Below are positions 1-64,000 of a stretch of DNA of 64,000 nucleotides, piece after piece. This DNA comes from Perognathus longimembris pacificus. Lineage: Eukaryota; Chordata; Mammalia; Rodentia; Heteromyidae. The number at the start of each line of letters is the position of its first letter. Within the stretch, counting starts at the first letter, position 1. Both the position numbers and the translations under genes were made by a program. The notes under the pieces are model-generated. The model was not told the origin of the DNA and did not search any database. It worked only from the letters and a program-made list of their open reading frames with translations. The stretch is from contig NC_063171.1 in the NCBI RefSeq assembly GCF_023159225.1, positions 11,980,826-12,044,825 on the forward strand, written 5' to 3'.

Positions 1-118
1 ATTTATTAGCGCCAAGATCCTCATGGACATTTCTTCCTTGGCTGGTTTCAAACAACAACCATCAAGTCTAAGCCTCTTGAGTAGCTAGCATCACAGACAT
101 AAATCACTGACATATGGC
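1..118 (-). mobile_element. 7SL/B1-like SINE monomer fragment
   Basis: Read on the minus strand this resembles the left (7SL-like) half of the dimeric SINEs seen again near 38.9, 60.5 and 61.5 kb: a 'talking' block equivalent to 'gagtagctagcatcacag' on the plus strand near 77-97 and a 'gctggtttcaaa' block near 41-52. The right (Geo-like) half is not present or lies outside the window. Diverged, no TSD visible. Confidence 0.6.
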
Positions 119-607
119 TCACGTTTCTACATGTTTCACAATAAAGTGAAAACTTTTACTTCTCCCAAGAGAATCATAGTCACCACAGGCTAAACCCCAA
201 CATGTGTCCACAAATGAGAGATCAATATTTGGATAAGAGAAATGGGTTATAAGTTAACTCTGAAGTCATTTCCTCAAAGAAATGGCTATTTGAAACAGAT
301 TATGCAAGAGCTCAACCTATGTGTCCGTGTGTGATACCCACCCCCATACACCCTCTACTCATTAAGAGAAACAAGTGCAACCATAAGCCAGGTAGTTCAA
401 CAGAGACAGAAGACATTAAAGCAAAGCACTCCTGAGGCCAAAATTAAATGCAGACTAATACTAAAAGCAATCTGGGCCCAAATTTAATTTGATTAGAATC
501 TTCTGAGTAATTTGTGAGCAGAACATTGTTGAAAATAAGAGCAACTACCCATAATTATTCTGCCTTCTATGTGGAATAACAATTGGGTCACAAGATTTAG
601 AGATATC
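119..607. other. anonymous sequence
   Basis: No repeat, RNA gene or coding signal recognised; AT-rich single-copy-looking DNA. Confidence 0.5.
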
Positions 608-735
608 AAGAAAAATAGAGGAATGGTGGCTCAAGTAATAGAGAACTCATCTTCAGGGAAAAAAAGCTTCAGGGACAGTAACTAGGTGCCGAGTTCAAGC
701 CTCAGAACCAGCTCTCACACTTCAAAAAAAAAATG
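608..735 (+). mobile_element. Geo-type SINE right-monomer remnant
   Basis: Carries diverged forms of the blocks that mark the right half of the dimeric SINEs here: 'tggtggctcaagtaatagag', 'cttcagggacagt' and 'gagttcaagcctcag', followed by an A-run near 726-733. The left half is not recognisable. Confidence 0.55.
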
Positions 736-1490
736 TAGGCATGTGAGGAAAAAAAAGAGAAAACATAAATATTGAAAGAAAGCCATTTGTTTTAGTGACT
801 TTTACATCTTTGGGATGAAATACTTGGCATAAACAACTTAAAGTATGGGATATTTATTATATCTCACAATTTCAGAGGTTTCAATCCAAGGTTGCTTGGC
901 CTAAAAACTTGGCAGAACATTATGACAGCATGAATGTGTAGAGAAAATGTTCTTAACTATGGCAAAGAGAAAGCAGAGGGATGTGTGAAAAGGTCACTGG
1001 AAAGACATTTTCAAGAACCTATCTACAGTCACCTCCATTGGGTCCTAACTTTTGTGTTTCTCTAACCTCCCAACATAGTGCCACCATCTAAGGATCAAGC
1101 TATTAGCTCATATTCAAAACCTAACATGGTACTACCCTCCTGTCTTCTCAGATGACTTAAAGGTACCCAATGATAATGAGTGGTGACAATCCCATAGGGT
1201 TGACAATAACTATTTCAGAGCGTAAAAGAAAGCAGACGTTAGTAAAAGAACACAGGTTAATAATAAGACCGCAAACAAGCAAACAATAAAAACCAAAAGA
1301 AACACTAAAGATAAGAGAGGTAAGTGAATGAAAATCCAAAATTACTGTAATATATTACTTGAATTGTTCACTTTTCAATACGAAATTGACATATGTGAAG
1401 AGAGAGAAATAGGATTGTCTACAGGAAAAAAATGGTAACAGAAACTTTGAGAGAGATTACATTCAAGATTTAAGGGAAAAAACTAACTCC
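736..1490. other. anonymous sequence with possible ancient repeat
   Basis: About 830-935 reads like a worn copy of an old interspersed repeat ('tttattatatctcacaatttcagagg'-like block), but I cannot name the family. The rest shows nothing. A 60-codon minus-strand frame at 1157-1339 is hydrophobic and AT-driven and is treated as chance. Confidence 0.3.
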
Positions 1491-1501
1491 AAAAACACTG
1501 A

Positions 1502-1718
1502 GGGGCTGGGGATATAGCCTAGTGGCAAGAGTGCCTGCCTCGGATACACGAGGCCCTAGGTTCGATTCCCCAGCACCACATATGCAGAAAACGGCCAGAA
1601 GCGGCGCTGTGGCTCAAGTGGCAGAGTGCTAGCCTTGAGCGGGAAGAAGCCAGGGACAGTGCTCAGGCCCTGAGTCCAAGGCCCAGGACTGGCCAAAAAA
1701 AAAAAAACAAAAACAAAA
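1502..1718 (+). mobile_element. IDL-Geo dimeric SINE, young copy with TSD
   Basis: Complete dimeric SINE: ID-like left monomer (about 1502-1580), Geo-type right monomer (about 1587-1694), then an A-rich tail. Flanked by an 11 bp direct repeat, aaaaacactga, at 1491-1501 and 1719-1729, the mark of L1-driven target-primed insertion. It has the 'gcgggaagaa' variant in the right monomer, shared with the copies at 35.5 and 63.8 kb, where older copies read 'gcaaaaagaa'. The family name rests on the published description of a geomyoid ID-like + Geo dimer and was not checked by search. Confidence 0.9.
1515..1569 (+). promoter_or_regulatory. Internal Pol III A and B boxes of SINE
   Basis: A box tagcctagtgg at 1515-1525 fits TRGCNNAGYGG exactly; B box ggttcgattcc at 1559-1569 fits GGTTCGANTCC exactly, with 33 bases between, as in tRNA-derived SINEs. 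Both boxes are intact, so this copy keeps a plausible type 2 RNA polymerase III promoter. Confidence 0.85.
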
Positions 1719-1871
1719 AAAAAACACTGAAATATGTTCAGATAAAAACTGAAAATATACTTGAAGAAAAACATAAAGACAGTGTTTGTTAAATAGCAAA
1801 TATTTACAGAGACACAATCTGAAAAGGAACTGAAACTGGAATTATGATTTAAAATATGAAATAAATAAAAT

Positions 1872-2486
1872 GAAAAGTTCTTTCATAAGGAAATGGAAGG
1901 ACTTGGAAAAAATTATACTAAGTGAAGTGACCCAGACCCAAAGAAACATGGACTCTATGGTCTCCCTCATAGGGAATAATTAGCATAGGTTTAGGCTAGT
2001 CACAGAAGAGGGTCACAAGAGCCCAATAGCTATACCCTTATGAACACATAAGATGATGCTAAGTGAAATGAACTCCATGTTATGGAAACGACTGTTATAA
2101 CACTGTTGTAATTACTTTCAACATGCGATGTGAAACCGTAGCTTCTATTATTGATGACCCTCTTGTATCCCCTTCCTGTGGTTGTACCTGCACTATCTCT
2201 GTATCTTATCTGAGTACAATGGAAACCATGTATACTGGCATTAGAACTAGGAAACTGAAAGGGAATACCAAAATCGAGAGACACAGGGTAAAAACACAAA
2301 CGAGTACAAAAGCAATACTTGCAAAACTGGTGTAAATCAACTGAACAACTCATGGGGGGAAATGGAAATGGGGATGGGGGGGGAATGAGAGAGGAGGCAA
2401 TAAACAGTACAAGAAATATATCCAATGCCTAACGTATGAAACTGTAACCTCTCTGTACATCACTTTGACAATAAAAATTAAAAAAT
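1872..2486 (+). mobile_element. L1 3' fragment (5'-truncated)
   Basis: Begins inside the last codons of ORF2 (the end reads ...SLIGNN, stop TAG at 1981-1983), runs through the 3'UTR with its G-rich tract, and ends in the family's 3' terminus 'gacaataaaaatta' plus a short A-tail. No convincing TSD, so the 5' edge is approximate. Confidence 0.9.
2354..2383 (+). other. G-rich tract of L1 3'UTR
   Basis: Several runs of three or more G separated by short A-rich spacers on the L1 sense strand. The same tract recurs in the L1 copies ending near 14.85 and 31.5 kb and, as C runs on the plus strand, in minus-strand copies. Such polypurine, quadruplex-prone tracts are a known trait of mammalian L1 3'UTRs. 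Confidence 0.6.
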
Positions 2487-2859
2487 ATTATTTAGACAAC
2501 AAATGTCATGAATATAGATCAATAAAAAGTATGGAATATAAAACTAGACATGGAAATGACTGTGCAGACCTTATTATCTCTCTTGAAGTAACAATTAAAG
2601 TAATATAAGCAAATTGAATATACCAATATATGTCTAATGGAAATATTTGAACACGAATGGAAAATTGAGGCAGGAATAATTAAGAAATAATCTCCCAACT
2701 TCTTCCAAATTTATTGAAAGGTTAATTTTCTTATTAAGTATGAAAAAATATATCCAAAATTCTCAACAAACTTCTGACTAGGTGACAGACAAATAAATCA
2801 CACCTAGATAAAACTACAAAACTGATGAAGGTTGATAATAAAAAGAAAAAAAATTGCTT
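2487..2859. other. anonymous sequence between two L1s
   Basis: AT-rich, nothing recognised; separates a plus-strand L1 tail from a minus-strand L1 tail. Confidence 0.4.
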
Positions 2860-5800
2860 ATTTTTTCCTTTATTGTCAAAGTGTAGTATAGAAGGGTTAT
2901 GGATTCACATGTAAGGCAGTGAGTATATTTCTTGTCAACTTGTTACCTCTTCCTTCATTTACCACCTCCCCCCTCCCCCTTTTCGTCTCCCCCCATGAGT
3001 TGCACAGTTGATATACACCAAATGGTTTTGTAAGTAATGCTTTGGGAACGGTTTGTCTTTTTATCCTTTGTCTCTCGAACTTGATATTCCTTTTCCCTTA
3101 CCTACTTCTAATACCTATATAAACAATATCCAGATGAGATAAAGTGATAGCGGGAGTACAACCAGGGAGGGATGCAAGAGAATCAAAACAAAACAATCAA
3201 ACAAACAGAGAGGAAAATAAAACACAAAGGTACAGTTTCACATGGCATGTTGCAAATAATTACTACAGTGATATATCACTTGTTTCTATAATGTGGAGCT
3301 CATTTCACTTAGCATCATCTATGTGATCATATGGGTGTAATTATTGAGCTATTTTGATCTTTTGCTATGACTAGCCTAGTCATGTACTAGCTATTCTGAA
3401 TGAGGGACACCATAGGGTTTATATTTCTTTCGGTCTTGGTCACTTCACTTAGTATGATTAGTTCCAAGTCCTTCCATTTCCTTATGAATGTGACAGTTTC
3501 ATTCCTTCTGATACAGGTATAGAATTCTATTGTGTATATGTACCACGTTTTCCTGATCCATTCATCAACTGAGGAGCATCAGGGTTGGTTCCATGTTTTA
3601 GCAACGACAAGTTGTGCTGCAGTGGACATAGTGGCTGGTGACTTTAGTGTGGCCTTGCTTGTAATCTTTTTGGTAGATGCCCCAAAGTGGGGCTGTTGGG
3701 TTGTAGGGGAGCTCTATGTTTAGCCTTCTTAGGAATCACCACACTGCTTTCCACAGGGGTTGAAAAAGTTTTCATTTCCAACATCAATGTAGTAGGGTTC
3801 CCCTTTGGCCACATCCACTTCAGCATTTTTTATTATTAGATTTCCTGATAATGGACATTCTTACCGGGGTGAGGTGGAATCTGTGTTGTTTTGATTTGCA
3901 TTTCTTTTTATGGCCAGTGATGTGGAACACTGTCTTTTGGCCTTTCTAATTTTCTCTTCAGAGAGGTCTCTTTATAGGTCTGTAGACCATTTGTTGAGGG
4001 GGCTGTTTTTTTGGAGAAATTTAACTTTTTGAGTTCTGGGTATGTTTTAGATATCAGGCCTTTTTCTGTTGTATGGCTGGTAATGATCTTCTCCCAATCT
4101 GTGAGTTTTCTGTTTATCTTGAAGCTATGTCCTTTGTCCTGCAGAAGCTCTGCAGTTTGATACAGTCCCACTTGCCCAGCCTTTATTTGATTTGTTGTGT
4201 TTCTAGTGGACCTTTCTTGAGGAAATTTTTCCCAGTATTAAGGAGTGCAAGAGTTTCTCCTATTCCTTCTTGCAGTGTTTTCGGTGGCGGATTATATTTC
4301 TAGGTCTTTGGTTCATTTGGAATTGATTTTGGTGCAGGGTGATAAATAAGGATCTAGTTTTAATTTGTTACAGGTGTTGACTCAGTTTTGCCAACACCAT
4401 TTGTTGAAAATGCTGTCTTTGTACCAACTTATATTTTTTGCTTCCTTATCAAAGATTAAGTAACTGTAGGGGTGCGGGTTCATTTCTGGGTCTTCAGTTC
4501 TGTTCCATTTGTCCTCAGGCCTGTTCTTTTGCCTGTACCAAGCTGTTTTTATTACTGTAGCTTTGTAATACAGCTTAAAGTTCAGTACTGATATTCCTCC
4601 TGCACTGTTCTTTCTACCTAGGATTGTTTATGCTATTTGGAATTTTTTATTGTTCCATATGAATTTCTGGGTTGCTTCTCTATTTCTTTGAAGAATTGTG
4701 ATGGGATATTGATGGGTACTGTATTGAATTTGTAGATAGCTTTTGGTAATATTGCCATTTTCACAACGTTAATCCTCCCAATCCAGGAGCATGGGAGATG
4801 TTTTCATTTCTTAAGTTCTGCCTTAAATTCATTTTTCATGTTTTTAAAAGTTCTCCTCGTAGAGCTCTTTCACCTTTTGGCTAATGTTATTCCGAGGTAG
4901 TTTATGTTTTTTGAGGCTATTGCAAAAGGCCTTGTTTTCCTGATTTCCGCCTCACTCTTCAGGTTGTTGGCATATAGAAAAGCCATTGATTTTTGAGGAT
5001 TTATTTTATATCCTGCTACTTTGTCAAAGTTTTGGATCAGCTCTCGTAGCTTGGGAGTAGAGTCTATGGGGTTCTTTATGTATAGGATCATGCCATCTGC
5101 AAAGAGAAAGTTTAACTTCATCTTTTCTTATTTGGATCCCCTTTATGTTTTCTTCTTGCCTAATTGCTCTGGCTAGGAATTCTATTACTATGATGAAGAG
5201 GAAAGGAGAGAGAGGACATCCTTTTCTTGTTCCTGAGTTTAAAGGGAATGGCCTTAGCTTTTCACCATTTGGTATAATACTCACTGCTGGTTTGTCAGAC
5301 AGCCTTTATTACATTCAGGATTGTTCCCTGGAATCCCAGTTTTTCCAAGGCTTTTATCATAAATGGGTGCTAGATTTTATCAAATGGCTTTTCCACATCT
5401 AGGGATATAACCGTGCGATTTTTTACCTTGCTCCTATTGATGTGGTGGATTACATTACTTGACTTCCATATATTGAACCAACTTTGCCTCCCTGGAATGA
5501 ATCCAGTTTGATTATTGTGTATGATTTTTTTTTGATGACTTGTTGCCTTCGGTTGGGCAGAATTTTGTTGATAAGCTTTGTGTTCATCAAGGAAATGGGT
5601 CTATATTTCTCTTTCCTTGACACATCCCTGTCTGGTTTAGGGATTAGCTTTACACTAGCATCATATAATGTGTTTGGTAGTGAACTTTTACTCTCTATTT
5701 CATTGAAGAATTTGAGGAGTGTTGATGTGGGATCTGCTTTGCAGGCTTTATAAAATTGTGCTGTGAATCCATCTGGACCTGGGCATTTCTTGGAAGGAAG

Positions 5801-7672
5801 ATCTCTTGTTGTAGTTTCTATTTTATTGTTGGGTATGGGTCTGTTTACTAGGTTTAAATCTTCTTTGGTAAGTTTGGAAGTATCCATTTTTGCTAGCAAT
5901 TCTCCCATTTCTTCCAGGTCCTCAAATTTATTAGCATATAGGTTTGCAAAAATAATCCCTTATTATATTCTGGATCTTTGTTGTTTCTTTGGTGATGTTT
6001 CCTGTTTTGTCTCTGATCTTGTTTGTTTGTGTGTGTGTGCTGTCTTCATTTCTTCATCAGATTTTCCAGGGGTCTGTCTATCTTGTTAATTTTTTCAAAG
6101 AACCACCTCTTCATTTTGTTGATTCTTTCTATGTTTGTTTTTTTTTTTGGCGGGGGGGACTCTAAATCATTTAATTCTGGTTTGATTTTTATTATTTGCT
6201 TCCATCTGTTGGCTGGGGGTTTGGTTTGTTGCTCTCTTTCAAAGAGCTTAAGGTGCTTTGTTAAGTTGTTGAATTGATATTTCTCCAATTTGTTGATGTA
6301 GGTGCTCACAGCTATACATTTTCCTCCCAGTACTGCCTTTGCTGTGTCCCAGTGGGGCTGGTAATTTGTGTGTTCATCTTGGTTCAATTCCATAAACATT
6401 TTAATTCTGTTCTGATTTCCTCGATTATGCGTTGGTGGTTCAGCAATGTATTGAGTGTCCATGAGCTGTGGGGTTTTCTTTGGTGTCCTTTGGAGTTGAG
6501 CTCTAGTTTTATCCGGTTGTGGTCTGAGAGAATACAAGGAATGATTCCAATGTTTCTGAACTTGTACAGGTTTTTTTGTACCCTAACATGTGATCGATTT
6601 TGGAGAATATACCATGTGCTGCTGAGAAGAATGTATATTCTGGTGTTGCTGGATGGAATATTCTGGAGATGTTGGTTAAGTCTAGATGGTTTATGCACTT
6701 CTTTAGTTCTGAGGTTTCTTTGCTCAGTTTTTGGCATGTTGATCTGTCCAGAGGTGAGAGTGGAGTGTTCAAGTCTTCAACAATCAATGTGTTTGGGTTT
6801 ATGAGTGTTTATAGAGTCAGTCTTGCTTTTTGTAATGATGTTGGGAGCTCCTGTGTTTGGTGTATAGATGTTTAGGATAGTTATGTCCTCATGTAAGAGA
6901 GATACCTTTATTAGTATGTAGTAACCCTCTTTACCTCTTTTTACTGTTTTTAGTTTGAAGTCAATTTTAGCTTTTACTATGATTGCAACACCTGCCTGCT
7001 TAGGGGTCGGGGGGGGGGGGTGGCGTTTGCTTGATAGAACCTATTCCAACCGTTTACTTTAAGAATATATTCTCTATTGCTGGCAAGATGCATCTTTTGG
7101 AGGCAGCAGGAAGATGGATCTTGTTTTTTTTTTTGTTTTGTTTTGTTTTTATCCAGCTTGTCAATCTATGTTGCTTAATTGGATAGTTAAATCCATTAAT
7201 ATTGAGAGTTAGGATTTAGAGGTGATTATTTGTTACTTTCATTATATCTGTCTTTGAAGGGGCTGTGTCTTCCATTTTTTGCTCTAATAATGTGTAGTTT
7301 TATTTAGAGATCTTTTCTCTATCTGGATCATGGTCTTGGTGGTTTTCAGTGTGGAGGACATCTTTGAGGATATCTGTAATGCTTTTTTAGTGGAGATGCA
7401 TTGGTTTTTCCTTGCTATGAAGACTTTTCTTTGAAATTCTGCCATGAATGAGAGTTTAGCCAGTACAGAATTCTTGGTTGGTAGTTATTTTTCTTTAGGA
7501 TGTGGCAAATCTCATTCCAGGCTCTCCTTGCTTTCATAGTCTCCATTGAAAAATCTGGAATAATTCTGATTGGTTTTCCTTTATATGTGATCTCTTTTCC
7601 CTAGCTGCTTTAAGGATTCTTTCTTTAGTCTCTATTGATCCTGTTTGATTACAGTGTGTCACCTGGGAAGAT
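2860..7672 (-). mobile_element. L1, 4.8 kb, truncated in ORF1
   Basis: Minus-strand L1 whose 3' end (poly-T then 'ttattgtcaaag' on plus) starts near 2860. It contains the 3'UTR (about 2860-3386), all of ORF2 and the C-terminal coding end of ORF1 up to about 7672, where similarity to the full-length copy at 51.9-59.4 kb stops. Many frameshifts and stops. A run of about a dozen G lies near 7008-7020. No TSD recognised, so the edges carry about 15 bp uncertainty. Confidence 0.92.
3387..7250 (-). pseudogene. L1 ORF2 remnant (endonuclease-RT), dead
   Basis: L1 ORF2 encodes the nicking endonuclease and reverse transcriptase used in target-primed insertion. Here the frame is broken into pieces: endonuclease fragments at about 6384-6787, linker 6046-6537, RT fragments 5450-5908, 5024-5284 and 4870-5121, and a C-terminal piece 3908-4171; the stop codon is at 3387-3389. 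The RT catalytic box normally reads FADD. Here it reads FADG (codons 5092-5103), so a metal-binding aspartate is lost as well as the frame. The start region is uncertain. Confidence 0.88.
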
Positions 7673-8811
7673 TTAAGCCACGGTGAGATGATGGATGACT
7701 ATTATACTCTAATGCAAAGAGTAGAGATGTGATAAAAGCCCTTGACCATGAGCTTACACAAAGGCAGTTTAAGCCTGTCCTCTAAAATCACCCTGCATTC
7801 ATAAAGTAGTAGAGTTCTGAAGGAACCACCCACTTTGAAAAGCCTTCATGGATATTGTCCCACTGACATGATGCAAACATAATAAAGGCATAATAGCATA
7901 ATCAAAGGATTTTGTATTATGACAAGCTTGGCATTTATCTTCATATCTGTACAACAATGTATGTGATTATTTCTATAAATATGAAAAATCTATAACAAAC
8001 CTCAAAAGGTTGTTTAATTTTAAAAACAAATAACATCATACGGAATAGGGAACCTGAATTTTTCCCCTTAAAATATAAACAAAGATCTGTACTTAAATAT
8101 TTAATTCAAAATTTACTGGTGGTTCTAGCCAAAAAATTTAGATATTAATGAAATAAAATGCTTCCAGCATGAAAACATAGTAGAGCAATTTTTATCTGAT
8201 GATAATGAAATCTTGGCTTTATGAAATCATAGTGAATTCACGAAAAAGCAATTAGAACTGAAATTGGAATTTAGTAAGGTTGCAGGTACAAGCCCCTTAG
8301 GCAAAAAAGGACTATTATTTGATACCACATTTTGAGTTTTATTTTGGCAATTTGATTGGGCCATGGGCAAATAGTTGTTGAAACATTATTTCTGGTATTT
8401 CTATGAGACTATTTCTGGAAAATACTCTCCATCTTTTGTTGTTGATGATGTTGTTGTTTGTTTGTTTTTCTTATTTGGGTTTTTTTTTTTTTTGGTAGAT
8501 TAAGTAAAGCAAGTGGAGTTTTCCAATAAGGAAGGTTGTACCAAACTACTGAGTTCTAAATAGTTCAACAGTGGTAGGTCAGAGGAATGATTAAACTCAC
8601 TCCCTGACTATTTGACCTGGAATTTTTATCTTCCCTACTTAGTGCTACTTGTACTCATGCTTCAGATTTGGAATGGAATCTACTGTCATGACCCCTTATA
8701 TGAAACTATGCTAACAGTTATCCTGGAATTCCAAATTGTAGATGAAAGATTGTGGTACTTGCCATCAGGCATGTATTTTAGTGTAAAAGACCATGTCAAT
8801 ATCATACCAAT
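7673..8811. other. anonymous sequence
   Basis: No coding or repeat family assigned. A (GTT/TTTG)-rich stretch and a run of T lie near 8440-8495. A 126-codon plus-strand frame at 8612-8992 depends on the tetranucleotide repeat at its end and is not supported as a gene. Confidence 0.45.
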
Positions 8812-8905
8812 ATACCTATCTATCTATCTACCTACCTACCTACATCTATCTATCTATCTTTCGATCGATCGATTGATCGATCTTTCTATCTATCATCTAT
8901 CTCCA
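8812..8905 (+). repeat. (CTAT)n/(CTAC)n/(GATC)n microsatellite
   Basis: Imperfect tetranucleotide array: CTAT units, then CTAC, CTAT, a short GATC/GATT block near 8863-8881 and CTAT again. Interrupted and therefore probably old. Confidence 0.9.
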
Positions 8906-9114
8906 TCATTTATCCAACTAACCATCTATCATCATTATCTATATCCATCCATTATCATTCTCTATCTCTTCAAACTGTCTGTGCATTATTAGCAGTGCAT
9001 AGATCATCCTTACTTTTATGTGTTCAAAATAATAAAATTATAGTTAGCAATCTCTTCACTTAATATTGGTCATGGTTATTTCTACATAGTAATATAATGT
9101 TTAATATTAATGAT

Positions 9115-9168
9115 GTGTTTATGTATATGTGTGTGTGCATGTGTGCACATGCATGCATGCATATTTTC
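9115..9168. repeat. (TG)n/(ATGC)n low-complexity tract
   Basis: Degenerate TG-rich tract passing into repeated 'atgc' units (about 9149-9162). Confidence 0.6.
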
Positions 9169-9399
9169 CATGACCACCAAGGCCTGGCACTTTAATGCAT
9201 TTTGAAATTATTTTACTACATCAAATTCTATTTTTCTGCTTTATAATTTCTAATACAAATGCATTCTAAAACTTAACATCTTCACTTAGTAAAATGATGT
9301 TTAATTTTATATGTAAAATTGGTCAGGCTTTGTGGTTGAGGTGTTTGGGCAAACCCCTGTCTCGATGTTGTTTTGACATTGTTTACTTATATTTTGTGA

Positions 9400-9508
9400 T
9401 GTTTTCATTTGGAGAACTGCTTCATCTTGCCGCTGAGGTTGGTCTCAATTTTTTAATCTTCCTGATGCCTAAGTATTGAGATTCCGGGCATATACCACCA
9501 GATAAGGT
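9400..9508 (-). mobile_element. B1/proto-B1-like SINE fragment
   Basis: On the minus strand this resembles a 7SL-derived monomer. The plus strand shows 'gaggttggtctcaat', 'gcctaagtattgagattcc' and 'ggcatataccaccag', in the order expected for an inverted B1/Alu-like element. Diverged and without a clear tail. Confidence 0.5.
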
Positions 9509-10564
9509 ATGAATGCATTTAAAGATATGATTGTCATTTAAATTAGTAAACTGTGAGTATGCATTTCCCTCATAATGTGCGTGAAATTCATTTAACCATT
9601 TCAAGATTTTAAGAGTAAAGAGTAAGTTCGTGAAGAGAAAGAATTGCCTTTAATCTGAAGATAATAACATCAAATCCTACTAGAACATCATGCCTGCATG
9701 ACTTCAGTGATTTAGATGGGCCCTTCCCATAATCATGTGAATCCCTATTAATATCCCTATCTTTCCATTTTTATGTGGAGAAAAATACAGAAAATCTTTA
9801 TCCTGTATCATTATATCTCACTATATTATAATCTAATATATATATATATATTCAAGAAAACCTGAATAAATATTCTTTGCTCTACATCATGAAACCTGAC
9901 TTTTATTAGGCTAATCTAAAGATAAATACATCCAAGAAAGAAAATCTTTTGCTAATGCATTCAGAATGCAGAAATGCAGAATGTCAAAACAAGTACTATG
10001 TCTGTCTCTAGGAATCCATGAATATTAAATATAAAATGGCTAAAGAAAAGGAGAGCAAAAAAAAAAAAGAAAGAAAAAAACCCCTCATAATTGTGCAATC
10101 AACTTTAAGAATCTTTCAGTCTAGAAAAAAAAATGAGACAATTGACACATTCAGATAAGGAGTTTCTATAAAATTTTAAATATTAATGAAAGCATTATAT
10201 TCACAGGAATCTTCCCCAAGACATTTTTTGTTACTTAACTATCTTATTTATGTTCCTTATATTGAGAACAAATTGTATTTGAAGCCTTTTATACATAAAC
10301 CTTGGGTTATTGAATTTTCTCAATTTTACTGTTGTTTTGATTATTGGTAGGATGAAACTATGGCATATATTGTATTATTAAAAGCTCTTTAAAGATTGTG
10401 AAGAACAATCCTGGGTTTCAGTAATTTGGGGAATTAACAGAAAGTTAAGTGGTGGTAGAGTAAAGGTGGCTATACTATACTATGGTTTGTAATCTGTGTA
10501 AATGTTCAGGTGTGGAATTTATGGATCATAGGGTTGTTCTATGTTTATTTTGTTGTTGTTGTTG
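9509..10564. other. anonymous AT-rich sequence
   Basis: No family recognised. Includes a short (TA)n at about 9835-9850, A-rich runs near 10056-10080 and a GTT-rich stretch just before the next SINE. Confidence 0.45.
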
Positions 10565-10780
10565 TTTATTTTTTGCCAGTCCTGGGGCTTGGGACTCAGG
10601 GCCTGAGCACTATCCCTGGCTTCTTTTTCCTCAAAGCTAGCACTCAACCTCTTGAGACACAGCGCCTCTTCTGTTTTTTGTTTCTTTGTTTTTCTCTGTT
10701 TATGTGGAGCTGATGAATTGAACCCAAGGCTTCATGTATAAGAGGCAAGCATTCTACCACTAGGCCATATTCCCAACCAC
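10565..10780 (-). mobile_element. IDL-Geo SINE
   Basis: Inverted dimeric SINE: T-rich tail, 'gccagtcctgg' start of the inverted Geo half, then the ID-like half ending 'ctaggccatattcccaacc'. Diverged from the young copies, with extra T-rich sequence between the monomers near 10672-10700. No clean TSD seen. Confidence 0.85.
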
Positions 10781-12485
10781 AGAGACATGTGTTTTTTAGA
10801 GAAGTAATACAGCTAAAATGTGAGGGCCCAGAGTTGTTTATATATATATATTATGTCAAGAGCTCCCACCAAAAACCTCTCCGTTGCTGTGCTATGAAAG
10901 CAGTCATAAATATCTATGCAGCCTGCAGTGAAGAGGAGAGTCATTGTGAGATGGGAGATATAATTGAAATTTGGGGGCATTTTTGGTTCTTCTTGTTGTT
11001 GTTTAAATGTAATTGCTTTCTTTTGTCCTTAGGGATACAAGTAATAATGCTGCTATATGTAAAAATCCATGTACTTCTTTCTCCAGTCCTTTCTCATCTC
11101 ACCCTCTCAACAGTTCAGTGACAATAGCCTAACTATCCAGTTGAGGAGCAGAGGTACATAGTGTTTATCAGAACATTCCTTGTGGAGTTCGTCTAAGATT
11201 ACTTTTCTCCATTAGAAGTGCTATGAACGAATGGCAGTAAGTTACACTTCTGCACACCCAAACTACAAACTAGATAGAGATAGGCTACTCTTACTATATA
11301 CACCTTTTATAAAAGGAAGGAATGTCAGACACAGAGCAGGAACTATTTCACAGCATTTCTAAAATCAGGCTTGGTTTTTTCTTATGATTGTGGGTTTGTG
11401 TGTTTGTTTGTTTTTCCTTTGTCAATTGACTTTCAATTCTGAGGTTTGTGATATGTTCCCTGAGGCATTTTACATTTTCAGAAAAACAGTAGCCTATTCT
11501 GTGATTGTAACTGAATGTTCTTTAAATACTGATTATTAACCTTAGGATAGCAACACATTTTCATCTATTTTCTTTTGTAATTTGTTCTGTCTTTTGTTCT
11601 TTCACAATTTTATCATGATTCCCTTGACTATTTAGTGACTTTTATGTCAGTCTTATAAGGTTTACCACATTAAATGAAATTCACATGCACAAATATTTAA
11701 TATGGAATTATTAGTATAATATATCACTCGTATTATCTTTCAATTGACCTACCTCACTGGCTCTTTGAAGAATTAATACTAAAGGAAGTACTTAGGCCTT
11801 TTAGAAACCCTCCATCTCCTTGAAAGGAGCTATATAAACTCCTTAGATATGCCAACAGTAATCTTAAGTACCTTATCCCTTTTTCATCTTTTCCAGGAAT
11901 TCATGTCTTATTTTTAGAACTTTTTACTATCCAGAAACATTACATATAAAAGAAATGTTAAATTTTATTAACAAGTGTGTTTTGTGCTCTATTACCCAAC
12001 CTATGGTTTAGATCTTCTATTTCCTCTTACAATTTTTTGATAGGTGGTCAGAATCCATTGGGTACTTTCCAAGTTCTTCCTGAAAAATGTACTTTTCCAA
12101 TACTAAAACGTATCTATTATCTATTGCTGTTTAACACACCACAATAATGCTTAACTTAAAACAATATATTTAGCTTATGAATATTCAATGTGGGATAATT
12201 TCCTTTGATGTCTACTTATATATACTTTCTATGTGATGTTAAAAGATTGACTCAATAGTCAGGTACTACTGTTAGGTTCAATTACTCCCAGGTTCCATTT
12301 CAGTGCTTCCTATCAAGAGTTTGGTTTGGCTAGGGTTAAATGGCAAGCATCTCAGTTCTTCTCCACCTGGGATTCTACATTAAATTCCAGTACAGGAAAA
12401 GTTTCCAAGTAAATGTTGAATTCACTTGGTTTTCTCTATCATCTTGCTTCTAGTTACCAGAAATAACCATAGAACATGCTGCAGA
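10781..12485. other. anonymous sequence with ancient repeat traces
   Basis: About 11130-11165 looks like a worn MIR core, and about 12113-12380 like an ancient interspersed repeat ('ctattgctgtttaacacacc', 'cttaaaacaa' blocks) that I cannot name. A 110-codon frame at 10789-11121 spans low-complexity sequence and has no recognisable domain. Confidence 0.35.
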
Positions 12486-12493
12486 TGCAGATT

Positions 12494-13231
12494 CCTTTCT
12501 CTTTTTTTCCTTATTTATTGTCAAAGTGATGTACAGAGAGGTTACAGTTTCATACATTAGGCCTTGGGTACATTTATTTTTTTTTCTTTTTATTATTGTC
12601 AAACTGATATACAGAGCAGTTACAGTTTCATACTTTAGGCAATGGATACATTTCTTGTACTGTTTGTTAACTCCTCCCTCATTCCCCCCTCCCCCCTCCC
12701 CTTTTACCTCTCCCCCCATGAGTTGTTCAGTTCGTTTACAGCAAATGGTTGTGCAAGTATTACTTTTGGAGTCGTTGGTCTTTTTATACTTTGTCTCTTG
12801 ATTTTGATATTCTGCTTCACTTCCCTAGTTCTAAAACCAGTATATACAGTATCCACTGTACTCAGATGAGATACAGTGATAGTTTGGGTACAACTACAGG
12901 AAGGGGATACAAGATGATCATCAACAATAGAAACTATGGTTTCACATGGCATGTTGAAAGTGATTACAACACTTATATAAGAGTCATTCCCATAACATGG
13001 AGTTTATTTCCTTAGCATCGTCTTATCCATTCGAAGGGGCATAGCTATTAAGCTCTTGTGATCCTATGCTGTGACTAGCCTAAACATGTACTAATTATTC
13101 CCTATGAGGGAACCCATAGAATCCATGTTTCTTTGGGTCTGGATCACTTGGTATAATTGTTACCAAGTCCTTCCTTTTCCTTACAAATGGGGCAATGTCA
13201 TTCTTTCTGATAGAGGCATAAAATCCCATTG
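12494..13231 (-). mobile_element. L1 3' fragment with two tandem 3' ends
   Basis: Minus-strand L1. Reading plus, a first inverted L1 3' terminus occupies about 12505-12571. A new T-run and a second, different 3' terminus then start near 12572 and continue through the 3'UTR into the last ORF2 codons at 13231. A short direct repeat, tgcagatt, at 12486-12493 and 13232-13239 brackets the whole, so both tails appear to have arrived in one event. See findings. Confidence 0.85.
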
Positions 13232-13433
13232 TGCAGATTTCAATGTTTAGAAGGTTCTGGCTAGGGTACACTTAGCTATGTTCCAAGTCTTGTTGAAATA
13301 GGATATAATTCAATGTATTATCTTAGTATAGTCAATTCCTCCTGGGATATGGTGTTCTTGCTGGAATAGTTTTGAGTTCCTTTATTTGTAGCTCAAATAC
13401 TCCCACTCCATTGCTGATGAAAATCCAAGTCCT

Positions 13434-14852
13434 GAGCAGAAGAAACACTTGCGCTCCTTGGTGCAGGATGGAACTTCCTTAACAAAGACCCAGAGAGGCT
13501 ACAAATCAAAGAAAGTTTGGACAAATGGGACTACATCAAACAGCAGAGCTTCTGCACGGCAAAGGACATAGCTCGCAAGATAAACAGAAAGCCCACAGAC
13601 TGGGAGAAGATCTTTTCCAGCCATTCAATGGACAAAGGCCTCATATCTAAACTATAAACAAACTAAAAAAAATTACCTTCCTCCACGACAAAACCGCAAA
13701 GAACCAATAGCCCCTCATCAAGTGGGCTAAAGACTTACAAAGAGACTTCTCTGATGAGGAAATGAGAATGGCCAAGAGACATATGAAAATGTGCTCTATA
13801 TCACTGGTCATAAAAGAAATGCAAATCAAAACAACATTGAGATTCCATCTCACCCCAGTAAGAATATCATATATCAAAAAAATTAACAATAACAACTGTT
13901 GGAGGGGATGTGGCCAAAAGGGAACCCTACTTCATTGTTAGTGGGAAAGTAAACTGGTTCAGCCACTCTGGCAAGCAGTATGGAGATTCCTCAGAAGGCT
14001 AAATATTGAACTCCCCTATGACCCAGCAACCCCACGTTTGGGTATCTATCCAAATAACCACAAACAAAATCACAATAAAGCCACCAGTACAGCAATGTTC
14101 ATCGCAGCACAATTTGTCATAGCGAGAATCTGGAACCAATCCAGATGCCCCTCAGTAGACAAATGGATCAGGAAAATGTGGTACACATACACAATGGAAT
14201 TTAATGCCTCTTTCAGAAAGAATGGCATTGCCCCATTGGTAAGGAAATGGAAGGACTTGGAAAAAATTATACTAAGTGAAGTGAGCCAGACCCAAAGAAA
14301 CATGGACTCTATGGTCTCCCTTATTGGGAATAATTAGCAAAGGTTTAGGCAAGTCACAGCAGAGGATCACAAGAGCCCAATAGCTATACCCTTATGATCA
14401 CATAAGATGATACTAAGTGAAATAAACTCCATGTTATGGAAACAATTGTTATATCACAGTTGTAACTACTTTCAATGTCCCATGTGTATTTGTAGCTTCT
14501 ATTATTGATGATGTTCTTGTATCACCTTCCTGTGGTTGTATCTGCACTATCTCTGTAATCTTAGCTGAGTATTTTGGAAACTGTCTATACTGGTATTAGA
14601 ACTAGGAAATTGAAAGGGAATACAAAAATTGAGAGACCCAGGGTAAAAAAAGACAAACAACTACAAAAGCAATACTTGCAAAACTGTTTGGTGTAAGTGA
14701 ACTGAACACCTCATGGGGGGAAAGGGGGAGGTGGGAGGGGGGAATGAGGGACAAGGTAACAAACAGTACAAAAAATGTATCCAATGCTTAACTTATGAAC
14801 TGTAACCTCTCTGTACATCAGGTTGATAATAAAAATTTGAAGAAAAAAAAAA
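13434..14852 (+). mobile_element. L1, 5'-truncated 1.4 kb, perfect TSD
   Basis: Starts in the C-terminal part of ORF2 and ends with the L1 3' terminus and A-tail. Flanked by a perfect 15 bp direct repeat, gaaaatccaagtcct, at 13419-13433 and 14853-14867. The ORF2 remnant includes the C-terminal Cys-rich region (about 13895-13960) and a last open piece at 14038-14337 ending SLIGNN, stop at 14335-14337. A classic target-primed insertion. Confidence 0.95.
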
Positions 14853-14867
14853 GAAAATCCAAGTCCT

Positions 14868-15283
14868 TGAACAATTATCTTTATACTTGATGGTCTGTAT
14901 TGCAATGCATCCTAGTCTCTTGTTTTCCTTTGGTGTGTATATTAAGTAATGACCTCTTTTATGTGATTTGTTATTTGTGTTCTGACTCAGTGAATTTAGA
15001 TAAGTTGCAAATTATTGCACAGAAAATAGGTGCATGAAAAGTCCACCTGTTTCATAGTCAGAATATGACAGGTAAATCTATCAACTCCAAATAGGTCTCT
15101 CTGCAAATATTCTTTTTACTTCCCTTTACTGAGTAGACATAAGTCTACTGAAGGCTAGAGAACCATGAGAAGTACTATGGAAATTAATGATGAATAATGG
15201 GAATGAATGCATGATCTTTCCCAAGATCCTTTGAAAACTCCTTCAATGGCAGATAATGCATTCAATACACTTATTTGTGTGTA
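14868..15283. other. anonymous sequence
   Basis: Nothing recognised beyond the TG-rich lead-in to the next palindrome. Confidence 0.45.
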
Positions 15284-15311
15284 TGTGTGTGTGTGCGCGC
15301 ACACACACACA
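15284..15311. repeat. 28 bp perfect palindrome, (TG)n GCGCGC (CA)n
   Basis: TG repeats, a CG core (15295-15300) and CA repeats form an exact palindrome centred between 15297 and 15298. Alternating purine-pyrimidine with a CG centre makes it prone to Z-DNA or a cruciform. CA repeats with interruptions continue to about 15335. Confidence 0.9.
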
Positions 15312-15344
15312 CACTCACACACATACACACACACTCTGATTCCA

Positions 15345-15575
15345 GGACTTGATCTCATGATCTGGGCACAGTCCCTGAGTTTCTTGTTCTTTTTTTTTCC
15401 TCAACAGTAGTGCTCTACCACTTAAGCCAAAGCTACCCTTCTGGCATTTTGGTGGTTTATTGGAGATAAGAATCTCAGATACTTTCCTGCCTGGGCTGGC
15501 TTTAAACCATGATCCTCAGATTGCAGCCTTCTGAGTAGCTAAGATTTCTGCTGAGCTACTGGCTTCTGACCCATT
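15345..15575 (-). mobile_element. 7SL-like + Geo dimeric SINE
   Basis: Inverted dimer whose 7SL/B1-like half is recognisable as 'gggctggctttaaaccatgatcctcag' split across about 15493-15520 and 'gagtagctaagatttctg' near 15534-15551. The Geo-like half precedes it (about 15365-15465). It lies between two TG/CA microsatellites. Confidence 0.7.
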
Positions 15576-15580
15576 ATTTT

Positions 15581-15582
<2 letters not shown>

Positions 15583-15619
<37 letters not shown>
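15583..15619 (+). repeat. (GT)18 microsatellite
   Basis: Uninterrupted GT dinucleotides, followed by a short TATA stretch. Confidence 0.97.
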
Positions 15620-15623
<4 letters not shown>

Positions 15624-15939
15624 CAGATTCCAACTCTGTAAAATGCATCTCCATTTTAAGGTTAAATATGTTTAATCTCAAGCTTAAACTTATTTTTAAA
15701 ATGCAGACTTTTTTCCTGAGAATCCTGGTGAGTTCCATTAGGAAATCATGAGTTTGAATGTAAAGGTATTCATATCTTTCCCTCATTTTAATTTTTATAT
15801 AAATGGATTTTCATTGCTTAGTAAAAAATATTGTATTTATTTTTATTTGTGGAAACTCTTAGCAATATAAACTGAGTATCCCAACTTGTTAAATGGTATG
15901 TCATTGTTTTGATTATTTATCTTTTAATAAACTAAAGTT
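15620..15939. other. anonymous AT-rich sequence
   Basis: Nothing recognised before the older L1 begins. Confidence 0.4.
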
Positions 15940-16960
15940 ACTTTTTATCTTAATTCATTGTACAAAGAAATTGCTGTTCAACAAAGAAGTTTGTGAATAT
16001 AAGATAGTGATCAATGTCATCTCTTTCAATATTCTCACCCATCCCTCCTAGTCCCAACCTTTCCCTAATTTTCCAAATCTACTAGGATGTGCATTGAGTT
16101 TTATGACTGCATTTTCATGCTTTCTTCTTTTACTTGTCTACTTCTCTCCTTTGGACCTCAGCCTCCCCCCCCCTCCTTCATTCAAGTACTAGTTTCAGGG
16201 TTTTTATTTTGTTCAACTAATGTTTTATGGATTCTAAGGAATTGCATTGTTTGAGTTTTCCCTAGAAGCTACATATTTCACTTAATACATTTGTGTTCAC
16301 TTGCAAAGCACTCAGAAGTGTTTCTTGGTATTTTAAAAATTAATTCTAGCTTTCACATTTGAGGAAATAAAACATGCATTGTGTGTCTCCTTAGGCCTGA
16401 CTTACTTCATTTTACATAATTATTTTCCAGATTTTTCCATTTCTTTGCAAATGATGCAATATCATTCTTCCTACTAGGTAAGTGATATTTTACTATGCTC
16501 ATATACTACATTTTCTTGACCCAGTCGTTTATTGAGAACCTTCTGGGCTGTTTTCATACCTGGGTTATGATGGATAGTGCTCCAATAACCATGGTTGTGA
16601 AAGTGGCTTAACTTTATCCTTGTTTGTTTTGAATAAAAGCCCAAGCATGGAATTGCTGAATCAGAGGGTAATTCTACGTTTTGCTGTTGTTATTGTTGTT
16701 TTTATTCTTTTTATTTATTTTTTTTATTTTTTTGCCAGTCCTGGCCCTTGAACTCAAGCCCTGCCTTCTTTTTGCTCAAGGCTCACACTCTACCACTGAG
16801 CCACAGAGCCACTTCTGGCTTTTTCTGTGTATGTGGTGCTGAGGAATCAAACCCAGGGCTTCATGTATACAAGGTGAGCACTTTACCACTAGGCCATATT
16901 CCCAGCCCCGTTGTTGTTGTTGTTGTTTTTATGTTATTGTTGTTGTTGGTGGTGGTGGTG

Positions 16961-16992
<32 letters not shown>

Positions 16993-17106
16993 TTACGAGT
17001 CTCTATAATACTTTCCAGAAATTGAGAAAGTTTATATTGCTACCAAAAGTACATGAAGATTCCTTTTTTCCCACATCTGGGCCAGTATCAGTTATTATTC
17101 AGATTT
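15940..17106 (-). mobile_element. old L1, left (3') portion
   Basis: Diverged minus-strand L1 3'UTR and end of ORF2. Recognisable blocks include 'atttttccatttctttgcaaatgatgcaatatcattctt' around 16430-16470 and 'ttgacccagtcgtttattgag' near 16516. Sequence that continues this copy resumes at 19256, so the 17107-19255 segment interrupts it. The SINE at 16733-16911 is also nested in it. The 3' edge is approximate. Confidence 0.7.
16733..16911 (-). mobile_element. IDL-Geo SINE nested in old L1
   Basis: Inverted dimer with a shortened Geo half, starting 'gccagtcctgg' and ending 'ctaggccatattcccagccc'. Both flanks are GTT/TTTAT-rich, giving a TSD-like but low-complexity repeat (near 16684-16704 and 16912-16935). 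Confidence 0.88.
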
Positions 17107-19255
17107 TATTTTTTTCTCAAGTAACTTGGGAGTACAGTCTATGGGGTTCTTTACAGGATTATGTCATCTGCAAAGAGAGTTTTCATCTTTCCCCATATTG
17201 ATCCCCTTTAGAAATGTCCCTTGCCTTATTGCTCTGACTAGGAATTCTAGTACTATGTTGAAGAGGAGTGGAAAGAGTAGACATCCTTGTCTTGCTCCTG
17301 ATTTTAAAGGAAATAACTTTAACTTTTCACCATTAAGTATAATGCTAGTTATAGGTTTTTCATGCACAGCATTATTTCACTCAGGAATGTTCCCTGGATT
17401 TCCAGTTTCTCCAAAACTTTCATCATAAATAGGTGTTGGATTTTGTCAGAACCTATTTCTGTGTCTATAGAAATAATCATTTGATTCTTGTTCTTTTCCC
17501 TATCGATGTGGTGAATTATGATATTTGACTTGCTTATATTAAGCCATCTTTGCAACCATGGAGTGAATCTGGTATGATCTTAGTGCATAACTTTTTAGAT
17601 GACTTGTTGAAGTAGATTAGCCAGATTTTTGTTGAAATGTTTTGCATTGATGTTCATCAAAGAATTTGTTCTTTAGTTCTCTTTCTTTGACGAGTCCCTG
17701 TCTGGTTTTGGCATGAGTGTTATGCTGGCTTTATAGAATGTGTTTGGTTTAGTTTGGGCATATCAGCATTTGCTATAAATTCATACATTTCTTCCAAATT
17801 CTCAAATTAATTACCACATAGGTTTGTAAAATATTCACTTATAATATTGTGAATCTTGGTTGCTTCTATTGTGATATTTTCACTCCCATCTCTGATTTTG
17901 TTTGTTTGGGTATTCTCTCTCCTTTCTTTGGTAAGATGTGATAAGAGTCTGTCAATTTTGTTAATTTTTTTCAAAGAAAGAATTGTTTTGTTGATTCTTT
18001 CTATGATTTAGGGGGCTCCAATTTATTTAATTCTGATTATTTATAAGTATTATTTTAATACTAATTATTATTTTAATGATTATTACAAAAGTCTGTTGGC
18101 TTGGGGTTTTGGCTTTTGCTCTTTTCAAGCAGCTTTGAGTGCATCATTAAATGGTTGGATTGAGATATCTCCAATTTAATGATGTAGGCACTTAGAGCTA
18201 TAAAATTTCCTCTGAGTCATGCCTTTGCTGTGTCTCAAAGGAACTAGTATTTTGTGTGCTCATTTTGGTTAAATACCATAAACATTTTAATTTATATTCT
18301 GATTTCTTCAATGACCCACTGGCGGTGTAACAATGTGTTGCCCAGTCTACACGACTTACAGGATTTTCTATGATGGCTTTTAGTGTTGAGCTCTAATTTT
18401 TTCCATTGTAGTGTGAGAGAATGCAGGGAAATATTTCAATATTTCTGAATTTGCACAGATTTTCTTTGTGCCCTAAAATATGGTCTATTTTGGAGAATGT
18501 TCCATGTTCTGCCAAGAAGAATGTATATTCTGATGTTGCTCTGTGGAATATTCTGTAAATATCATTTAAGTCTAGTTGATGTATGCAGTTGTTTAGTTCT
18601 GAGGTTTCTTTGTTGAGTTTTATTTTTTTGTGTGTGTTGATCTATACAGAGGCAAAAGTGGTGTTTTAAAGTCTCCAACAATCAATGTGTTTGGATGTAC
18701 GTGTGTTTTTAGTGTCAGTGGTGTTTGTTTGATGAAGTTGGGTGCTCCAGCATTTGGTGAATAGATATTTAGGATGGTTATATCCTCCTGTAGGAGCATT
18801 CCTTTTATTAATATGCAGTAACCTTCTTTGTCTTTTCTTACTGATTTTAATTTGAAGTCAATATTATCTTATACTAGGATTGCAACTTCATTCTATTTGT
18901 GGGAGTCATTTGCTTGATAGATTTTATTCCAGCCTTTCACTTTCAGAATATGTTTGCTTTTGGGGGTCATATGTGTTTCTTGAAGACAGAAGAAGGATGG
19001 ATCTTAGTTTTTGATCCAATTTGTCAGTCCACATCATTTAAATGGAGAATTAAGTCCACTAATATTGAGAGTTAGAATTGAGAGGTATTTCTTAGTTCCT
19101 GTCATTATATCTGTCTTTTAAGGGCTGTGCCTTATCAATTCTTGCTTTAATAACATGGTTTTCTATTTATGGTCCATTTCTCTGTTAGTATAATGTGTTT
19201 TTTTTTGTTGTTGTTGTTTTTTTAATTTTCAATGTGGAGAACGTCTTTGGTATTT
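17107..19255 (-). mobile_element. internal L1 ORF2 segment without 3' end
   Basis: Minus-strand L1 covering the middle and N-terminal coding parts of ORF2, plus sequence just upstream (about 19080-19255, the ORF1/ORF2 border). It lacks ORF2's C-terminus, the 3'UTR and any poly(A). Frames are broken; pieces at 17164-17367 and 17349-17555 match RT. The FADD box is intact at codon level (17163-17174). It sits inside an older, more diverged L1, and no TSD is visible. Confidence 0.8.
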
Positions 19256-19752
19256 GAATTCTTGATAGTGGTCATTTTGCATTTACTTCATGGCTACAGT
19301 TGTTGACCATGTGTCTTCATGTGTCTGTTGGCCATTTTCACTTCCTCTGAGAAGTCTATATTTATCTCATTCCCCCATTTTATAATTTGGTTGTGGATGC
19401 TTTGAGGGTTTCATTACTTAATCTCTTTAGATATTGTGGATAGCAGGACATTATCTAAGGGAAAGCTCACAAAAATCTTTTCCCCATTCTGTAGACTTTT
19501 AATCTAGTTACTGTATTGCTGGCCATGGAAAAACCTTCTTACTTTGATGTAATCACATCCATAAAGTCTTTCTTTGATTTGTTGTGCTTCTACATCTTTA
19601 CTCAAAATTTCCTGCCCATGTCAAGGAGTCTTAATGATTTTTTGACTTCTTCCAGTAATAGTTTCATGACTTCAGACTCAGATTAATTTTAATCATAAAA
19701 TGATTTCCTATTTAATTCAATACTTATACAAAATTGATATCTAATTTTGGGT
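19256..19752 (-). mobile_element. old L1, right portion
   Basis: Continues the older L1 of 15940-17106. Blocks such as 'tgtctgttggccattttcacttcctctgagaag' near 19321-19352 and 'catgtcaaggagtc' near 19617 match the ORF2 C-terminal coding region in inverted order. Similarity fades near 19750. Confidence 0.7.
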
Positions 19753-20309
19753 CCATAATCTGTGCAAATTAGACATCTGTGCAAATCTGTGCAAATATAG
19801 CAAATTAGACAGAAATTGAGTTAGAAATGGGGAATTATTTGAGTAATTCATAAGGACATGTGAATAAATAAAATGAGCAATTTAGTTATGATATTTTTAT
19901 TTGGTTCAGAGATAAATATTTTAAAAGTTACAGGTTGGATGAAACTTAAGCTGTACCAAAACTCCCTAGGGATGACATTGTCTGAAATACTTTTAATCCT
20001 AAATTGCTTTGTTGAATGGAGACTACTTTGTACAACTACGTAAATATAATAAAAATACAATAGAAAAGTCAAGCTATGTCAAAATATCTAATTCTTAAAC
20101 TTAGTTATAATGATGCATTATTTTTGCATATCAAGTAATATTTTAATTCATATACCCATTGTGTAATGTATAATATTCAAATTCAGGTAAGCATGCCTAC
20201 TTTTTCACTTATTTATAGAGAAAATTCAAAATCCTTTATTTTAGCTTTAAAATATAAAATCAATTATTCTCTATGACAAACGCACTTTGAGATACAATAG
20301 CAAAATATA
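19753..20309. other. anonymous AT-rich sequence
   Basis: Contains a small imperfect repetition of 'ctgtgcaaat' near 19759-19797. No gene or repeat family recognised. Confidence 0.4.
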
Positions 20310-20860
20310 TTACTTTAACATGACAGTAGTATAGTACCCACAGAGAAACCTTTCATTAATTCTTCATTTTCTTCTCTTCTACAGCCTCTGGGAACTAATA
20401 TTCTATTCTCAACGTCCAGGATATCCACACTTTTAGATTTCACCAGTGAAAGAGATACTGTGGTATTTCTCTTTCTTGTGTCTAGCATTGTTTCACCAAA
20501 TATAATGCCTTCTAGTTTCACTCAGAATGTCACAAGGGTTAAGCGTTCATCATTTTGTGAATGAATATTGCATATTTATGCCACAATTTATTCAACCATT
20601 TGTATGCTGATGGAGATAAGTTGATTCTGCTTATTTTATCCTTTTGAAGATTGCCTCAATAAACATGAGAATGATGATGTTTTGTGGACATACTTAGTTC
20701 ATCATTTTCAGGATGTACTGGAGAGTGAGATTATTGAGGAATATATGCTCTGTTTTCTTGTTTGTTTGTTTTTTGAGTAATTGTTTTAGAATACTTCCAA
20801 AGTGGCAAAAGTAAGTTTAAGTTTTGTATTTTTACTGCCCATGATTTTTAAAGTGAGGAG
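20310..20860 (-). mobile_element. ancient L1 3' fragment
   Basis: Highly diverged minus-strand L1. It keeps the motif run 'ccacaatttattcaaccatttg' near 20581-20602 and 'attgcctcaataaacatgagaatg' near 20649-20672, typical of the ORF2 end in old mammalian L1 families. Edges uncertain. Confidence 0.6.
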
Positions 20861-20904
20861 GAATTTAGAAAAGTATGGCTATATTAATATTGTCTTTGTT
20901 AAAC

Positions 20905-21290
20905 CTTTGCAATTAATTAATCAATTAGTTTTATTGAAAAAGTGATGAGCATGGCAGTTACAACTGCATAATCAAGGGCTGGGAATATGGCCTAGTGGTA
21001 AGAGTGCTTCTCTCTTATACATGAAGCCCTGGGTTCAATTCCTTAGCACCACATATATGGGAAAAGCCAGAAGTGGCTCTGGGGCTCAAGTGGTAGAATG
21101 CTAGCCTTGAGCAAAAAGAATCCAGGGACAGTGCTCAGACCCTGAGTACAAGCCCCATGACTGGCCGAAAAATAATAATAATAACAATGGCATACGTAAG
21201 GAAATCAGTACATTTATTTTAAAATATTGTTAACCCATCCTTCACTTTTCTCCTGTTTACCTCTCCCTGTTTAACTTTTAAGTAAAATGG
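20905..21290 (-). mobile_element. old L1 3'UTR fragment split by SINE
   Basis: Inverted L1 terminus ('tttattgaaaaagtgatg' near 20930-20947), interrupted by the SINE at 20976-21185, then C-rich/T-rich 3'UTR sequence ('acatttattttaaa', 'cttttctcctgtttacctctccc') to about 21275. Diverged. Confidence 0.5.
20976..21185 (+). mobile_element. IDL-Geo SINE
   Basis: ID-like half with A box 'tggcctagtgg' and B box 'ggttcaattcc' (one change from consensus), Geo half with 'gcaaaaagaa', and an (ATA)n-rich tail to about 21185. Older subfamily. Confidence 0.9.
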
Positions 21291-22389
21291 CCCTTAGCAG
21301 AATTGTAGTTACAGCATGCAGATAGATTTTCAATTCAGCTTATTTTCAAAACAAATATTTAAAACATTTATTAGTTGAGGTTTTCTCATAGTGAGCAAAA
21401 TAATTTATAAAATGCATCCTATACAGTACACTATTCTACAGTATTCTTTGAATTTAACATCATTAATCAAGGCAGTTTTCCAGATTATAAAATTAAATAG
21501 TGGTTATTCTATATCTCAAATGCAAGTCCACTTGAAATAAATAAACATTTCTTTGGTTTTGTTTCCCCAGATAAAATTTGCACAAGTCAATCATTATAAT
21601 GAAGTTCTCATAGCATTACTTTGATTCAGAATTGTCTTAAATTAGGATAATTGCACAGGCTTTTTCTACTTGGTAACTGTTCAGATGTTGAAGATAGATT
21701 GCACTTGAGTGGTGGTCAGATATCGGAGAAAGAAGAAAATATCTTTATTCATGTTCATCCTGAAGAAAGCTTTACAGTGAAACCTAGCTTTTTGTTTTTT
21801 GGCATTTTAACTGTCCACAAATGGGGTAATATTGAATTACTTCTGGAAGGTCTGCGAGGTTTAACAAATTCTCTATTTCAATATCCTTTCCTATATTTTC
21901 TGACAGCAATTCTACAATCCAGTGAGTTCTTTTCATGGAGATACTGGGCAAACAAAGGTAAGTAGAAAAAGTGAGAGTCCTTATTACTGTAATAGACTTG
22001 AGAGTAACACTGATACTTAATCCTCTCTATCCTCCATTTATGTAATAAAGTCTCCCCCATTAAATCTCCTGACAATCACAATGTCTCTCAGGTTCCATGA
22101 CACTTCTCAGTGATGTGTGATAATAGTTTCCCTTTCCATGTCTCAAAGGCTTGGCTTCTTTTATCCAATTACCATCACAGTTTCATAATGGAATATTACT
22201 AATAGTGGCCCCAAACATCCCATGCAATTTATTGTATTTCTTCTGTGTCACTTGTGTACTTTTTCTCTACTATTTCCCCTGGAAAGAATAAATTAAATGT
22301 GGTAAAAATAATGACTCCTTTCTTTTGTTGTTAGGTTTTGGTGTAGTGAGCCCAAAGTGTTAGGGGATTTTTTTGTCTACAAAAACACC
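21291..22389. other. anonymous sequence
   Basis: No repeat assigned. A 104-codon frame at 21651-21965 is followed by 'ggtaag' just before its stop, which looks like a splice donor, but the acceptor side and the protein are unconvincing. I do not call an exon. Confidence 0.4.
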
Positions 22390-22628
22390 CTGCTATCTTA
22401 GCCTGAATTGCACACACCTGTCATCCAAGCTACTCAGGAAGCTGAGCTCTGAGAATGAAGGTTTTAAGCCAGCACTGGAAGAAAAGAGCATAAGACTTTT
22501 ATCTTCAACTAATTTTCTAAAATGTAGAAACAGAGGCATGGTTCAAGTGGTAGAATGCTGACTTTGATTGAAAAGTGAGAACATGATGATCTTATTTCAA
22601 GCCACAGTATGTCACAAGATAAAAAAAA
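22390..22628 (+). mobile_element. 7SL-like + Geo dimeric SINE
   Basis: Left half: 'cacacacctgtcatccaagctactcaggaagctgag' pattern at about 22410-22446. Right half: 'catggttcaagtggtagaatgctg' pattern at about 22537-22560, then an A-run near 22620. Moderately diverged. Confidence 0.75.
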
Positions 22629-22694
22629 GAATTGATTCTTCCCTCTTCCATAACATTATAAGTTAAGTATTTATTATAAAGTAAAAGACTGCAG

Positions 22695-22830
22695 GGTATA
22701 GGTGGGTGTCGGTGTCACACACCTGTAACCCTAGATACTCAGGAGACAAATCCAGAGGATAATGTTTTAAGTTTCCATTTTCAAAATAATCATCAAAAAT
22801 CCAGTGAGACAAATGGCAAAGGGAAAACAA
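22695..22830 (+). mobile_element. 7SL-like SINE monomer remnant
   Basis: 'cacacacctgtaaccctagatactcaggag' pattern near 22715-22745 marks a B1-like left half. The right half is lost or replaced by the L1 tail that follows. Confidence 0.6.
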
Positions 22831-22844
22831 ATGCATTTGAAAAT

Positions 22845-22990
22845 AACTGTGCAACTTCAGGGGAGGGTTGCGGGGATGGGGGGTAAGAAGTGAAAATCAA
22901 TAAGAAATTTGACAAGAAATGTACTCACTACCAAACATACTAACTCTAACCTCCTGTTCATGACCTTGACAATAAAATTAAATGAAAAAA
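22845..22990 (+). mobile_element. L1 3' terminus (older subfamily)
   Basis: G-rich tract (22860-22885), 'gacaagaaatgtactcacta', then 'ccttgacaataaaattaaa' at about 22963-22982. Same subfamily type as 60099-60241. Confidence 0.8.
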
Positions 22991-23035
22991 TGTCTTGACC
23001 AAAATAATGAAACAATTTCCAAAAGAAAAAAAGAA

Positions 23036-23130
23036 GCCAGGCTGGTTAGTTCAAGTAGTAGAGTACCAGCTGTTAAATATATAAAAAGAAAATAAGAGTT
23101 TGATGCTCTCCTTAAACTCTAGAAGTATTG
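23036..23130 (+). mobile_element. Geo-type SINE remnant
   Basis: 'gccaggctggttagttcaagtagtagag' pattern at 23037-23064 followed by worn right-monomer sequence; no left half. Confidence 0.4.
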
Positions 23131-23165
23131 GCATGTCTTCATACACACATGCATACAGATGGACA

Positions 23166-23166
<1 letters not shown>

Positions 23167-23220
<54 letters not shown>
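23167..23220 (+). repeat. (CA)n(GA)n compound microsatellite
   Basis: About 17 CA units, then about 9 GA units, directly joined. Confidence 0.96.
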
Positions 23221-24108
23221 TACACAAACACAACTGCCTTTAAGCTGATTATCCAGCTTTGTTAATAGAGGAATAGAGGAAACACACATTCCTCAAATAG
23301 ATCACTGGAACTGATAAGAATTGGTGTCAGTCTTATTTCTATTGATTGGATTCTTACCCTATATATTCTACACCTGAGGCACAGAAGAACATATGGAAAC
23401 CTTTTATTCAATGTGGATACTGAGTCTCATAGGACGGTTTCCTCTTCTCACTTCAACTTCAACTATTCCACGGCCTTATTAACCTGGTAACTTCAGGGAG
23501 AGAATCTAGGCAATGAAAGAAGAGCAATCCACATTCATGAAGTTGCCACAAACTTTTACAGTAATACAAGTCCCTTGGTTTGATTAACAGTGTATAGGAA
23601 ACTATTAAATCAAATACTTTCAGGTCTTTTTATTCTGGTATGGACAAGGCAATATGGGCAAAAAGATGACCCCATAGCAAAACTGTTTCTATTTCTGTTA
23701 AAGCGAATAGTTTCTCCTCATAAAAAGGACTTGTAATCAATTTACCACTACAGGATCAATTAGTACTCAGATGAAGCAGTACTGGGGACTCTGTTACTAC
23801 CATATTGTGCATCTACCTAAACTAGTTTTGATATACGGGAACTATGCTATTAGATTCATATATAGTCTCCACCCCTACCACCATAACTATTAGATGCATG
23901 CATGTGTTTTGCTAGTAATTAATATTTAACGATTAAACCAAGTCCATTTTCTATTTGAATTATTTAGTGTCTTTTACATGACAGATGTTCTCCCGTGTGC
24001 AATAAAAAGTTGGTATTTGTGTAGTCAGTCACATACATTCTTTTGAAAGATCATTCTTTAGAACTCCTAAGCTCTATGGGTCAGTCTTTTTTTTCTGGCT
24101 CTTAACAC

Positions 24109-24111
<3 letters not shown>
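23221..24111. other. anonymous sequence
   Basis: No gene, RNA or repeat family recognised. Confidence 0.45.

Positions 24112-24163
<52 letters not shown>
24112..24163 (+). repeat. (GT)26 microsatellite
   Basis: Uninterrupted GT array of about 52 bp, likely length-variable. Confidence 0.97.
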
Positions 24164-24164
<1 letters not shown>

Positions 24165-24655
24165 TTTCACAGAAATCTTCCCTTGGTCACCTCTTAGTTG
24201 TTCCAAAGCATAACACATTCCATTAAAAGCTGAATTGTCCATCAACTTTGCAAACTCCATCATTTAGCTTCCTACAGTTGAGATTCTCTAAGTAGACAAT
24301 AGATGCAAGATGAGGTTTGGGTATCATTGTAACTGGGAGATTTTTGTGGAAAAAAAAAAACAAACAGAACAAGTACTTCAAAATTTCACCCTTAGATTTT
24401 ATGATTTAATCCTACATGCAATGTTTGACGAAGTTAGGGAGGTTATTGGTGAGCTTTCTCAATTATGGCCTTATGGTTACTGCCTGCTTCAATTTTCAGA
24501 TATAATCTATAAGGGCATATCTGAAGATGAACTTTTCAAATATATGTAATTCTTTATAATTTCTGAAACTAGAGATCTGCATTCTGATTATGTCATTGCT
24601 ATTTTGTATATTCCATACAACAGTTTTTTCAACTGTGAATTTTTGAGATTATATC
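24164..24655. other. anonymous sequence
   Basis: A 79-codon frame at 24310-24549 has no recognisable domain; nothing else seen. Confidence 0.4.
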
Positions 24656-25023
24656 TGAAATTTAAGTTAGATTGTTCAGAATACACTTTCTCCTATTTTG
24701 TGGATAATCCAGCATCCTTCCCATTCATGGAATCCAGAGGATTTATTCAGGCCCCATGTGTTTGTATCTATTCAATTCTCAACTTGCCTTATACTTTCTC
24801 TATCTTATTCTCATATTCTGCCTGCCAAATCTCAGATTCCACAGATACTTAATACTACCCTTTTTATTCTCTCAAAACAAGCAATCAAACAAACCTTCTA
24901 GTTTTTCACAAAAGTCGCCCATGTTTTGGGCTAACCCAATATTTTGGGCTAACATGAACAAGGAGGTTATATGTTGGAATATTACGGAGATCCAAACCAA
25001 AGTTATTCAGGCCTTTGAAATTT
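24656..25023 (+). repeat. Copy A of inverted, circularly permuted duplication (X-Y order)
   Basis: Block X (about 24664-24900) and block Y (24936-25015) are both found again at 28646-28971 on the opposite strand, but in the order Y-X. Copy A is bounded by the direct repeat tgaaattt (24656-24663 and 25016-25023), and this 8-mer occurs once at the Y/X junction of the other copy. The 35 bp 24901-24935 are absent from copy B. No match to the L1 or SINE families of this window. Confidence 0.88.
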
Positions 25024-26689
25024 TTAGGATTGTATTGTTACCATCAACTCAGACCCTGAGTCAATGATTCCTTGAAATGTACCAACTTGCCCACACACTT
25101 CAAATAGCATAGAATCCATATAAATGGCCATAAGTTTATTCAGGTGAACAACTTAATAATTATTAGAATATAGTATGCACTTACATATAAATTCTACTAT
25201 TGATTTTTATTGATTGATTTGTCTATATTCTTGCTGTTTCCCTTAATCTTTGTTTAATGTACTAAAGACACTAGAGGATTTTCTTAACAGTGACAGAAGC
25301 AAAAGAAATGAACTGGACTATTTACCTGAAAGAAATATTGTAAATTCAGTTTCCTCTAGAGTGTCACATGTAGGCCTATTAACCTTCACCTAGTAGGATA
25401 CAAAGAAGAGATAGCAAACCTTTCTCCGATGTTTAAATTTTTCTCAACCTCAAAGACTCTGATCAGGTATGATCTTTCATGAGTATCTCCACTTTCTTCT
25501 TCAAATTAGATTTCGCAGTAAATTTACCCTTAACATTTCAGGACTGGCCCTAGATGATCATGAAGAGTAATTCATGCTCATGAGGAATTGTAATTTATTT
25601 CACTCTATAAGAGTACACATTCATTTGAGAGGCTTACTTCTATCATCTTCCCAATGAGAAAGAAAATAATCAATTATTTTCCAAGACAGGTGAGTTCCTG
25701 ACAGGATGGGGCACATACCTCATAAGAATGAAAAACATGCTTCAGGGAAGGTACCGTTGTTTCTATACATACATTTTGCTCACAATCCCCATTCTTTAGC
25801 TTGGATTCATTCCAAGTCTGGGGTAAGAACATGATTTGTCTAATGCACCACACAATACCAATCTCTTTCCCCTAGTTTGTCCTGAAATTACTTAGCCAAC
25901 AAGGATAGCCTTCTAAATCTACCAAGATCGAGGTGAGCATAAGCTTGTGATCAGATTTTGGCCAAGAACCAGTAAAGACAGGCTTATGCTCACCTAGTAG
26001 GGATTTAGTAGGGATTTCTAGGAAAGAGCTTTCTATCCTTTTGTGAAACACATTTTAGAAGTAAAATTCTTACTTGTCTTTGCACTTTGAAGTTTCAGAT
26101 ATGAAATAAAATAGTTAAATTGCATATTTCCATGTTAAAACAAAACTTTCTACTCATATTAAACATGTATCCTTCATAATCTCTGTTGATGAATTAAATT
26201 AATTAAATATTTTACTCTTTCCCAAATATCGCAAAACTGCTTTTCAGTGATGTTATGTCCAAGACTTAGATCCTTAGATTGTAATAACTGTATTTCATAG
26301 AATATGTGCTCAGAAGCAGAGGATACCTAATCCCTAAATACTACTACTTTTGGAATCTCATCAGTTCTGCAACTCTGTGCTTTCTAAAACCCTAGTTAGT
26401 CCCAGCTCTTCACAGCCTATCTGCCTAAAGAAGTTTACAGTTATTTGATATATAATAAACTGTCTGCTTAGGTTTCTTGATATTGGTGTGTGTTCTTCAA
26501 GATGAAACAGCTATGCATCCATTTTCTTTCTGTGTAGACTATGAATTAAATTAATCTATAAGACTGACACCCATGATTTAAAACTCAGCTACTTGCAGTG
26601 TTATTAAGTGAAAATTCTGGTTCAAAGCAAGCAGGAACAGACAAAGCCTCTCAGCTCTTTCCTCCAAATAATGAACAAAGTATTGAAAG
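25024..26689. other. anonymous sequence
   Basis: No coding or repeat family recognised apart from the inverted repeat at 25931-25995. Confidence 0.45.
25931..25995. repeat. Inverted repeat, 14 bp perfect arms
   Basis: Arms aggtgagcataagc (25931-25944) and gcttatgctcacct (25982-25995) are exact reverse complements around a 37 bp spacer. It can form a hairpin; no function inferred. Confidence 0.85.
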
Positions 26690-26890
26690 TAGAGTGGTGA
26701 TTCACATAGTAGCATGCCAGCTGTGATCAAAACTCCTTGCAAAAGCACAAGACTTACTATCAGCACAAGAAAAAAGAATAACACTAGAAAACTGGGATAT
26801 GGAACAAATATTAGAATATCTGCTTTTCAAGTGGGAAGCCCATTAGTTCAAACTCTAGTGCAGCTCAATAAATAAAATAATAATAACATA
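26690..26890 (+). mobile_element. degenerate SINE-like sequence
   Basis: About 26791-26865 resembles a worn ID-like monomer ('gggatatggaac', 'ttcaaactctagtgc') with an ATAA-rich end. The preceding part may be a worn Geo monomer. Weak. Confidence 0.35.
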
Positions 26891-27253
26891 AAATTAGAGG
26901 AGATGACAGACCATGGAAAGGAGCAACTGGTAGGATTAGAATCATTGTGGCAAATATAGAGCTGAATTTTCACTATTGTGCTAAGAGGATGTATTGCTAT
27001 ATAATGCTGTATTCAAGCAGTGTTTCCATTACCTTAGTGGAAATGTAAGTTAACTCATAAAATAAGTGATACTTAAGCTAGAACCTAAAAGATGTACTTG
27101 AGGGTTAACAATTAAAAACAACTGGAGAGGCCTATACAAGAAGAAAGAGCAACTGGAATAAAAAAAAATTACTTTAAATATTTTAAGTACTCTTATTCAA
27201 GGAAGTTGAAATTACCCTCCATACATTATCTCTACAATAAAAATTAATTTTAA
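26891..27253. other. anonymous sequence
   Basis: Nothing recognised. Confidence 0.4.
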
Positions 27254-27470
27254 GGGCTGGGGATATGGCCTAGTGGCAAGAGTGCCTGCCTCATATACAT
27301 GAGGCCCTGGGTTCGATTCCCCAGCACCACATACACAGAAAATGGCCAGAAGTGGTGCTGTGGCTCAAGTGGCAGAGTGCTAGCCTTGAGCAAAAAGAAG
27401 CCAGGGATAGTGCTCAGGCCCTGAGTCCAAGCCCCAGGACTGGCAAAAAAAAAATAATAATAATTTAAAA
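27254..27470 (+). mobile_element. IDL-Geo SINE
   Basis: Complete dimer. A box 'tggcctagtgg' and B box 'ggttcgattcc' are intact, the Geo half has 'gcaaaaagaa', and the tail is A then (ATA)n to about 27470. An intermediate-age copy; TSD unclear because the flanks are AT-rich. Confidence 0.92.
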
Positions 27471-28645
27471 ACTTCTAGAATCTAATGAAACAAACATGTA
27501 TATATGAAATTAAAACATTTTGAAAATTCAAAATATTGAAGTAAAAATAAGATTAAAGCATTTATAAAATGAAAGTACTATATAGATAAAAAATGAGGTA
27601 TTCTGATACCTTTACATATATTGTAAACATTCATATGTATTTCTGCCTAGATCATGTAATCAAGTATCCTATGCTACATGACTTACTTGAAATTACTTTT
27701 TCTAGCCATGGGTATGGGTTTTATGATATTCTCATCTCTCTCTGTCTCTTTATATAACTGTACATAATATAATTCTTATATGATATACAATTATATATTA
27801 TATTATTCACAATATTCTACTATATCATATTATATAGTATTTCAATATATTATAGAGTATATAATACAATATCAAATAATGTACAGTATAATATAACAAT
27901 ATATGGTCATTTTATAAGTAACATTTTATGTGATACTATAAAATATTATAATACATTACATATATTTATATATGTACATACACATACAGAGAGAAAGACA
28001 GAGAGGGAGAGGGAGAGGGGGGAAGGCAGGCCATACCTGCCTTCAGCCAGCAAAGATGCTCCTTCTCCTATGATACTCAGGTACCCTCAAGCAGCCAGCA
28101 TCTTAAATATTGCTAGGTTCCCAAAGAGAAGAGATGGTCTCAAGCTGAAGTTGCTCAGGAAATATTTTCATCTCAGTCACAGTGTTCAGAATCGTCATAG
28201 TGTTTTTTGTAATTTCAAAGGGTCCTTGGGACACAAGCCTTTTCTGTGTGCAGATGGAATGAGAATATGAACCATTTCAGAGAAAGCAACAATCACTGCT
28301 TTTTAATGAGTACCAATAGTTTAAGTGAGAAAATAAATGATCAATGGCTCCTTTCTACTTAAAAGACTGAGGTTGAGGACTGTCATAGATACATGTTTTA
28401 TAGTGAATATTTATACAGAGATATGCCAAGAGTTGACAGCAAAGCACTCCTCTCAATTATTTCACCTGATGAAGTCAGGGAAATGCAAATGTAAAGGAGA
28501 AGATGCTGAGCTTCTTCTGTAAGATGAAGTGACCTTTGTGTAGGTACCCCTAATGTTTACACATATCAGTGCTGCTAGGAATGTATCCCAATGCAAACCT
28601 GAACGTGTATGAAGGCAGATATAATAATAAGATTTAATTTATGTA
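27471..28645. other. anonymous sequence with AT-rich and GA-rich tracts
   Basis: About 27755-27975 is almost pure A/T with repeated 'atat' and 'ataatata' units. About 27990-28024 is a purine tract of GAGAGG units. It is followed by a small perfect hairpin, gaaggcagg/cctgccttc, at about 28022-28044. No gene recognised. Confidence 0.5.
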
Positions 28646-28971
28646 TAGAAGGTTTGTTTGCTTGCTTGATTTTAGAGAGTAAAAAATGGTAGTATTAAGT
28701 ATTTGTGGGCTCCGGAATTTGGCAGGCAGAATATGAGAATAAGAAAGAGAAATTATAAGGCAAGTTGAGAATTGAATAGATACAAACACATGGAGCCTTA
28801 GTACATCCTGGGGATTCTGTGAATGGGAAGGAGTCAGGATTATCCACAAAACAGGAAAATGTGTATTCTGAATAATTCAACTTAAATTTCAAAAGCCTGA
28901 AGAACTTTGGCTGGGATCTCCATAATATTCCAACATATAATCTCCTTGTTCATGTTAGCCCAAAATATTGG
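28646..28971 (-). repeat. Copy B of inverted, circularly permuted duplication (Y-X order)
   Basis: Reverse complement of the 24656-25023 sequence with block order swapped. Read on the minus strand, Y (28971-28892) is joined directly to X (28883-28646) through one copy of tgaaattt (28891-28884). By eye the copies agree at roughly 85-90% of bases. Length 326 bp matches 368 - 35 - 8 = 325 expected for a permuted circle opened with loss of 24901-24935. Confidence 0.88.
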
Positions 28972-30022
28972 ACTATTTCCTGAAATCAAGGTAAATTAGA
29001 AAATAATAATTTAGAGGACACTTAATAACCAAGAGAAAACACATAGATTGTGTATGTTCATAATAAAATAGCATAGTAATTATAGGAGAAAAAATTAAAG
29101 TGCATTTTTACTGTTACGTTTTTCCAGGCTAATTCTTCCATGTAAGCAAGGTAATGATTTCTGTTGTCTGTGGACCACCTGTACCTTGGAGTCTGGATTA
29201 TTTTGGCTTCAAGCATATCTTATTTCTTGACAGAAGTGTTTAAATTCATAATACTCTGAATAGTTAAGGAAAATCTATCAGCCAAGAAAATTATGTTCCA
29301 TAAGAAGAGAATGACAATTTTCAGCTAACCGCCATCAAACATGGAGAATCATAATCCTTCTATTTTTCAAAATTATAGCATGGAGATTAAAGAAGGGTTT
29401 AAATTTAACAATATCAAGTGATGCCATCTAATTTTTCAGGTGGCTCACAATAACAAATCAACTGTACAGTACTTTTTAAAAGAAGGAGGAATCCATGTAG
29501 CTGTTTTCAAAATGTGTAGTGCAGAATTAATTCCATTCACTAAGTGTCTAACATAGAGGAAGGGCCAGATGCTCACACAAATGAAACCATCCCATAATAT
29601 GCCTTTAAGATGTTTTCAGCTCCTTTTCAACCTTTCTGATAAAGGCATGGATTTGCTATTGTTGTTCGTCTATTTTCTACAGTTTTACAATCTCTCCCTT
29701 TTCTTGTAAGTGCAGCACACAAGCAGAGAGCCCCTATACCTTATGCCAGTTCAGTTCATTCGGCCCTTGCATCAGAGAAAGTGAAGATAGTAATGTCTAA
29801 GTAAGTGCTGTAAGTGCTCAATTTCAGTAAATTGAATGCCATTCAATGGACCTTTTCTCTATGCCCTCCTCCACTATCATTACTTCTGTGTAGGAGTTTT
29901 AGCTTGGGGCAAGGGTACTGGAGAGCTTGTGAACCACAGAAATTTTGAACTATTTTCGACATGCAGCCCTGAACATACTCAGGCCTGCATTCCACATGAG
30001 AACTTTACATATGAGACCTTTT
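28972..30022. other. anonymous sequence
   Basis: No repeat, RNA or coding signal recognised. Confidence 0.45.
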
Positions 30023-30037
30023 AAAAGTAGATCAAGA

Positions 30038-31519
30038 CAAATGGATCAAAGACCTTGGAATTAAAACAGATACCCTGAAAACACTAAAGGTAGGAGTAGG
30101 AGAAACACTTGGGCTCCTTGGCACAGGACAGAACTTCCTTAACAAAGACCCAGAAAAGCAACAAATCAAAAAAAGGATGGACAAATGGGACGGCATCAAG
30201 CTGCAGAGCTTCTGCAGGGCAAAAGACATAGCTTATAGGATAAACAGAATGCCCCAAAATTGGGAAAAGATCTTTACCAGACATACAACAGAAAAAGGCT
30301 TCATATCTAAAATATATGCAGAACTAAAAAAATCACATTCCTCTAAAACAAAACCGCAAAGAACCAATAGCCCCCCCACCAAAAAAAAAAAAGTGGGCTA
30401 AAGACTTACAAAGAGACTTCTCTGATGAGGAAATGAGAATGGCCAAGAGACATATGAAAAAGTGCTTTACATCACTGGCCATGAAAGAAAGGCAAATCAA
30501 AGCAACATTGAGATTCCATCTCACTCCAGTAAGAATGTCCTGTATCAAGAAAACTAACAATGACAAATGTTGGAGGGGACGTGGCCAAAAGGGAACCCAA
30601 CATCATTGTTGGTGGGAATGTAAAATAGTTCATCCACTCTGTCAAGCGGTATGGAGATACCTCAGAAGGCTAAATATAGAGTTCCCCTAAGACCCAGAAG
30701 CCCCACTTTTGGGCATTTACCCAAAAGACCACAAACAAGAACACACGAAAGCCACCAGCACAACCATGTTCATAGCAGCACAATTTGTCATAGCTAGAAT
30801 TTGGAACCAATCCAGATGCCCCTCAGTAGACGAATGGATCAGGAAAATGTGGTACAGATACACAATGGAATTTTATGCCTCATTCAGAAACAATGACATT
30901 GCCCCATTCATAAGGAAATGGAAGGACTTGGAAAAAATTATACGAAGTGATGTGAGCCAGACCCAAAGAAACATGGACTCTATGGTCTCCCTCATAGGGA
31001 ATAGTTAGCACAGGTTTAGGCAAGTCACAGCAGAGGATCACAAGAGCCCAATAGCTATACCCTTATGAACACAAAAGATGATGCTAAGTGAAATGAACTC
31101 CATGTTATGGAAACGACTGTTATATCACTGTTGTAATTACTTTCAACATCCGATGTGAAACCGTAGCTTTTATTATTGATGACCATCTTGTATCCCCTTC
31201 CTGTGGTCGTACCTGCACTCTCTTTGTATCTTATCTGAGTACATTGGAAACCATGTATACAGGTATTAGAACTAGGAAACTGAAAGGGATTTCCAAAATC
31301 GAGAGACACAGGGTAAAAAAAGACAAATGATTACAAAAGTAATACTTGAAAAACTGTTTAGTGTAAATCTACTGAACAACTCATGGGGGGAAAGGGGAAG
31401 GGGGAGGGGGGAGGAGGAATGAGGGAGGAGGTAACAAATAGTACAAGAAATGTATCCATTGCCTAAAGTATGACACTGTAACCGTTCTGTATATCAGTTT
31501 GACAATAAAAATTAAAAAA
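30038..31519 (+). mobile_element. L1, 5'-truncated 1.5 kb, perfect TSD
   Basis: Starts in the ORF2 C-terminal region and ends with the L1 3' terminus and A-tail. Flanked by a perfect 15 bp repeat, aaaagtagatcaaga, at 30023-30037 and 31520-31534. ORF2 is broken: open pieces 30177-30401, 30433-30690 and 30709-31008, the last ending SLIGNS with stop at 31006-31008. A C-run/A-run near 30371-30392 interrupts the coding sequence. Confidence 0.96.
31385..31417 (+). other. G-rich tract of L1 3'UTR
   Basis: Five runs of three or more G with short purine spacers on the sense strand, satisfying the usual intramolecular quadruplex pattern. Confidence 0.65.
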
Positions 31520-31534
31520 AAAAGTAGATCAAGA

Positions 31535-32868
31535 GTCAGATCAAATATTGCACTAAATTTTACAACAAAGATGTTTAAATTCTATGATATTTTGTGTGGT
31601 CCTGTAGTTCATGCTATCATGATAACATTTATAGGAATGAAGAAAAATACTAGAGTTGCAGGCATAATGAAGCAAATTGCTTATTCTTCGTCCTATATTA
31701 GTATCTTTTTACTCCACATTTAAATCCTAATTGTCCTTAATTATTCTAGTTTCTTTACCAAATACTTATGTCCCCAAGTGATTCAAATGTGACAATTTCT
31801 TGAAATAAGTAATGCAGTTTTGAGAACTTCAGAGGAAATCATCCAAGTTCTATTATGCAAGGGTCCTTTGACTGCTATTCAGTTGTTCTTTATTTGATAT
31901 TGTTGGTAATTTTGTTCTTCTTACAAGGTCCATAAATGCAATTAATAAAAGTTTTAAGAATGTTAACATTGCAATTGTTGTTTGTATATATGTGTGATGA
32001 TTTGCTTTACAAAATGCAAGGCAAGTATTGTAGTGTATCAACTTTTACCTCAAATAAGATACTAAAATCTGACCAAATAATGTACATTAAGAATCACACC
32101 AGCATGTTATGTGACTCATTGTTTTTCTTAAAACAAGTATTATGTGTATGACAATGTTTCCTTGCGTCTGTCCTATCGCCTGCTATGTGTCTTTTTCTGG
32201 GTATATGAAAACAGAAGAAAGAGTAATATTTTTTTCCTGATTTACTATTAGTTGTGGTTAAAAATGTTTTTTTCATTCTATTTGATAAGTGAAAATTATA
32301 GGTTCTTTTCAATTTCTTGCTTACCTGCTATTTATATTTAAAGAAATACTTGGATTGTTTTTATAGAAAATAGAATGGAATTTATCTCCTTCATCAACTA
32401 CATTAGATATAGCTTGAAGGAAGTAGAGAATGAAATAGAGAAAATACATATCTATCATTGGAGAAAAGACTACTTAAATAACCTTATTTTCAAACAATCT
32501 TTACTGAAGCTAAGAGAAAAGACAGGAGTTTGATTAAAAAAAAATGTCCTTTTATCTAAGTTTAGGACACAATTGAGACACAATTGCCACTATTCCTTCA
32601 ACAAATTTAAGCTACACAGATAGCAGTAGTTTCTGTGTCACCTGTGACATGAGTTGCCCTCATTTTCTAGGCTATACAACCAGATTATGTTCCTCAGTTA
32701 ACATCACCTTTTCTGAGAAGCAAATAATGAAATTATATAAGAGAAATTCATTGGAAGTCTGAAGATAAAAGATTCACATCTATGTGGATTGGACATAATA
32801 CCTAATGTGGAAATGTCTCCTTTTATTTCACAAGCTATTGGCTCATACTCTTAGACTCTTGAACTATT
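31535..32868. other. anonymous sequence
   Basis: No family or gene recognised. A small tandem repetition of 'gacacaattg' lies near 32565-32584. Confidence 0.45.
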
Positions 32869-32881
32869 AAGAAACAAGGAT

Positions 32882-33388
32882 GTGATTTCACATGGTATGT
32901 TGAAAATAACAACAATGATAAAACATAACTTGGAGCTCATTTCGCTAAGCATCATCTTATGTGTTCATATATACATAGCTATTGGGCTATTGTGATCTTC
33001 TGTTAGGACTATACAAGACATGTACTAAATATTACCAATGAGGGAAAACATTGCAATTATGCCTTTTTCTTTTTTCTTTCTTCCCCTGATGTCACTGTAA
33101 CTAACTTGGTACCCTGGGAATTACATATACATTTTCTAAAACTCGGGAAGGGAAGGGGAGCATCGAAGTTAGAGAAAAAGGGAAAAGGCATAACAATGCA
33201 ACAGTAATACTTAGACATCAATATGCTGCAAACCAACTGTATAACACAAGGAGGGAAGGGAATTGAGGAGTGGGGGGGAGGTGAGAAAAATGAGAGAAGA
33301 GGTAACAAGTTTGATAAGAAATGCCTTACATATGAAATGGTAACCCCTCTATACATCAATTGACAATAAATAAATTAATTTTTAAAAA
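32882..33388 (+). mobile_element. L1 3' end with inverted 5' part (twin-priming structure)
   Basis: Bases 32882 to about 33062 are the ORF2 end and early 3'UTR in minus orientation. From about 33063 to 33388 the later 3'UTR and 3' terminus with A-tail read plus. The two parts are consecutive in the L1. An imperfect 13 bp direct repeat (aagaaacaaggat at 32869-32881, aagaaccaagggt at 33389-33401, two mismatches) flanks the whole, so it is one 5'-inverted insertion. Confidence 0.8.
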
Positions 33389-33475
33389 AAGAACCAAGGG
33401 TAGAGGAATTGGTAATGTTGCTTTACAACTCCATGATTCATTTACACCATCTTTAATTTTTGCAGAGATTGCTCT

Positions 33476-33845
33476 TTTATTAATTTACTTTATGGTTAGT
33501 ATAGAGGTGATAAACAGAAGGGTTATACTTACATGTGGTAAGTAGTAAGTACGTTTAATTTCACACAATCTGATCTGTTCCCTCATTGTCTGAAAGTCAC
33601 TCCTTTCCATTTCTACCCACAAGTTGGGTAGTTCAAGTTCAACAATATTCAGTGAGTTCCATTGCTGCACTTTTTTCATCCTTGTTTCTCCTATTCTATG
33701 CTCTCCCCTACCTTCCCACAAATATGCATGTGAATACACAATATAATGACAAAAATCATCAGAAAAGGAAAAAATTAAACAAAAAAATCTTATTTCCTTG
33801 TCTTTGGAGTTTGTTTCAATATGTATATTATTTTATATAAATATG
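33476..33845 (-). mobile_element. old L1 3'UTR fragment
   Basis: Diverged inverted L1 terminus: 'gataaacagaagggttatac' near 33510-33529 is equivalent to the 'tgtacagagaggttacag' block of other copies, followed by the T/C-rich 3'UTR including 'gttgggtagttcaagttcaac'. Confidence 0.6.
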
Positions 33846-34970
33846 AAGATATACATAGGCATTTTACCTTTGTGATTCTCTCCTAAGTCTATCCTCTTTT
33901 GGTCTCACTGTATGGGAGTAATTATTATGAAATTATGTATTAAATTGAGACACAGTCTAAAATATGTAAAGCTCTCAATATTTCCATCATGTTCCTCCCT
34001 AGTGCATTTTAAATTATATTGTTTGGATGCTGTGCTTTGTTGTATGTCTTTTGTTGTATGCTTGTTACCACAATACAGGTTATCCTTGTAATCTCCCTCT
34101 CCTACGACTACTTTCTTGGTTCCAAAGAAAAAGACTGAAGGTAAATAACTCTGAAAGAATCTTGTTATCTTAAAAGTGTAAAATAACAGATTTTCATCGG
34201 TTGTATCAAAGTAAGTTAAAATAATGTAATTCTGGAACGAGGAAGGGAAATTAAGTAAAATATCTTACAATTAAGTAGAACCAAACAAATTTCTACTCTC
34301 ATATATTTAAACAATTTTACTTAAGTTTTCTAAATTCTTGATATTTTTCATTTATTTTTCCTCTATTGGAACATAAAATGCATTTAAATATTTGAAGTTT
34401 TGAAAATTTATACATTGAGAACATTGAAAGTGTGCTAATTGAAGAAGGTTATCTCTGAATATGACCATTGACATTATTCCTCAGGATAAAAGTAGAAATG
34501 CAAAGTTGTGTGCCCAGGAAGTGTGGAGTCTCTTTTTCTTTCTTGCATTATTTCTGTTATTGTCAGTATTTTTTAAAAAAGCATCTAGCCAAGTCATGGG
34601 GTCTCTGTATATATTTTTAACTACTAGAGGACTCAACACATGTAAACAAATTATTTTCTTGTTTAGAAGGATCCAGTCTCCCACTGTTTCATTTTGCAGT
34701 TTCAATTTCTTTATCCTTAAATCCTTTCCAAGAACATGTTGGGGGCTGTGTCCTTGGTCACACTGTCCAGGCCATTGGCATTTTCTGTTATAATGATTCT
34801 TGTAACCCAAGTGCTGGACACCACCAGGTTCTCAGCATGAATAATGGATACCATGTTAATTTTGTTCCAGTTCAAACTTAAATTCTCTGCTAGAATTCAG
34901 GATTTAATTATATTATGTCTACATTCATTATGGATTAAAGAAGTTTTACTGCATTCCCTATTGTTAAAAT
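33846..34970. other. anonymous sequence
   Basis: Two overlapping antisense frames of about 110 codons (34461-34793 plus, 34481-34810 minus) have no recognisable domain. Nothing else seen. Confidence 0.4.
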
Positions 34971-35258
34971 TGTTAGCATTTCCCCTCGCCTTAGGTCCCC
35001 AACTCCCCCCATTAAACCCCAGATCCACCTATACCTAAACTCCCTGCCCTAGAACTATAATGTGCCACTCCTACTCACCATTAAGACTTACCTACTTCCC
35101 CTTTAGCCTCAGAGAAGCTACCACCAGGATAAGGTGCAGGTGCCAGCAGCCATGTTGCTTCCTCTCCCTTAGAAGCTAAGGCCCCACTAATAAACCTCCT
35201 TTGAAACCTTCTTCTGTCTGTGACTATCTCCACATGGTCCCCTGGGATGGCTGGAACA
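34971..35258 (+). mobile_element. possible solo LTR or LTR fragment
   Basis: A C-rich block unlike its surroundings starts TGTTA and ends AACA. It carries a polyadenylation signal AATAAA at 35189-35194 about 65 bp before the end, as in retroviral LTRs. I see no TSD, no family match and no internal retroviral sequence. It could also be an unrelated C-rich segment. Confidence 0.35.
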
Positions 35259-35488
35259 GATCCTTTAAAAAATAAGTCAAAAACTCAGGTATTCCTTCAA
35301 CCCACATGACTGCTTGGCAGAACTGGCTTTGAGAAACACCATAGTAGGAAGGCTCACAAAAAGTGATGGCATAGTTTTGACATATCTATCTACACAGTCA
35401 TATTCTTTTGTGAATCTATTTTTAACTTATATATTTTGAAGTATTGTATTGCTTCTAATGGGGCTTTTCAAGAATAGATATTGAACTG

Positions 35489-35696
35489 GGCTGGGGATAT
35501 AGCCTAGTGGCAAGAGTGCCTGCCTCGGATACACGAGGCCCTAGGTTCGATTCCCCAGCACCACATATACAGAAAACGGCCAGAAGTGGCCCTGTGGCTC
35601 AAGTGGCAGAGTGCTAGCCTTGAGCGGGAAGAAGCCAGGGACAGTGCTCAGGCCCTGAGTCCAAGGCCCAGGACTGGCCAAAAAAAAAAAAAAAAA
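35489..35696 (+). mobile_element. IDL-Geo SINE, youngest-looking copy, 19 bp perfect TSD
   Basis: Complete dimer of the 'gcgggaagaa' subfamily with a pure A tail of about 17-19 bases. Flanked by a perfect 19 bp repeat starting aagaatagat at 35470-35488 and 35697-35715. An intact tail and TSD suggest a recent insertion that may be polymorphic. Confidence 0.97.
35500..35554 (+). promoter_or_regulatory. Internal Pol III A and B boxes of SINE
   Basis: A box tagcctagtgg (35500-35510) and B box ggttcgattcc (35544-35554) match the type 2 Pol III consensus exactly with 33 bases between. Confidence 0.85.
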
Positions 35697-35715
35697 AAGA
35701 ATAGATATTGAACTG

Positions 35716-36522
35716 AAATCTGAATACAGATTATTTACTTACAAAATAATCTTAAAAATGTTTCTCATATCCTCAACAACAAAAGAAAAAAAAGAGGGTC
35801 ATGATTTCAAGAATAAAAGTCAATGAAACCACAAAATATTCATTGATTATTTGTTATTGTAACCAATTGTAGGTCAATAATTTCTGAAGCAATTTGGGGA
35901 ACATAGCCCATATCCAAATTACCTTACAGAGCAATGGGATGCATTAATGTAAAGTCATTTTCCTCAGTGAAAAGTTATTCTGGCCCTATCTTCTCCATCT
36001 GTTCTGTATTTATTCTCTGATACCAATTCCTGTGGTATCAGAAAAAGATAATCTTTGCCAGAAGACATATCTCCAGCTGAAGTATCATGGTAGCACAAGA
36101 TGGGGAATTAGGGGATTAGTAGGCAGGAACACTCAGCCCTCCTCATGCCTTACAATGAAAATACTCTGCTGCTTGAAAAAAAAAAAAAAAAAAACAACCA
36201 ACAAAAAACAACAACAAAGAAACCAATCTCTAAATAAACTGTAAAATGCCAAGTCAGTGGCTCAGTCTGTGATCTATCTTTGCACCAAATCTTCAGTCTA
36301 TAAGTAGTGTGTTTTTTTTCCCCCTCATCTTTTCCATATGTTCTAGGTTACTTGCATTCATGTGGGTTTTAGTCTCAGTAGTTTGCCTGGTAAGAGGAAG
36401 CTTTGGTTGAATGTAATGAAGCTTGGATTCACTGAAGTTATTGTTTCTATAAAAGCTTTTTATTTTTAACTATCATTGCTTGGCATGTGTCACTGGTGTC
36501 CCTTGGTCCCATATGAAGCATC
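35716..36522. other. anonymous sequence
   Basis: Nothing recognised. An A-run followed by (CAA)-rich sequence lies at 36177-36215 without a recognisable element upstream. Confidence 0.4.
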
Positions 36523-36537
36523 AACCTTATTTATTTT

Positions 36538-37443
36538 TTAAAAATCTATTTATTTATTGTCAAAGTTATAAACAGAGGGGTTACTACTTCATATATATAA
36601 AGCAGTGTGTTCATTTCTTACCAAACTTTTTACCTCCTCCCTCATTTTTCTCCCACCTTTAACTTCCCCAATGCCCTCCCCTCCAAAGTTGTACAGTTAG
36701 TTTACAGCATATTGTCTTCTAAGCATTGCTGTTGCATTGGTTCACCCTTTCTCTCCATTGTGATGGTCCCCTTCCTTAGTTCCAATAAACATATATATAA
36801 TACCCAGGGTATTGTATCAGTTACAGTGATATGAGAGGAAAAACTTTGGGGAAGAAAGACAAAAGAATATGGCATAATTTCACATGGTATATTTAAAGTA
36901 ACAACAAACATGATAAACTGCTTATTTCCATAACTTGGAGTTCATTTCACTGAGCATCATCTTATGTGTTCCTATGTACATAGCTATTGAGCTACTGTAA
37001 TCTTCTGTTAGGACTATACTAGACATGTACTAATTATTACAAATGAGGGAAACCATAGAGCCTATGTTTCTTTGGGTCTGACTCACTTCACTTAGTATGC
37101 TTCTTTTCGAAGCTTTTCCATTTCCTTATGAATGGGCCATTGTCATTCTTTCTGACAGAAACATAGAATTCCATTGTGTGAATGTACCATATTTTCTTGA
37201 TCCATCCATCTACTGAGTGGCATCTGGGTTGGTTCCATATTTTAGCTATAGTAAATTGTGCTGCAATGAACAGAGTTGTGCCAGTAGCTTTAGTGTGGTC
37301 TTGCTTGTAATCCTTTGGGTAAATGCCCACAAGTGGGATTGTTGGGTCATAGGAGAGCTCTATGTTTAGCCTTTTGAAGAAACTCCACACTGCTTTCCAG
37401 AGTGCTTGAACAAGTTTTCACTCCCATCTACAGTGTAATAGTT
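36538..37443 (-). mobile_element. L1 3' fragment (older subfamily), TSD
   Basis: Inverted L1 from its 3' terminus (near 36545) through the 3'UTR into the ORF2 C-terminal coding end; an open piece at 37088-37390 matches the family ('...PLVGIYPKDYKQ...' region). An imperfect 15 bp repeat, aaccttatttatttt at 36523-36537 and aaccatatttattta at 37444-37458, flanks it. Confidence 0.85.
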
Positions 37444-37458
37444 AACCATATTTATTTA

Positions 37459-38179
37459 TGGTTGTAAATAATTATCTTCTATTGACTTAGACTGTATTTT
37501 GAATATCATGTTTTGTCAAACTGTGGTCCATAGGACAAATAAAGTTTACCATGTATTTTTTAAATAATGTTTATTTGGATACAGAAAGATAATTATTTTA
37601 CATGGGTCCATAAGCAAAATTTGTTTTCAGTGGGCCCCTCTATATATCTATACCAAAAGGAAAATCATAGGAATCTTTGTTTCAGCTAAGGTTTTCTGTC
37701 CAAAGACTCTAAAAACTAGACAATTCTTTCTTCCTATGTCTGTTACTCTTAAATAGATACAATTGGGAATATAATTTGTGTATGTAATTGTGGTAGAATT
37801 TTATTGCTTTCATTCAGTACACCTCAGTTTCTCACTTAGTTGTGGGAACTAATTCAATTCTGGAAACTGGAGAATTTTATTTTCATTTTATCTCATGAGG
37901 TTTAATTTCAAACATTTGCAGATGAAATGTCCTTTTATGTCTATTGTTAAATTGAATGCAGCATCTTCATTTATCCAACTACATTTCCCTTAAGAGCATC
38001 TTGTTCTATATATCAGTGGATAGATTCTTCAGAGCTATAGTGCTCAAATCTTCTTAGTTGTGACTACTTATTACTACAATTAAAGGTCTTATTTTCCTTT
38101 AGATCTTACCTTTCTTCTGCTCTCCTACTGAATCTTCACTGGTAGTCACACCAAAGAGCTCATGTTTACGACATTTCCA
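37459..38179. other. anonymous sequence
   Basis: Nothing recognised. Confidence 0.4.
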
Positions 38180-38530
38180 TTTTTTTGTTGTTTATTTGTT
38201 TATTTATTTATTTTATTGTTACTGTAAAGGTTATGTAGAGAGGCATTACAGTCAAAAATCAGGTAATAGTACATTTATTCTTGAGCAGTGTTACTCATTC
38301 CCAGCTTTTCTCCTAGGTTTTCCCTCCTGGTCCTCCTCCCCTTCAAAATAGGTAGTTTATTTTCAACATAGTGTCTAGTGGGTATCAGTGATGCATTTGT
38401 TCATCCTTTGTCCTACTATTTTGTGCTCCTCCTTATGCTTCCCCCAACAGATAAACTTTTGTTCAAAACCGAAAGACAGAAAGTTCAGAAATCAGAAACA
38501 GTGACAAAGTGAAAAAAAAAAAAAAAACAA
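38180..38530 (-). mobile_element. old L1 3'UTR fragment
   Basis: Starts with a TTTA-rich run (38187-38215), then 'gttatgtagagaggcattacag' equivalent to the L1 terminus and a C/T-rich 3'UTR with 'cacatagtgtctagtgggtatcagtg'-type sequence. It shares that block with 42.6 kb. Edges approximate. Confidence 0.65.
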
Positions 38531-38599
38531 GGACACTGTGGTCTTTTGGGATCCCAAGGCCAAGGCATCTGCCAGGATGGCAGAGGAAGGGCTGAAGCT

Positions 38600-38705
38600 T
38601 CCACTAGCCTCTCTGGGGCTCAGTTTCCTTACCTGTAAAGTGGGATGATGTACTTCCTTCGTGTGGGGAATTAAGTCAAATGAAGTTTGCAATGTTTTAG
38701 CCACT
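38600..38705 (+). mobile_element. MIR SINE
   Basis: Shows the conserved MIR core: 'tctggggctcagtttcctta' (38612-38631), 'cctgtaaagtggg', then 'aagtcaaatgaagtttgcaa' and 'gttttagcca'. MIR is an ancient tRNA-derived SINE shared by mammals. Confidence 0.85.
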
Positions 38706-38835
38706 CACTAATCCTTTAGTCATTAGAATCTGCATTGCTTAAAGCTTAGCTGTCCTACAAGATTCCAACAGATCTGGATCTGGATTTGAATTCATAGTTT
38801 TCTGAGCATTGGTTTTCAGTCTTTTGTTGTTTTTT

Positions 38836-39062
38836 TGGTTGGCCGTTGGGTTTGAACTCTGGTGCTGGGAGCTGTACCTGAGCTCTTCAGCTCAAAGCTA
38901 TTGCTCTACGAGTTGACCCACAGCACCATTTCTTGTTTTCTGGGTTTACTGGAGATTGGAGTCTCATGGACTTCTCTGCCGGGGCTTGCTTTGAGCCATT
39001 ATCCTCAGATCTCAGCCTCCTGTGTAGCTAGCATTACAGGTGTGAACCACCAATGCCTGGGC
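38836..39062 (-). mobile_element. 7SL-like + Geo dimeric SINE
   Basis: Inverted dimer: Geo-like half at about 38840-38935 ('gggtttgaactctgg', 'gagctcttcagctcaaagct'), 7SL-like half at about 38945-39060 with 'agcctcctgtgtagctagca' (39015-39034) and 'ttacaggtgtgaaccaccaa'. Confidence 0.82.
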
Positions 39063-39239
39063 CGGTTTTCAGTCTTTAAGATGGGAAGGAGGGCTTGTGG
39101 CTCAGTTTATGGACATGATGTACTTTTGCTGCTGTTCTCGGAGGAGATGCTGGTGAAGGGAGGGCATCGGTTCCTTCCTACACAGAAAAGGCAGCCATCA
39201 TGTTTGCAGTGGTAGCCCTTTCACCCAGTTGTGTGCCCA

Positions 39240-39356
39240 GCGATGGACGAGGGGATGCATGAGGAGCTTAGAGCACAATGCCATCCCTCTGTTTGGCCAG
39301 GACAGCATGGTTGATTACTGCTATATTTTACAGATGAGAAAACTGAGGCTTTTGAG
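39240..39356 (-). mobile_element. MIR SINE fragment
   Basis: Inverted MIR core 'attttacagatgagaaaact' (39325-39344) with 'gaggcttttgagga' next to it; the remainder is worn. Confidence 0.7.
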
Positions 39357-39497
39357 GAATCCACATACTGCTTTCCAGAGTAATTGGACAAGTCCACATT
39401 CCCACCAAAAGTGTAGTAGCATTCCCTTTTGGATACATCCCTAGCAGCCTCTGAAATTGTTAGTTTCCTTAATAATGGCCATTCCAGTGAAAGGATA
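39357..39497 (-). mobile_element. L1 ORF2 C-terminal fragment
   Basis: Inverted sequence equivalent to the ORF2 Cys-rich C-terminal coding region ('tactgctttccagagt', 'cattcccaccaaaagtgtagtagcattccc'). It abuts a plus-strand L1 ORF1 remnant, an order that simple 5' inversion does not give. Confidence 0.8.
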
Positions 39498-39504
39498 GCC
39501 ACTC

Positions 39505-40207
39505 AGCTAGAAGATTTGAGATAGAGCACTGAGAACCACATTGATGAAGTAAAGAAGTCCATATAAGATCTGAAAGAAAGCTATAGCAGAAAGATGGAAG
39601 CCATTAAAAATGACCAACTAGAAGGAAGGGTGATAAAGAACAAAGTAGAAATTCTAGATGGCATATTAGATATGCAGAGGATTAAATTCTAGAATTGAAG
39701 ATAGTATAGATTTGATGGAAAGAGCAAAAAAAGTATTTAAAATGAATTTTTTTAAATGAGACAGTTTGCTTCAGGAGCTCCAAGATATAACCAGGAAGCT
39801 TAATTTAAGTCTAATGGATATTGAGGAGGGGAACCTGGAGAAGGAGGTTAATGGAATTGGAATTTTTTAACAGAATACTAGCAGAGAACTTTCCAAATAT
39901 CCAGAAGGATAAATCCATCCAGATACAAGTAGCTTTTAGAACCCCAAAAATACCATAGCAGAGAAGGACATCCCACTAAAAACTTGTAATCCATACAGAA
40001 TCAACAGAGACCAATGAAATTATCCTTAAATCTTCCAGGGAGAAGAGAACAATCATATAAAGGAGAACCAAATGGATTTACTGCAGATATCTCAGCAAAG
40101 ACCATGAAAGCAAGCAGAGCCTGGATTCTAGTATGCCACACCCTAAAGAAAAGTAACTACCAACCAAGAATACTGTACCCAGCCAAGCTCTCATTGATAG
40201 CTGAGGG
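39505..40207 (+). pseudogene. L1 ORF1 remnant
   Basis: Coiled-coil-like coding region about 39510-39870 and C-terminal domain about 39870-40207. The translated end includes YQPRILYPAKLSLIAEG, the typical tail of L1 ORF1p, the RNA-binding chaperone of the L1 particle. Several stops interrupt it, and the last open piece is 40014-40358, running past the L1 into flanking DNA. No ORF2 or 3' end follows. Confidence 0.85.
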
Positions 40208-40918
40208 TTTATTACATTTCACAGAGTTCATCCTTTCTGCAGAGTGTGCACTATTCCCTCAGTCATCTCTCTGTTTATCTTTTGATCATTTTCTTGTCTT
40301 CTGCAGTGAAGGGCATGTCCAGAGAACAGAATCAGCTAGTATAGCCTCTGGTACCTAATAATAAACCCAGTAAAACATGGACACATGTCTAAGCTTTCTG
40401 ATTTCAATTTCATTAATATCATAAGGTGGTTCAACATCTCCACGTAATTTACTGCAGGCAACTGTGCTATCCAAGATTCTGGAAAGCATTTCAGCAATCT
40501 GTTGAAACAGGCTTCAGAAGTCTCTCCCAGGAAATTAAATACTGATATACTAGAGACTCGGGAGAATGCCCCCAAATCAGCTATTCTTCCCAGATCCAAA
40601 CTCTTTCCCACCACCCCTGACTTATTCCCTGGTAGGACCCCTTGCTTCTGCCATTATATGGTTTCCATGCTGTGAAATTTTCATGATGAATGAGCTAATT
40701 TTCCCAGTACAGCATTAGGGGAAAGCTTGAGAAAGACAAATATTATTATAAGGGATGATTCTCATGTGGAACTTTTGTTTAAAATCTAGGCAGTGCAAAC
40801 ACTGTCTCTACCAACACCAAGGAATGATGATTGATCATGGCATCCTGATGGGCTTTGATACAACAAAATTCACACTTTTTTACATTCAACTGATTTCTCC
40901 CATGCTATATTTACAGTT

Positions 40919-40921
<3 letters not shown>
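40208..40921. other. anonymous sequence
   Basis: No repeat or gene recognised. Confidence 0.4.

Positions 40922-40964
<43 letters not shown>
40922..40964 (+). repeat. (TC)21 microsatellite
   Basis: Near-perfect TC array of about 43 bp ending in a C run; a polypyrimidine/polypurine tract. Confidence 0.96.
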
Positions 40965-40966
<2 letters not shown>

Positions 40967-41245
40967 CCTCTGGTATCGGGGCCCAGACTTGAGTACAAAG
41001 GCCTTTCTGACCCTATGTATTCAGTTATTCGGTCATCTTTTTGCCACAAACATCTGTAATGTGGGATTCTAGATTGAATATGATCAATCATCCCAATGCA
41101 TCAAATTTCTCAAGAAGGAAATATCTGAAAATATATGAGGATAACCAAAGGCCTCAAATCTATCATCCTTTTCTGAAAAGAACTCAATGTCAGATAACTC
41201 TATAATTTTTATAACTTTCTTTGCATTGTGAAGATCTGAACTCTT

Positions 41246-41458
41246 TTTTTTTTTTTTTTTTTTTTTTTGCCAGCCCTGAAGCTTGCCTCAGGGCCTGAGC
41301 ACTACCCCTGGCTTCTTTTTGCTCAAGGCTAACACTCTGCCACTTGAGCCATAGCACCACTTCTGGCTGTTTCCTATATATGTGGTGCTGGAGAATCAAA
41401 CCCAGGGCTTCATGTATACCAGGCAAGCACTCTTGCCACTATGCCATATTCCCAGCCC
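41246..41458 (-). mobile_element. IDL-Geo SINE with TSD
   Basis: Inverted dimer with a long T tail, a Geo half of the 'tttttgctcaagg' (older) type and an ID-like half ending 'catattcccagccc'. Flanked by a 15 bp repeat with one mismatch: aagatctgaactctt (41231-41245) and aagatctgcactctt (41459-41473). Confidence 0.94.
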
Positions 41459-41473
41459 AAGATCTGCACTCTT

Positions 41474-42269
41474 AACCTTAGTGAGCACTGCTCCTTCCCT
41501 TCTACCCACCCAATTCACCAGAAATAATTTTTTTTCTAATTATATTGGCACACAATACCAGGCCTTAACATCATCTCCCAAGAAATGTGGTCTCCACCAC
41601 CATCTACCTAACATGTGAAACACTGTGAATAACAATTCTTTCTTTAGAAGAGCCTGAAATAAGAGCTTGAAAATGGTTGTTATATATGGAGTGTGACCCC
41701 AGCATGTATAAGTGAAGAAGTAGGAAGAGAAGTCAAAAATTGGAAAGGCTAAATGTGATATGTTGTTACCATTGAAGGAAATGAGTTCAATCTACCAAAA
41801 GCATCAAAGAAACATGCATTGTATTTGTCCCACCAATGCTGACTAGGTGAGAAGGCCAAAGAATGTGCCAGGCAATGACTTCCTACCAATCTAAAGAATA
41901 GCAATCTACTGTGGTATTAGAGAAATAAAGCAATAAGGCAGAGAAAGAAGAGGCATTCACTGTAACTTGAGCAACTGTCAAAGTCGTGAAAATCAGAGTA
42001 ACAGATAAACTTGCCAAGGATAAAGTTACATGAGGTAAGACAATTGTTTAAATGCTGCTGCAAATTTTAAATGCTACTACCATTCACATCCTTTGGAAAA
42101 TAATTGACAGTCTCAATCACCATATAGTTTTTAAAATGAGCTGTGCTCAAGTGACAAAAAGACCTAGTTCAGACAAAGATAAATCAATTCAGTATGCCAA
42201 AATTAAGAGCTAACTGCAATAATTGATAGACTTTTTCTTGTGTACAAGTTTGACTGAAAAGACATCTAG
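41474..42269. other. anonymous sequence
   Basis: Nothing recognised. Confidence 0.4.
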
Positions 42270-42780
42270 CAACTACATTTAAAAATAGTTTTGTGTTTTT
42301 TTTTTTTTTTTTTTTTTGCCAGTCCTGGGCCTTGGACTCAGGGCCTGAGCACTGTCCCTGGCTTCTCCCCGCTCAAGGCTACCACTCCACCACTTGAGCC
42401 ACAGCGCCGCTTCTGGCTGTTTTCTGTATATGTGGTGCTGGGGAATCGAACCTAGGGCCTTGTGTATCCGAGGCAGGCACTCTTGCCACTAGGCCATATC
42501 CTCAGCCCTAAAAATAGTTTTAATATGTTGCTACAAAGGTGAGGTAATGGGCACATTTCTTTTTGAACAGTGTCATCTCTTCTCTTATTTTCTCCCATGT
42601 TTTCCTCTCCTGACTCCCACCCAACAAATTATATAGTTCATTTTGATCATAGTGTCTAGTGAGTATCACTGCTGAATTAGTTCACCCTTTGTCCCACCAT
42701 TTCTGTGCTTCCCCCTCCCTCAAACATATAAACTAACACACAAGAAACAACGTACAAAAATCGCTGGTTTAAAATGACCA
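42270..42780 (-). mobile_element. old L1 3'UTR fragment split by SINE
   Basis: After the SINE at 42293-42508 the plus strand reads as an inverted L1 3'UTR ('tgagggtaatgggcacattt'-type block, C/T-rich tract, 'catagtgtctagtgagtatc'), like 38.2-38.5 kb. The few bases before the SINE are taken as its tail by the TSD. Confidence 0.6.
42293..42508 (-). mobile_element. IDL-Geo SINE, young, nested in old L1, TSD
   Basis: Inverted dimer of the young subfamily ('ttctccccgctcaagg' on plus, one change from the subfamily's ttcccgc), with a T tail of about 20. Perfect 13 bp repeat taaaaatagtttt at 42280-42292 and 42509-42521. Confidence 0.95.
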
Positions 42781-43164
42781 AGTGATGAGTTTTATCATCA
42801 TCATTTTTTTCATTTTGATGAGGATTTTTCTTAGGATTTTTTTAACTCACTTTTCTTCTTTTGAGTTACTATGTTTCCTACTCCTAAGTGTTTAAGTTGA
42901 AAGTTCATAAATTAAACTTATCTTTCTAGCTTGATTTTCATTTATGAGGTGGCCTCTAAAATACAATATGAATAAAAAATGGAAACTCGTTTTTTAGAAT
43001 GTTTCTTAATTATAAGAAAGTGAAATAAGAAACTGGGACATGTCAGATAGTGAAAACATGTATGAATATAGTTAAAGTCCTCACAAGTCAAGTAAACATA
43101 AATCTGTTTTTCTGATGCTAATTAGTTTATTCAGCATTTCAATTTTGTCAATTTTCAAGCCACA

Positions 43165-43372
43165 TACAACTAGCCCATGCTAGGAATCTTACACACTTGG
43201 GAGGCAGAAATTGGATGGTCTTAGTTCCAACACAAGCAGGGAAGGGAAGTTTATATGACTATATCTCCAAAACATCGAAAAAATGCTGGACTAGAAACAT
43301 GACTCAAGTGATAGGGCTCCAGACAAACAGACATGAGGGTCCTAATTCAAATGTGTACTGGGGAAAATAAGA
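43165..43372 (+). mobile_element. degenerate 7SL-like + Geo SINE
   Basis: 'ctaggaatcttacacacttgggaggcag' pattern at about 43179-43207 (7SL-like) and 'catgactcaagtgatagggctcc' near 43298-43320 (Geo-like). Strongly diverged. Confidence 0.5.
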
Positions 43373-44287
43373 GAACTACAAATTTATACATATCCAGTTT
43401 TTGCATTCACAGTGCTAAACTTTTTTATTATTAATTTCTCTTTCACAGTGCTCTATTATTGAAAGATTGAGAAGTATAGCATTGTAATGATTTCTTTCTC
43501 TTAAAATGTTAGTACCTAAAAATATAGTGCCTGGAGTTACTTCTCTAGGATATAGGTTTTATGACTATCGATATTCTACCAGCGTCTCTATCTTCCGTAA
43601 TTTCTTACCTAAATACACTGTTACAAATTTCCTTGACCGTTTACATGATCTCTGTAAAACAACAAGAAACTACTTCAAAGTATCTTCATGTTAGGAACCA
43701 ATTTGACTTCTGTTTTTTTACCTCTTTCTTTTCCTATAAATCTATAACACACACTCAGACATACCCACAAGCACACACATTTCCAAGTCTTCTAATATCA
43801 AAGTGTTTATCAAAAAATGTTACTATGTTTTATCAGCTGATAAACTGTTAAGGCTTAGAGTTTTACAAAATTTTATGTGCTAAATCTATCTGATAGAAAT
43901 TTTAAAATGGTATTCGGATTCTAGCTTGGTTTTTCTTCTTAACTTTTCATTGTGCCACTTTGGCAAATTTACCTCCCACTGACAATGTCTTGTTTCCTTT
44001 CCTTCCTACTTTTTCTGATTTTATATACTGTAAATACTTTAAAAATACAGAAAAAGTGCTCTGGTTTCTGTAGGAAGTATTCAAAAATGAAGTCATTTTG
44101 TGGAGATCTGGTCATTACCTAAACTTAAAGCTTTTGTAAATAGCTTCCTAATATCATCTCTGTAGCTACCTTGGATTTTTCTTCTTCTCTTGTACTACCC
44201 AATGTTCAAGTCTGAAAACACGAGTCAAAATATTTGACAAACATGCATTTAATCCCCAATGTGATGCAGTAGTTTATATACCTTTTT
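43373..44287. other. anonymous sequence
   Basis: Nothing recognised; overlapping frames at 43506-43851 carry no domain. Confidence 0.4.
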
Positions 44288-44548
44288 TGTTACCTTTTTT
44301 TTTTCTTTTTTGTGGTATTAAGGTTTGAATGCCAGCTTCTTTGTGCCTCAGGTTTTTTTTTCTTTTTTATTTAGTTCAGCTCTTACTTTATGCTTAGGTT
44401 GTGATCCTTCTTAAGATTTCTCTGTCTCTCTGGAGAAGATAGGTATGGACTAGTGTGCTTAGAAATGGGTTGAGATGGACTGTTAATTTTTATGCACAAG
44501 CTGACCTAGAACCATGATTGCCAGATCACTGATTCTGGAGTAGCTATA
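44288..44548 (-). mobile_element. degenerate 7SL-like + Geo SINE
   Basis: T-run, 'gtggtattaaggtttgaatgcc', then further T-runs and 'caagctgacctagaaccatg' with 'ctggagtagct' near 44535-44545, in the order of an inverted dimer. Weak. Confidence 0.4.
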
Positions 44549-44563
44549 AAAATACAGACTTGA

Positions 44564-44732
44564 GGGGTTGGGAATATGGCCTAGTGGTAAAGTTCTTGCT
44601 TTGCATTCATGAAGCCCTGGGTTTGATTCCTCAGCACCACATATATAGAAAAAACTGGAAAAGGTTCTGGGGCTCAAGTTGTAGAGTGCCAGCCTTGAGC
44701 AAAATGAAGTCAGGGACAGTGCTCAGGCCCCG
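44564..44732 (+). mobile_element. IDL-Geo SINE, 3'-clipped
   Basis: ID-like half (A box 'tggcctagtgg', B box with one or two changes) and most of the Geo half, stopping at 'gctcaggcccc' without the final 'ccaggactggcc' or any A tail. The right edge is abrupt, implying deletion. Confidence 0.88.
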
Positions 44733-44839
44733 AATTCTTTCATATTGATCTTGTATGCATTTTGTTAGGTTGATATCTAAGCGTATTTCTCTAAGAAACT
44801 GTCTTGTAGTTTTTGTTTCAAACACTAATTGTGAAGAGT

Positions 44840-45008
44840 CAGGCACTTATGTCTCACTCCTATAAGCCAGTGACCCAGACCTGAGGTTCCAGTTCAATCA
44901 CAGCATGTGCAGGAAAAAGCCAGAAACAGAGGTATAACTCAATTGGTATAGTACAAACCTTGAGTAAAAAGCTAAGCAGACATACTTAGATCCTGAGTCC
45001 AAACTGTA
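44840..45008 (+). mobile_element. degenerate 7SL-like + Geo SINE
   Basis: 'gtctcactcctataagcc' (left) and 'gccagaaacagaggtataactcaattgg', 'gatcctgagtccaaact' (right) precede the CA array, which probably grew from the A-rich tail. Confidence 0.55.

Positions 45009-45009
<1 letters not shown>

Positions 45010-45056
<47 letters not shown>
45010..45056 (+). repeat. (CA)23 microsatellite
   Basis: Uninterrupted CA array directly downstream of a SINE remnant. Confidence 0.97.
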
Positions 45057-45057
<1 letters not shown>

Positions 45058-46223
45058 AAATTTTTCATTTGTGGTATATTAAGAAATGATTCACTTGTAT
45101 GTACAAACCTTGTGATTTCTACCCTGATGTATGTCCTTATCGGTTTCATAGGATTTTTGTTACTTTCTCAAGATTATAGGCTATTAAAATACCTTTTTAT
45201 TTCTTACTCTTCATTTTTCACCAATTGTTGTGCTCTTCTTGTCTTACTACTTAAAAAGGCCTTCCAACATAATATTGTTACAGTGATGAGAATGAACATT
45301 TTTGTTTTGTTCTTCATCCTAGAATTAAACATTCCATTGCTCACCACTAAGTGTGAATTCTGTAGTTTGTCTATAACAAGTTCAATTTTCTGTTGATTTT
45401 GCTAGTAATAATAGCAGCAAACACCAATATAAATGTAGTTATTTTTCTTGATGAGAAATAACAGATTTTTCTTGATGAGAATAACAGAAAATGGTGTAAG
45501 CTTTATTTATTTATTTATTACATTTCTCAGATGGAAAATAAAATGTCATAGCAAATGGAATAAATGTTACCCTGTCTGGCCTTTGTATTTCTCTCATCTG
45601 CATCATCATTAGAAATGAGAGTCTACTTGTGGACAATTCACAGTTGCACCTGTAAATGTGATCATTGTTGTTGAAAATGAAATAGGAGAATAAAACCACA
45701 CAGAGATGTGACACATAGACTTCCACAAGGGAGAAATGAACAGCTATGTCTGTGTATTTTTTCTACCAGCACAATCAACCTCAATAGATGATTTATATAA
45801 ATCTGAGTTAGATTAAATATAATTGTACCATTGTAATAAGACACAATTTTATACATACAAATTTTTAAAAAATTAGAATTTACCCTCTTACGGGTGTTTG
45901 AGTTTTGTGAACTGATTATAAGAATCCTGTGAGTGATCAGTTTGTGTTAAGATATGATTTCTGTATCACAGCTCTATGATTTTCATCCAACCACTGCACC
46001 TGACTGTCCTACAATGTGCTATGTCCTGTGTATTTGATGTGCAAAATCTGATACCATAATATTATTCTGTTCTTCTTGCCACTCTGAGCACCAGGTATCA
46101 ATGCCATTAATTCTCTACATCTGTATTTCTCTATATTATATTATTACCTTGTTTTCTTACTGGGTGGTTTGGGGATTTCTATAAATGAATTTAACAAAAT
46201 GTTCTTAAAAGAGTAATTATTTG
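45058..46223. other. anonymous sequence
   Basis: No repeat family or gene recognised except the short tandem duplication at 45442-45488. Confidence 0.4.
45442..45488 (+). repeat. Tandem duplication, 24/23 bp units
   Basis: Two adjacent units beginning tttttcttgatgaga and ending ataacaga (45442-45465 and 45466-45488) differ by a single base deletion. Confidence 0.9.
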
Positions 46224-46432
46224 AGCTGGGAATGTGCCTTAGTGGTAGAGTGCTTGCCTAGGGTTCAATTGCTGGGTTGCCTGGGTTCAATTCCTCAACT
46301 CCATGTAAACAAACATAAAGGCTGGAAGTGGTAGTGTTGCTCAAGAGGTAAAATGATGGCCTTGAGCAAAAAGAAACCAGGGATAATGTTGATTCCCTGA
46401 GTTCCAGCCCCAGGACTGGAAAAAAAGAAAAA
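46224..46432 (+). mobile_element. IDL-Geo SINE, diverged
   Basis: ID-like half ('gagctgggaatgtgccttag', with a local duplication near 46260-46285 around the B box) and Geo half ('gctcaagaggtaaaatgatg', 'ccagccccaggactgg'), then an A-rich tail. Confidence 0.85.
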
Positions 46433-46641
46433 GAGTAAGTATTTTAATCTATGAAAAGGAGCACACGCTGCCCTGTACTGCCAAGTATCAATTTTTCTGC
46501 TAAAAGGAAAAAATTTAGTAAAAGTATGACTAGCTAATAAAACTTAACTAATAGGGTCTTGTGAATGCCTTTTATTTTGGTAAAGGCCTAGATTTTGAAA
46601 TGATCTACATTGCTCAACAGTTTGGAATAAGAAAAATATGT

Positions 46642-48006
46642 GTTTTGGAGGAGTGTAATTTTTTTAGTTCTGCATATATTTTAGATACGAGGCTTTGGCC
46701 ATTGTACGGCCGGTAAAGATCTTTGACCAATCTGTGGGCCTTCTGTTTATCTTGCGAGCTATGTCCTTTGCCCTGCAGAGGCTCTGCAGTTTGATGCAGT
46801 CCCATTTGTCCAACCTTTCTTTGATTTGTAGCATTTCTGGGTCTTCGTTAAGGAAGTTCCATCCTGTGCCAAGGAGCCCAAGTGTTTCTCCTGCTCTTTC
46901 CTTTAGTGTTTTCAGGGTATCTCTTTTAATTTCGAGGTCTTTGGTCCTTTTGAAATTGATTTTGGTGCAGGGTGATATATAAGGAACTAGTTTTAGTTTG
47001 TTGCATGTGTTGAACCAGTTTTGCCAGCACCATTTGTTAAAGAGGCTATCTTTCTTTTAGACTATCTTTTAACTCCTTCATCAAAGATTAAGTAGGCATA
47101 GTTTTGTAGGTTCATTTCTGGGTCTTTAATTCTGTTCCATTGGTCTTCAGGCCTGTTCTGGTGCCAATACAAAGCTGTTTTTATTAATATAGCTTTATAA
47201 TACAGTTTAAAGTTTGGTATTTTTATTCCTCCAGCACTGTTCTTTCTGCTTAGGATTGTTTTTGCTATTCTGGCTCTTTTATTGTTCCATATGAATTTCT
47301 GGATTGCTTCCTCTATTTCATTAAAAAATGGTGTTGGGATCGTCCCCTCAATAAGTGGGCTAAAGACTTAAAAAGAGACTTCTCTGATGAGGAAATGAGA
47401 ATGGCCAAGAGACATATGAAAAAGTGCTCTACATCACTGGCCATAAAAGAGATGCAAATCAAAACAACATTGATGTTCCACCTCACCCCACTAATCATGT
47501 CCTATATCAAGAAAACTAACAATAACAAATGTTGGAGGGGATGTGGCCAAAATGGAACCCTATTTCATTGTTAGTGGGAGTATAAACTGGTTCAGCCACT
47601 CTAGAGAGCAGTATGGAGATTCCTCAAAAGGCTAAATATAGAACTCCCCTATGACCCAGCAGCCCCACTTTGGGCATCTACCCAAAAGACCACAAACAAG
47701 AACACACTAAAGCCACCAGCACAACAATGTTTATCGCAGCACAATTTGTCATAGCTAGAATATGGAACCAACCCAGATGCCCCTCAGTAGATGAATGGAT
47801 CAGGGAAATGTGGTACATATACACAATGGAATTTTATGCCTCTATCAGAAAGAATGACATTGCTTCTTTCGTAAGGAAATGGAAGGACTTGGAAAAAATT
47901 ACACTAAGTGATGTGAGCCAGACCCAAAGAAACATGGACTCTATGGTCTCCCTCATAGGGAATAGTTAGCACAGGTATAGGCAAATCACAGCAGAGGATC
48001 ACAAGA
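46642..48006 (+). mobile_element. L1 with inverted 5' part (twin priming), 3' end lost
   Basis: Bases 46642-47341 are ORF2 sequence in minus orientation, ending upstream in the element at 'ggtgttgggat'. From 47342 the sequence is plus and starts at the ORF2 point about 25 bases after where the inverted part stops. It runs through the C-terminal coding region (open piece 47670-47969, ending SLIGNS, stop at 47967-47969) to 'gatcacaag' at about 48006, where L1 sequence stops with no 3'UTR end or tail. Confidence 0.88.
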
Positions 48007-48115
48007 AAAAATGAACCTTTCTTTTATTAAAAGTGTTAAGTCTATATTTCAGCAGTTTTTGCTTATTCACATATTTAAATTAAAAATGAGCTACATGATT
48101 CTACCTTTGATATTG
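48005..48115 (+). repeat. Copy of local sequence inserted in L1
   Basis: 111 bp of non-L1 sequence equal to 50196-50306 at about 95% of bases by eye, placed between two L1 pieces. Starts 'gaaaaaatgaacctttc' and ends 'cctttgatattg'. Confidence 0.9.
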
Positions 48116-48381
48116 AGCCAGACCCAAAGAAACATGGACTCTATTGTCTCCCTCATAGGGAATAATTAGAACAGGTTTAGGCTAGTCACAGCAGAGGATC
48201 ACAAGAGCCCAATAGCTATACCCTTATGAATACCTACGATGATGCTAAGTGAAATGAACTCCATGTTACGGAAATGATTGTTATATCACTGTTTTAACTA
48301 CTCTCAACGTGCTATGTGTAATCGTAGCTTCTATTATTGATGAACTTCTTGTATCCCCTTCCTATGGTGTAACTGCACTGT
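48116..48381 (+). mobile_element. L1 fragment repeating the preceding L1 end
   Basis: Begins 'gccagacccaaagaaacatgg', repeating the last ~75 bp of the L1 piece before the insert with about six differences, then goes on into the 3'UTR and stops at 'taactgcactgt' without the G-rich tract, 3' terminus or A-tail. Confidence 0.85.
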
Positions 48382-48477
48382 AGTTTTAATTGTACTAAAG
48401 TCTTCTGTTTCAGGAAGGACTTATGTTCATTTTTGTCTTTTCCCTGCACTCTAGACTTCAAAATAGGCTCCATAGAT

Positions 48478-48585
48478 TTACTTTATTGAGAAATAATTCA
48501 TATATTATATCATTCATATAGCTAAAGAGTATATTCAAAGAGATTTTAGTGTATTCAGAGTTGTACAATTAGCAACTCTCTCACT
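48478..48585 (-). mobile_element. ancient L1M-type 3' fragment
   Basis: 'ttactttattgagaaataattcatat' and 'attttagtgtattcagagttgtacaa' match the well-known 3' region of ancient mammalian L1 (L1M) elements in inverted form. Confidence 0.55.
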
Positions 48586-50195
48586 ACATATGTATATGTT
48601 TCTATTTATACACATATATATCTATATATGTGCATATGTGCATATATACATTTTATATCCATGTTACATACTACAAAAATATGTTTTAAATATTTTAGAT
48701 GCAAACTTTTCAATGATGATGGTAGATCATAAGATAATTGCATTTTTTCTTTTGAAGATTTGCCAGATTTTTTTCAGTGACTGTGCAAAATCTTACATAT
48801 CTATCTGCAGGGCAGGAGAATTCCAAACTCTACATTCTTGCCATCACTGATATTTTGCAATAGTTTCTTTTCTTCCCAAAATATAGTCTCGTTTTATGAT
48901 AGTCTCCATATTTTAATAGGAGACTATAATTTATCTTTTTTCTGTTTCATATATCAGATCTTGACTTAAGGCTACTTCCTCAGGAATTTGTCCCTGATGT
49001 CTTCAAGTATCTTTGTATTACCATTTGCTACGGAATTATACATCTATAATAAAGTAGTGTAGCTAATAATACAATAGTTTCTCTTTGCAGTCACATTATT
49101 ATCTTGGCAAAGCACTATGACTTATTTTCAGTAAATCTGAGCTCCTAATGCTTGCCTAGGGTATTAACTGAACGATTCAGTGAAAAACAATTTGACTCCA
49201 CAATCCTTTTTCTATCTAATGTTTAACAACTATTAAATTTTTTATATGATCTGTCCCTGAGTCTTTTATTTTTCCTTCAACAATGCTCCACTCACAAATT
49301 CCCATTTCCATCTTTTGGCTTCATTTACCTTTATAATCCAACGTATGACCTATTTGAAAAAAAAATTGATAAACACTTACATATGATGATGTCTGCCTTC
49401 TCCTCATGGATCTGAAAGTTCCTCCTTGGTTTCCCTCTCTGCATTATTATGCTTAATATCAAACTGTCTAAGTGCTATCATGTGAGAATCTCGGAAATAT
49501 GTTTTGTATAACTCTAAGATAATGATGCTTATGTCTGCATTATAATATCTAGGGAATATTTGGGACAAGTTTTAAATAGCACTTTATATTAGCATTGTAT
49601 AGTGGATTTTCATGATACTCTATCAATTAGTTTTGAATATCTTTTCTAAATAGATTACAGATGAAAATACAATTAACTTGCAATCAGAAAGACATGCTTA
49701 ACAGTGATGTACATGTATCCCCTAATAGCTTGTGTCTTTATATTTTATTGCTATTTCCAGGCCTTGTACCTATAACAACCATCTAAAATCTGCAGGTAGA
49801 TGTCTGTTTCCATCAGTTTTCCTTGGTGCCTCAGTTTCCGAAGCCTTATTATTCTCTTGGTAAGATTAATATATAATAGTTTTCATTTTTATTTGGTGTT
49901 AGGGATACTGAAACTTTTATGATGGAAATAAATTACAATTGCTTCAAAATGTATATAGTAAGCCATAAGAACAGATTGTTGTACAAAATAGTTCACTGAT
50001 AAAAGAAGAAAGACACAAAACATTGATCATAACCCCATCAATTGCAAAGACAGTTATTTCTCCAATATTGACTCTACGTGTGATCAAGGGCGCTGTGAAA
50101 AGCCAGTGAATTTGAATGAAAATAAAATACATAAGTTTTATTCATTATTTGTAATACTTCTTACTATATTTTATGTTTAAATGGACTTACTCTGA
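48586..50195. other. anonymous sequence
   Basis: No family or gene recognised. A hairpin with arms atagtctcc (48899-48907) and ggagactat (48919-48927) is present. Confidence 0.4.
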
Positions 50196-50306
50196 GAAAA
50201 AAATGAACCTTTCTTTTATTAAAAGTGTTGTCTATTTTTTCAGCAGTTTTTGCTTATTCACATATTTAAATTAAAAATGAACTACATGATTCTACCTTTG
50301 ATATTG
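50196..50306 (+). repeat. Likely source copy of the insert at 48005-48115
   Basis: Same 111 bp sequence embedded in anonymous DNA with no L1 at either edge, so probably the original copy. Orientation is the same; the distance is 2.2 kb. Confidence 0.85.
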
Positions 50307-51877
50307 TCTAAGGTATAATTACCTTATTTTCTAAAAATGTTCTTAAAATTAATTCTACTTTTCCATTAGTAACCCTTCAGTGGGATTTAATTCATTTAAT
50401 AGGCTCAAGTACTTTTGACCTGTGTGTAAGAATTCCATGATAAGCTGAATTAGTAGCTGTATAAAGAAAATTTTAGACGATGTTGGATCAGATCCATAAG
50501 TTTATAAATTTGAAATTCTAACTAAAATTTTCATACAAAGTTGTCATCACTACTTATAATGGTTCATAAATATCTTGAGCTATAAAAATTAAACTGAAAT
50601 TAAGATTCTACATGAAGGAGATAGGGACTATGTGTGTGGCAAAGGCAAATCTTGGCTGGTACTCTCTGCTGGTCCATCTATCTCTTCATCTGCTACATTT
50701 GTCTTCAAAGGAAAGCATGGGAGCAAAGTTTATTATTAAAAGTTTGAATAACTTAATTATTTTCCTAGTTATTAAACTATCAGTCTCTTTTATTCCAAGC
50801 CTTATGGCCTTGATCATATTTTGTCCGTCCTTGTCCACAAATCAAAAAACAAAATCCTTTTGTATTCCTTAAGTGCCTATTGAAGTGGATAGAAAGGCAA
50901 AGCTAAATCCATTCACAATCCTTGGCTTTGATAAATTTGAAATGCTAAGGGTTGTTCAAAGTTTGTTCCCATAGCAATGACCAGACATTTGCCTCAGGTA
51001 GGAAAAGAATTGAAGAACTGAAAGTAAATGCTATCAGGGTCTCGTCTTTAGAGCTGCATTCGTCCTAAAATCCTAGCCTTATTCCCTTTGTAGATCATTA
51101 CAGTTTCTAAGTAGACATGGCTGCAAAAATATTGGTATCTTCCTGCACCCTCCTCATTTGCTCTTTGTCTCTTGAGCATAACTTTAAAATGCCTCATGTA
51201 ATTTTTATGAGAGAATTTGCAGCTTGAGACAGAAGTAACATGCAAACCTTAATGTTATTTACCTTCTCACTTTGACACATTTTTTAACTGCCAAGCAAAG
51301 GTGTGGGTGACATTTGAAGTTCTGTTAAATGATTTGGAAGAAGCTTTATTTTTTACATTGTTTAGAGGCTTTAAAATGTATGAGTGGGCTTTGCATAGCA
51401 GGTGTTGAATGACAGCTTTTTGAGCAGAATATGAATGAGAATATCAAACACCTCCACATTATATCTCAGAAAAAAAAATCTGTTGAGTCTGATAACCAAA
51501 TACATGTGGAATTATCTATTGTTTTATTTTCTTTTACGACACCCTAGTTAAAATTCTAACATTTTAATTTTAGATAAATCTAAGGGTATTTGAATATAAA
51601 TAACAGTCATTTTTTCCATTCTTTAATAAACCTGTACATCAATAGAAGGTTTTAACTTTAGATGTTTTAGTTCAGCATATATTTCAAAACAGAAATAGAG
51701 CAGGATTTTGGATGTTCTTACCATAAAGAAGTGGTGAGGGTTGAGAGGGTAACTGTGCTAATTACTCTAATTTTTCATTATAAAATGTATGTTTATTGAA
51801 ATACTATATTGTACTCTACAAATATGTATAATAATTTAGTCAATAACAATTAAAGTGAAACAACTAAAAGGAAATAT
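50307..51877. other. anonymous sequence
   Basis: No repeat or coding signal recognised. Confidence 0.4.
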
Positions 51878-52426
51878 CAAATGGAACATTCTTTTTTGTT
51901 TTTTTTTTCAAATTTTTATTAGCAAACTGATGTACAGAGAGGTTCCAGTTTCATACATTAGGCACTGGATACATTACTTGTATTGTTTGTTACCTCTTCC
52001 CTCATACTCCCCTTCTTCCTCCCCCTTTCCCTTTCCCCCCATGAGGTGTTCAGTTCACTTAGATCAAACAATTTTGCAAGTATTGCTTCTGTAGTTGTTT
52101 TTTTTTTCTTTCATTTTTTATCCTGTGTCTCTCAATTTTGGTATTCCCTTTCAATTTCCTAGTTCCAATACCAGTATAGACAGTTTCCAATATAATCAGA
52201 TAAGATTACAGAGATAGTGTAGGTACAAACACAGGAAGGTAATACAAGAACATCATCAATAATAGAAGCTACAGATACACATGGGACGTTGAAAGTAGTT
52301 ACAACTGTGATATAACAATTGTTTCCGTAAGATGGAGTTCATTTCACTTAGCATCATCTTATGTGTTCATAAGAGTATAGCTATTGGGTTCTTGTAATCC
52401 ACTGCTGTGATTTGCCTAAACCTGTA

Positions 52427-55400
52427 CTAATTATTCCCAATAAGGGAGACCACAGAGTCCATGTTTCTTTGGGTCTGGCTCACTTCACTTAGTATAATTT
52501 TTTCCAAGTCCTTCCATTTCCTTACAAATAGGGCAACATCATTTTTTCTGGTAGAGACATAATATTCTATTGTGTATATGTACCACATTTTCCTGATCCA
52601 TTCGTCTACTGAGGGGCATCTGGGTTGGTTCCAGATTCTTACTATGACAAATTGCATTGTGATGAACATTGTTGTACTGGTGGCATTACTGTGATTTTGT
52701 TTGTGTTCTTTTGGGTAGATGCCCAAAGTGGGGCTGCTGGGTCGTAGGGGAGTTCTATATTTAGCCTTTTGAGGAATCTCCATACTGCTTGCCAGAGTGG
52801 CTGAACCAGTTTACATTCCCACCAACAATGAAGTAGGGTTCCCTTTTGGCCACATCCCCTCCAACATTTGTCATTGTTAGTTTTCTTGATATATGCCATT
52901 CTTACATGGGTGAGATGGAATCTCCATGTTGTTCTGATTTGCATTTCTTTTATGGCCTGTGATGCAGAGCACATTTCATATGTCTCTTGGCCATTCTCAT
53001 TTCCTCATCAGAGAAGTCTCTTTGTAAGTCTTTAGCCCACTTGATGAGGGGGCTATTGGATCTTTGCTGTTTTGTTCTGGAGGAAGGTAATTTTTTTTAG
53101 TTCAGCATATATTTTTAGATATGAGGCCTTTGTCCGTTGAATGGCCGGTAAAGATTTTTTCCCAGTCTGTGGGCTTTCTGTTTATCTTGCGAGCTATGTC
53201 CTTTGCCATGCAGAAGCTCTGCAGTTTGATGTAGTCTCATTTGTCCAACCTTTCTTCAATTTGTAGCTTTTCTGGGTCTTTGTTAAGGAAATTCCGTCCT
53301 GCGCCAAGGAGCACAAGTGTTTCTCCTACTCCTTCCTTTAGTGTTTTCAAGGTGTCTGTTTTGATTTCGAGGTCTTTAATCCATTTGGAGTTGATTTTGG
53401 TGCAGGGTGATATATAAGAATCTAGTTTTAGTTTGTTGCATGTGTTGAACCAGCTTTGCCAGCAAAATTTGTTAAAGAGGCTATCTTTCTTCTAAGCTAT
53501 TGTTTTAGCTCCTTTGTCAAAGATTAAGTAGGCATAGTTCTGTGGGTTCATTTCTCGGTCTTCAGTTCTGTTCCATTGGTCTTCAGGTCTGTTTCGGTGC
53601 CAATGCCAAGCTGTTTTTATTACTATAGCTTTATAATATAGATTGAAGTTGGGTATTGTAATTCTCCACCACTGGTCTTTCTGCTTAGGATTGTTTTTGC
53701 TATTCTAGGTCTTTTATTGATCTATATGAATTTCTGGATTGTTTCCTCTATTTCATTAAAAAATGGTGTTGGGATATTAATGGGTATTGCATTGAATTTG
53801 TAGATAGCCTTTGACAATATTGCCATTTTGATTATATTAATACTCCCAATCCAGGAGCATGGGAAGTTTTTCCATTTCCTTCGTTCTGACTTAATTTCAT
53901 TTTTCAAGCTTTTAAAATTCTCATCAAAGAGTTCTTTCACTTCTTTGATTGTGGTTATTCCTAGGTATTTTATGTTTTGGGGGCTATTGCAAAAGGAGCT
54001 GCTTTCCTGATTTCCGCCTCGGTCTTTGGGTCATTAGCATAGAGAACGGCCGTTGAGTTTTGAGGGTTTATTTTATATCCTTCAACTTTGCTAAAGTTTT
54101 GGATCAGCTCTATCAGCTTGGGGGTAGAGTCTATGGGATTCTTTAGGTATAGGATCATGTCATCTGCGAAGAGAGAAAGTTTTACTTCATCTTTTCCTAT
54201 TTGGATCCCCTTTATTTTTGGTCTTGCCTAATTGCTCTGGCTAGGAATTCCAGTACTATGTTGAAGAGCAGGGGTGAGAGTGGACATCCCTGCCTTGTTC
54301 CTGATTTTAAAGGGAATGGCTTTACTTTTTCACCATTTAGAGTTATGCTTGCTGTTGGTTTGTCATAAACTGCCTTGATTATATTCAGGAATGTTCCCTG
54401 GAATCCCAGTTTTTCCAGGGCTTTTAGCATAAATGGATGCTGGATTTTGTCGAATGATTTTTCCGCATCCAGAGATAAAACCATGTGGTTCTTTACCTTG
54501 CTCCGGTTGATGTGGTGGATTAGATTAATTGACTTGTGTATATTAAACCAAGTTTGCATCCCTGGGATGAATCCAATTTGATCGTGGTGTATGATTTTTT
54601 TTGATGACCTGTTGAAGTCGATTGGCCAGAGTTTTGTTGAGAATTTTTGCGTCTATGTTCATCAAGGAAATCGGTCTATAGTCATCTTTCTGTGATGAGT
54701 ACTTGCCGGGTTTGGGGATGAGGGTTATGCTGGGTTCATAGAATGTGTCTGGTAGTGAAAGTTCCCTTTCAATTTCCTTGAAGAGTTTGAGAAATATTGG
54801 TGTGAGTTCTGTTTTGAAGTCCTTGTAGAATTCTGCCATGAATCCATCTGGACCTGGGCTTTTCTTCGATGGGAGATCATTTATTGCCGTTTCTATTTTA
54901 ATACTAGATATGGGTCTGTTTAGAAGGTTTAAATCTTCATGGTTGAGTTTGGGGATATGAATTTTTTCTAGGAAATCATCCATTTCTTCCAAGTTCTCAA
55001 ATTTGATGGCAGAAAGATTTGCAAAATAGTCCCTTATTTTTTTCTGAATTTCGGTTATTTCTGTGGTGATATTACCTGTTTCATCTCTTATCTTGTTTAT
55101 TTGAGTGTGCTGCCTTCGTTTTTTGGACAGGTTTGCCAGGGGTCTGTCTATCTTGTTGATTTTTTCAAAGAACCAACTCTTTGTTTTGTTGATGCTTTTG
55201 ATTTTTTTCATCTCTAATTGATTTAATTCTGATTTGATTTTAAGTATTTGCTTCCATCTATTGACATGGGGTTTGGCTTGTTGTTCTCCTTCTAGGAGAT
55301 TAAGGTGCTTCCTTAAATTACTGAGTTGCTGTTTCTCCAGTTTTTTGTTGTATGCGCTCAGAGATATAAATTTTCCTGAGGACTGCCTTTGCTGTGTCCC

Positions 55401-56264
55401 AAAGAAGCTGGTACTTTGTATCCTCATCTTGGTTGAATTCCATAAACATTTGAATTTCCGTTTTAATTTCTTCGATGACCCACTGATGGTTCAGCAGTGT
55501 ATTGTTTAGTCTCCATTAATTGTGGAATTTTCTGTGATGTCTGAGTTGAGCTCTAATTTTATTCCATTGTGGTCTGAGAGAATGCAGGGAATGGTTTTGA
55601 TACTTCTGAATTTGTACACATTTTCTTTGTGTCCTAAGATGTGATCTATTTTGGAGAATGTTCCATGTGCTATGGAGAAAACTGTGTAGTCTGTTGTTGC
55701 TGGGTGGGATATTCTGTAGCTGTCGGTTAAGTCTAGTTGGTCTATGCAATTATTTAGTTCTGTGGTTTCTTTGTTCAGTTTTTGGCGTGTTGATCTGTCC
55801 ATAGGTGATAGTGGAGTGTTAAAGTCCCCAACTATCAATGTGTTTGGGTCTATGAGTGTATTTAGAGTCAGTAGTGTTTGTTTGATGAAGTTGGGTGCTC
55901 CTGCATTTGGTGTGTAGATATTTAGAATGGTTATATCTTCCTGTAGCAGATATTCCTTTACCAGTATGTAGTAACCTTCTTTGTCTCTTCTTACCTTTTT
56001 AAATTTGAAGTCAATTTTGTCTGATACGAGGATTGCAACTCCAGCCTGCTTATAGGGGCCATTTGCTTGATAGATTTGATTCCAGCCTTTCACTTTTAGA
56101 AGATGTTTTCTTTTGCTGGTTAGCTGTGTCTCTTGGAGGCAGCAGAAAGATGGATCTTGAATTTTGATCCAGCTTATGAGCCTATGTCGTTTGATTGGAG
56201 AATTAAGTCCATTAATGTTGAGAGTTAGGATTGAGCGATGATCATTTGTTCCTTTCGTTGTCAC
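52427..56264 (-). pseudogene. L1 ORF2 (endonuclease + reverse transcriptase), disrupted
   Basis: ORF2 makes the protein that nicks target DNA and copies L1 RNA. The span equals about 1279 codons, the usual ORF2 size. The N-terminal endonuclease is continuous (55506-56264, 252 codons), with QET near residue 41 and SDHN near residue 234 of that piece. RT follows in pieces at 54543-55427 (294 codons, with the PGPDGF and RPISLMN blocks), 54212-54559, 53970-54158 and 53722-53940. The FADD catalytic box is intact at 54159-54170. The C-terminal Cys region (CWRGCG...HCWWEC) is in 52642-52974, and the last piece, 52427-52783, ends SLIGNN. At least five breaks. The frame opens at GTG with ATA before it, so the start ATG seems lost. 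Confidence 0.95.
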
Positions 56265-56299
56265 TATCTTGTTAAAAGATGTGTCTTCCCATTTCTTGA

Positions 56300-57408
56300 T
56301 CTGATGTTTACTATTTAGGGTTCATTTCTCTGTCTGTATTGGGATCTTGATTATTTTTCCTGTATAGTACATCTTTAAGGATTTTTTGCAAAGCTGGTTT
56401 GGTGGAGATTTATTGTTTCAGTTTTTCCTTACTATGGAAGACTTTTATTTGACCTTCGGCTATGAATGAGAGTTTGGCAGGGTACACTATTCTTGGTTGG
56501 TAGTTATTTTTATTATTATTTGATATACCTCATTCCAGGCTCTCCTTGCTTTCATGGTCTCTGCTGAGAAGTCTGGGGTAATTCTGATTGCTTTTCTTTT
56601 ATATGTGATTGTTTTCTTCTCCCTAACAGCTTTAAGGATTCTTTCCTTGTACTCTACTGATCCTGTTTTGATCACTATGTGTTGGTGGGATGTCCTATTC
56701 TGGTCTGTTTGGTTTGGGGTTCTAAATGATTCTTGTATCTGTGTAGGCCTTTTCTTCTGGATATTTGGGAAGTTCTCAGCTAATATTCTGTTAAGTAGGT
56801 TGTCTATCCCATTAACCTCTTTCTCCAAGTTTTCCTCAATACCTATTGTTCTTAAATTGGGCTTCCTGATCGTGTCTTGAATCTCCTGTAGTGATCTGTT
56901 TTGTTGATTGGATTGGACTTATATTGATTTTTTATCTTTCTCCATAGATTCTAGGGAATCTTCATCTCCTGAGATTCGATCCTCTGCTTTGGATAGTTGG
57001 GACTGTAGGCTATCCACTTGATTTCAAATCTCTTTTCCTTCTGATTGGTCTTTCCTGATGATTTCCAAGTCATTTCTTTGGTCCTGTATGGACTTCTTTA
57101 CTTCCTTAACTTCATTAATTTGGTTTTGAGTGTTGTCTCTCAAATCTTTAAGCTGGGTAGCTATCTTTTCATTTGACTCTTGAAGTTCATTTATCTTTCT
57201 ATTTGTGAATGCCATGAAATTCTCCATTACTTTTTGCTTTGCCTCCTCACACTCTAGAATAATTGACTGAAGAGATTCAAACTTTTCATTTATCATGTTT
57301 ATCAGTAGACTTTGTAGAGCATTTTGGGGGTTCTCTTCTATGTCTTTGATTGACTACTCTGCTTCCTGCTTGTTTTCAGTTGGGGGATAAGACTTCATTG
57401 TTTGCCAT
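56300..57408 (-). pseudogene. L1 ORF1 (RNA-binding chaperone), disrupted
   Basis: ORF1p is the trimeric coiled-coil nucleic-acid chaperone that coats L1 RNA. A start ATG is at 57408-57406, opening MANNEVLSPN before an in-frame stop. The coiled-coil part is open at 57024-57296 (rich in E, K, Q). The RRM and C-terminal domain are at 56487-56828, with the conserved FSAETMKARRAWN block. A late frameshift puts a stop at 56487-56489; the ancestral end lies near 56300. Full length would be about 370 codons, like other rodent ORF1. Confidence 0.9.
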
Positions 57409-59381
57409 CTTTCTTGTGTTCCTTCTGCCCATTTGGATGGGGAAGGCCAGTCTACCAGCACCTGTGAACACCGTTTAAGACCCAAAGGAGACCTTAGCAG
57501 GTATTGTTGTGTAAATCTTAAAATTTCACAATTAAATACACATACCTGTGTATAAAATTAGATTTGGTGTTCCTAAAGAATACAATTTCATTTTAACAAC
57601 CAATCCTGAGCCCTGTATTCAGTAGTTACTTATTTACGGTTACAATTGAGCAATTCTTGTTCTTATATTAAGTTCCTTTTGGACTGGCTTTCTCTATGAA
57701 CCCCTTTGTTTCACTTGATTTAAGTGGGGATACCCTCTATCCAATAACCAGGCATCAATGGGATCTGGAGGACCTAGTAGTAAGTCAGGAGGTTAAGTTA
57801 GAGGTAATAAAGAAACTAGAGTAAAATGTATGGAGGGGTGATGATTTTGGTTTAGTTTCAGTGACGTGGAAATGTGGAGGAGAGTAGAATCAGTAGAAAC
57901 AACAAGGTTAAAATGATAAACAGTGGAGAGTTAGAAGTAAAGAGTGGAGATATTATTCATAGGAAAGTAATTTTTAAAGAAATAGAATACATAGAGAGAA
58001 TACTGGAAGACAGATGCACATAACCGAGAAAAGTTATTTAAAAAAAAATGAAATAGAAAGGAAAAACAGAAAAAACCAGAAAAATGAAAAAGAAAAAAAA
58101 AATGATCAACTACAACAACAACAAAAAAAACAACAACAACAAAAAAGTTAGAACCAACAGGTGAAAATGGGAAACAAAAACAAACCAATGATGTTTCAGA
58201 AATGAAAATATAAAAAAAAAAAATGAAAGCTTGAAAATCTTTTGAGACAAAAACCAAAGTCTTCCTTGTTTGGATGGACTTTCTACAGTCTCTGGTTTCC
58301 TTGTGATGGTCTTCAGTCTATTCTGCCACTTGGCTGGTTTGACGTGCCTTCAGTTTGCAGGGGTGGATCTGTTCTGACCCTCCTTCCCTGTTGGTGCAAT
58401 CGTGGGTCTCTGTGGTTCCCACAGCTTGCAGGTAAGAGTTGGGTGTGCTCTGTAGGTGGGGACTTGAGCAGTCTCAGGAGCCATGGCTCCTCCTGTCTGC
58501 TGTGGGGCTGCTGCCTTTAACACCTAGCTTTCAATAGGCTAGCTTTTCAATAGGACTCAGCAGGGTGGGGCAACTCTGGCTTGGTTTACCAGGCTGAGTC
58601 CCTTGCCTTGGGGAAGTTCCACCCTCCTGGGAGGGGTGGCCTTCTAGGCAGGGCTGGGTATGGAATTCAGCTCTGTTTCAGGCTGGGAATTAGGCATCTT
58701 AATGGGACCGTTTATCTGTCTCAGGAAGTTTGTTCTCCCGTTTGGCAGTTCCGTGCAGCCGATAGCTGCTTGCCGCTTTCGCTTTTTAATTTAGGAATTC
58801 CGGTGAGCAGGGCGGGCACCTCTAGCCGGGCTGAGGCCCAGGACATGCCTCCCACCTGGGCAGGGGGCGTTCTCATGGGTGGAGCTGGCTCTCACTAATT
58901 GGTCCCTCTTGCCCTTCTCAAAGATGGCCACTTTGTCCTCGCTTTCCCCAGGTGGGCTTTAGCTCCAGTCTGGTCTGACGCTTTGCCAGTGTCAAAAATG
59001 GCGCTTTGCTCTCATGGTTGGGGGACGAGCTGCTCTTTGGGAGTGAATGAGACTGTCTTTTGTGGGAGTACTGAGACTGTCTCTAAGACTTCAGCCTATC
59101 CTTGCTGTGATCTGTATGTACGTTGCCATCTGGAGGATTTCTCCCTGGTCCCCACTGAGCTGTGCGGGTGTGCAGCGCCATGCCGGCACCAGCAGTGGAG
59201 TAGCGTCAGACCATTTAAGTTGATTTTTCCTTCCTGGCTGGAATCCCTATACTGTTAGAACTTATTTGAGCTGTCTATCTAGCAGTAAAAGTTTCTCTGG
59301 GGTGGGAAAACTGCTCTGTTGGAGGGAGCTCAGCTAGGGCACTGTTGCTCTTCTGCCATCTTCTCCCAATCTTGCCTGAGC
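57409..59381 (-). promoter_or_regulatory. L1 5'UTR with internal promoter region
   Basis: About 2 kb upstream of ORF1. The 5' ~1.1 kb (58250-59381) is GC-richer than its surroundings. The 3' part (about 57900-58245) is A/T homopolymer-rich, with (CAA)n near 58115-58145 on plus. An aagatggc motif (sense; 59355-59362) lies about 20 bases from the 5' end, the place where human L1 has its YY1 site. That similarity is by position and core sequence only. Confidence 0.75.
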
Positions 59382-59397
59382 CAAATGGAACATTCTT

Positions 59398-59814
59398 AGA
59401 ACCAAAATTGTATAATTTTCCTATAGTTTTATAATAAAGTATTGGGTGTAAGTGGGCAGAAGTATTAAAATTGAAAAATGTAAGAATTTGAAAACTAGGC
59501 CTGACATCTGATCCATTTCGACTACTAAACCCTTAAAGAATTCTCAAAGAATAGTATGCATGAAAATCTTAGACTAAAGTAGTCTGAGTTTGTGCAAAGC
59601 AATAAGAATATTTAATTCAAAAGCAGAAATTTTAGGAGAAAATATTCTGAGATAGGATTGGTAATAAGAGGAGGATTCTAAATGCATAAGAAAGACAAAA
59701 ATCAAATGATGAGGAAGGTGCTAGCCAATGAAAAAAAACTGATAGTAAATATAAAATAAAATCTTTATTTGTACTGATATTGTCTCATTTTTTCCTCTCT
59801 AAGATCTTGATCTT
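59398..59814. other. anonymous sequence
   Basis: Single-copy-looking DNA just outside the L1 TSD; continues the pre-insertion locus from 51877. Confidence 0.4.
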
Positions 59815-60072
59815 AGGCCTTGTACTTGCTCTGTTTGATTACATCCATAGAGCTTTGATACTTGAGCCATTCCTCCAGGTATGATTTTTGCTCTTTGTTT
59901 TTGTGTTGTTGTTGTTGTTGTTGTTTGCTGGTTGATTGAAAAGGGAGTCTGCTCAGCCTATTCCAAACTGTGCTTCTCAAATCTGAATCTGGGCTGGCTT
60001 TGTACCACAGTCCTTATAATTCTGGCCTCCTGAGTAAGTAAATTACAGATTTTAGCCATCAGCGCCCAGCTT
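59815..60072 (-). mobile_element. 7SL-like + Geo dimeric SINE
   Basis: Inverted and diverged: Geo-like half near 59815-59895, a (GTT)n expansion at about 59907-59927, and the 7SL-like half at about 59985-60070 with 'gcctcctgagtaagtaaatt' (60024-60043) and 'atcagcgcccagctt'. Confidence 0.65.
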
Positions 60073-60098
60073 CTATTATAAGCATACTGAGCTTTACA

Positions 60099-60241
60099 AC
60101 TTCAGGCAGATAGGGGGAAGGGAAAATTGGAGAAAAAATGAGGGAGGCGATAATGTTTGACAAGAAATGTACTTAGTACCTAATGTATGTAACTGTAACC
60201 CCTCTATACATCATCTTGACAATAAAATTAATTTTAAAAAA
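60099..60241 (+). mobile_element. L1 3' terminus (older subfamily)
   Basis: 'agatagggggaagggaaaat', 'tgacaagaaatgtacttagtac' region, 'cccctctatacatcatcttgacaataaaatta' region and an A-tail. Only the last ~140 bp of an L1. Confidence 0.85.
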
Positions 60242-60307
60242 AGTCTTTGATAAATACTAGTTGAGTAAGTGTGTCATCACATTTAATTCCCTAATAAAAT
60301 GGATGTA

Positions 60308-60350
60308 GTGTAAATAAATATTTTCATATTACAGAGGGGGAAACTGATAT
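60308..60350 (-). mobile_element. possible MIR core fragment
   Basis: 'ttcatattacagagggggaa' plus 'actga' resembles the inverted MIR core seen at 39325. Short. Confidence 0.4.
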
Positions 60351-60354
60351 GTAA

Positions 60355-60440
60355 AAGGCAATCACCAAGCATCCTGTATTCAGGAGGCTGGGATGGAGAG
60401 GTTTGTGGCTTAAGTCCTGCTGGAGCAAAAAAAAAACAAA
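60355..60440 (+). mobile_element. 7SL-like monomer remnant
   Basis: 'gcatcctgtattcaggaggctggga' region and an A-run at 60427-60437; no Geo half. Confidence 0.4.
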
Positions 60441-60487
60441 CATCCATGAAACTCCGTCTTCAAAGTAACTATCAGAAAGACAGAATG

Positions 60488-60735
60488 GAAGCCAGGCAGT
60501 GGTGGCTTGCAACTGTAATACTAGTTATTCAGGAGGCTGAGACCTGAGGATCATGGTTTAAAGCCAACCCTGGCAGGAAAGTCCATGAGACTCTTATCTC
60601 CAATGAACTACTCAGAGAAAGCCAAAAGTAGTGCTGTGGCTCAAGTAGTACAGCACTAGCCTTGAACACAGAGAGGCTCAGGGGCACAGCCCAGGCCTTG
60701 AGGTCAAGCCCCAAGATGGGCAAACAAGAAACAGT
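60488..60735 (+). mobile_element. 7SL-like + Geo dimeric SINE, clearest copy
   Basis: Left half at about 60488-60605: 'gccaggcagtggtggcttgc', 'aactgtaatactag', 'ttcaggaggctgagacctga', resembling B1/Alu. Right half at about 60618-60722: 'gtgctgtggctcaagtagta', 'cagcactagccttga', 'cccaggccttgaggtcaagc', the Geo monomer also used by the ID-like dimer. Confidence 0.85.
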
Positions 60736-60777
60736 TTAAAAAGAGAGAATGGCATCATGGCTTAAGTGATAGTGCAC

Positions 60778-60815
60778 CAATAAATAAATAAAATAAATAA
60801 ATAAGTAAACAAATA
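60778..60815 (+). repeat. (TAAA)n microsatellite
   Basis: Imperfect TAAA/ATAA array, preceded by a short Geo-like piece ('catggcttaagtgatag'). Confidence 0.85.
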
Positions 60816-61437
60816 CAACATGGAGATACCTATGTACCTCAAAAGTTGTACAACTAAGATTTAAAGGCATACACTACTTTCAAGTTCTTAGGATTATAAT
60901 TACTATAATATTTCTCTTTCCTCTAGGTAGTGAATTCGATTAGTGTAACATTTACAGGGCAAAACTGTAATTGTCACTAGATAGTACAGTCCAAAGCAAA
61001 GGAACCAACTAAATGAAACCATGTATAAAGTCAGTATCCATCTACTACAGGAATGACTTAGTTCAGAATTATAATTCATTGACATAAACTATCCTACCTT
61101 TTATTTCCAGCTTTATCCTATGATATAGATAGCAAAGTATATGGACAACTAGCATAACTATGACCATTACAAAAATTACATTGTCATCATTAAACACGTT
61201 AGTATGCATTAAATTCAAAGCTGAAGGTGTTATTCTACTCTGTAAAGTCTTTTTTTCCAAACTGGCCTATGCAAATTACTCCTGACCAATCTATTTGAAT
61301 TAATCTAGTGTAAATGAATATCACTCAGGATTTTCAAAAGGCAGTGTAAGCATGAATTGAAATGAGAAATGAGTGATAGATGTATTTTGATATTAAAAAC
61401 AACTAGATGTTGTCATTTTAAAAGTTTCTTGTAAATA
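60816..61437. other. anonymous sequence
   Basis: Nothing recognised. Confidence 0.4.
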
Positions 61438-61665
61438 CAAGGCAGGCACTGGCGACTCCTGTATGTAATCCTAGCTAATCAGGATGCTGAGAATTGAGTT
61501 GTGTGGATTTGAAGCCAGCCAGGAACAAAAATTCATGATTTTATCTATAATTAATCTGAAACAAAGGCCAAAAGTGAAGATGGCAGTTAAGAGGTAGAAT
61601 GTCAACTATGAGTCAAAATGCTAAGGGACAGTGCCCACTACAGGTAAATAAATAAATAATAATTT
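61438..61665 (+). mobile_element. 7SL-like + Geo dimeric SINE
   Basis: Left half 'ggcaggcactggcgactcct', 'gtaatcctagctaatcagg'; right half 'ccaaaagtgaagatggcagt', 'gggacagtgcccactac'; ends in TAAA repeats. Moderately diverged. Confidence 0.75.
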
Positions 61666-61724
61666 TTGAAGAGTTCAACATACATACATACATATATGCA
61701 ATATATAATAGAACTGAAATATTC

Positions 61725-63084
61725 TGGGAAGACGGCGGAGGAGAAGCAGAGCCCTAGCTGAGCTCCCTCCGACATCGCAGTTTTTTCACCCCATAGAAAC
61801 TTTTACTCCTAGAAAGACAGCCAAAGTAAGTTCTAACAGTACAGGGATTCTGGCCAGGAAGGAAAAATCGGCTTTGCTGGTCTGAAAACACAGATTTGAG
61901 CTCCAGGCGGCGTCCTGCCCCCGCGCCAGTGCCAGCGCCGGCACAGCTCCCGGCAGAACAACTGCACTCCACGCGGCTAAAGCACACAGCGTATACCAGC
62001 GAGAAATCCTCCAGACAGCGGCTGAGCACGGATGACCTGAAATCACAGAGAAAGCGTGAGTACCCCACGAAAGATAATTCTCACTCGCGCCCACAGAGCA
62101 GCTTCCAGAAGGCAGCCCTTCCCCCACCGCCAGAGCAAAGCGCCATATTTGCCACTGGCATAGGGTCAGACCAGATAGGAACTGAAGCGGGCCTGGGGAA
62201 AGCGAGGTCAAAGTAGCCATCTTTGAAAAGGGCAGGAGGGACCCAACAGTGAGAGCCAACTCCACCCAGGAGAACGCCCCCTGCCCTGGCAGAAGGTGAG
62301 TCCTGGGCAGGGGCTTATCCAGAGGTTCCCCGTCCTGCCCGCCGGATGTTCTAAATTTAAAGCAAAAGTTGCGAGCAGCTACCGGCGGCACGGAAACACC
62401 AGACAGCGGAGGAACAAACAGTTCCTGGGACAGATAAACGGTGCCATCACAGAGGAAGCCCAATTCCCAGCCCAAAACGGAGCTGCATTCCATAGCCACC
62501 TCTGCCAAGGAGGCTGCCTCACCCAGGCAAGCAAATCTCAGCCGAGCAAAACAGGCCAGAGGCGCCCCGCCCTGCTGAGTCCACAGCCTATTCAAATCCA
62601 GGCATCAAAGGCAGCAGCCCCACAGTAGACAGAGGAGCCACAGTTCCTGAGACTGCTCACGTCCCCATCTACAGAGGACGCCAAGGCCCACCTGCAAGCT
62701 GTGTGAACCTCAGAGACCCAGGATTGCACCAACAGGGGAGAAGGGTCAGAACAGACCACCCCTTGCATACTGAAATCAAGTCAAACCAGCCAATCAGAAA
62801 AATAGACTGAAGACTATTGCAAGGAAACCAGAGACTGGGGAAAGACCACCCAAACAAGGAGGACTCCATTTTTTTTTCTTTTCAAACATTTTTTAAACTT
62901 TTTAAAAAAATTTTTTCTTTTTAATTTTTTCACATCTGAAACATCGTTGGTTGTTTTTTATTTGTTTGTTTGTTTTCCATTTTTACCGGTTTTATCAAGT
63001 TTTTTGTTTGTTTGTTTGTTTGGGTTGTTCCTTCTCTGTTTTTTTTTTCTTTTTTATTTATTTTTTCTTCTTTTTTAAATAACT
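61725..63084 (+). mobile_element. Orphan L1 5'UTR (no ORFs, no 3' end)
   Basis: Aligns with the first ~1350 bp of the full-length L1 read from 59381 downward: a shared 'ccctagctgagctccctcc' block at 61752-61770, matching the minus-strand copy, then the GC-rich and homopolymer-rich parts in order. Similarity ends abruptly at about 63084 ('ttaaataact'); no ORF1, ORF2 or 3'UTR follows. The 61730-62660 part is rich in CpG compared with the rest of the window. It contains a 269-codon antisense frame (61786-62595, minus), discussed in findings. Confidence 0.85.
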
Positions 63085-63724
63085 AGGAAACTTCTTAACT
63101 CAGAATATCTAAGTAAAATTAAATGCTAGAAAAAATCTGTATTCAATCCATTATCCTTCCGTTGCTACAAGAAAACAACAGTTTTCCAAATATTGTATTT
63201 ATTTACACAATCAATGTTCACTTATTGACAATGACTCTGGCACTGTAGAAGGTTTTCCGATATACAAATGTGTTCCTCCAGAAGGAACCTCACAAGAGAT
63301 AACAGAAGATGTGCTCCCAGAAAATTGTATTGCCTAGTGACATTATACTTAACTTAGTTGTGAAAATACACAGTTAACCGAGTTTACACAGTAAAGAAAT
63401 TGTCTTACAGTGAAGTTACCTAAATCTGTCCACCATTATCATAAAGTATTGTATTCTCAACTTTCACTATCCACTAAAGTTAGTAGGTCACAATGTGGTC
63501 ACATGTGACTGTGTGATCACAGAGTATTGCATGGGCACATAACAAATTCTTGGACAATGTGGTGAAGCATAAGATCTGTAGAAGCATTATGTGTGGGAAA
63601 AAGCGTGCTAGCAGTTGCCTAGAAGGAAGTTCTTTGTATCTTTCTATTCTCTCCTTCTTTCTAATGAGCAGAGACTTCATGCCTGAATTTGCTGCGGTAT
63701 CTGGTATCTTGTAATTATTCTTGT
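63085..63724. other. anonymous sequence
   Basis: No L1 continuation, tail or other family recognised. Confidence 0.45.
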
Positions 63725-63734
63725 CTATCTTTTA

Positions 63735-63951
63735 TTTTATTTATTTATTTTTTTTTGGCCAGTCCTGGGCCTTGGACTCAGGGCCTAAGCACTGTCCCTG
63801 GCTTCTTCCCGCTCAAGGCTAGCACTCTGCCACTTGAGCCACAGCGCCGCTTCTGGCCGTTTTCTGTATATGTGGTGCTGGGGAATCGAACCTAGGGCCT
63901 CGGGTATACCAAGGCAGGCACTCTTGCCACTAGGCTATATCCCCAGCCCAA
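63735..63951 (-). mobile_element. IDL-Geo SINE, young subfamily, TSD
   Basis: Inverted dimer with T tail, 'ggccagtcctgggccttgga' start and 'cttcccgctcaagg' (young 'gcgggaag' form). The ID half ends 'ctatatccccagccc'. Perfect 10 bp repeat ctatctttta at 63725-63734 and 63952-63961. Confidence 0.93.
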
Positions 63952-64000
63952 CTATCTTTTAAAGACCAAAAGGAAAATGAAACAATACAATAAAAAGAAC

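What the first reader, a model, noticed from the sequence alone, without database searches (positions are those of the whole stretch)
24656..28971. Inverted duplication with circularly permuted block order: footprint of a circular DNA intermediate
Seen directly: 24656-25023 holds blocks X then Y, bounded at both ends by tgaaattt. On the opposite strand, 28646-28971 holds Y then X joined through a single tgaaattt. Bases 24901-24935, between X and Y in the first copy, are missing from the second. The lengths agree (368 - 35 - 8 = 325; observed 326). Inference: recombination between the two 8-mers released a small circle, which opened between X and Y with loss of 35 bp and inserted in inverted orientation about 3.6 kb away. 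Reinsertion through circles is known for large segments (the cattle KIT colour-sidedness translocations); a ~330 bp case with both junctions readable is unusual. The direction could be reversed, with copy B ancestral. Divergence of about 10-15% makes it old.
Basis: partly seen in the sequence, partly recalled or inferred. Interest (0 to 1): 0.8.

Follow-up and report, generated by a model that had tools for sequence, protein, structure and literature searches.

The report
Order-swapped local copy of short DNA
Two diverged copies of a 0.3-kb stretch of rodent DNA lie 3.6 kb apart with their two halves in swapped order, most likely a scar of a broken chromosome being patched from nearby DNA; a small DNA circle is possible but not required.

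Summary
X (24656-24900) and Y (24936-25023) recur on the other strand as Y-X (28646-28971), at 87.4% and 93.2% identity, with TGAAATTT at both ends of copy A and once, between Y and X, in copy B. Searches of the whole 2.21-Gb genome find only these two places; the flanks match only themselves, while an L1 control gives 3280 candidates. But the circle is not compelled. Both ends of a break inside TGAAATTT could prime on B's TGAAATTT, copy outward through X and Y, and be joined by filler: this gives copy A. Half of the '35 lost bases' is a near-copy of the start of Y (P 0.0012), which looks like templated filler in A, so B is probably the donor. Size, distance, microhomology and filler lie within the ranges of repair-mediated duplications (Pace et al. 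2009, PMC2671141). Two more short local two-copy duplications lie within the surrounding 264 kb. A circle remains a live rival. No related genome was available, so direction and mechanism stay inferred.

The parts
24656..24663 (+). TGAAATTT, left copy of the 8-mer bounding copy A
24656..24900 (+). block X of copy A (87.4% to 28646-28891 on the minus strand)
24901..24917 (+). first part of the X-Y spacer of A, unique; no significant local template (P 0.09 for its best match between A and B)
24918..24934 (+). second part of the spacer: near-copy (16 of 18 columns) of the adjoining 24935-24952 at the start of Y, read as templated filler
   Evidence: alignment; P 0.0012
24936..25023 (+). block Y of copy A (93.2% to 28884-28971 on the minus strand)
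25016..25023 (+). TGAAATTT, right copy of the 8-mer bounding copy A
28646..28971 (-). copy B, order Y then X when read on the minus strand; probable donor
28884..28891 (-). single TGAAATTT at the Y/X junction of copy B; proposed priming site

Best explanation
This is a local repair-mediated duplication whose inserted copy is self-chimeric. Most likely copy B (28646-28971) is the donor and copy A the acceptor. A double-strand break opened at a TGAAATTT where A now lies, with both ends keeping that 8-mer. Both 3' ends paired with the single TGAAATTT of B, about 3.9 kb away, and copied outward in opposite directions: one through X, the other through Y. The two new ends were then joined with about 35 bp of filler, half of it a second copy of the start of Y. 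This yields TGAAATTT-X-filler-Y-TGAAATTT in inverted orientation, with no circle. Shown: the two copies, their order, the 8-mers, the near-tandem spacer, two copies in the genome at the sensitivity of the search. Inferred: direction, break, outward copying, joining.
For: Only two places in 2.21 Gb carry the unit, and the two flanking queries (1521 and 1661 bp) find only themselves plus the pair; the same search gives 3280 candidates (40 scored) for an L1 piece. Distance 3.6 kb and size 326-368 bp lie within the described class: 824 of 1136 human insertions had the donor within 5 kb, proximal ones up to 619 bp; at examined breakpoints microhomology was 2-9 nt, filler 1-68 nt, target duplications 4-21 nt; 20 acceptors were chimeras of two donors (PMC2671141 sections 6 and 7). 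The two outward arms (246 + 88) plus 35 bp give 369 against 368 observed, the difference being the one-base gap in X. A near-tandem as strong as the one at the joint occurs at a random place with P 0.0012. The 8-mer occurs 39 times in 264 kb, so a match within a few kb of a break is ordinary. Two other short local duplications in that 264 kb also have exactly two matches genome-wide.
Against: No orthologous empty site was seen; no related genome is held. In PMC2671141, 753 of the 824 proximal donors were under 3 kb away, so 3.6 kb is in the thin tail, and the combination needed here (microhomology + target duplication + filler) was seen in only 2 of 39 proximal cases. RD density was lower in mouse (0.26 per Mb of transposon DNA) than in human (0.62). 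The first 17 bp of the spacer have no convincing template (P 0.09). The near-tandem boundary was chosen after seeing it, and it could be an older feature of A with B's end falling at a hairpin-prone spot (fold z -2.27, 8 of 200 shuffles as good). Outward copying by both ends from one shared 8-mer is not described in the passages I read.
Confidence: 0.5

Rival explanations
1. A small circle: a segment of one copy was joined end to end, opened at another point and inserted, inverted, 3.6 kb away.
For: Swapped order with both blocks in the same relative orientation is the published signature (PMC7450558, PMC7188851). The two block ends lie next to each other in A, which a circle explains without coincidence. 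No leftover X or Y was found beside either copy, the check used against false positives in PMC7188851. If A is the donor the circle is 360 bp, near one of the two main sizes (about 180 and 360 bp) of germline eccDNA in PMC10581685, where microhomology-mediated joining is named the major route. Published circle-type pairs are mostly on one chromosome (12 of 16 in Table 1 of PMC7450558), so some locality is not foreign to them.
Against: Insertion 3.6 kb from the source is far closer than the cases in the two papers read (0.09 Mb and more) and has no reason in a freely diffusing circle (inference). Most sperm-circle microhomologies are under 5 bp, and the resolved closing joints of the human pairs had 0-2 bp or a 1-nt insertion, against 8 bp here. 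If B is the donor the 360-bp match disappears.
Confidence: 0.25
2. Copy A is the donor; one break end at B copied Y, slipped back from one TGAAATTT to the other and copied X (serial template switching), or both ends copied outward from the spacer and annealed at the 8-mer.
For: Same product and same junction; an 8-bp joint lies within the 2-9 nt seen at repair duplications.
Against: For the single-ended form the stop point lying 35 bp from the start point is a coincidence, and the near-tandem beside the breakpoint is unexplained.
Confidence: 0.13
3. A tandem X-Y-X-Y existed first; Y-X was copied across its junction to B and the tandem later contracted.
For: A tandem duplication with later partial deletion is the typical false positive for the circle signature in PMC7188851.
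Against: Needs three events; no remnant of a second unit was found beside A or B; Tandem Repeats Finder lists no array between 24163 and 36176.
Confidence: 0.08
4. Two members of a dispersed or satellite repeat family cut in different phase.
For: Permuted ends are usual for tandem-derived repeats (general knowledge).
Against: Two candidates only in each of four genome searches, against 3280 for an L1 control.
Confidence: 0.02

Closest known systems
Repair-mediated duplications (RDs) by capture of proximal DNA, Pace et al. 2009, PMC2671141
   Same: Two genome copies, under 5 kb apart, a few hundred bp, with microhomology, filler or short target duplication at the joints; chimeric acceptors are known.
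   Different: Here both patches come from one donor and are in swapped order; the published chimeras join different donors. No transposable element was recognised as host of the acceptor, and the empty site was not seen.
eccDNA-mediated duplications, Takahashi and Innan 2020 (PMC7188851), and circular-DNA segmental duplication pairs, Chicote et al. 2020 (PMC7450558)
   Same: Swapped block order, same orientation within the copy; in PMC7450558 only short changes at the resolved breakpoints.
   Different: Published cases are about 20 kb to 3.9 Mb long and at least 0.09 Mb apart or on other chromosomes; this is 0.36 kb and 3.6 kb. PMC7188851 suggests undetected cases under 500 bp.
Cattle KIT colour-sidedness translocations (Durkin et al. 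2012; cited in the two papers above, not read)
   Same: Permuted order explained by a circular intermediate.
   Different: Large segments moved between loci (recalled).
Doublets, Thomas et al. 2004 (known here only through PMC2671141 section 14)
   Same: Short, local duplications.
   Different: The passage describes such surveys as limited to identical or nearly identical duplicons under 100 bp; no order swap is mentioned there.

Membership tests
Repair-mediated duplication (RD) | Insert found at only one other place in the genome | tested here: met
   (the search may miss strongly diverged copies); control
Repair-mediated duplication (RD) | Donor and acceptor within 5 kb on one chromosome | tested here: met
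   3622 bp between the copies; most published proximal cases are under 3 kb (753 of 824)
Repair-mediated duplication (RD) | Length at least 50 bp, proximal ones up to 619 bp | tested here: met
   326 and 368 bp
Repair-mediated duplication (RD) | Microhomology, filler, deletion or target duplication at breakpoints | tested here: inconclusive
   the 8-mer and the 35-bp spacer are there, but without an empty site their roles depend on the direction assumed
Repair-mediated duplication (RD) | No added poly-A/T tract of 5 bp or more at one end | tested here: inconclusive
   none at the ends of B; at A's right end the 8-mer runs into TT, making T5 across the boundary
Repair-mediated duplication (RD) | Empty site in a relative or in the host transposon's consensus | not testable with these tools
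   the genome has no relatives held; flanks of A and B match nothing else in it
eccDNA-mediated duplication | Block order swapped, orientation kept | tested here: met
eccDNA-mediated duplication | No extra flanking copy of a block (tandem false positive) | tested here: met
eccDNA-mediated duplication | A circular molecule as intermediate | not testable with these tools
   the end product is the same as for outward linear copying
Sperm-type small eccDNA as source | About 180 or 360 bp with end microhomology | tested here: inconclusive
   360 bp with 8 bp if A is the donor; does not apply if B is
Sperm-type small eccDNA as source | GC above surroundings (a tendency of the class) | tested here: inconclusive
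   A 0.356 (its 360 bp 0.361) against 0.347 and 0.357 in the 1 kb on either side: practically equal
Satellite or dispersed repeat | Many copies or tandem arrays | tested here: not met

The most novel reading that the evidence does not exclude
A fossil of a small germline circle: a 360-bp, two-nucleosome-sized segment closed through an 8-bp microhomology, as sperm eccDNAs often are, and put back 3.6 kb away in inverted orientation. It would belong to the sub-500-bp class of eccDNA duplication that PMC7188851 suggests but could not detect, and would show that such circles feed the germline genome.
Probability: 0.15. Interest if true: 0.6.

Novelty: new variant of a known kind. Interest (0 to 1): 0.33.

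Why it matters
Permuted local copies read at base resolution could tell linear break repair from circular intermediates: the two predict different distributions of the gap or overlap between the outer ends. Cases this small were outside the two published scans that I read (500-bp floor in PMC7188851; 22 kb and more in PMC7450558), so a genome-wide count in mammals would make the question testable. This single case cannot decide it.

Tried and rejected
Repeat family or satellite: rejected at the sensitivity of the search. Extension of homology into the flanks, which would point to a longer array: 9 comparisons, lowest P 0.09; 7 anchored ones, lowest P 0.03, left as no evidence. Template for the first part of the spacer: an 11-mer match at 26038, P 0.09, rejected. 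Rfam: 0 matches at gathering scores. Pfam on 6 window ORFs chosen from the 27: reverse transcriptase or endonuclease in 3 of 6 (one of them below its curated cut-off), nothing in the other 3; none of the 6 lies in A or B. Plasmid collection: no match. A copy made from a circular RNA was considered by eye only: no splice-like borders or tails seen; no tool test.

Census limits: 264 kb only. One search listed 6 local low-copy HSPs under 20 kb apart, that is 5 pairs. One search, with E below 1, distance under 6 kb and depth at most 2, kept 4 HSPs, that is 3 pairs, 1 of 3 permuted; reg 138253/142534 fell to the depth filter and reg 168879/177981 to the distance filter. A reversed-sequence decoy gave 3 local HSPs at the same E limit, whose scores I did not print, so the limit itself is weak; the 3 pairs stand on their scores (132-301 bits) and. 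The three 'PERM' rows at reg 211606-211649 are overlapping short hits and were disregarded.

Full report
What is there. Copy A (24656-25023) holds block X, a 35-bp spacer and block Y; copy B (28646-28971) on the opposite strand holds Y then X. X aligns over 246 columns with 215 identities and one gap, Y over 88 columns with 82 identities. The copies are 3622 bp apart. TGAAATTT stands at both ends of A and once at the Y/X joint of B. There are 36 differences in 333 sites, K2P 0.117. The pair is therefore old, but I give no date: no rate was measured here.

Is it a repeat? Not at the sensitivity available. The genome in which the window lies (2.21 Gb, window at C11:11980826-12044825) was searched with A, with B, and with each plus its flanks. 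Each search had two candidates, the query itself and its partner. The tool warns that very common words are skipped and that counts are lower bounds. As a control an L1 piece from the same window gave 3280 candidates, 40 of them scored, and the searches did find a partner at 87% identity, so a family of similar copies should have shown.

The spacer. A similarity that strong between neighbouring stretches occurs at random places in the window with P 0.0012 (the boundary was chosen after seeing it; one search lists 6 places in 64 kb with a comparable near-tandem, this one included). Copies of neighbouring sequence at a joint are typical of filler made in end joining (general knowledge; filler of 1-68 nt is reported at repair duplications). 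This suggests that A gained the spacer, so that A is the acceptor and B the donor. The lean is moderate: the spot can also form hairpins (z -2.27, 8 of 200 shuffles as good), and a pre-existing near-tandem at a fragile site is possible.

Mechanism. With B as donor the geometry is simple. A break inside a TGAAATTT at A leaves the 8-mer on both ends. Each 3' end pairs with the one TGAAATTT of B. The left end copies X, the right end copies Y, away from each other. Joining the two ends with 35 bp of filler gives A: 246 + 88 + 35 = 369 against 368 observed, the difference being the one-base gap in X. The shared 8-mer explains why both blocks begin at one point in B and why the 8-mer bounds A. In 264 kb the 8-mer occurs 39 times on both strands, so a partner within a few kb of a break is to be expected. 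No circle is needed. With A as donor, the same product arises by copying outward from the spacer and annealing at the 8-mer, or by a backward slip.

Known class. Pace and co-workers (PMC2671141; abstract, sections 6, 7, 12, 14 and passages read) found 1136 human insertions with one other genomic copy. In 824 the donor was within 5 kb, in 753 within 3 kb; proximal ones had a mean of 162 bp and a maximum of 619 bp. At the breakpoints examined there was microhomology of 2-9 nt, filler of 1-68 nt and target duplications of 4-21 nt, and 20 acceptors were chimeras of two donors. They attribute these to synthesis-dependent strand annealing, in which both ends may copy separately. The present pair fits size, distance and copy number, though its distance lies in the thin tail and the combination of microhomology, target duplication and filler was seen in only 2 of 39 proximal cases. 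It differs in that both patches come from one donor in swapped order.

Neighbourhood. In the surrounding 264 kb three local low-copy pairs passed the filters: this one, window 48006-48115 with 50198-50306 (95%), and C11:11955418-11955568 with 11956444-11956594 inverted (92%). Each has exactly two places in the genome by the search. The second sits in an L1 and is flanked by a duplication of 93 bp, 87 of 93 identical. Short local copies are thus not rare here, and one of three is permuted. The published density in mouse, 0.26 per Mb of transposon DNA, was obtained by a different method and cannot be compared directly.

The circle. Swapped order is the published mark of duplication through circles in human (PMC7450558, outline, sections 4 and 9 read; PMC7188851, whole text read) and, as those papers cite, in cattle. 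The human cases are about 20 kb and more. PMC7188851 notes that its 500-bp floor probably hid smaller ones. If A is the donor, the circle would be 360 bp, near one of the two main sizes of germline eccDNA, for which microhomology-mediated joining is named the major route; more than a third had homology of 1 bp or more, mostly under 5 bp (PMC10581685, passages and section 10 read). Against it: the distance of 3.6 kb has no reason in a free circle, 8 bp is long for such joints, and the size match vanishes if B is the donor. Softening the first point, 12 of the 16 human pairs are on one chromosome, though none nearer than 0.09 Mb. The adjacency of the outer ends, which a circle explains, is equally explained by outward copying from one point. 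I therefore keep the circle at about one in four.

Verdict. It is a new variant of a known kind of local repair duplication. I noticed no report of such a self-chimeric swapped case in the listings of nine paper searches (one search was about rodent genomes), which cover only an open-licence library and of which I opened five papers (PMC7450558, PMC7188851, PMC11879418 passages only, PMC10581685, PMC2671141).

Noticed in passing
window 47914-48206 and 50198-50306: A 110-bp copy of 50198-50306 sits inside an L1 at 48006-48115 and is flanked by a 93-bp duplication of the L1 (87 of 93 identical); the genome search gives only these two places.
   Followed up: partly
L011:4593-4743 and L011:5619-5769 (C11:11955418-11956594): A 151-bp inverted local duplication, 92% identical, under 1 kb apart, with exactly two matches in the genome.
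   Followed up: partly
window 24895-24965: Two neighbouring small hairpins and a 17/18-bp near-tandem at the X-Y spacer.
   Followed up: yes
window 58063-59363 and 61728-63076: A 1.4-kb inverted pair at 72% identity, nature not examined.
   Followed up: no
window 27254-27471 and about ten other places in the window: A repeat of about 215 bp that looks like a SINE (by eye); many copies in the window, family not tested.
   Followed up: no
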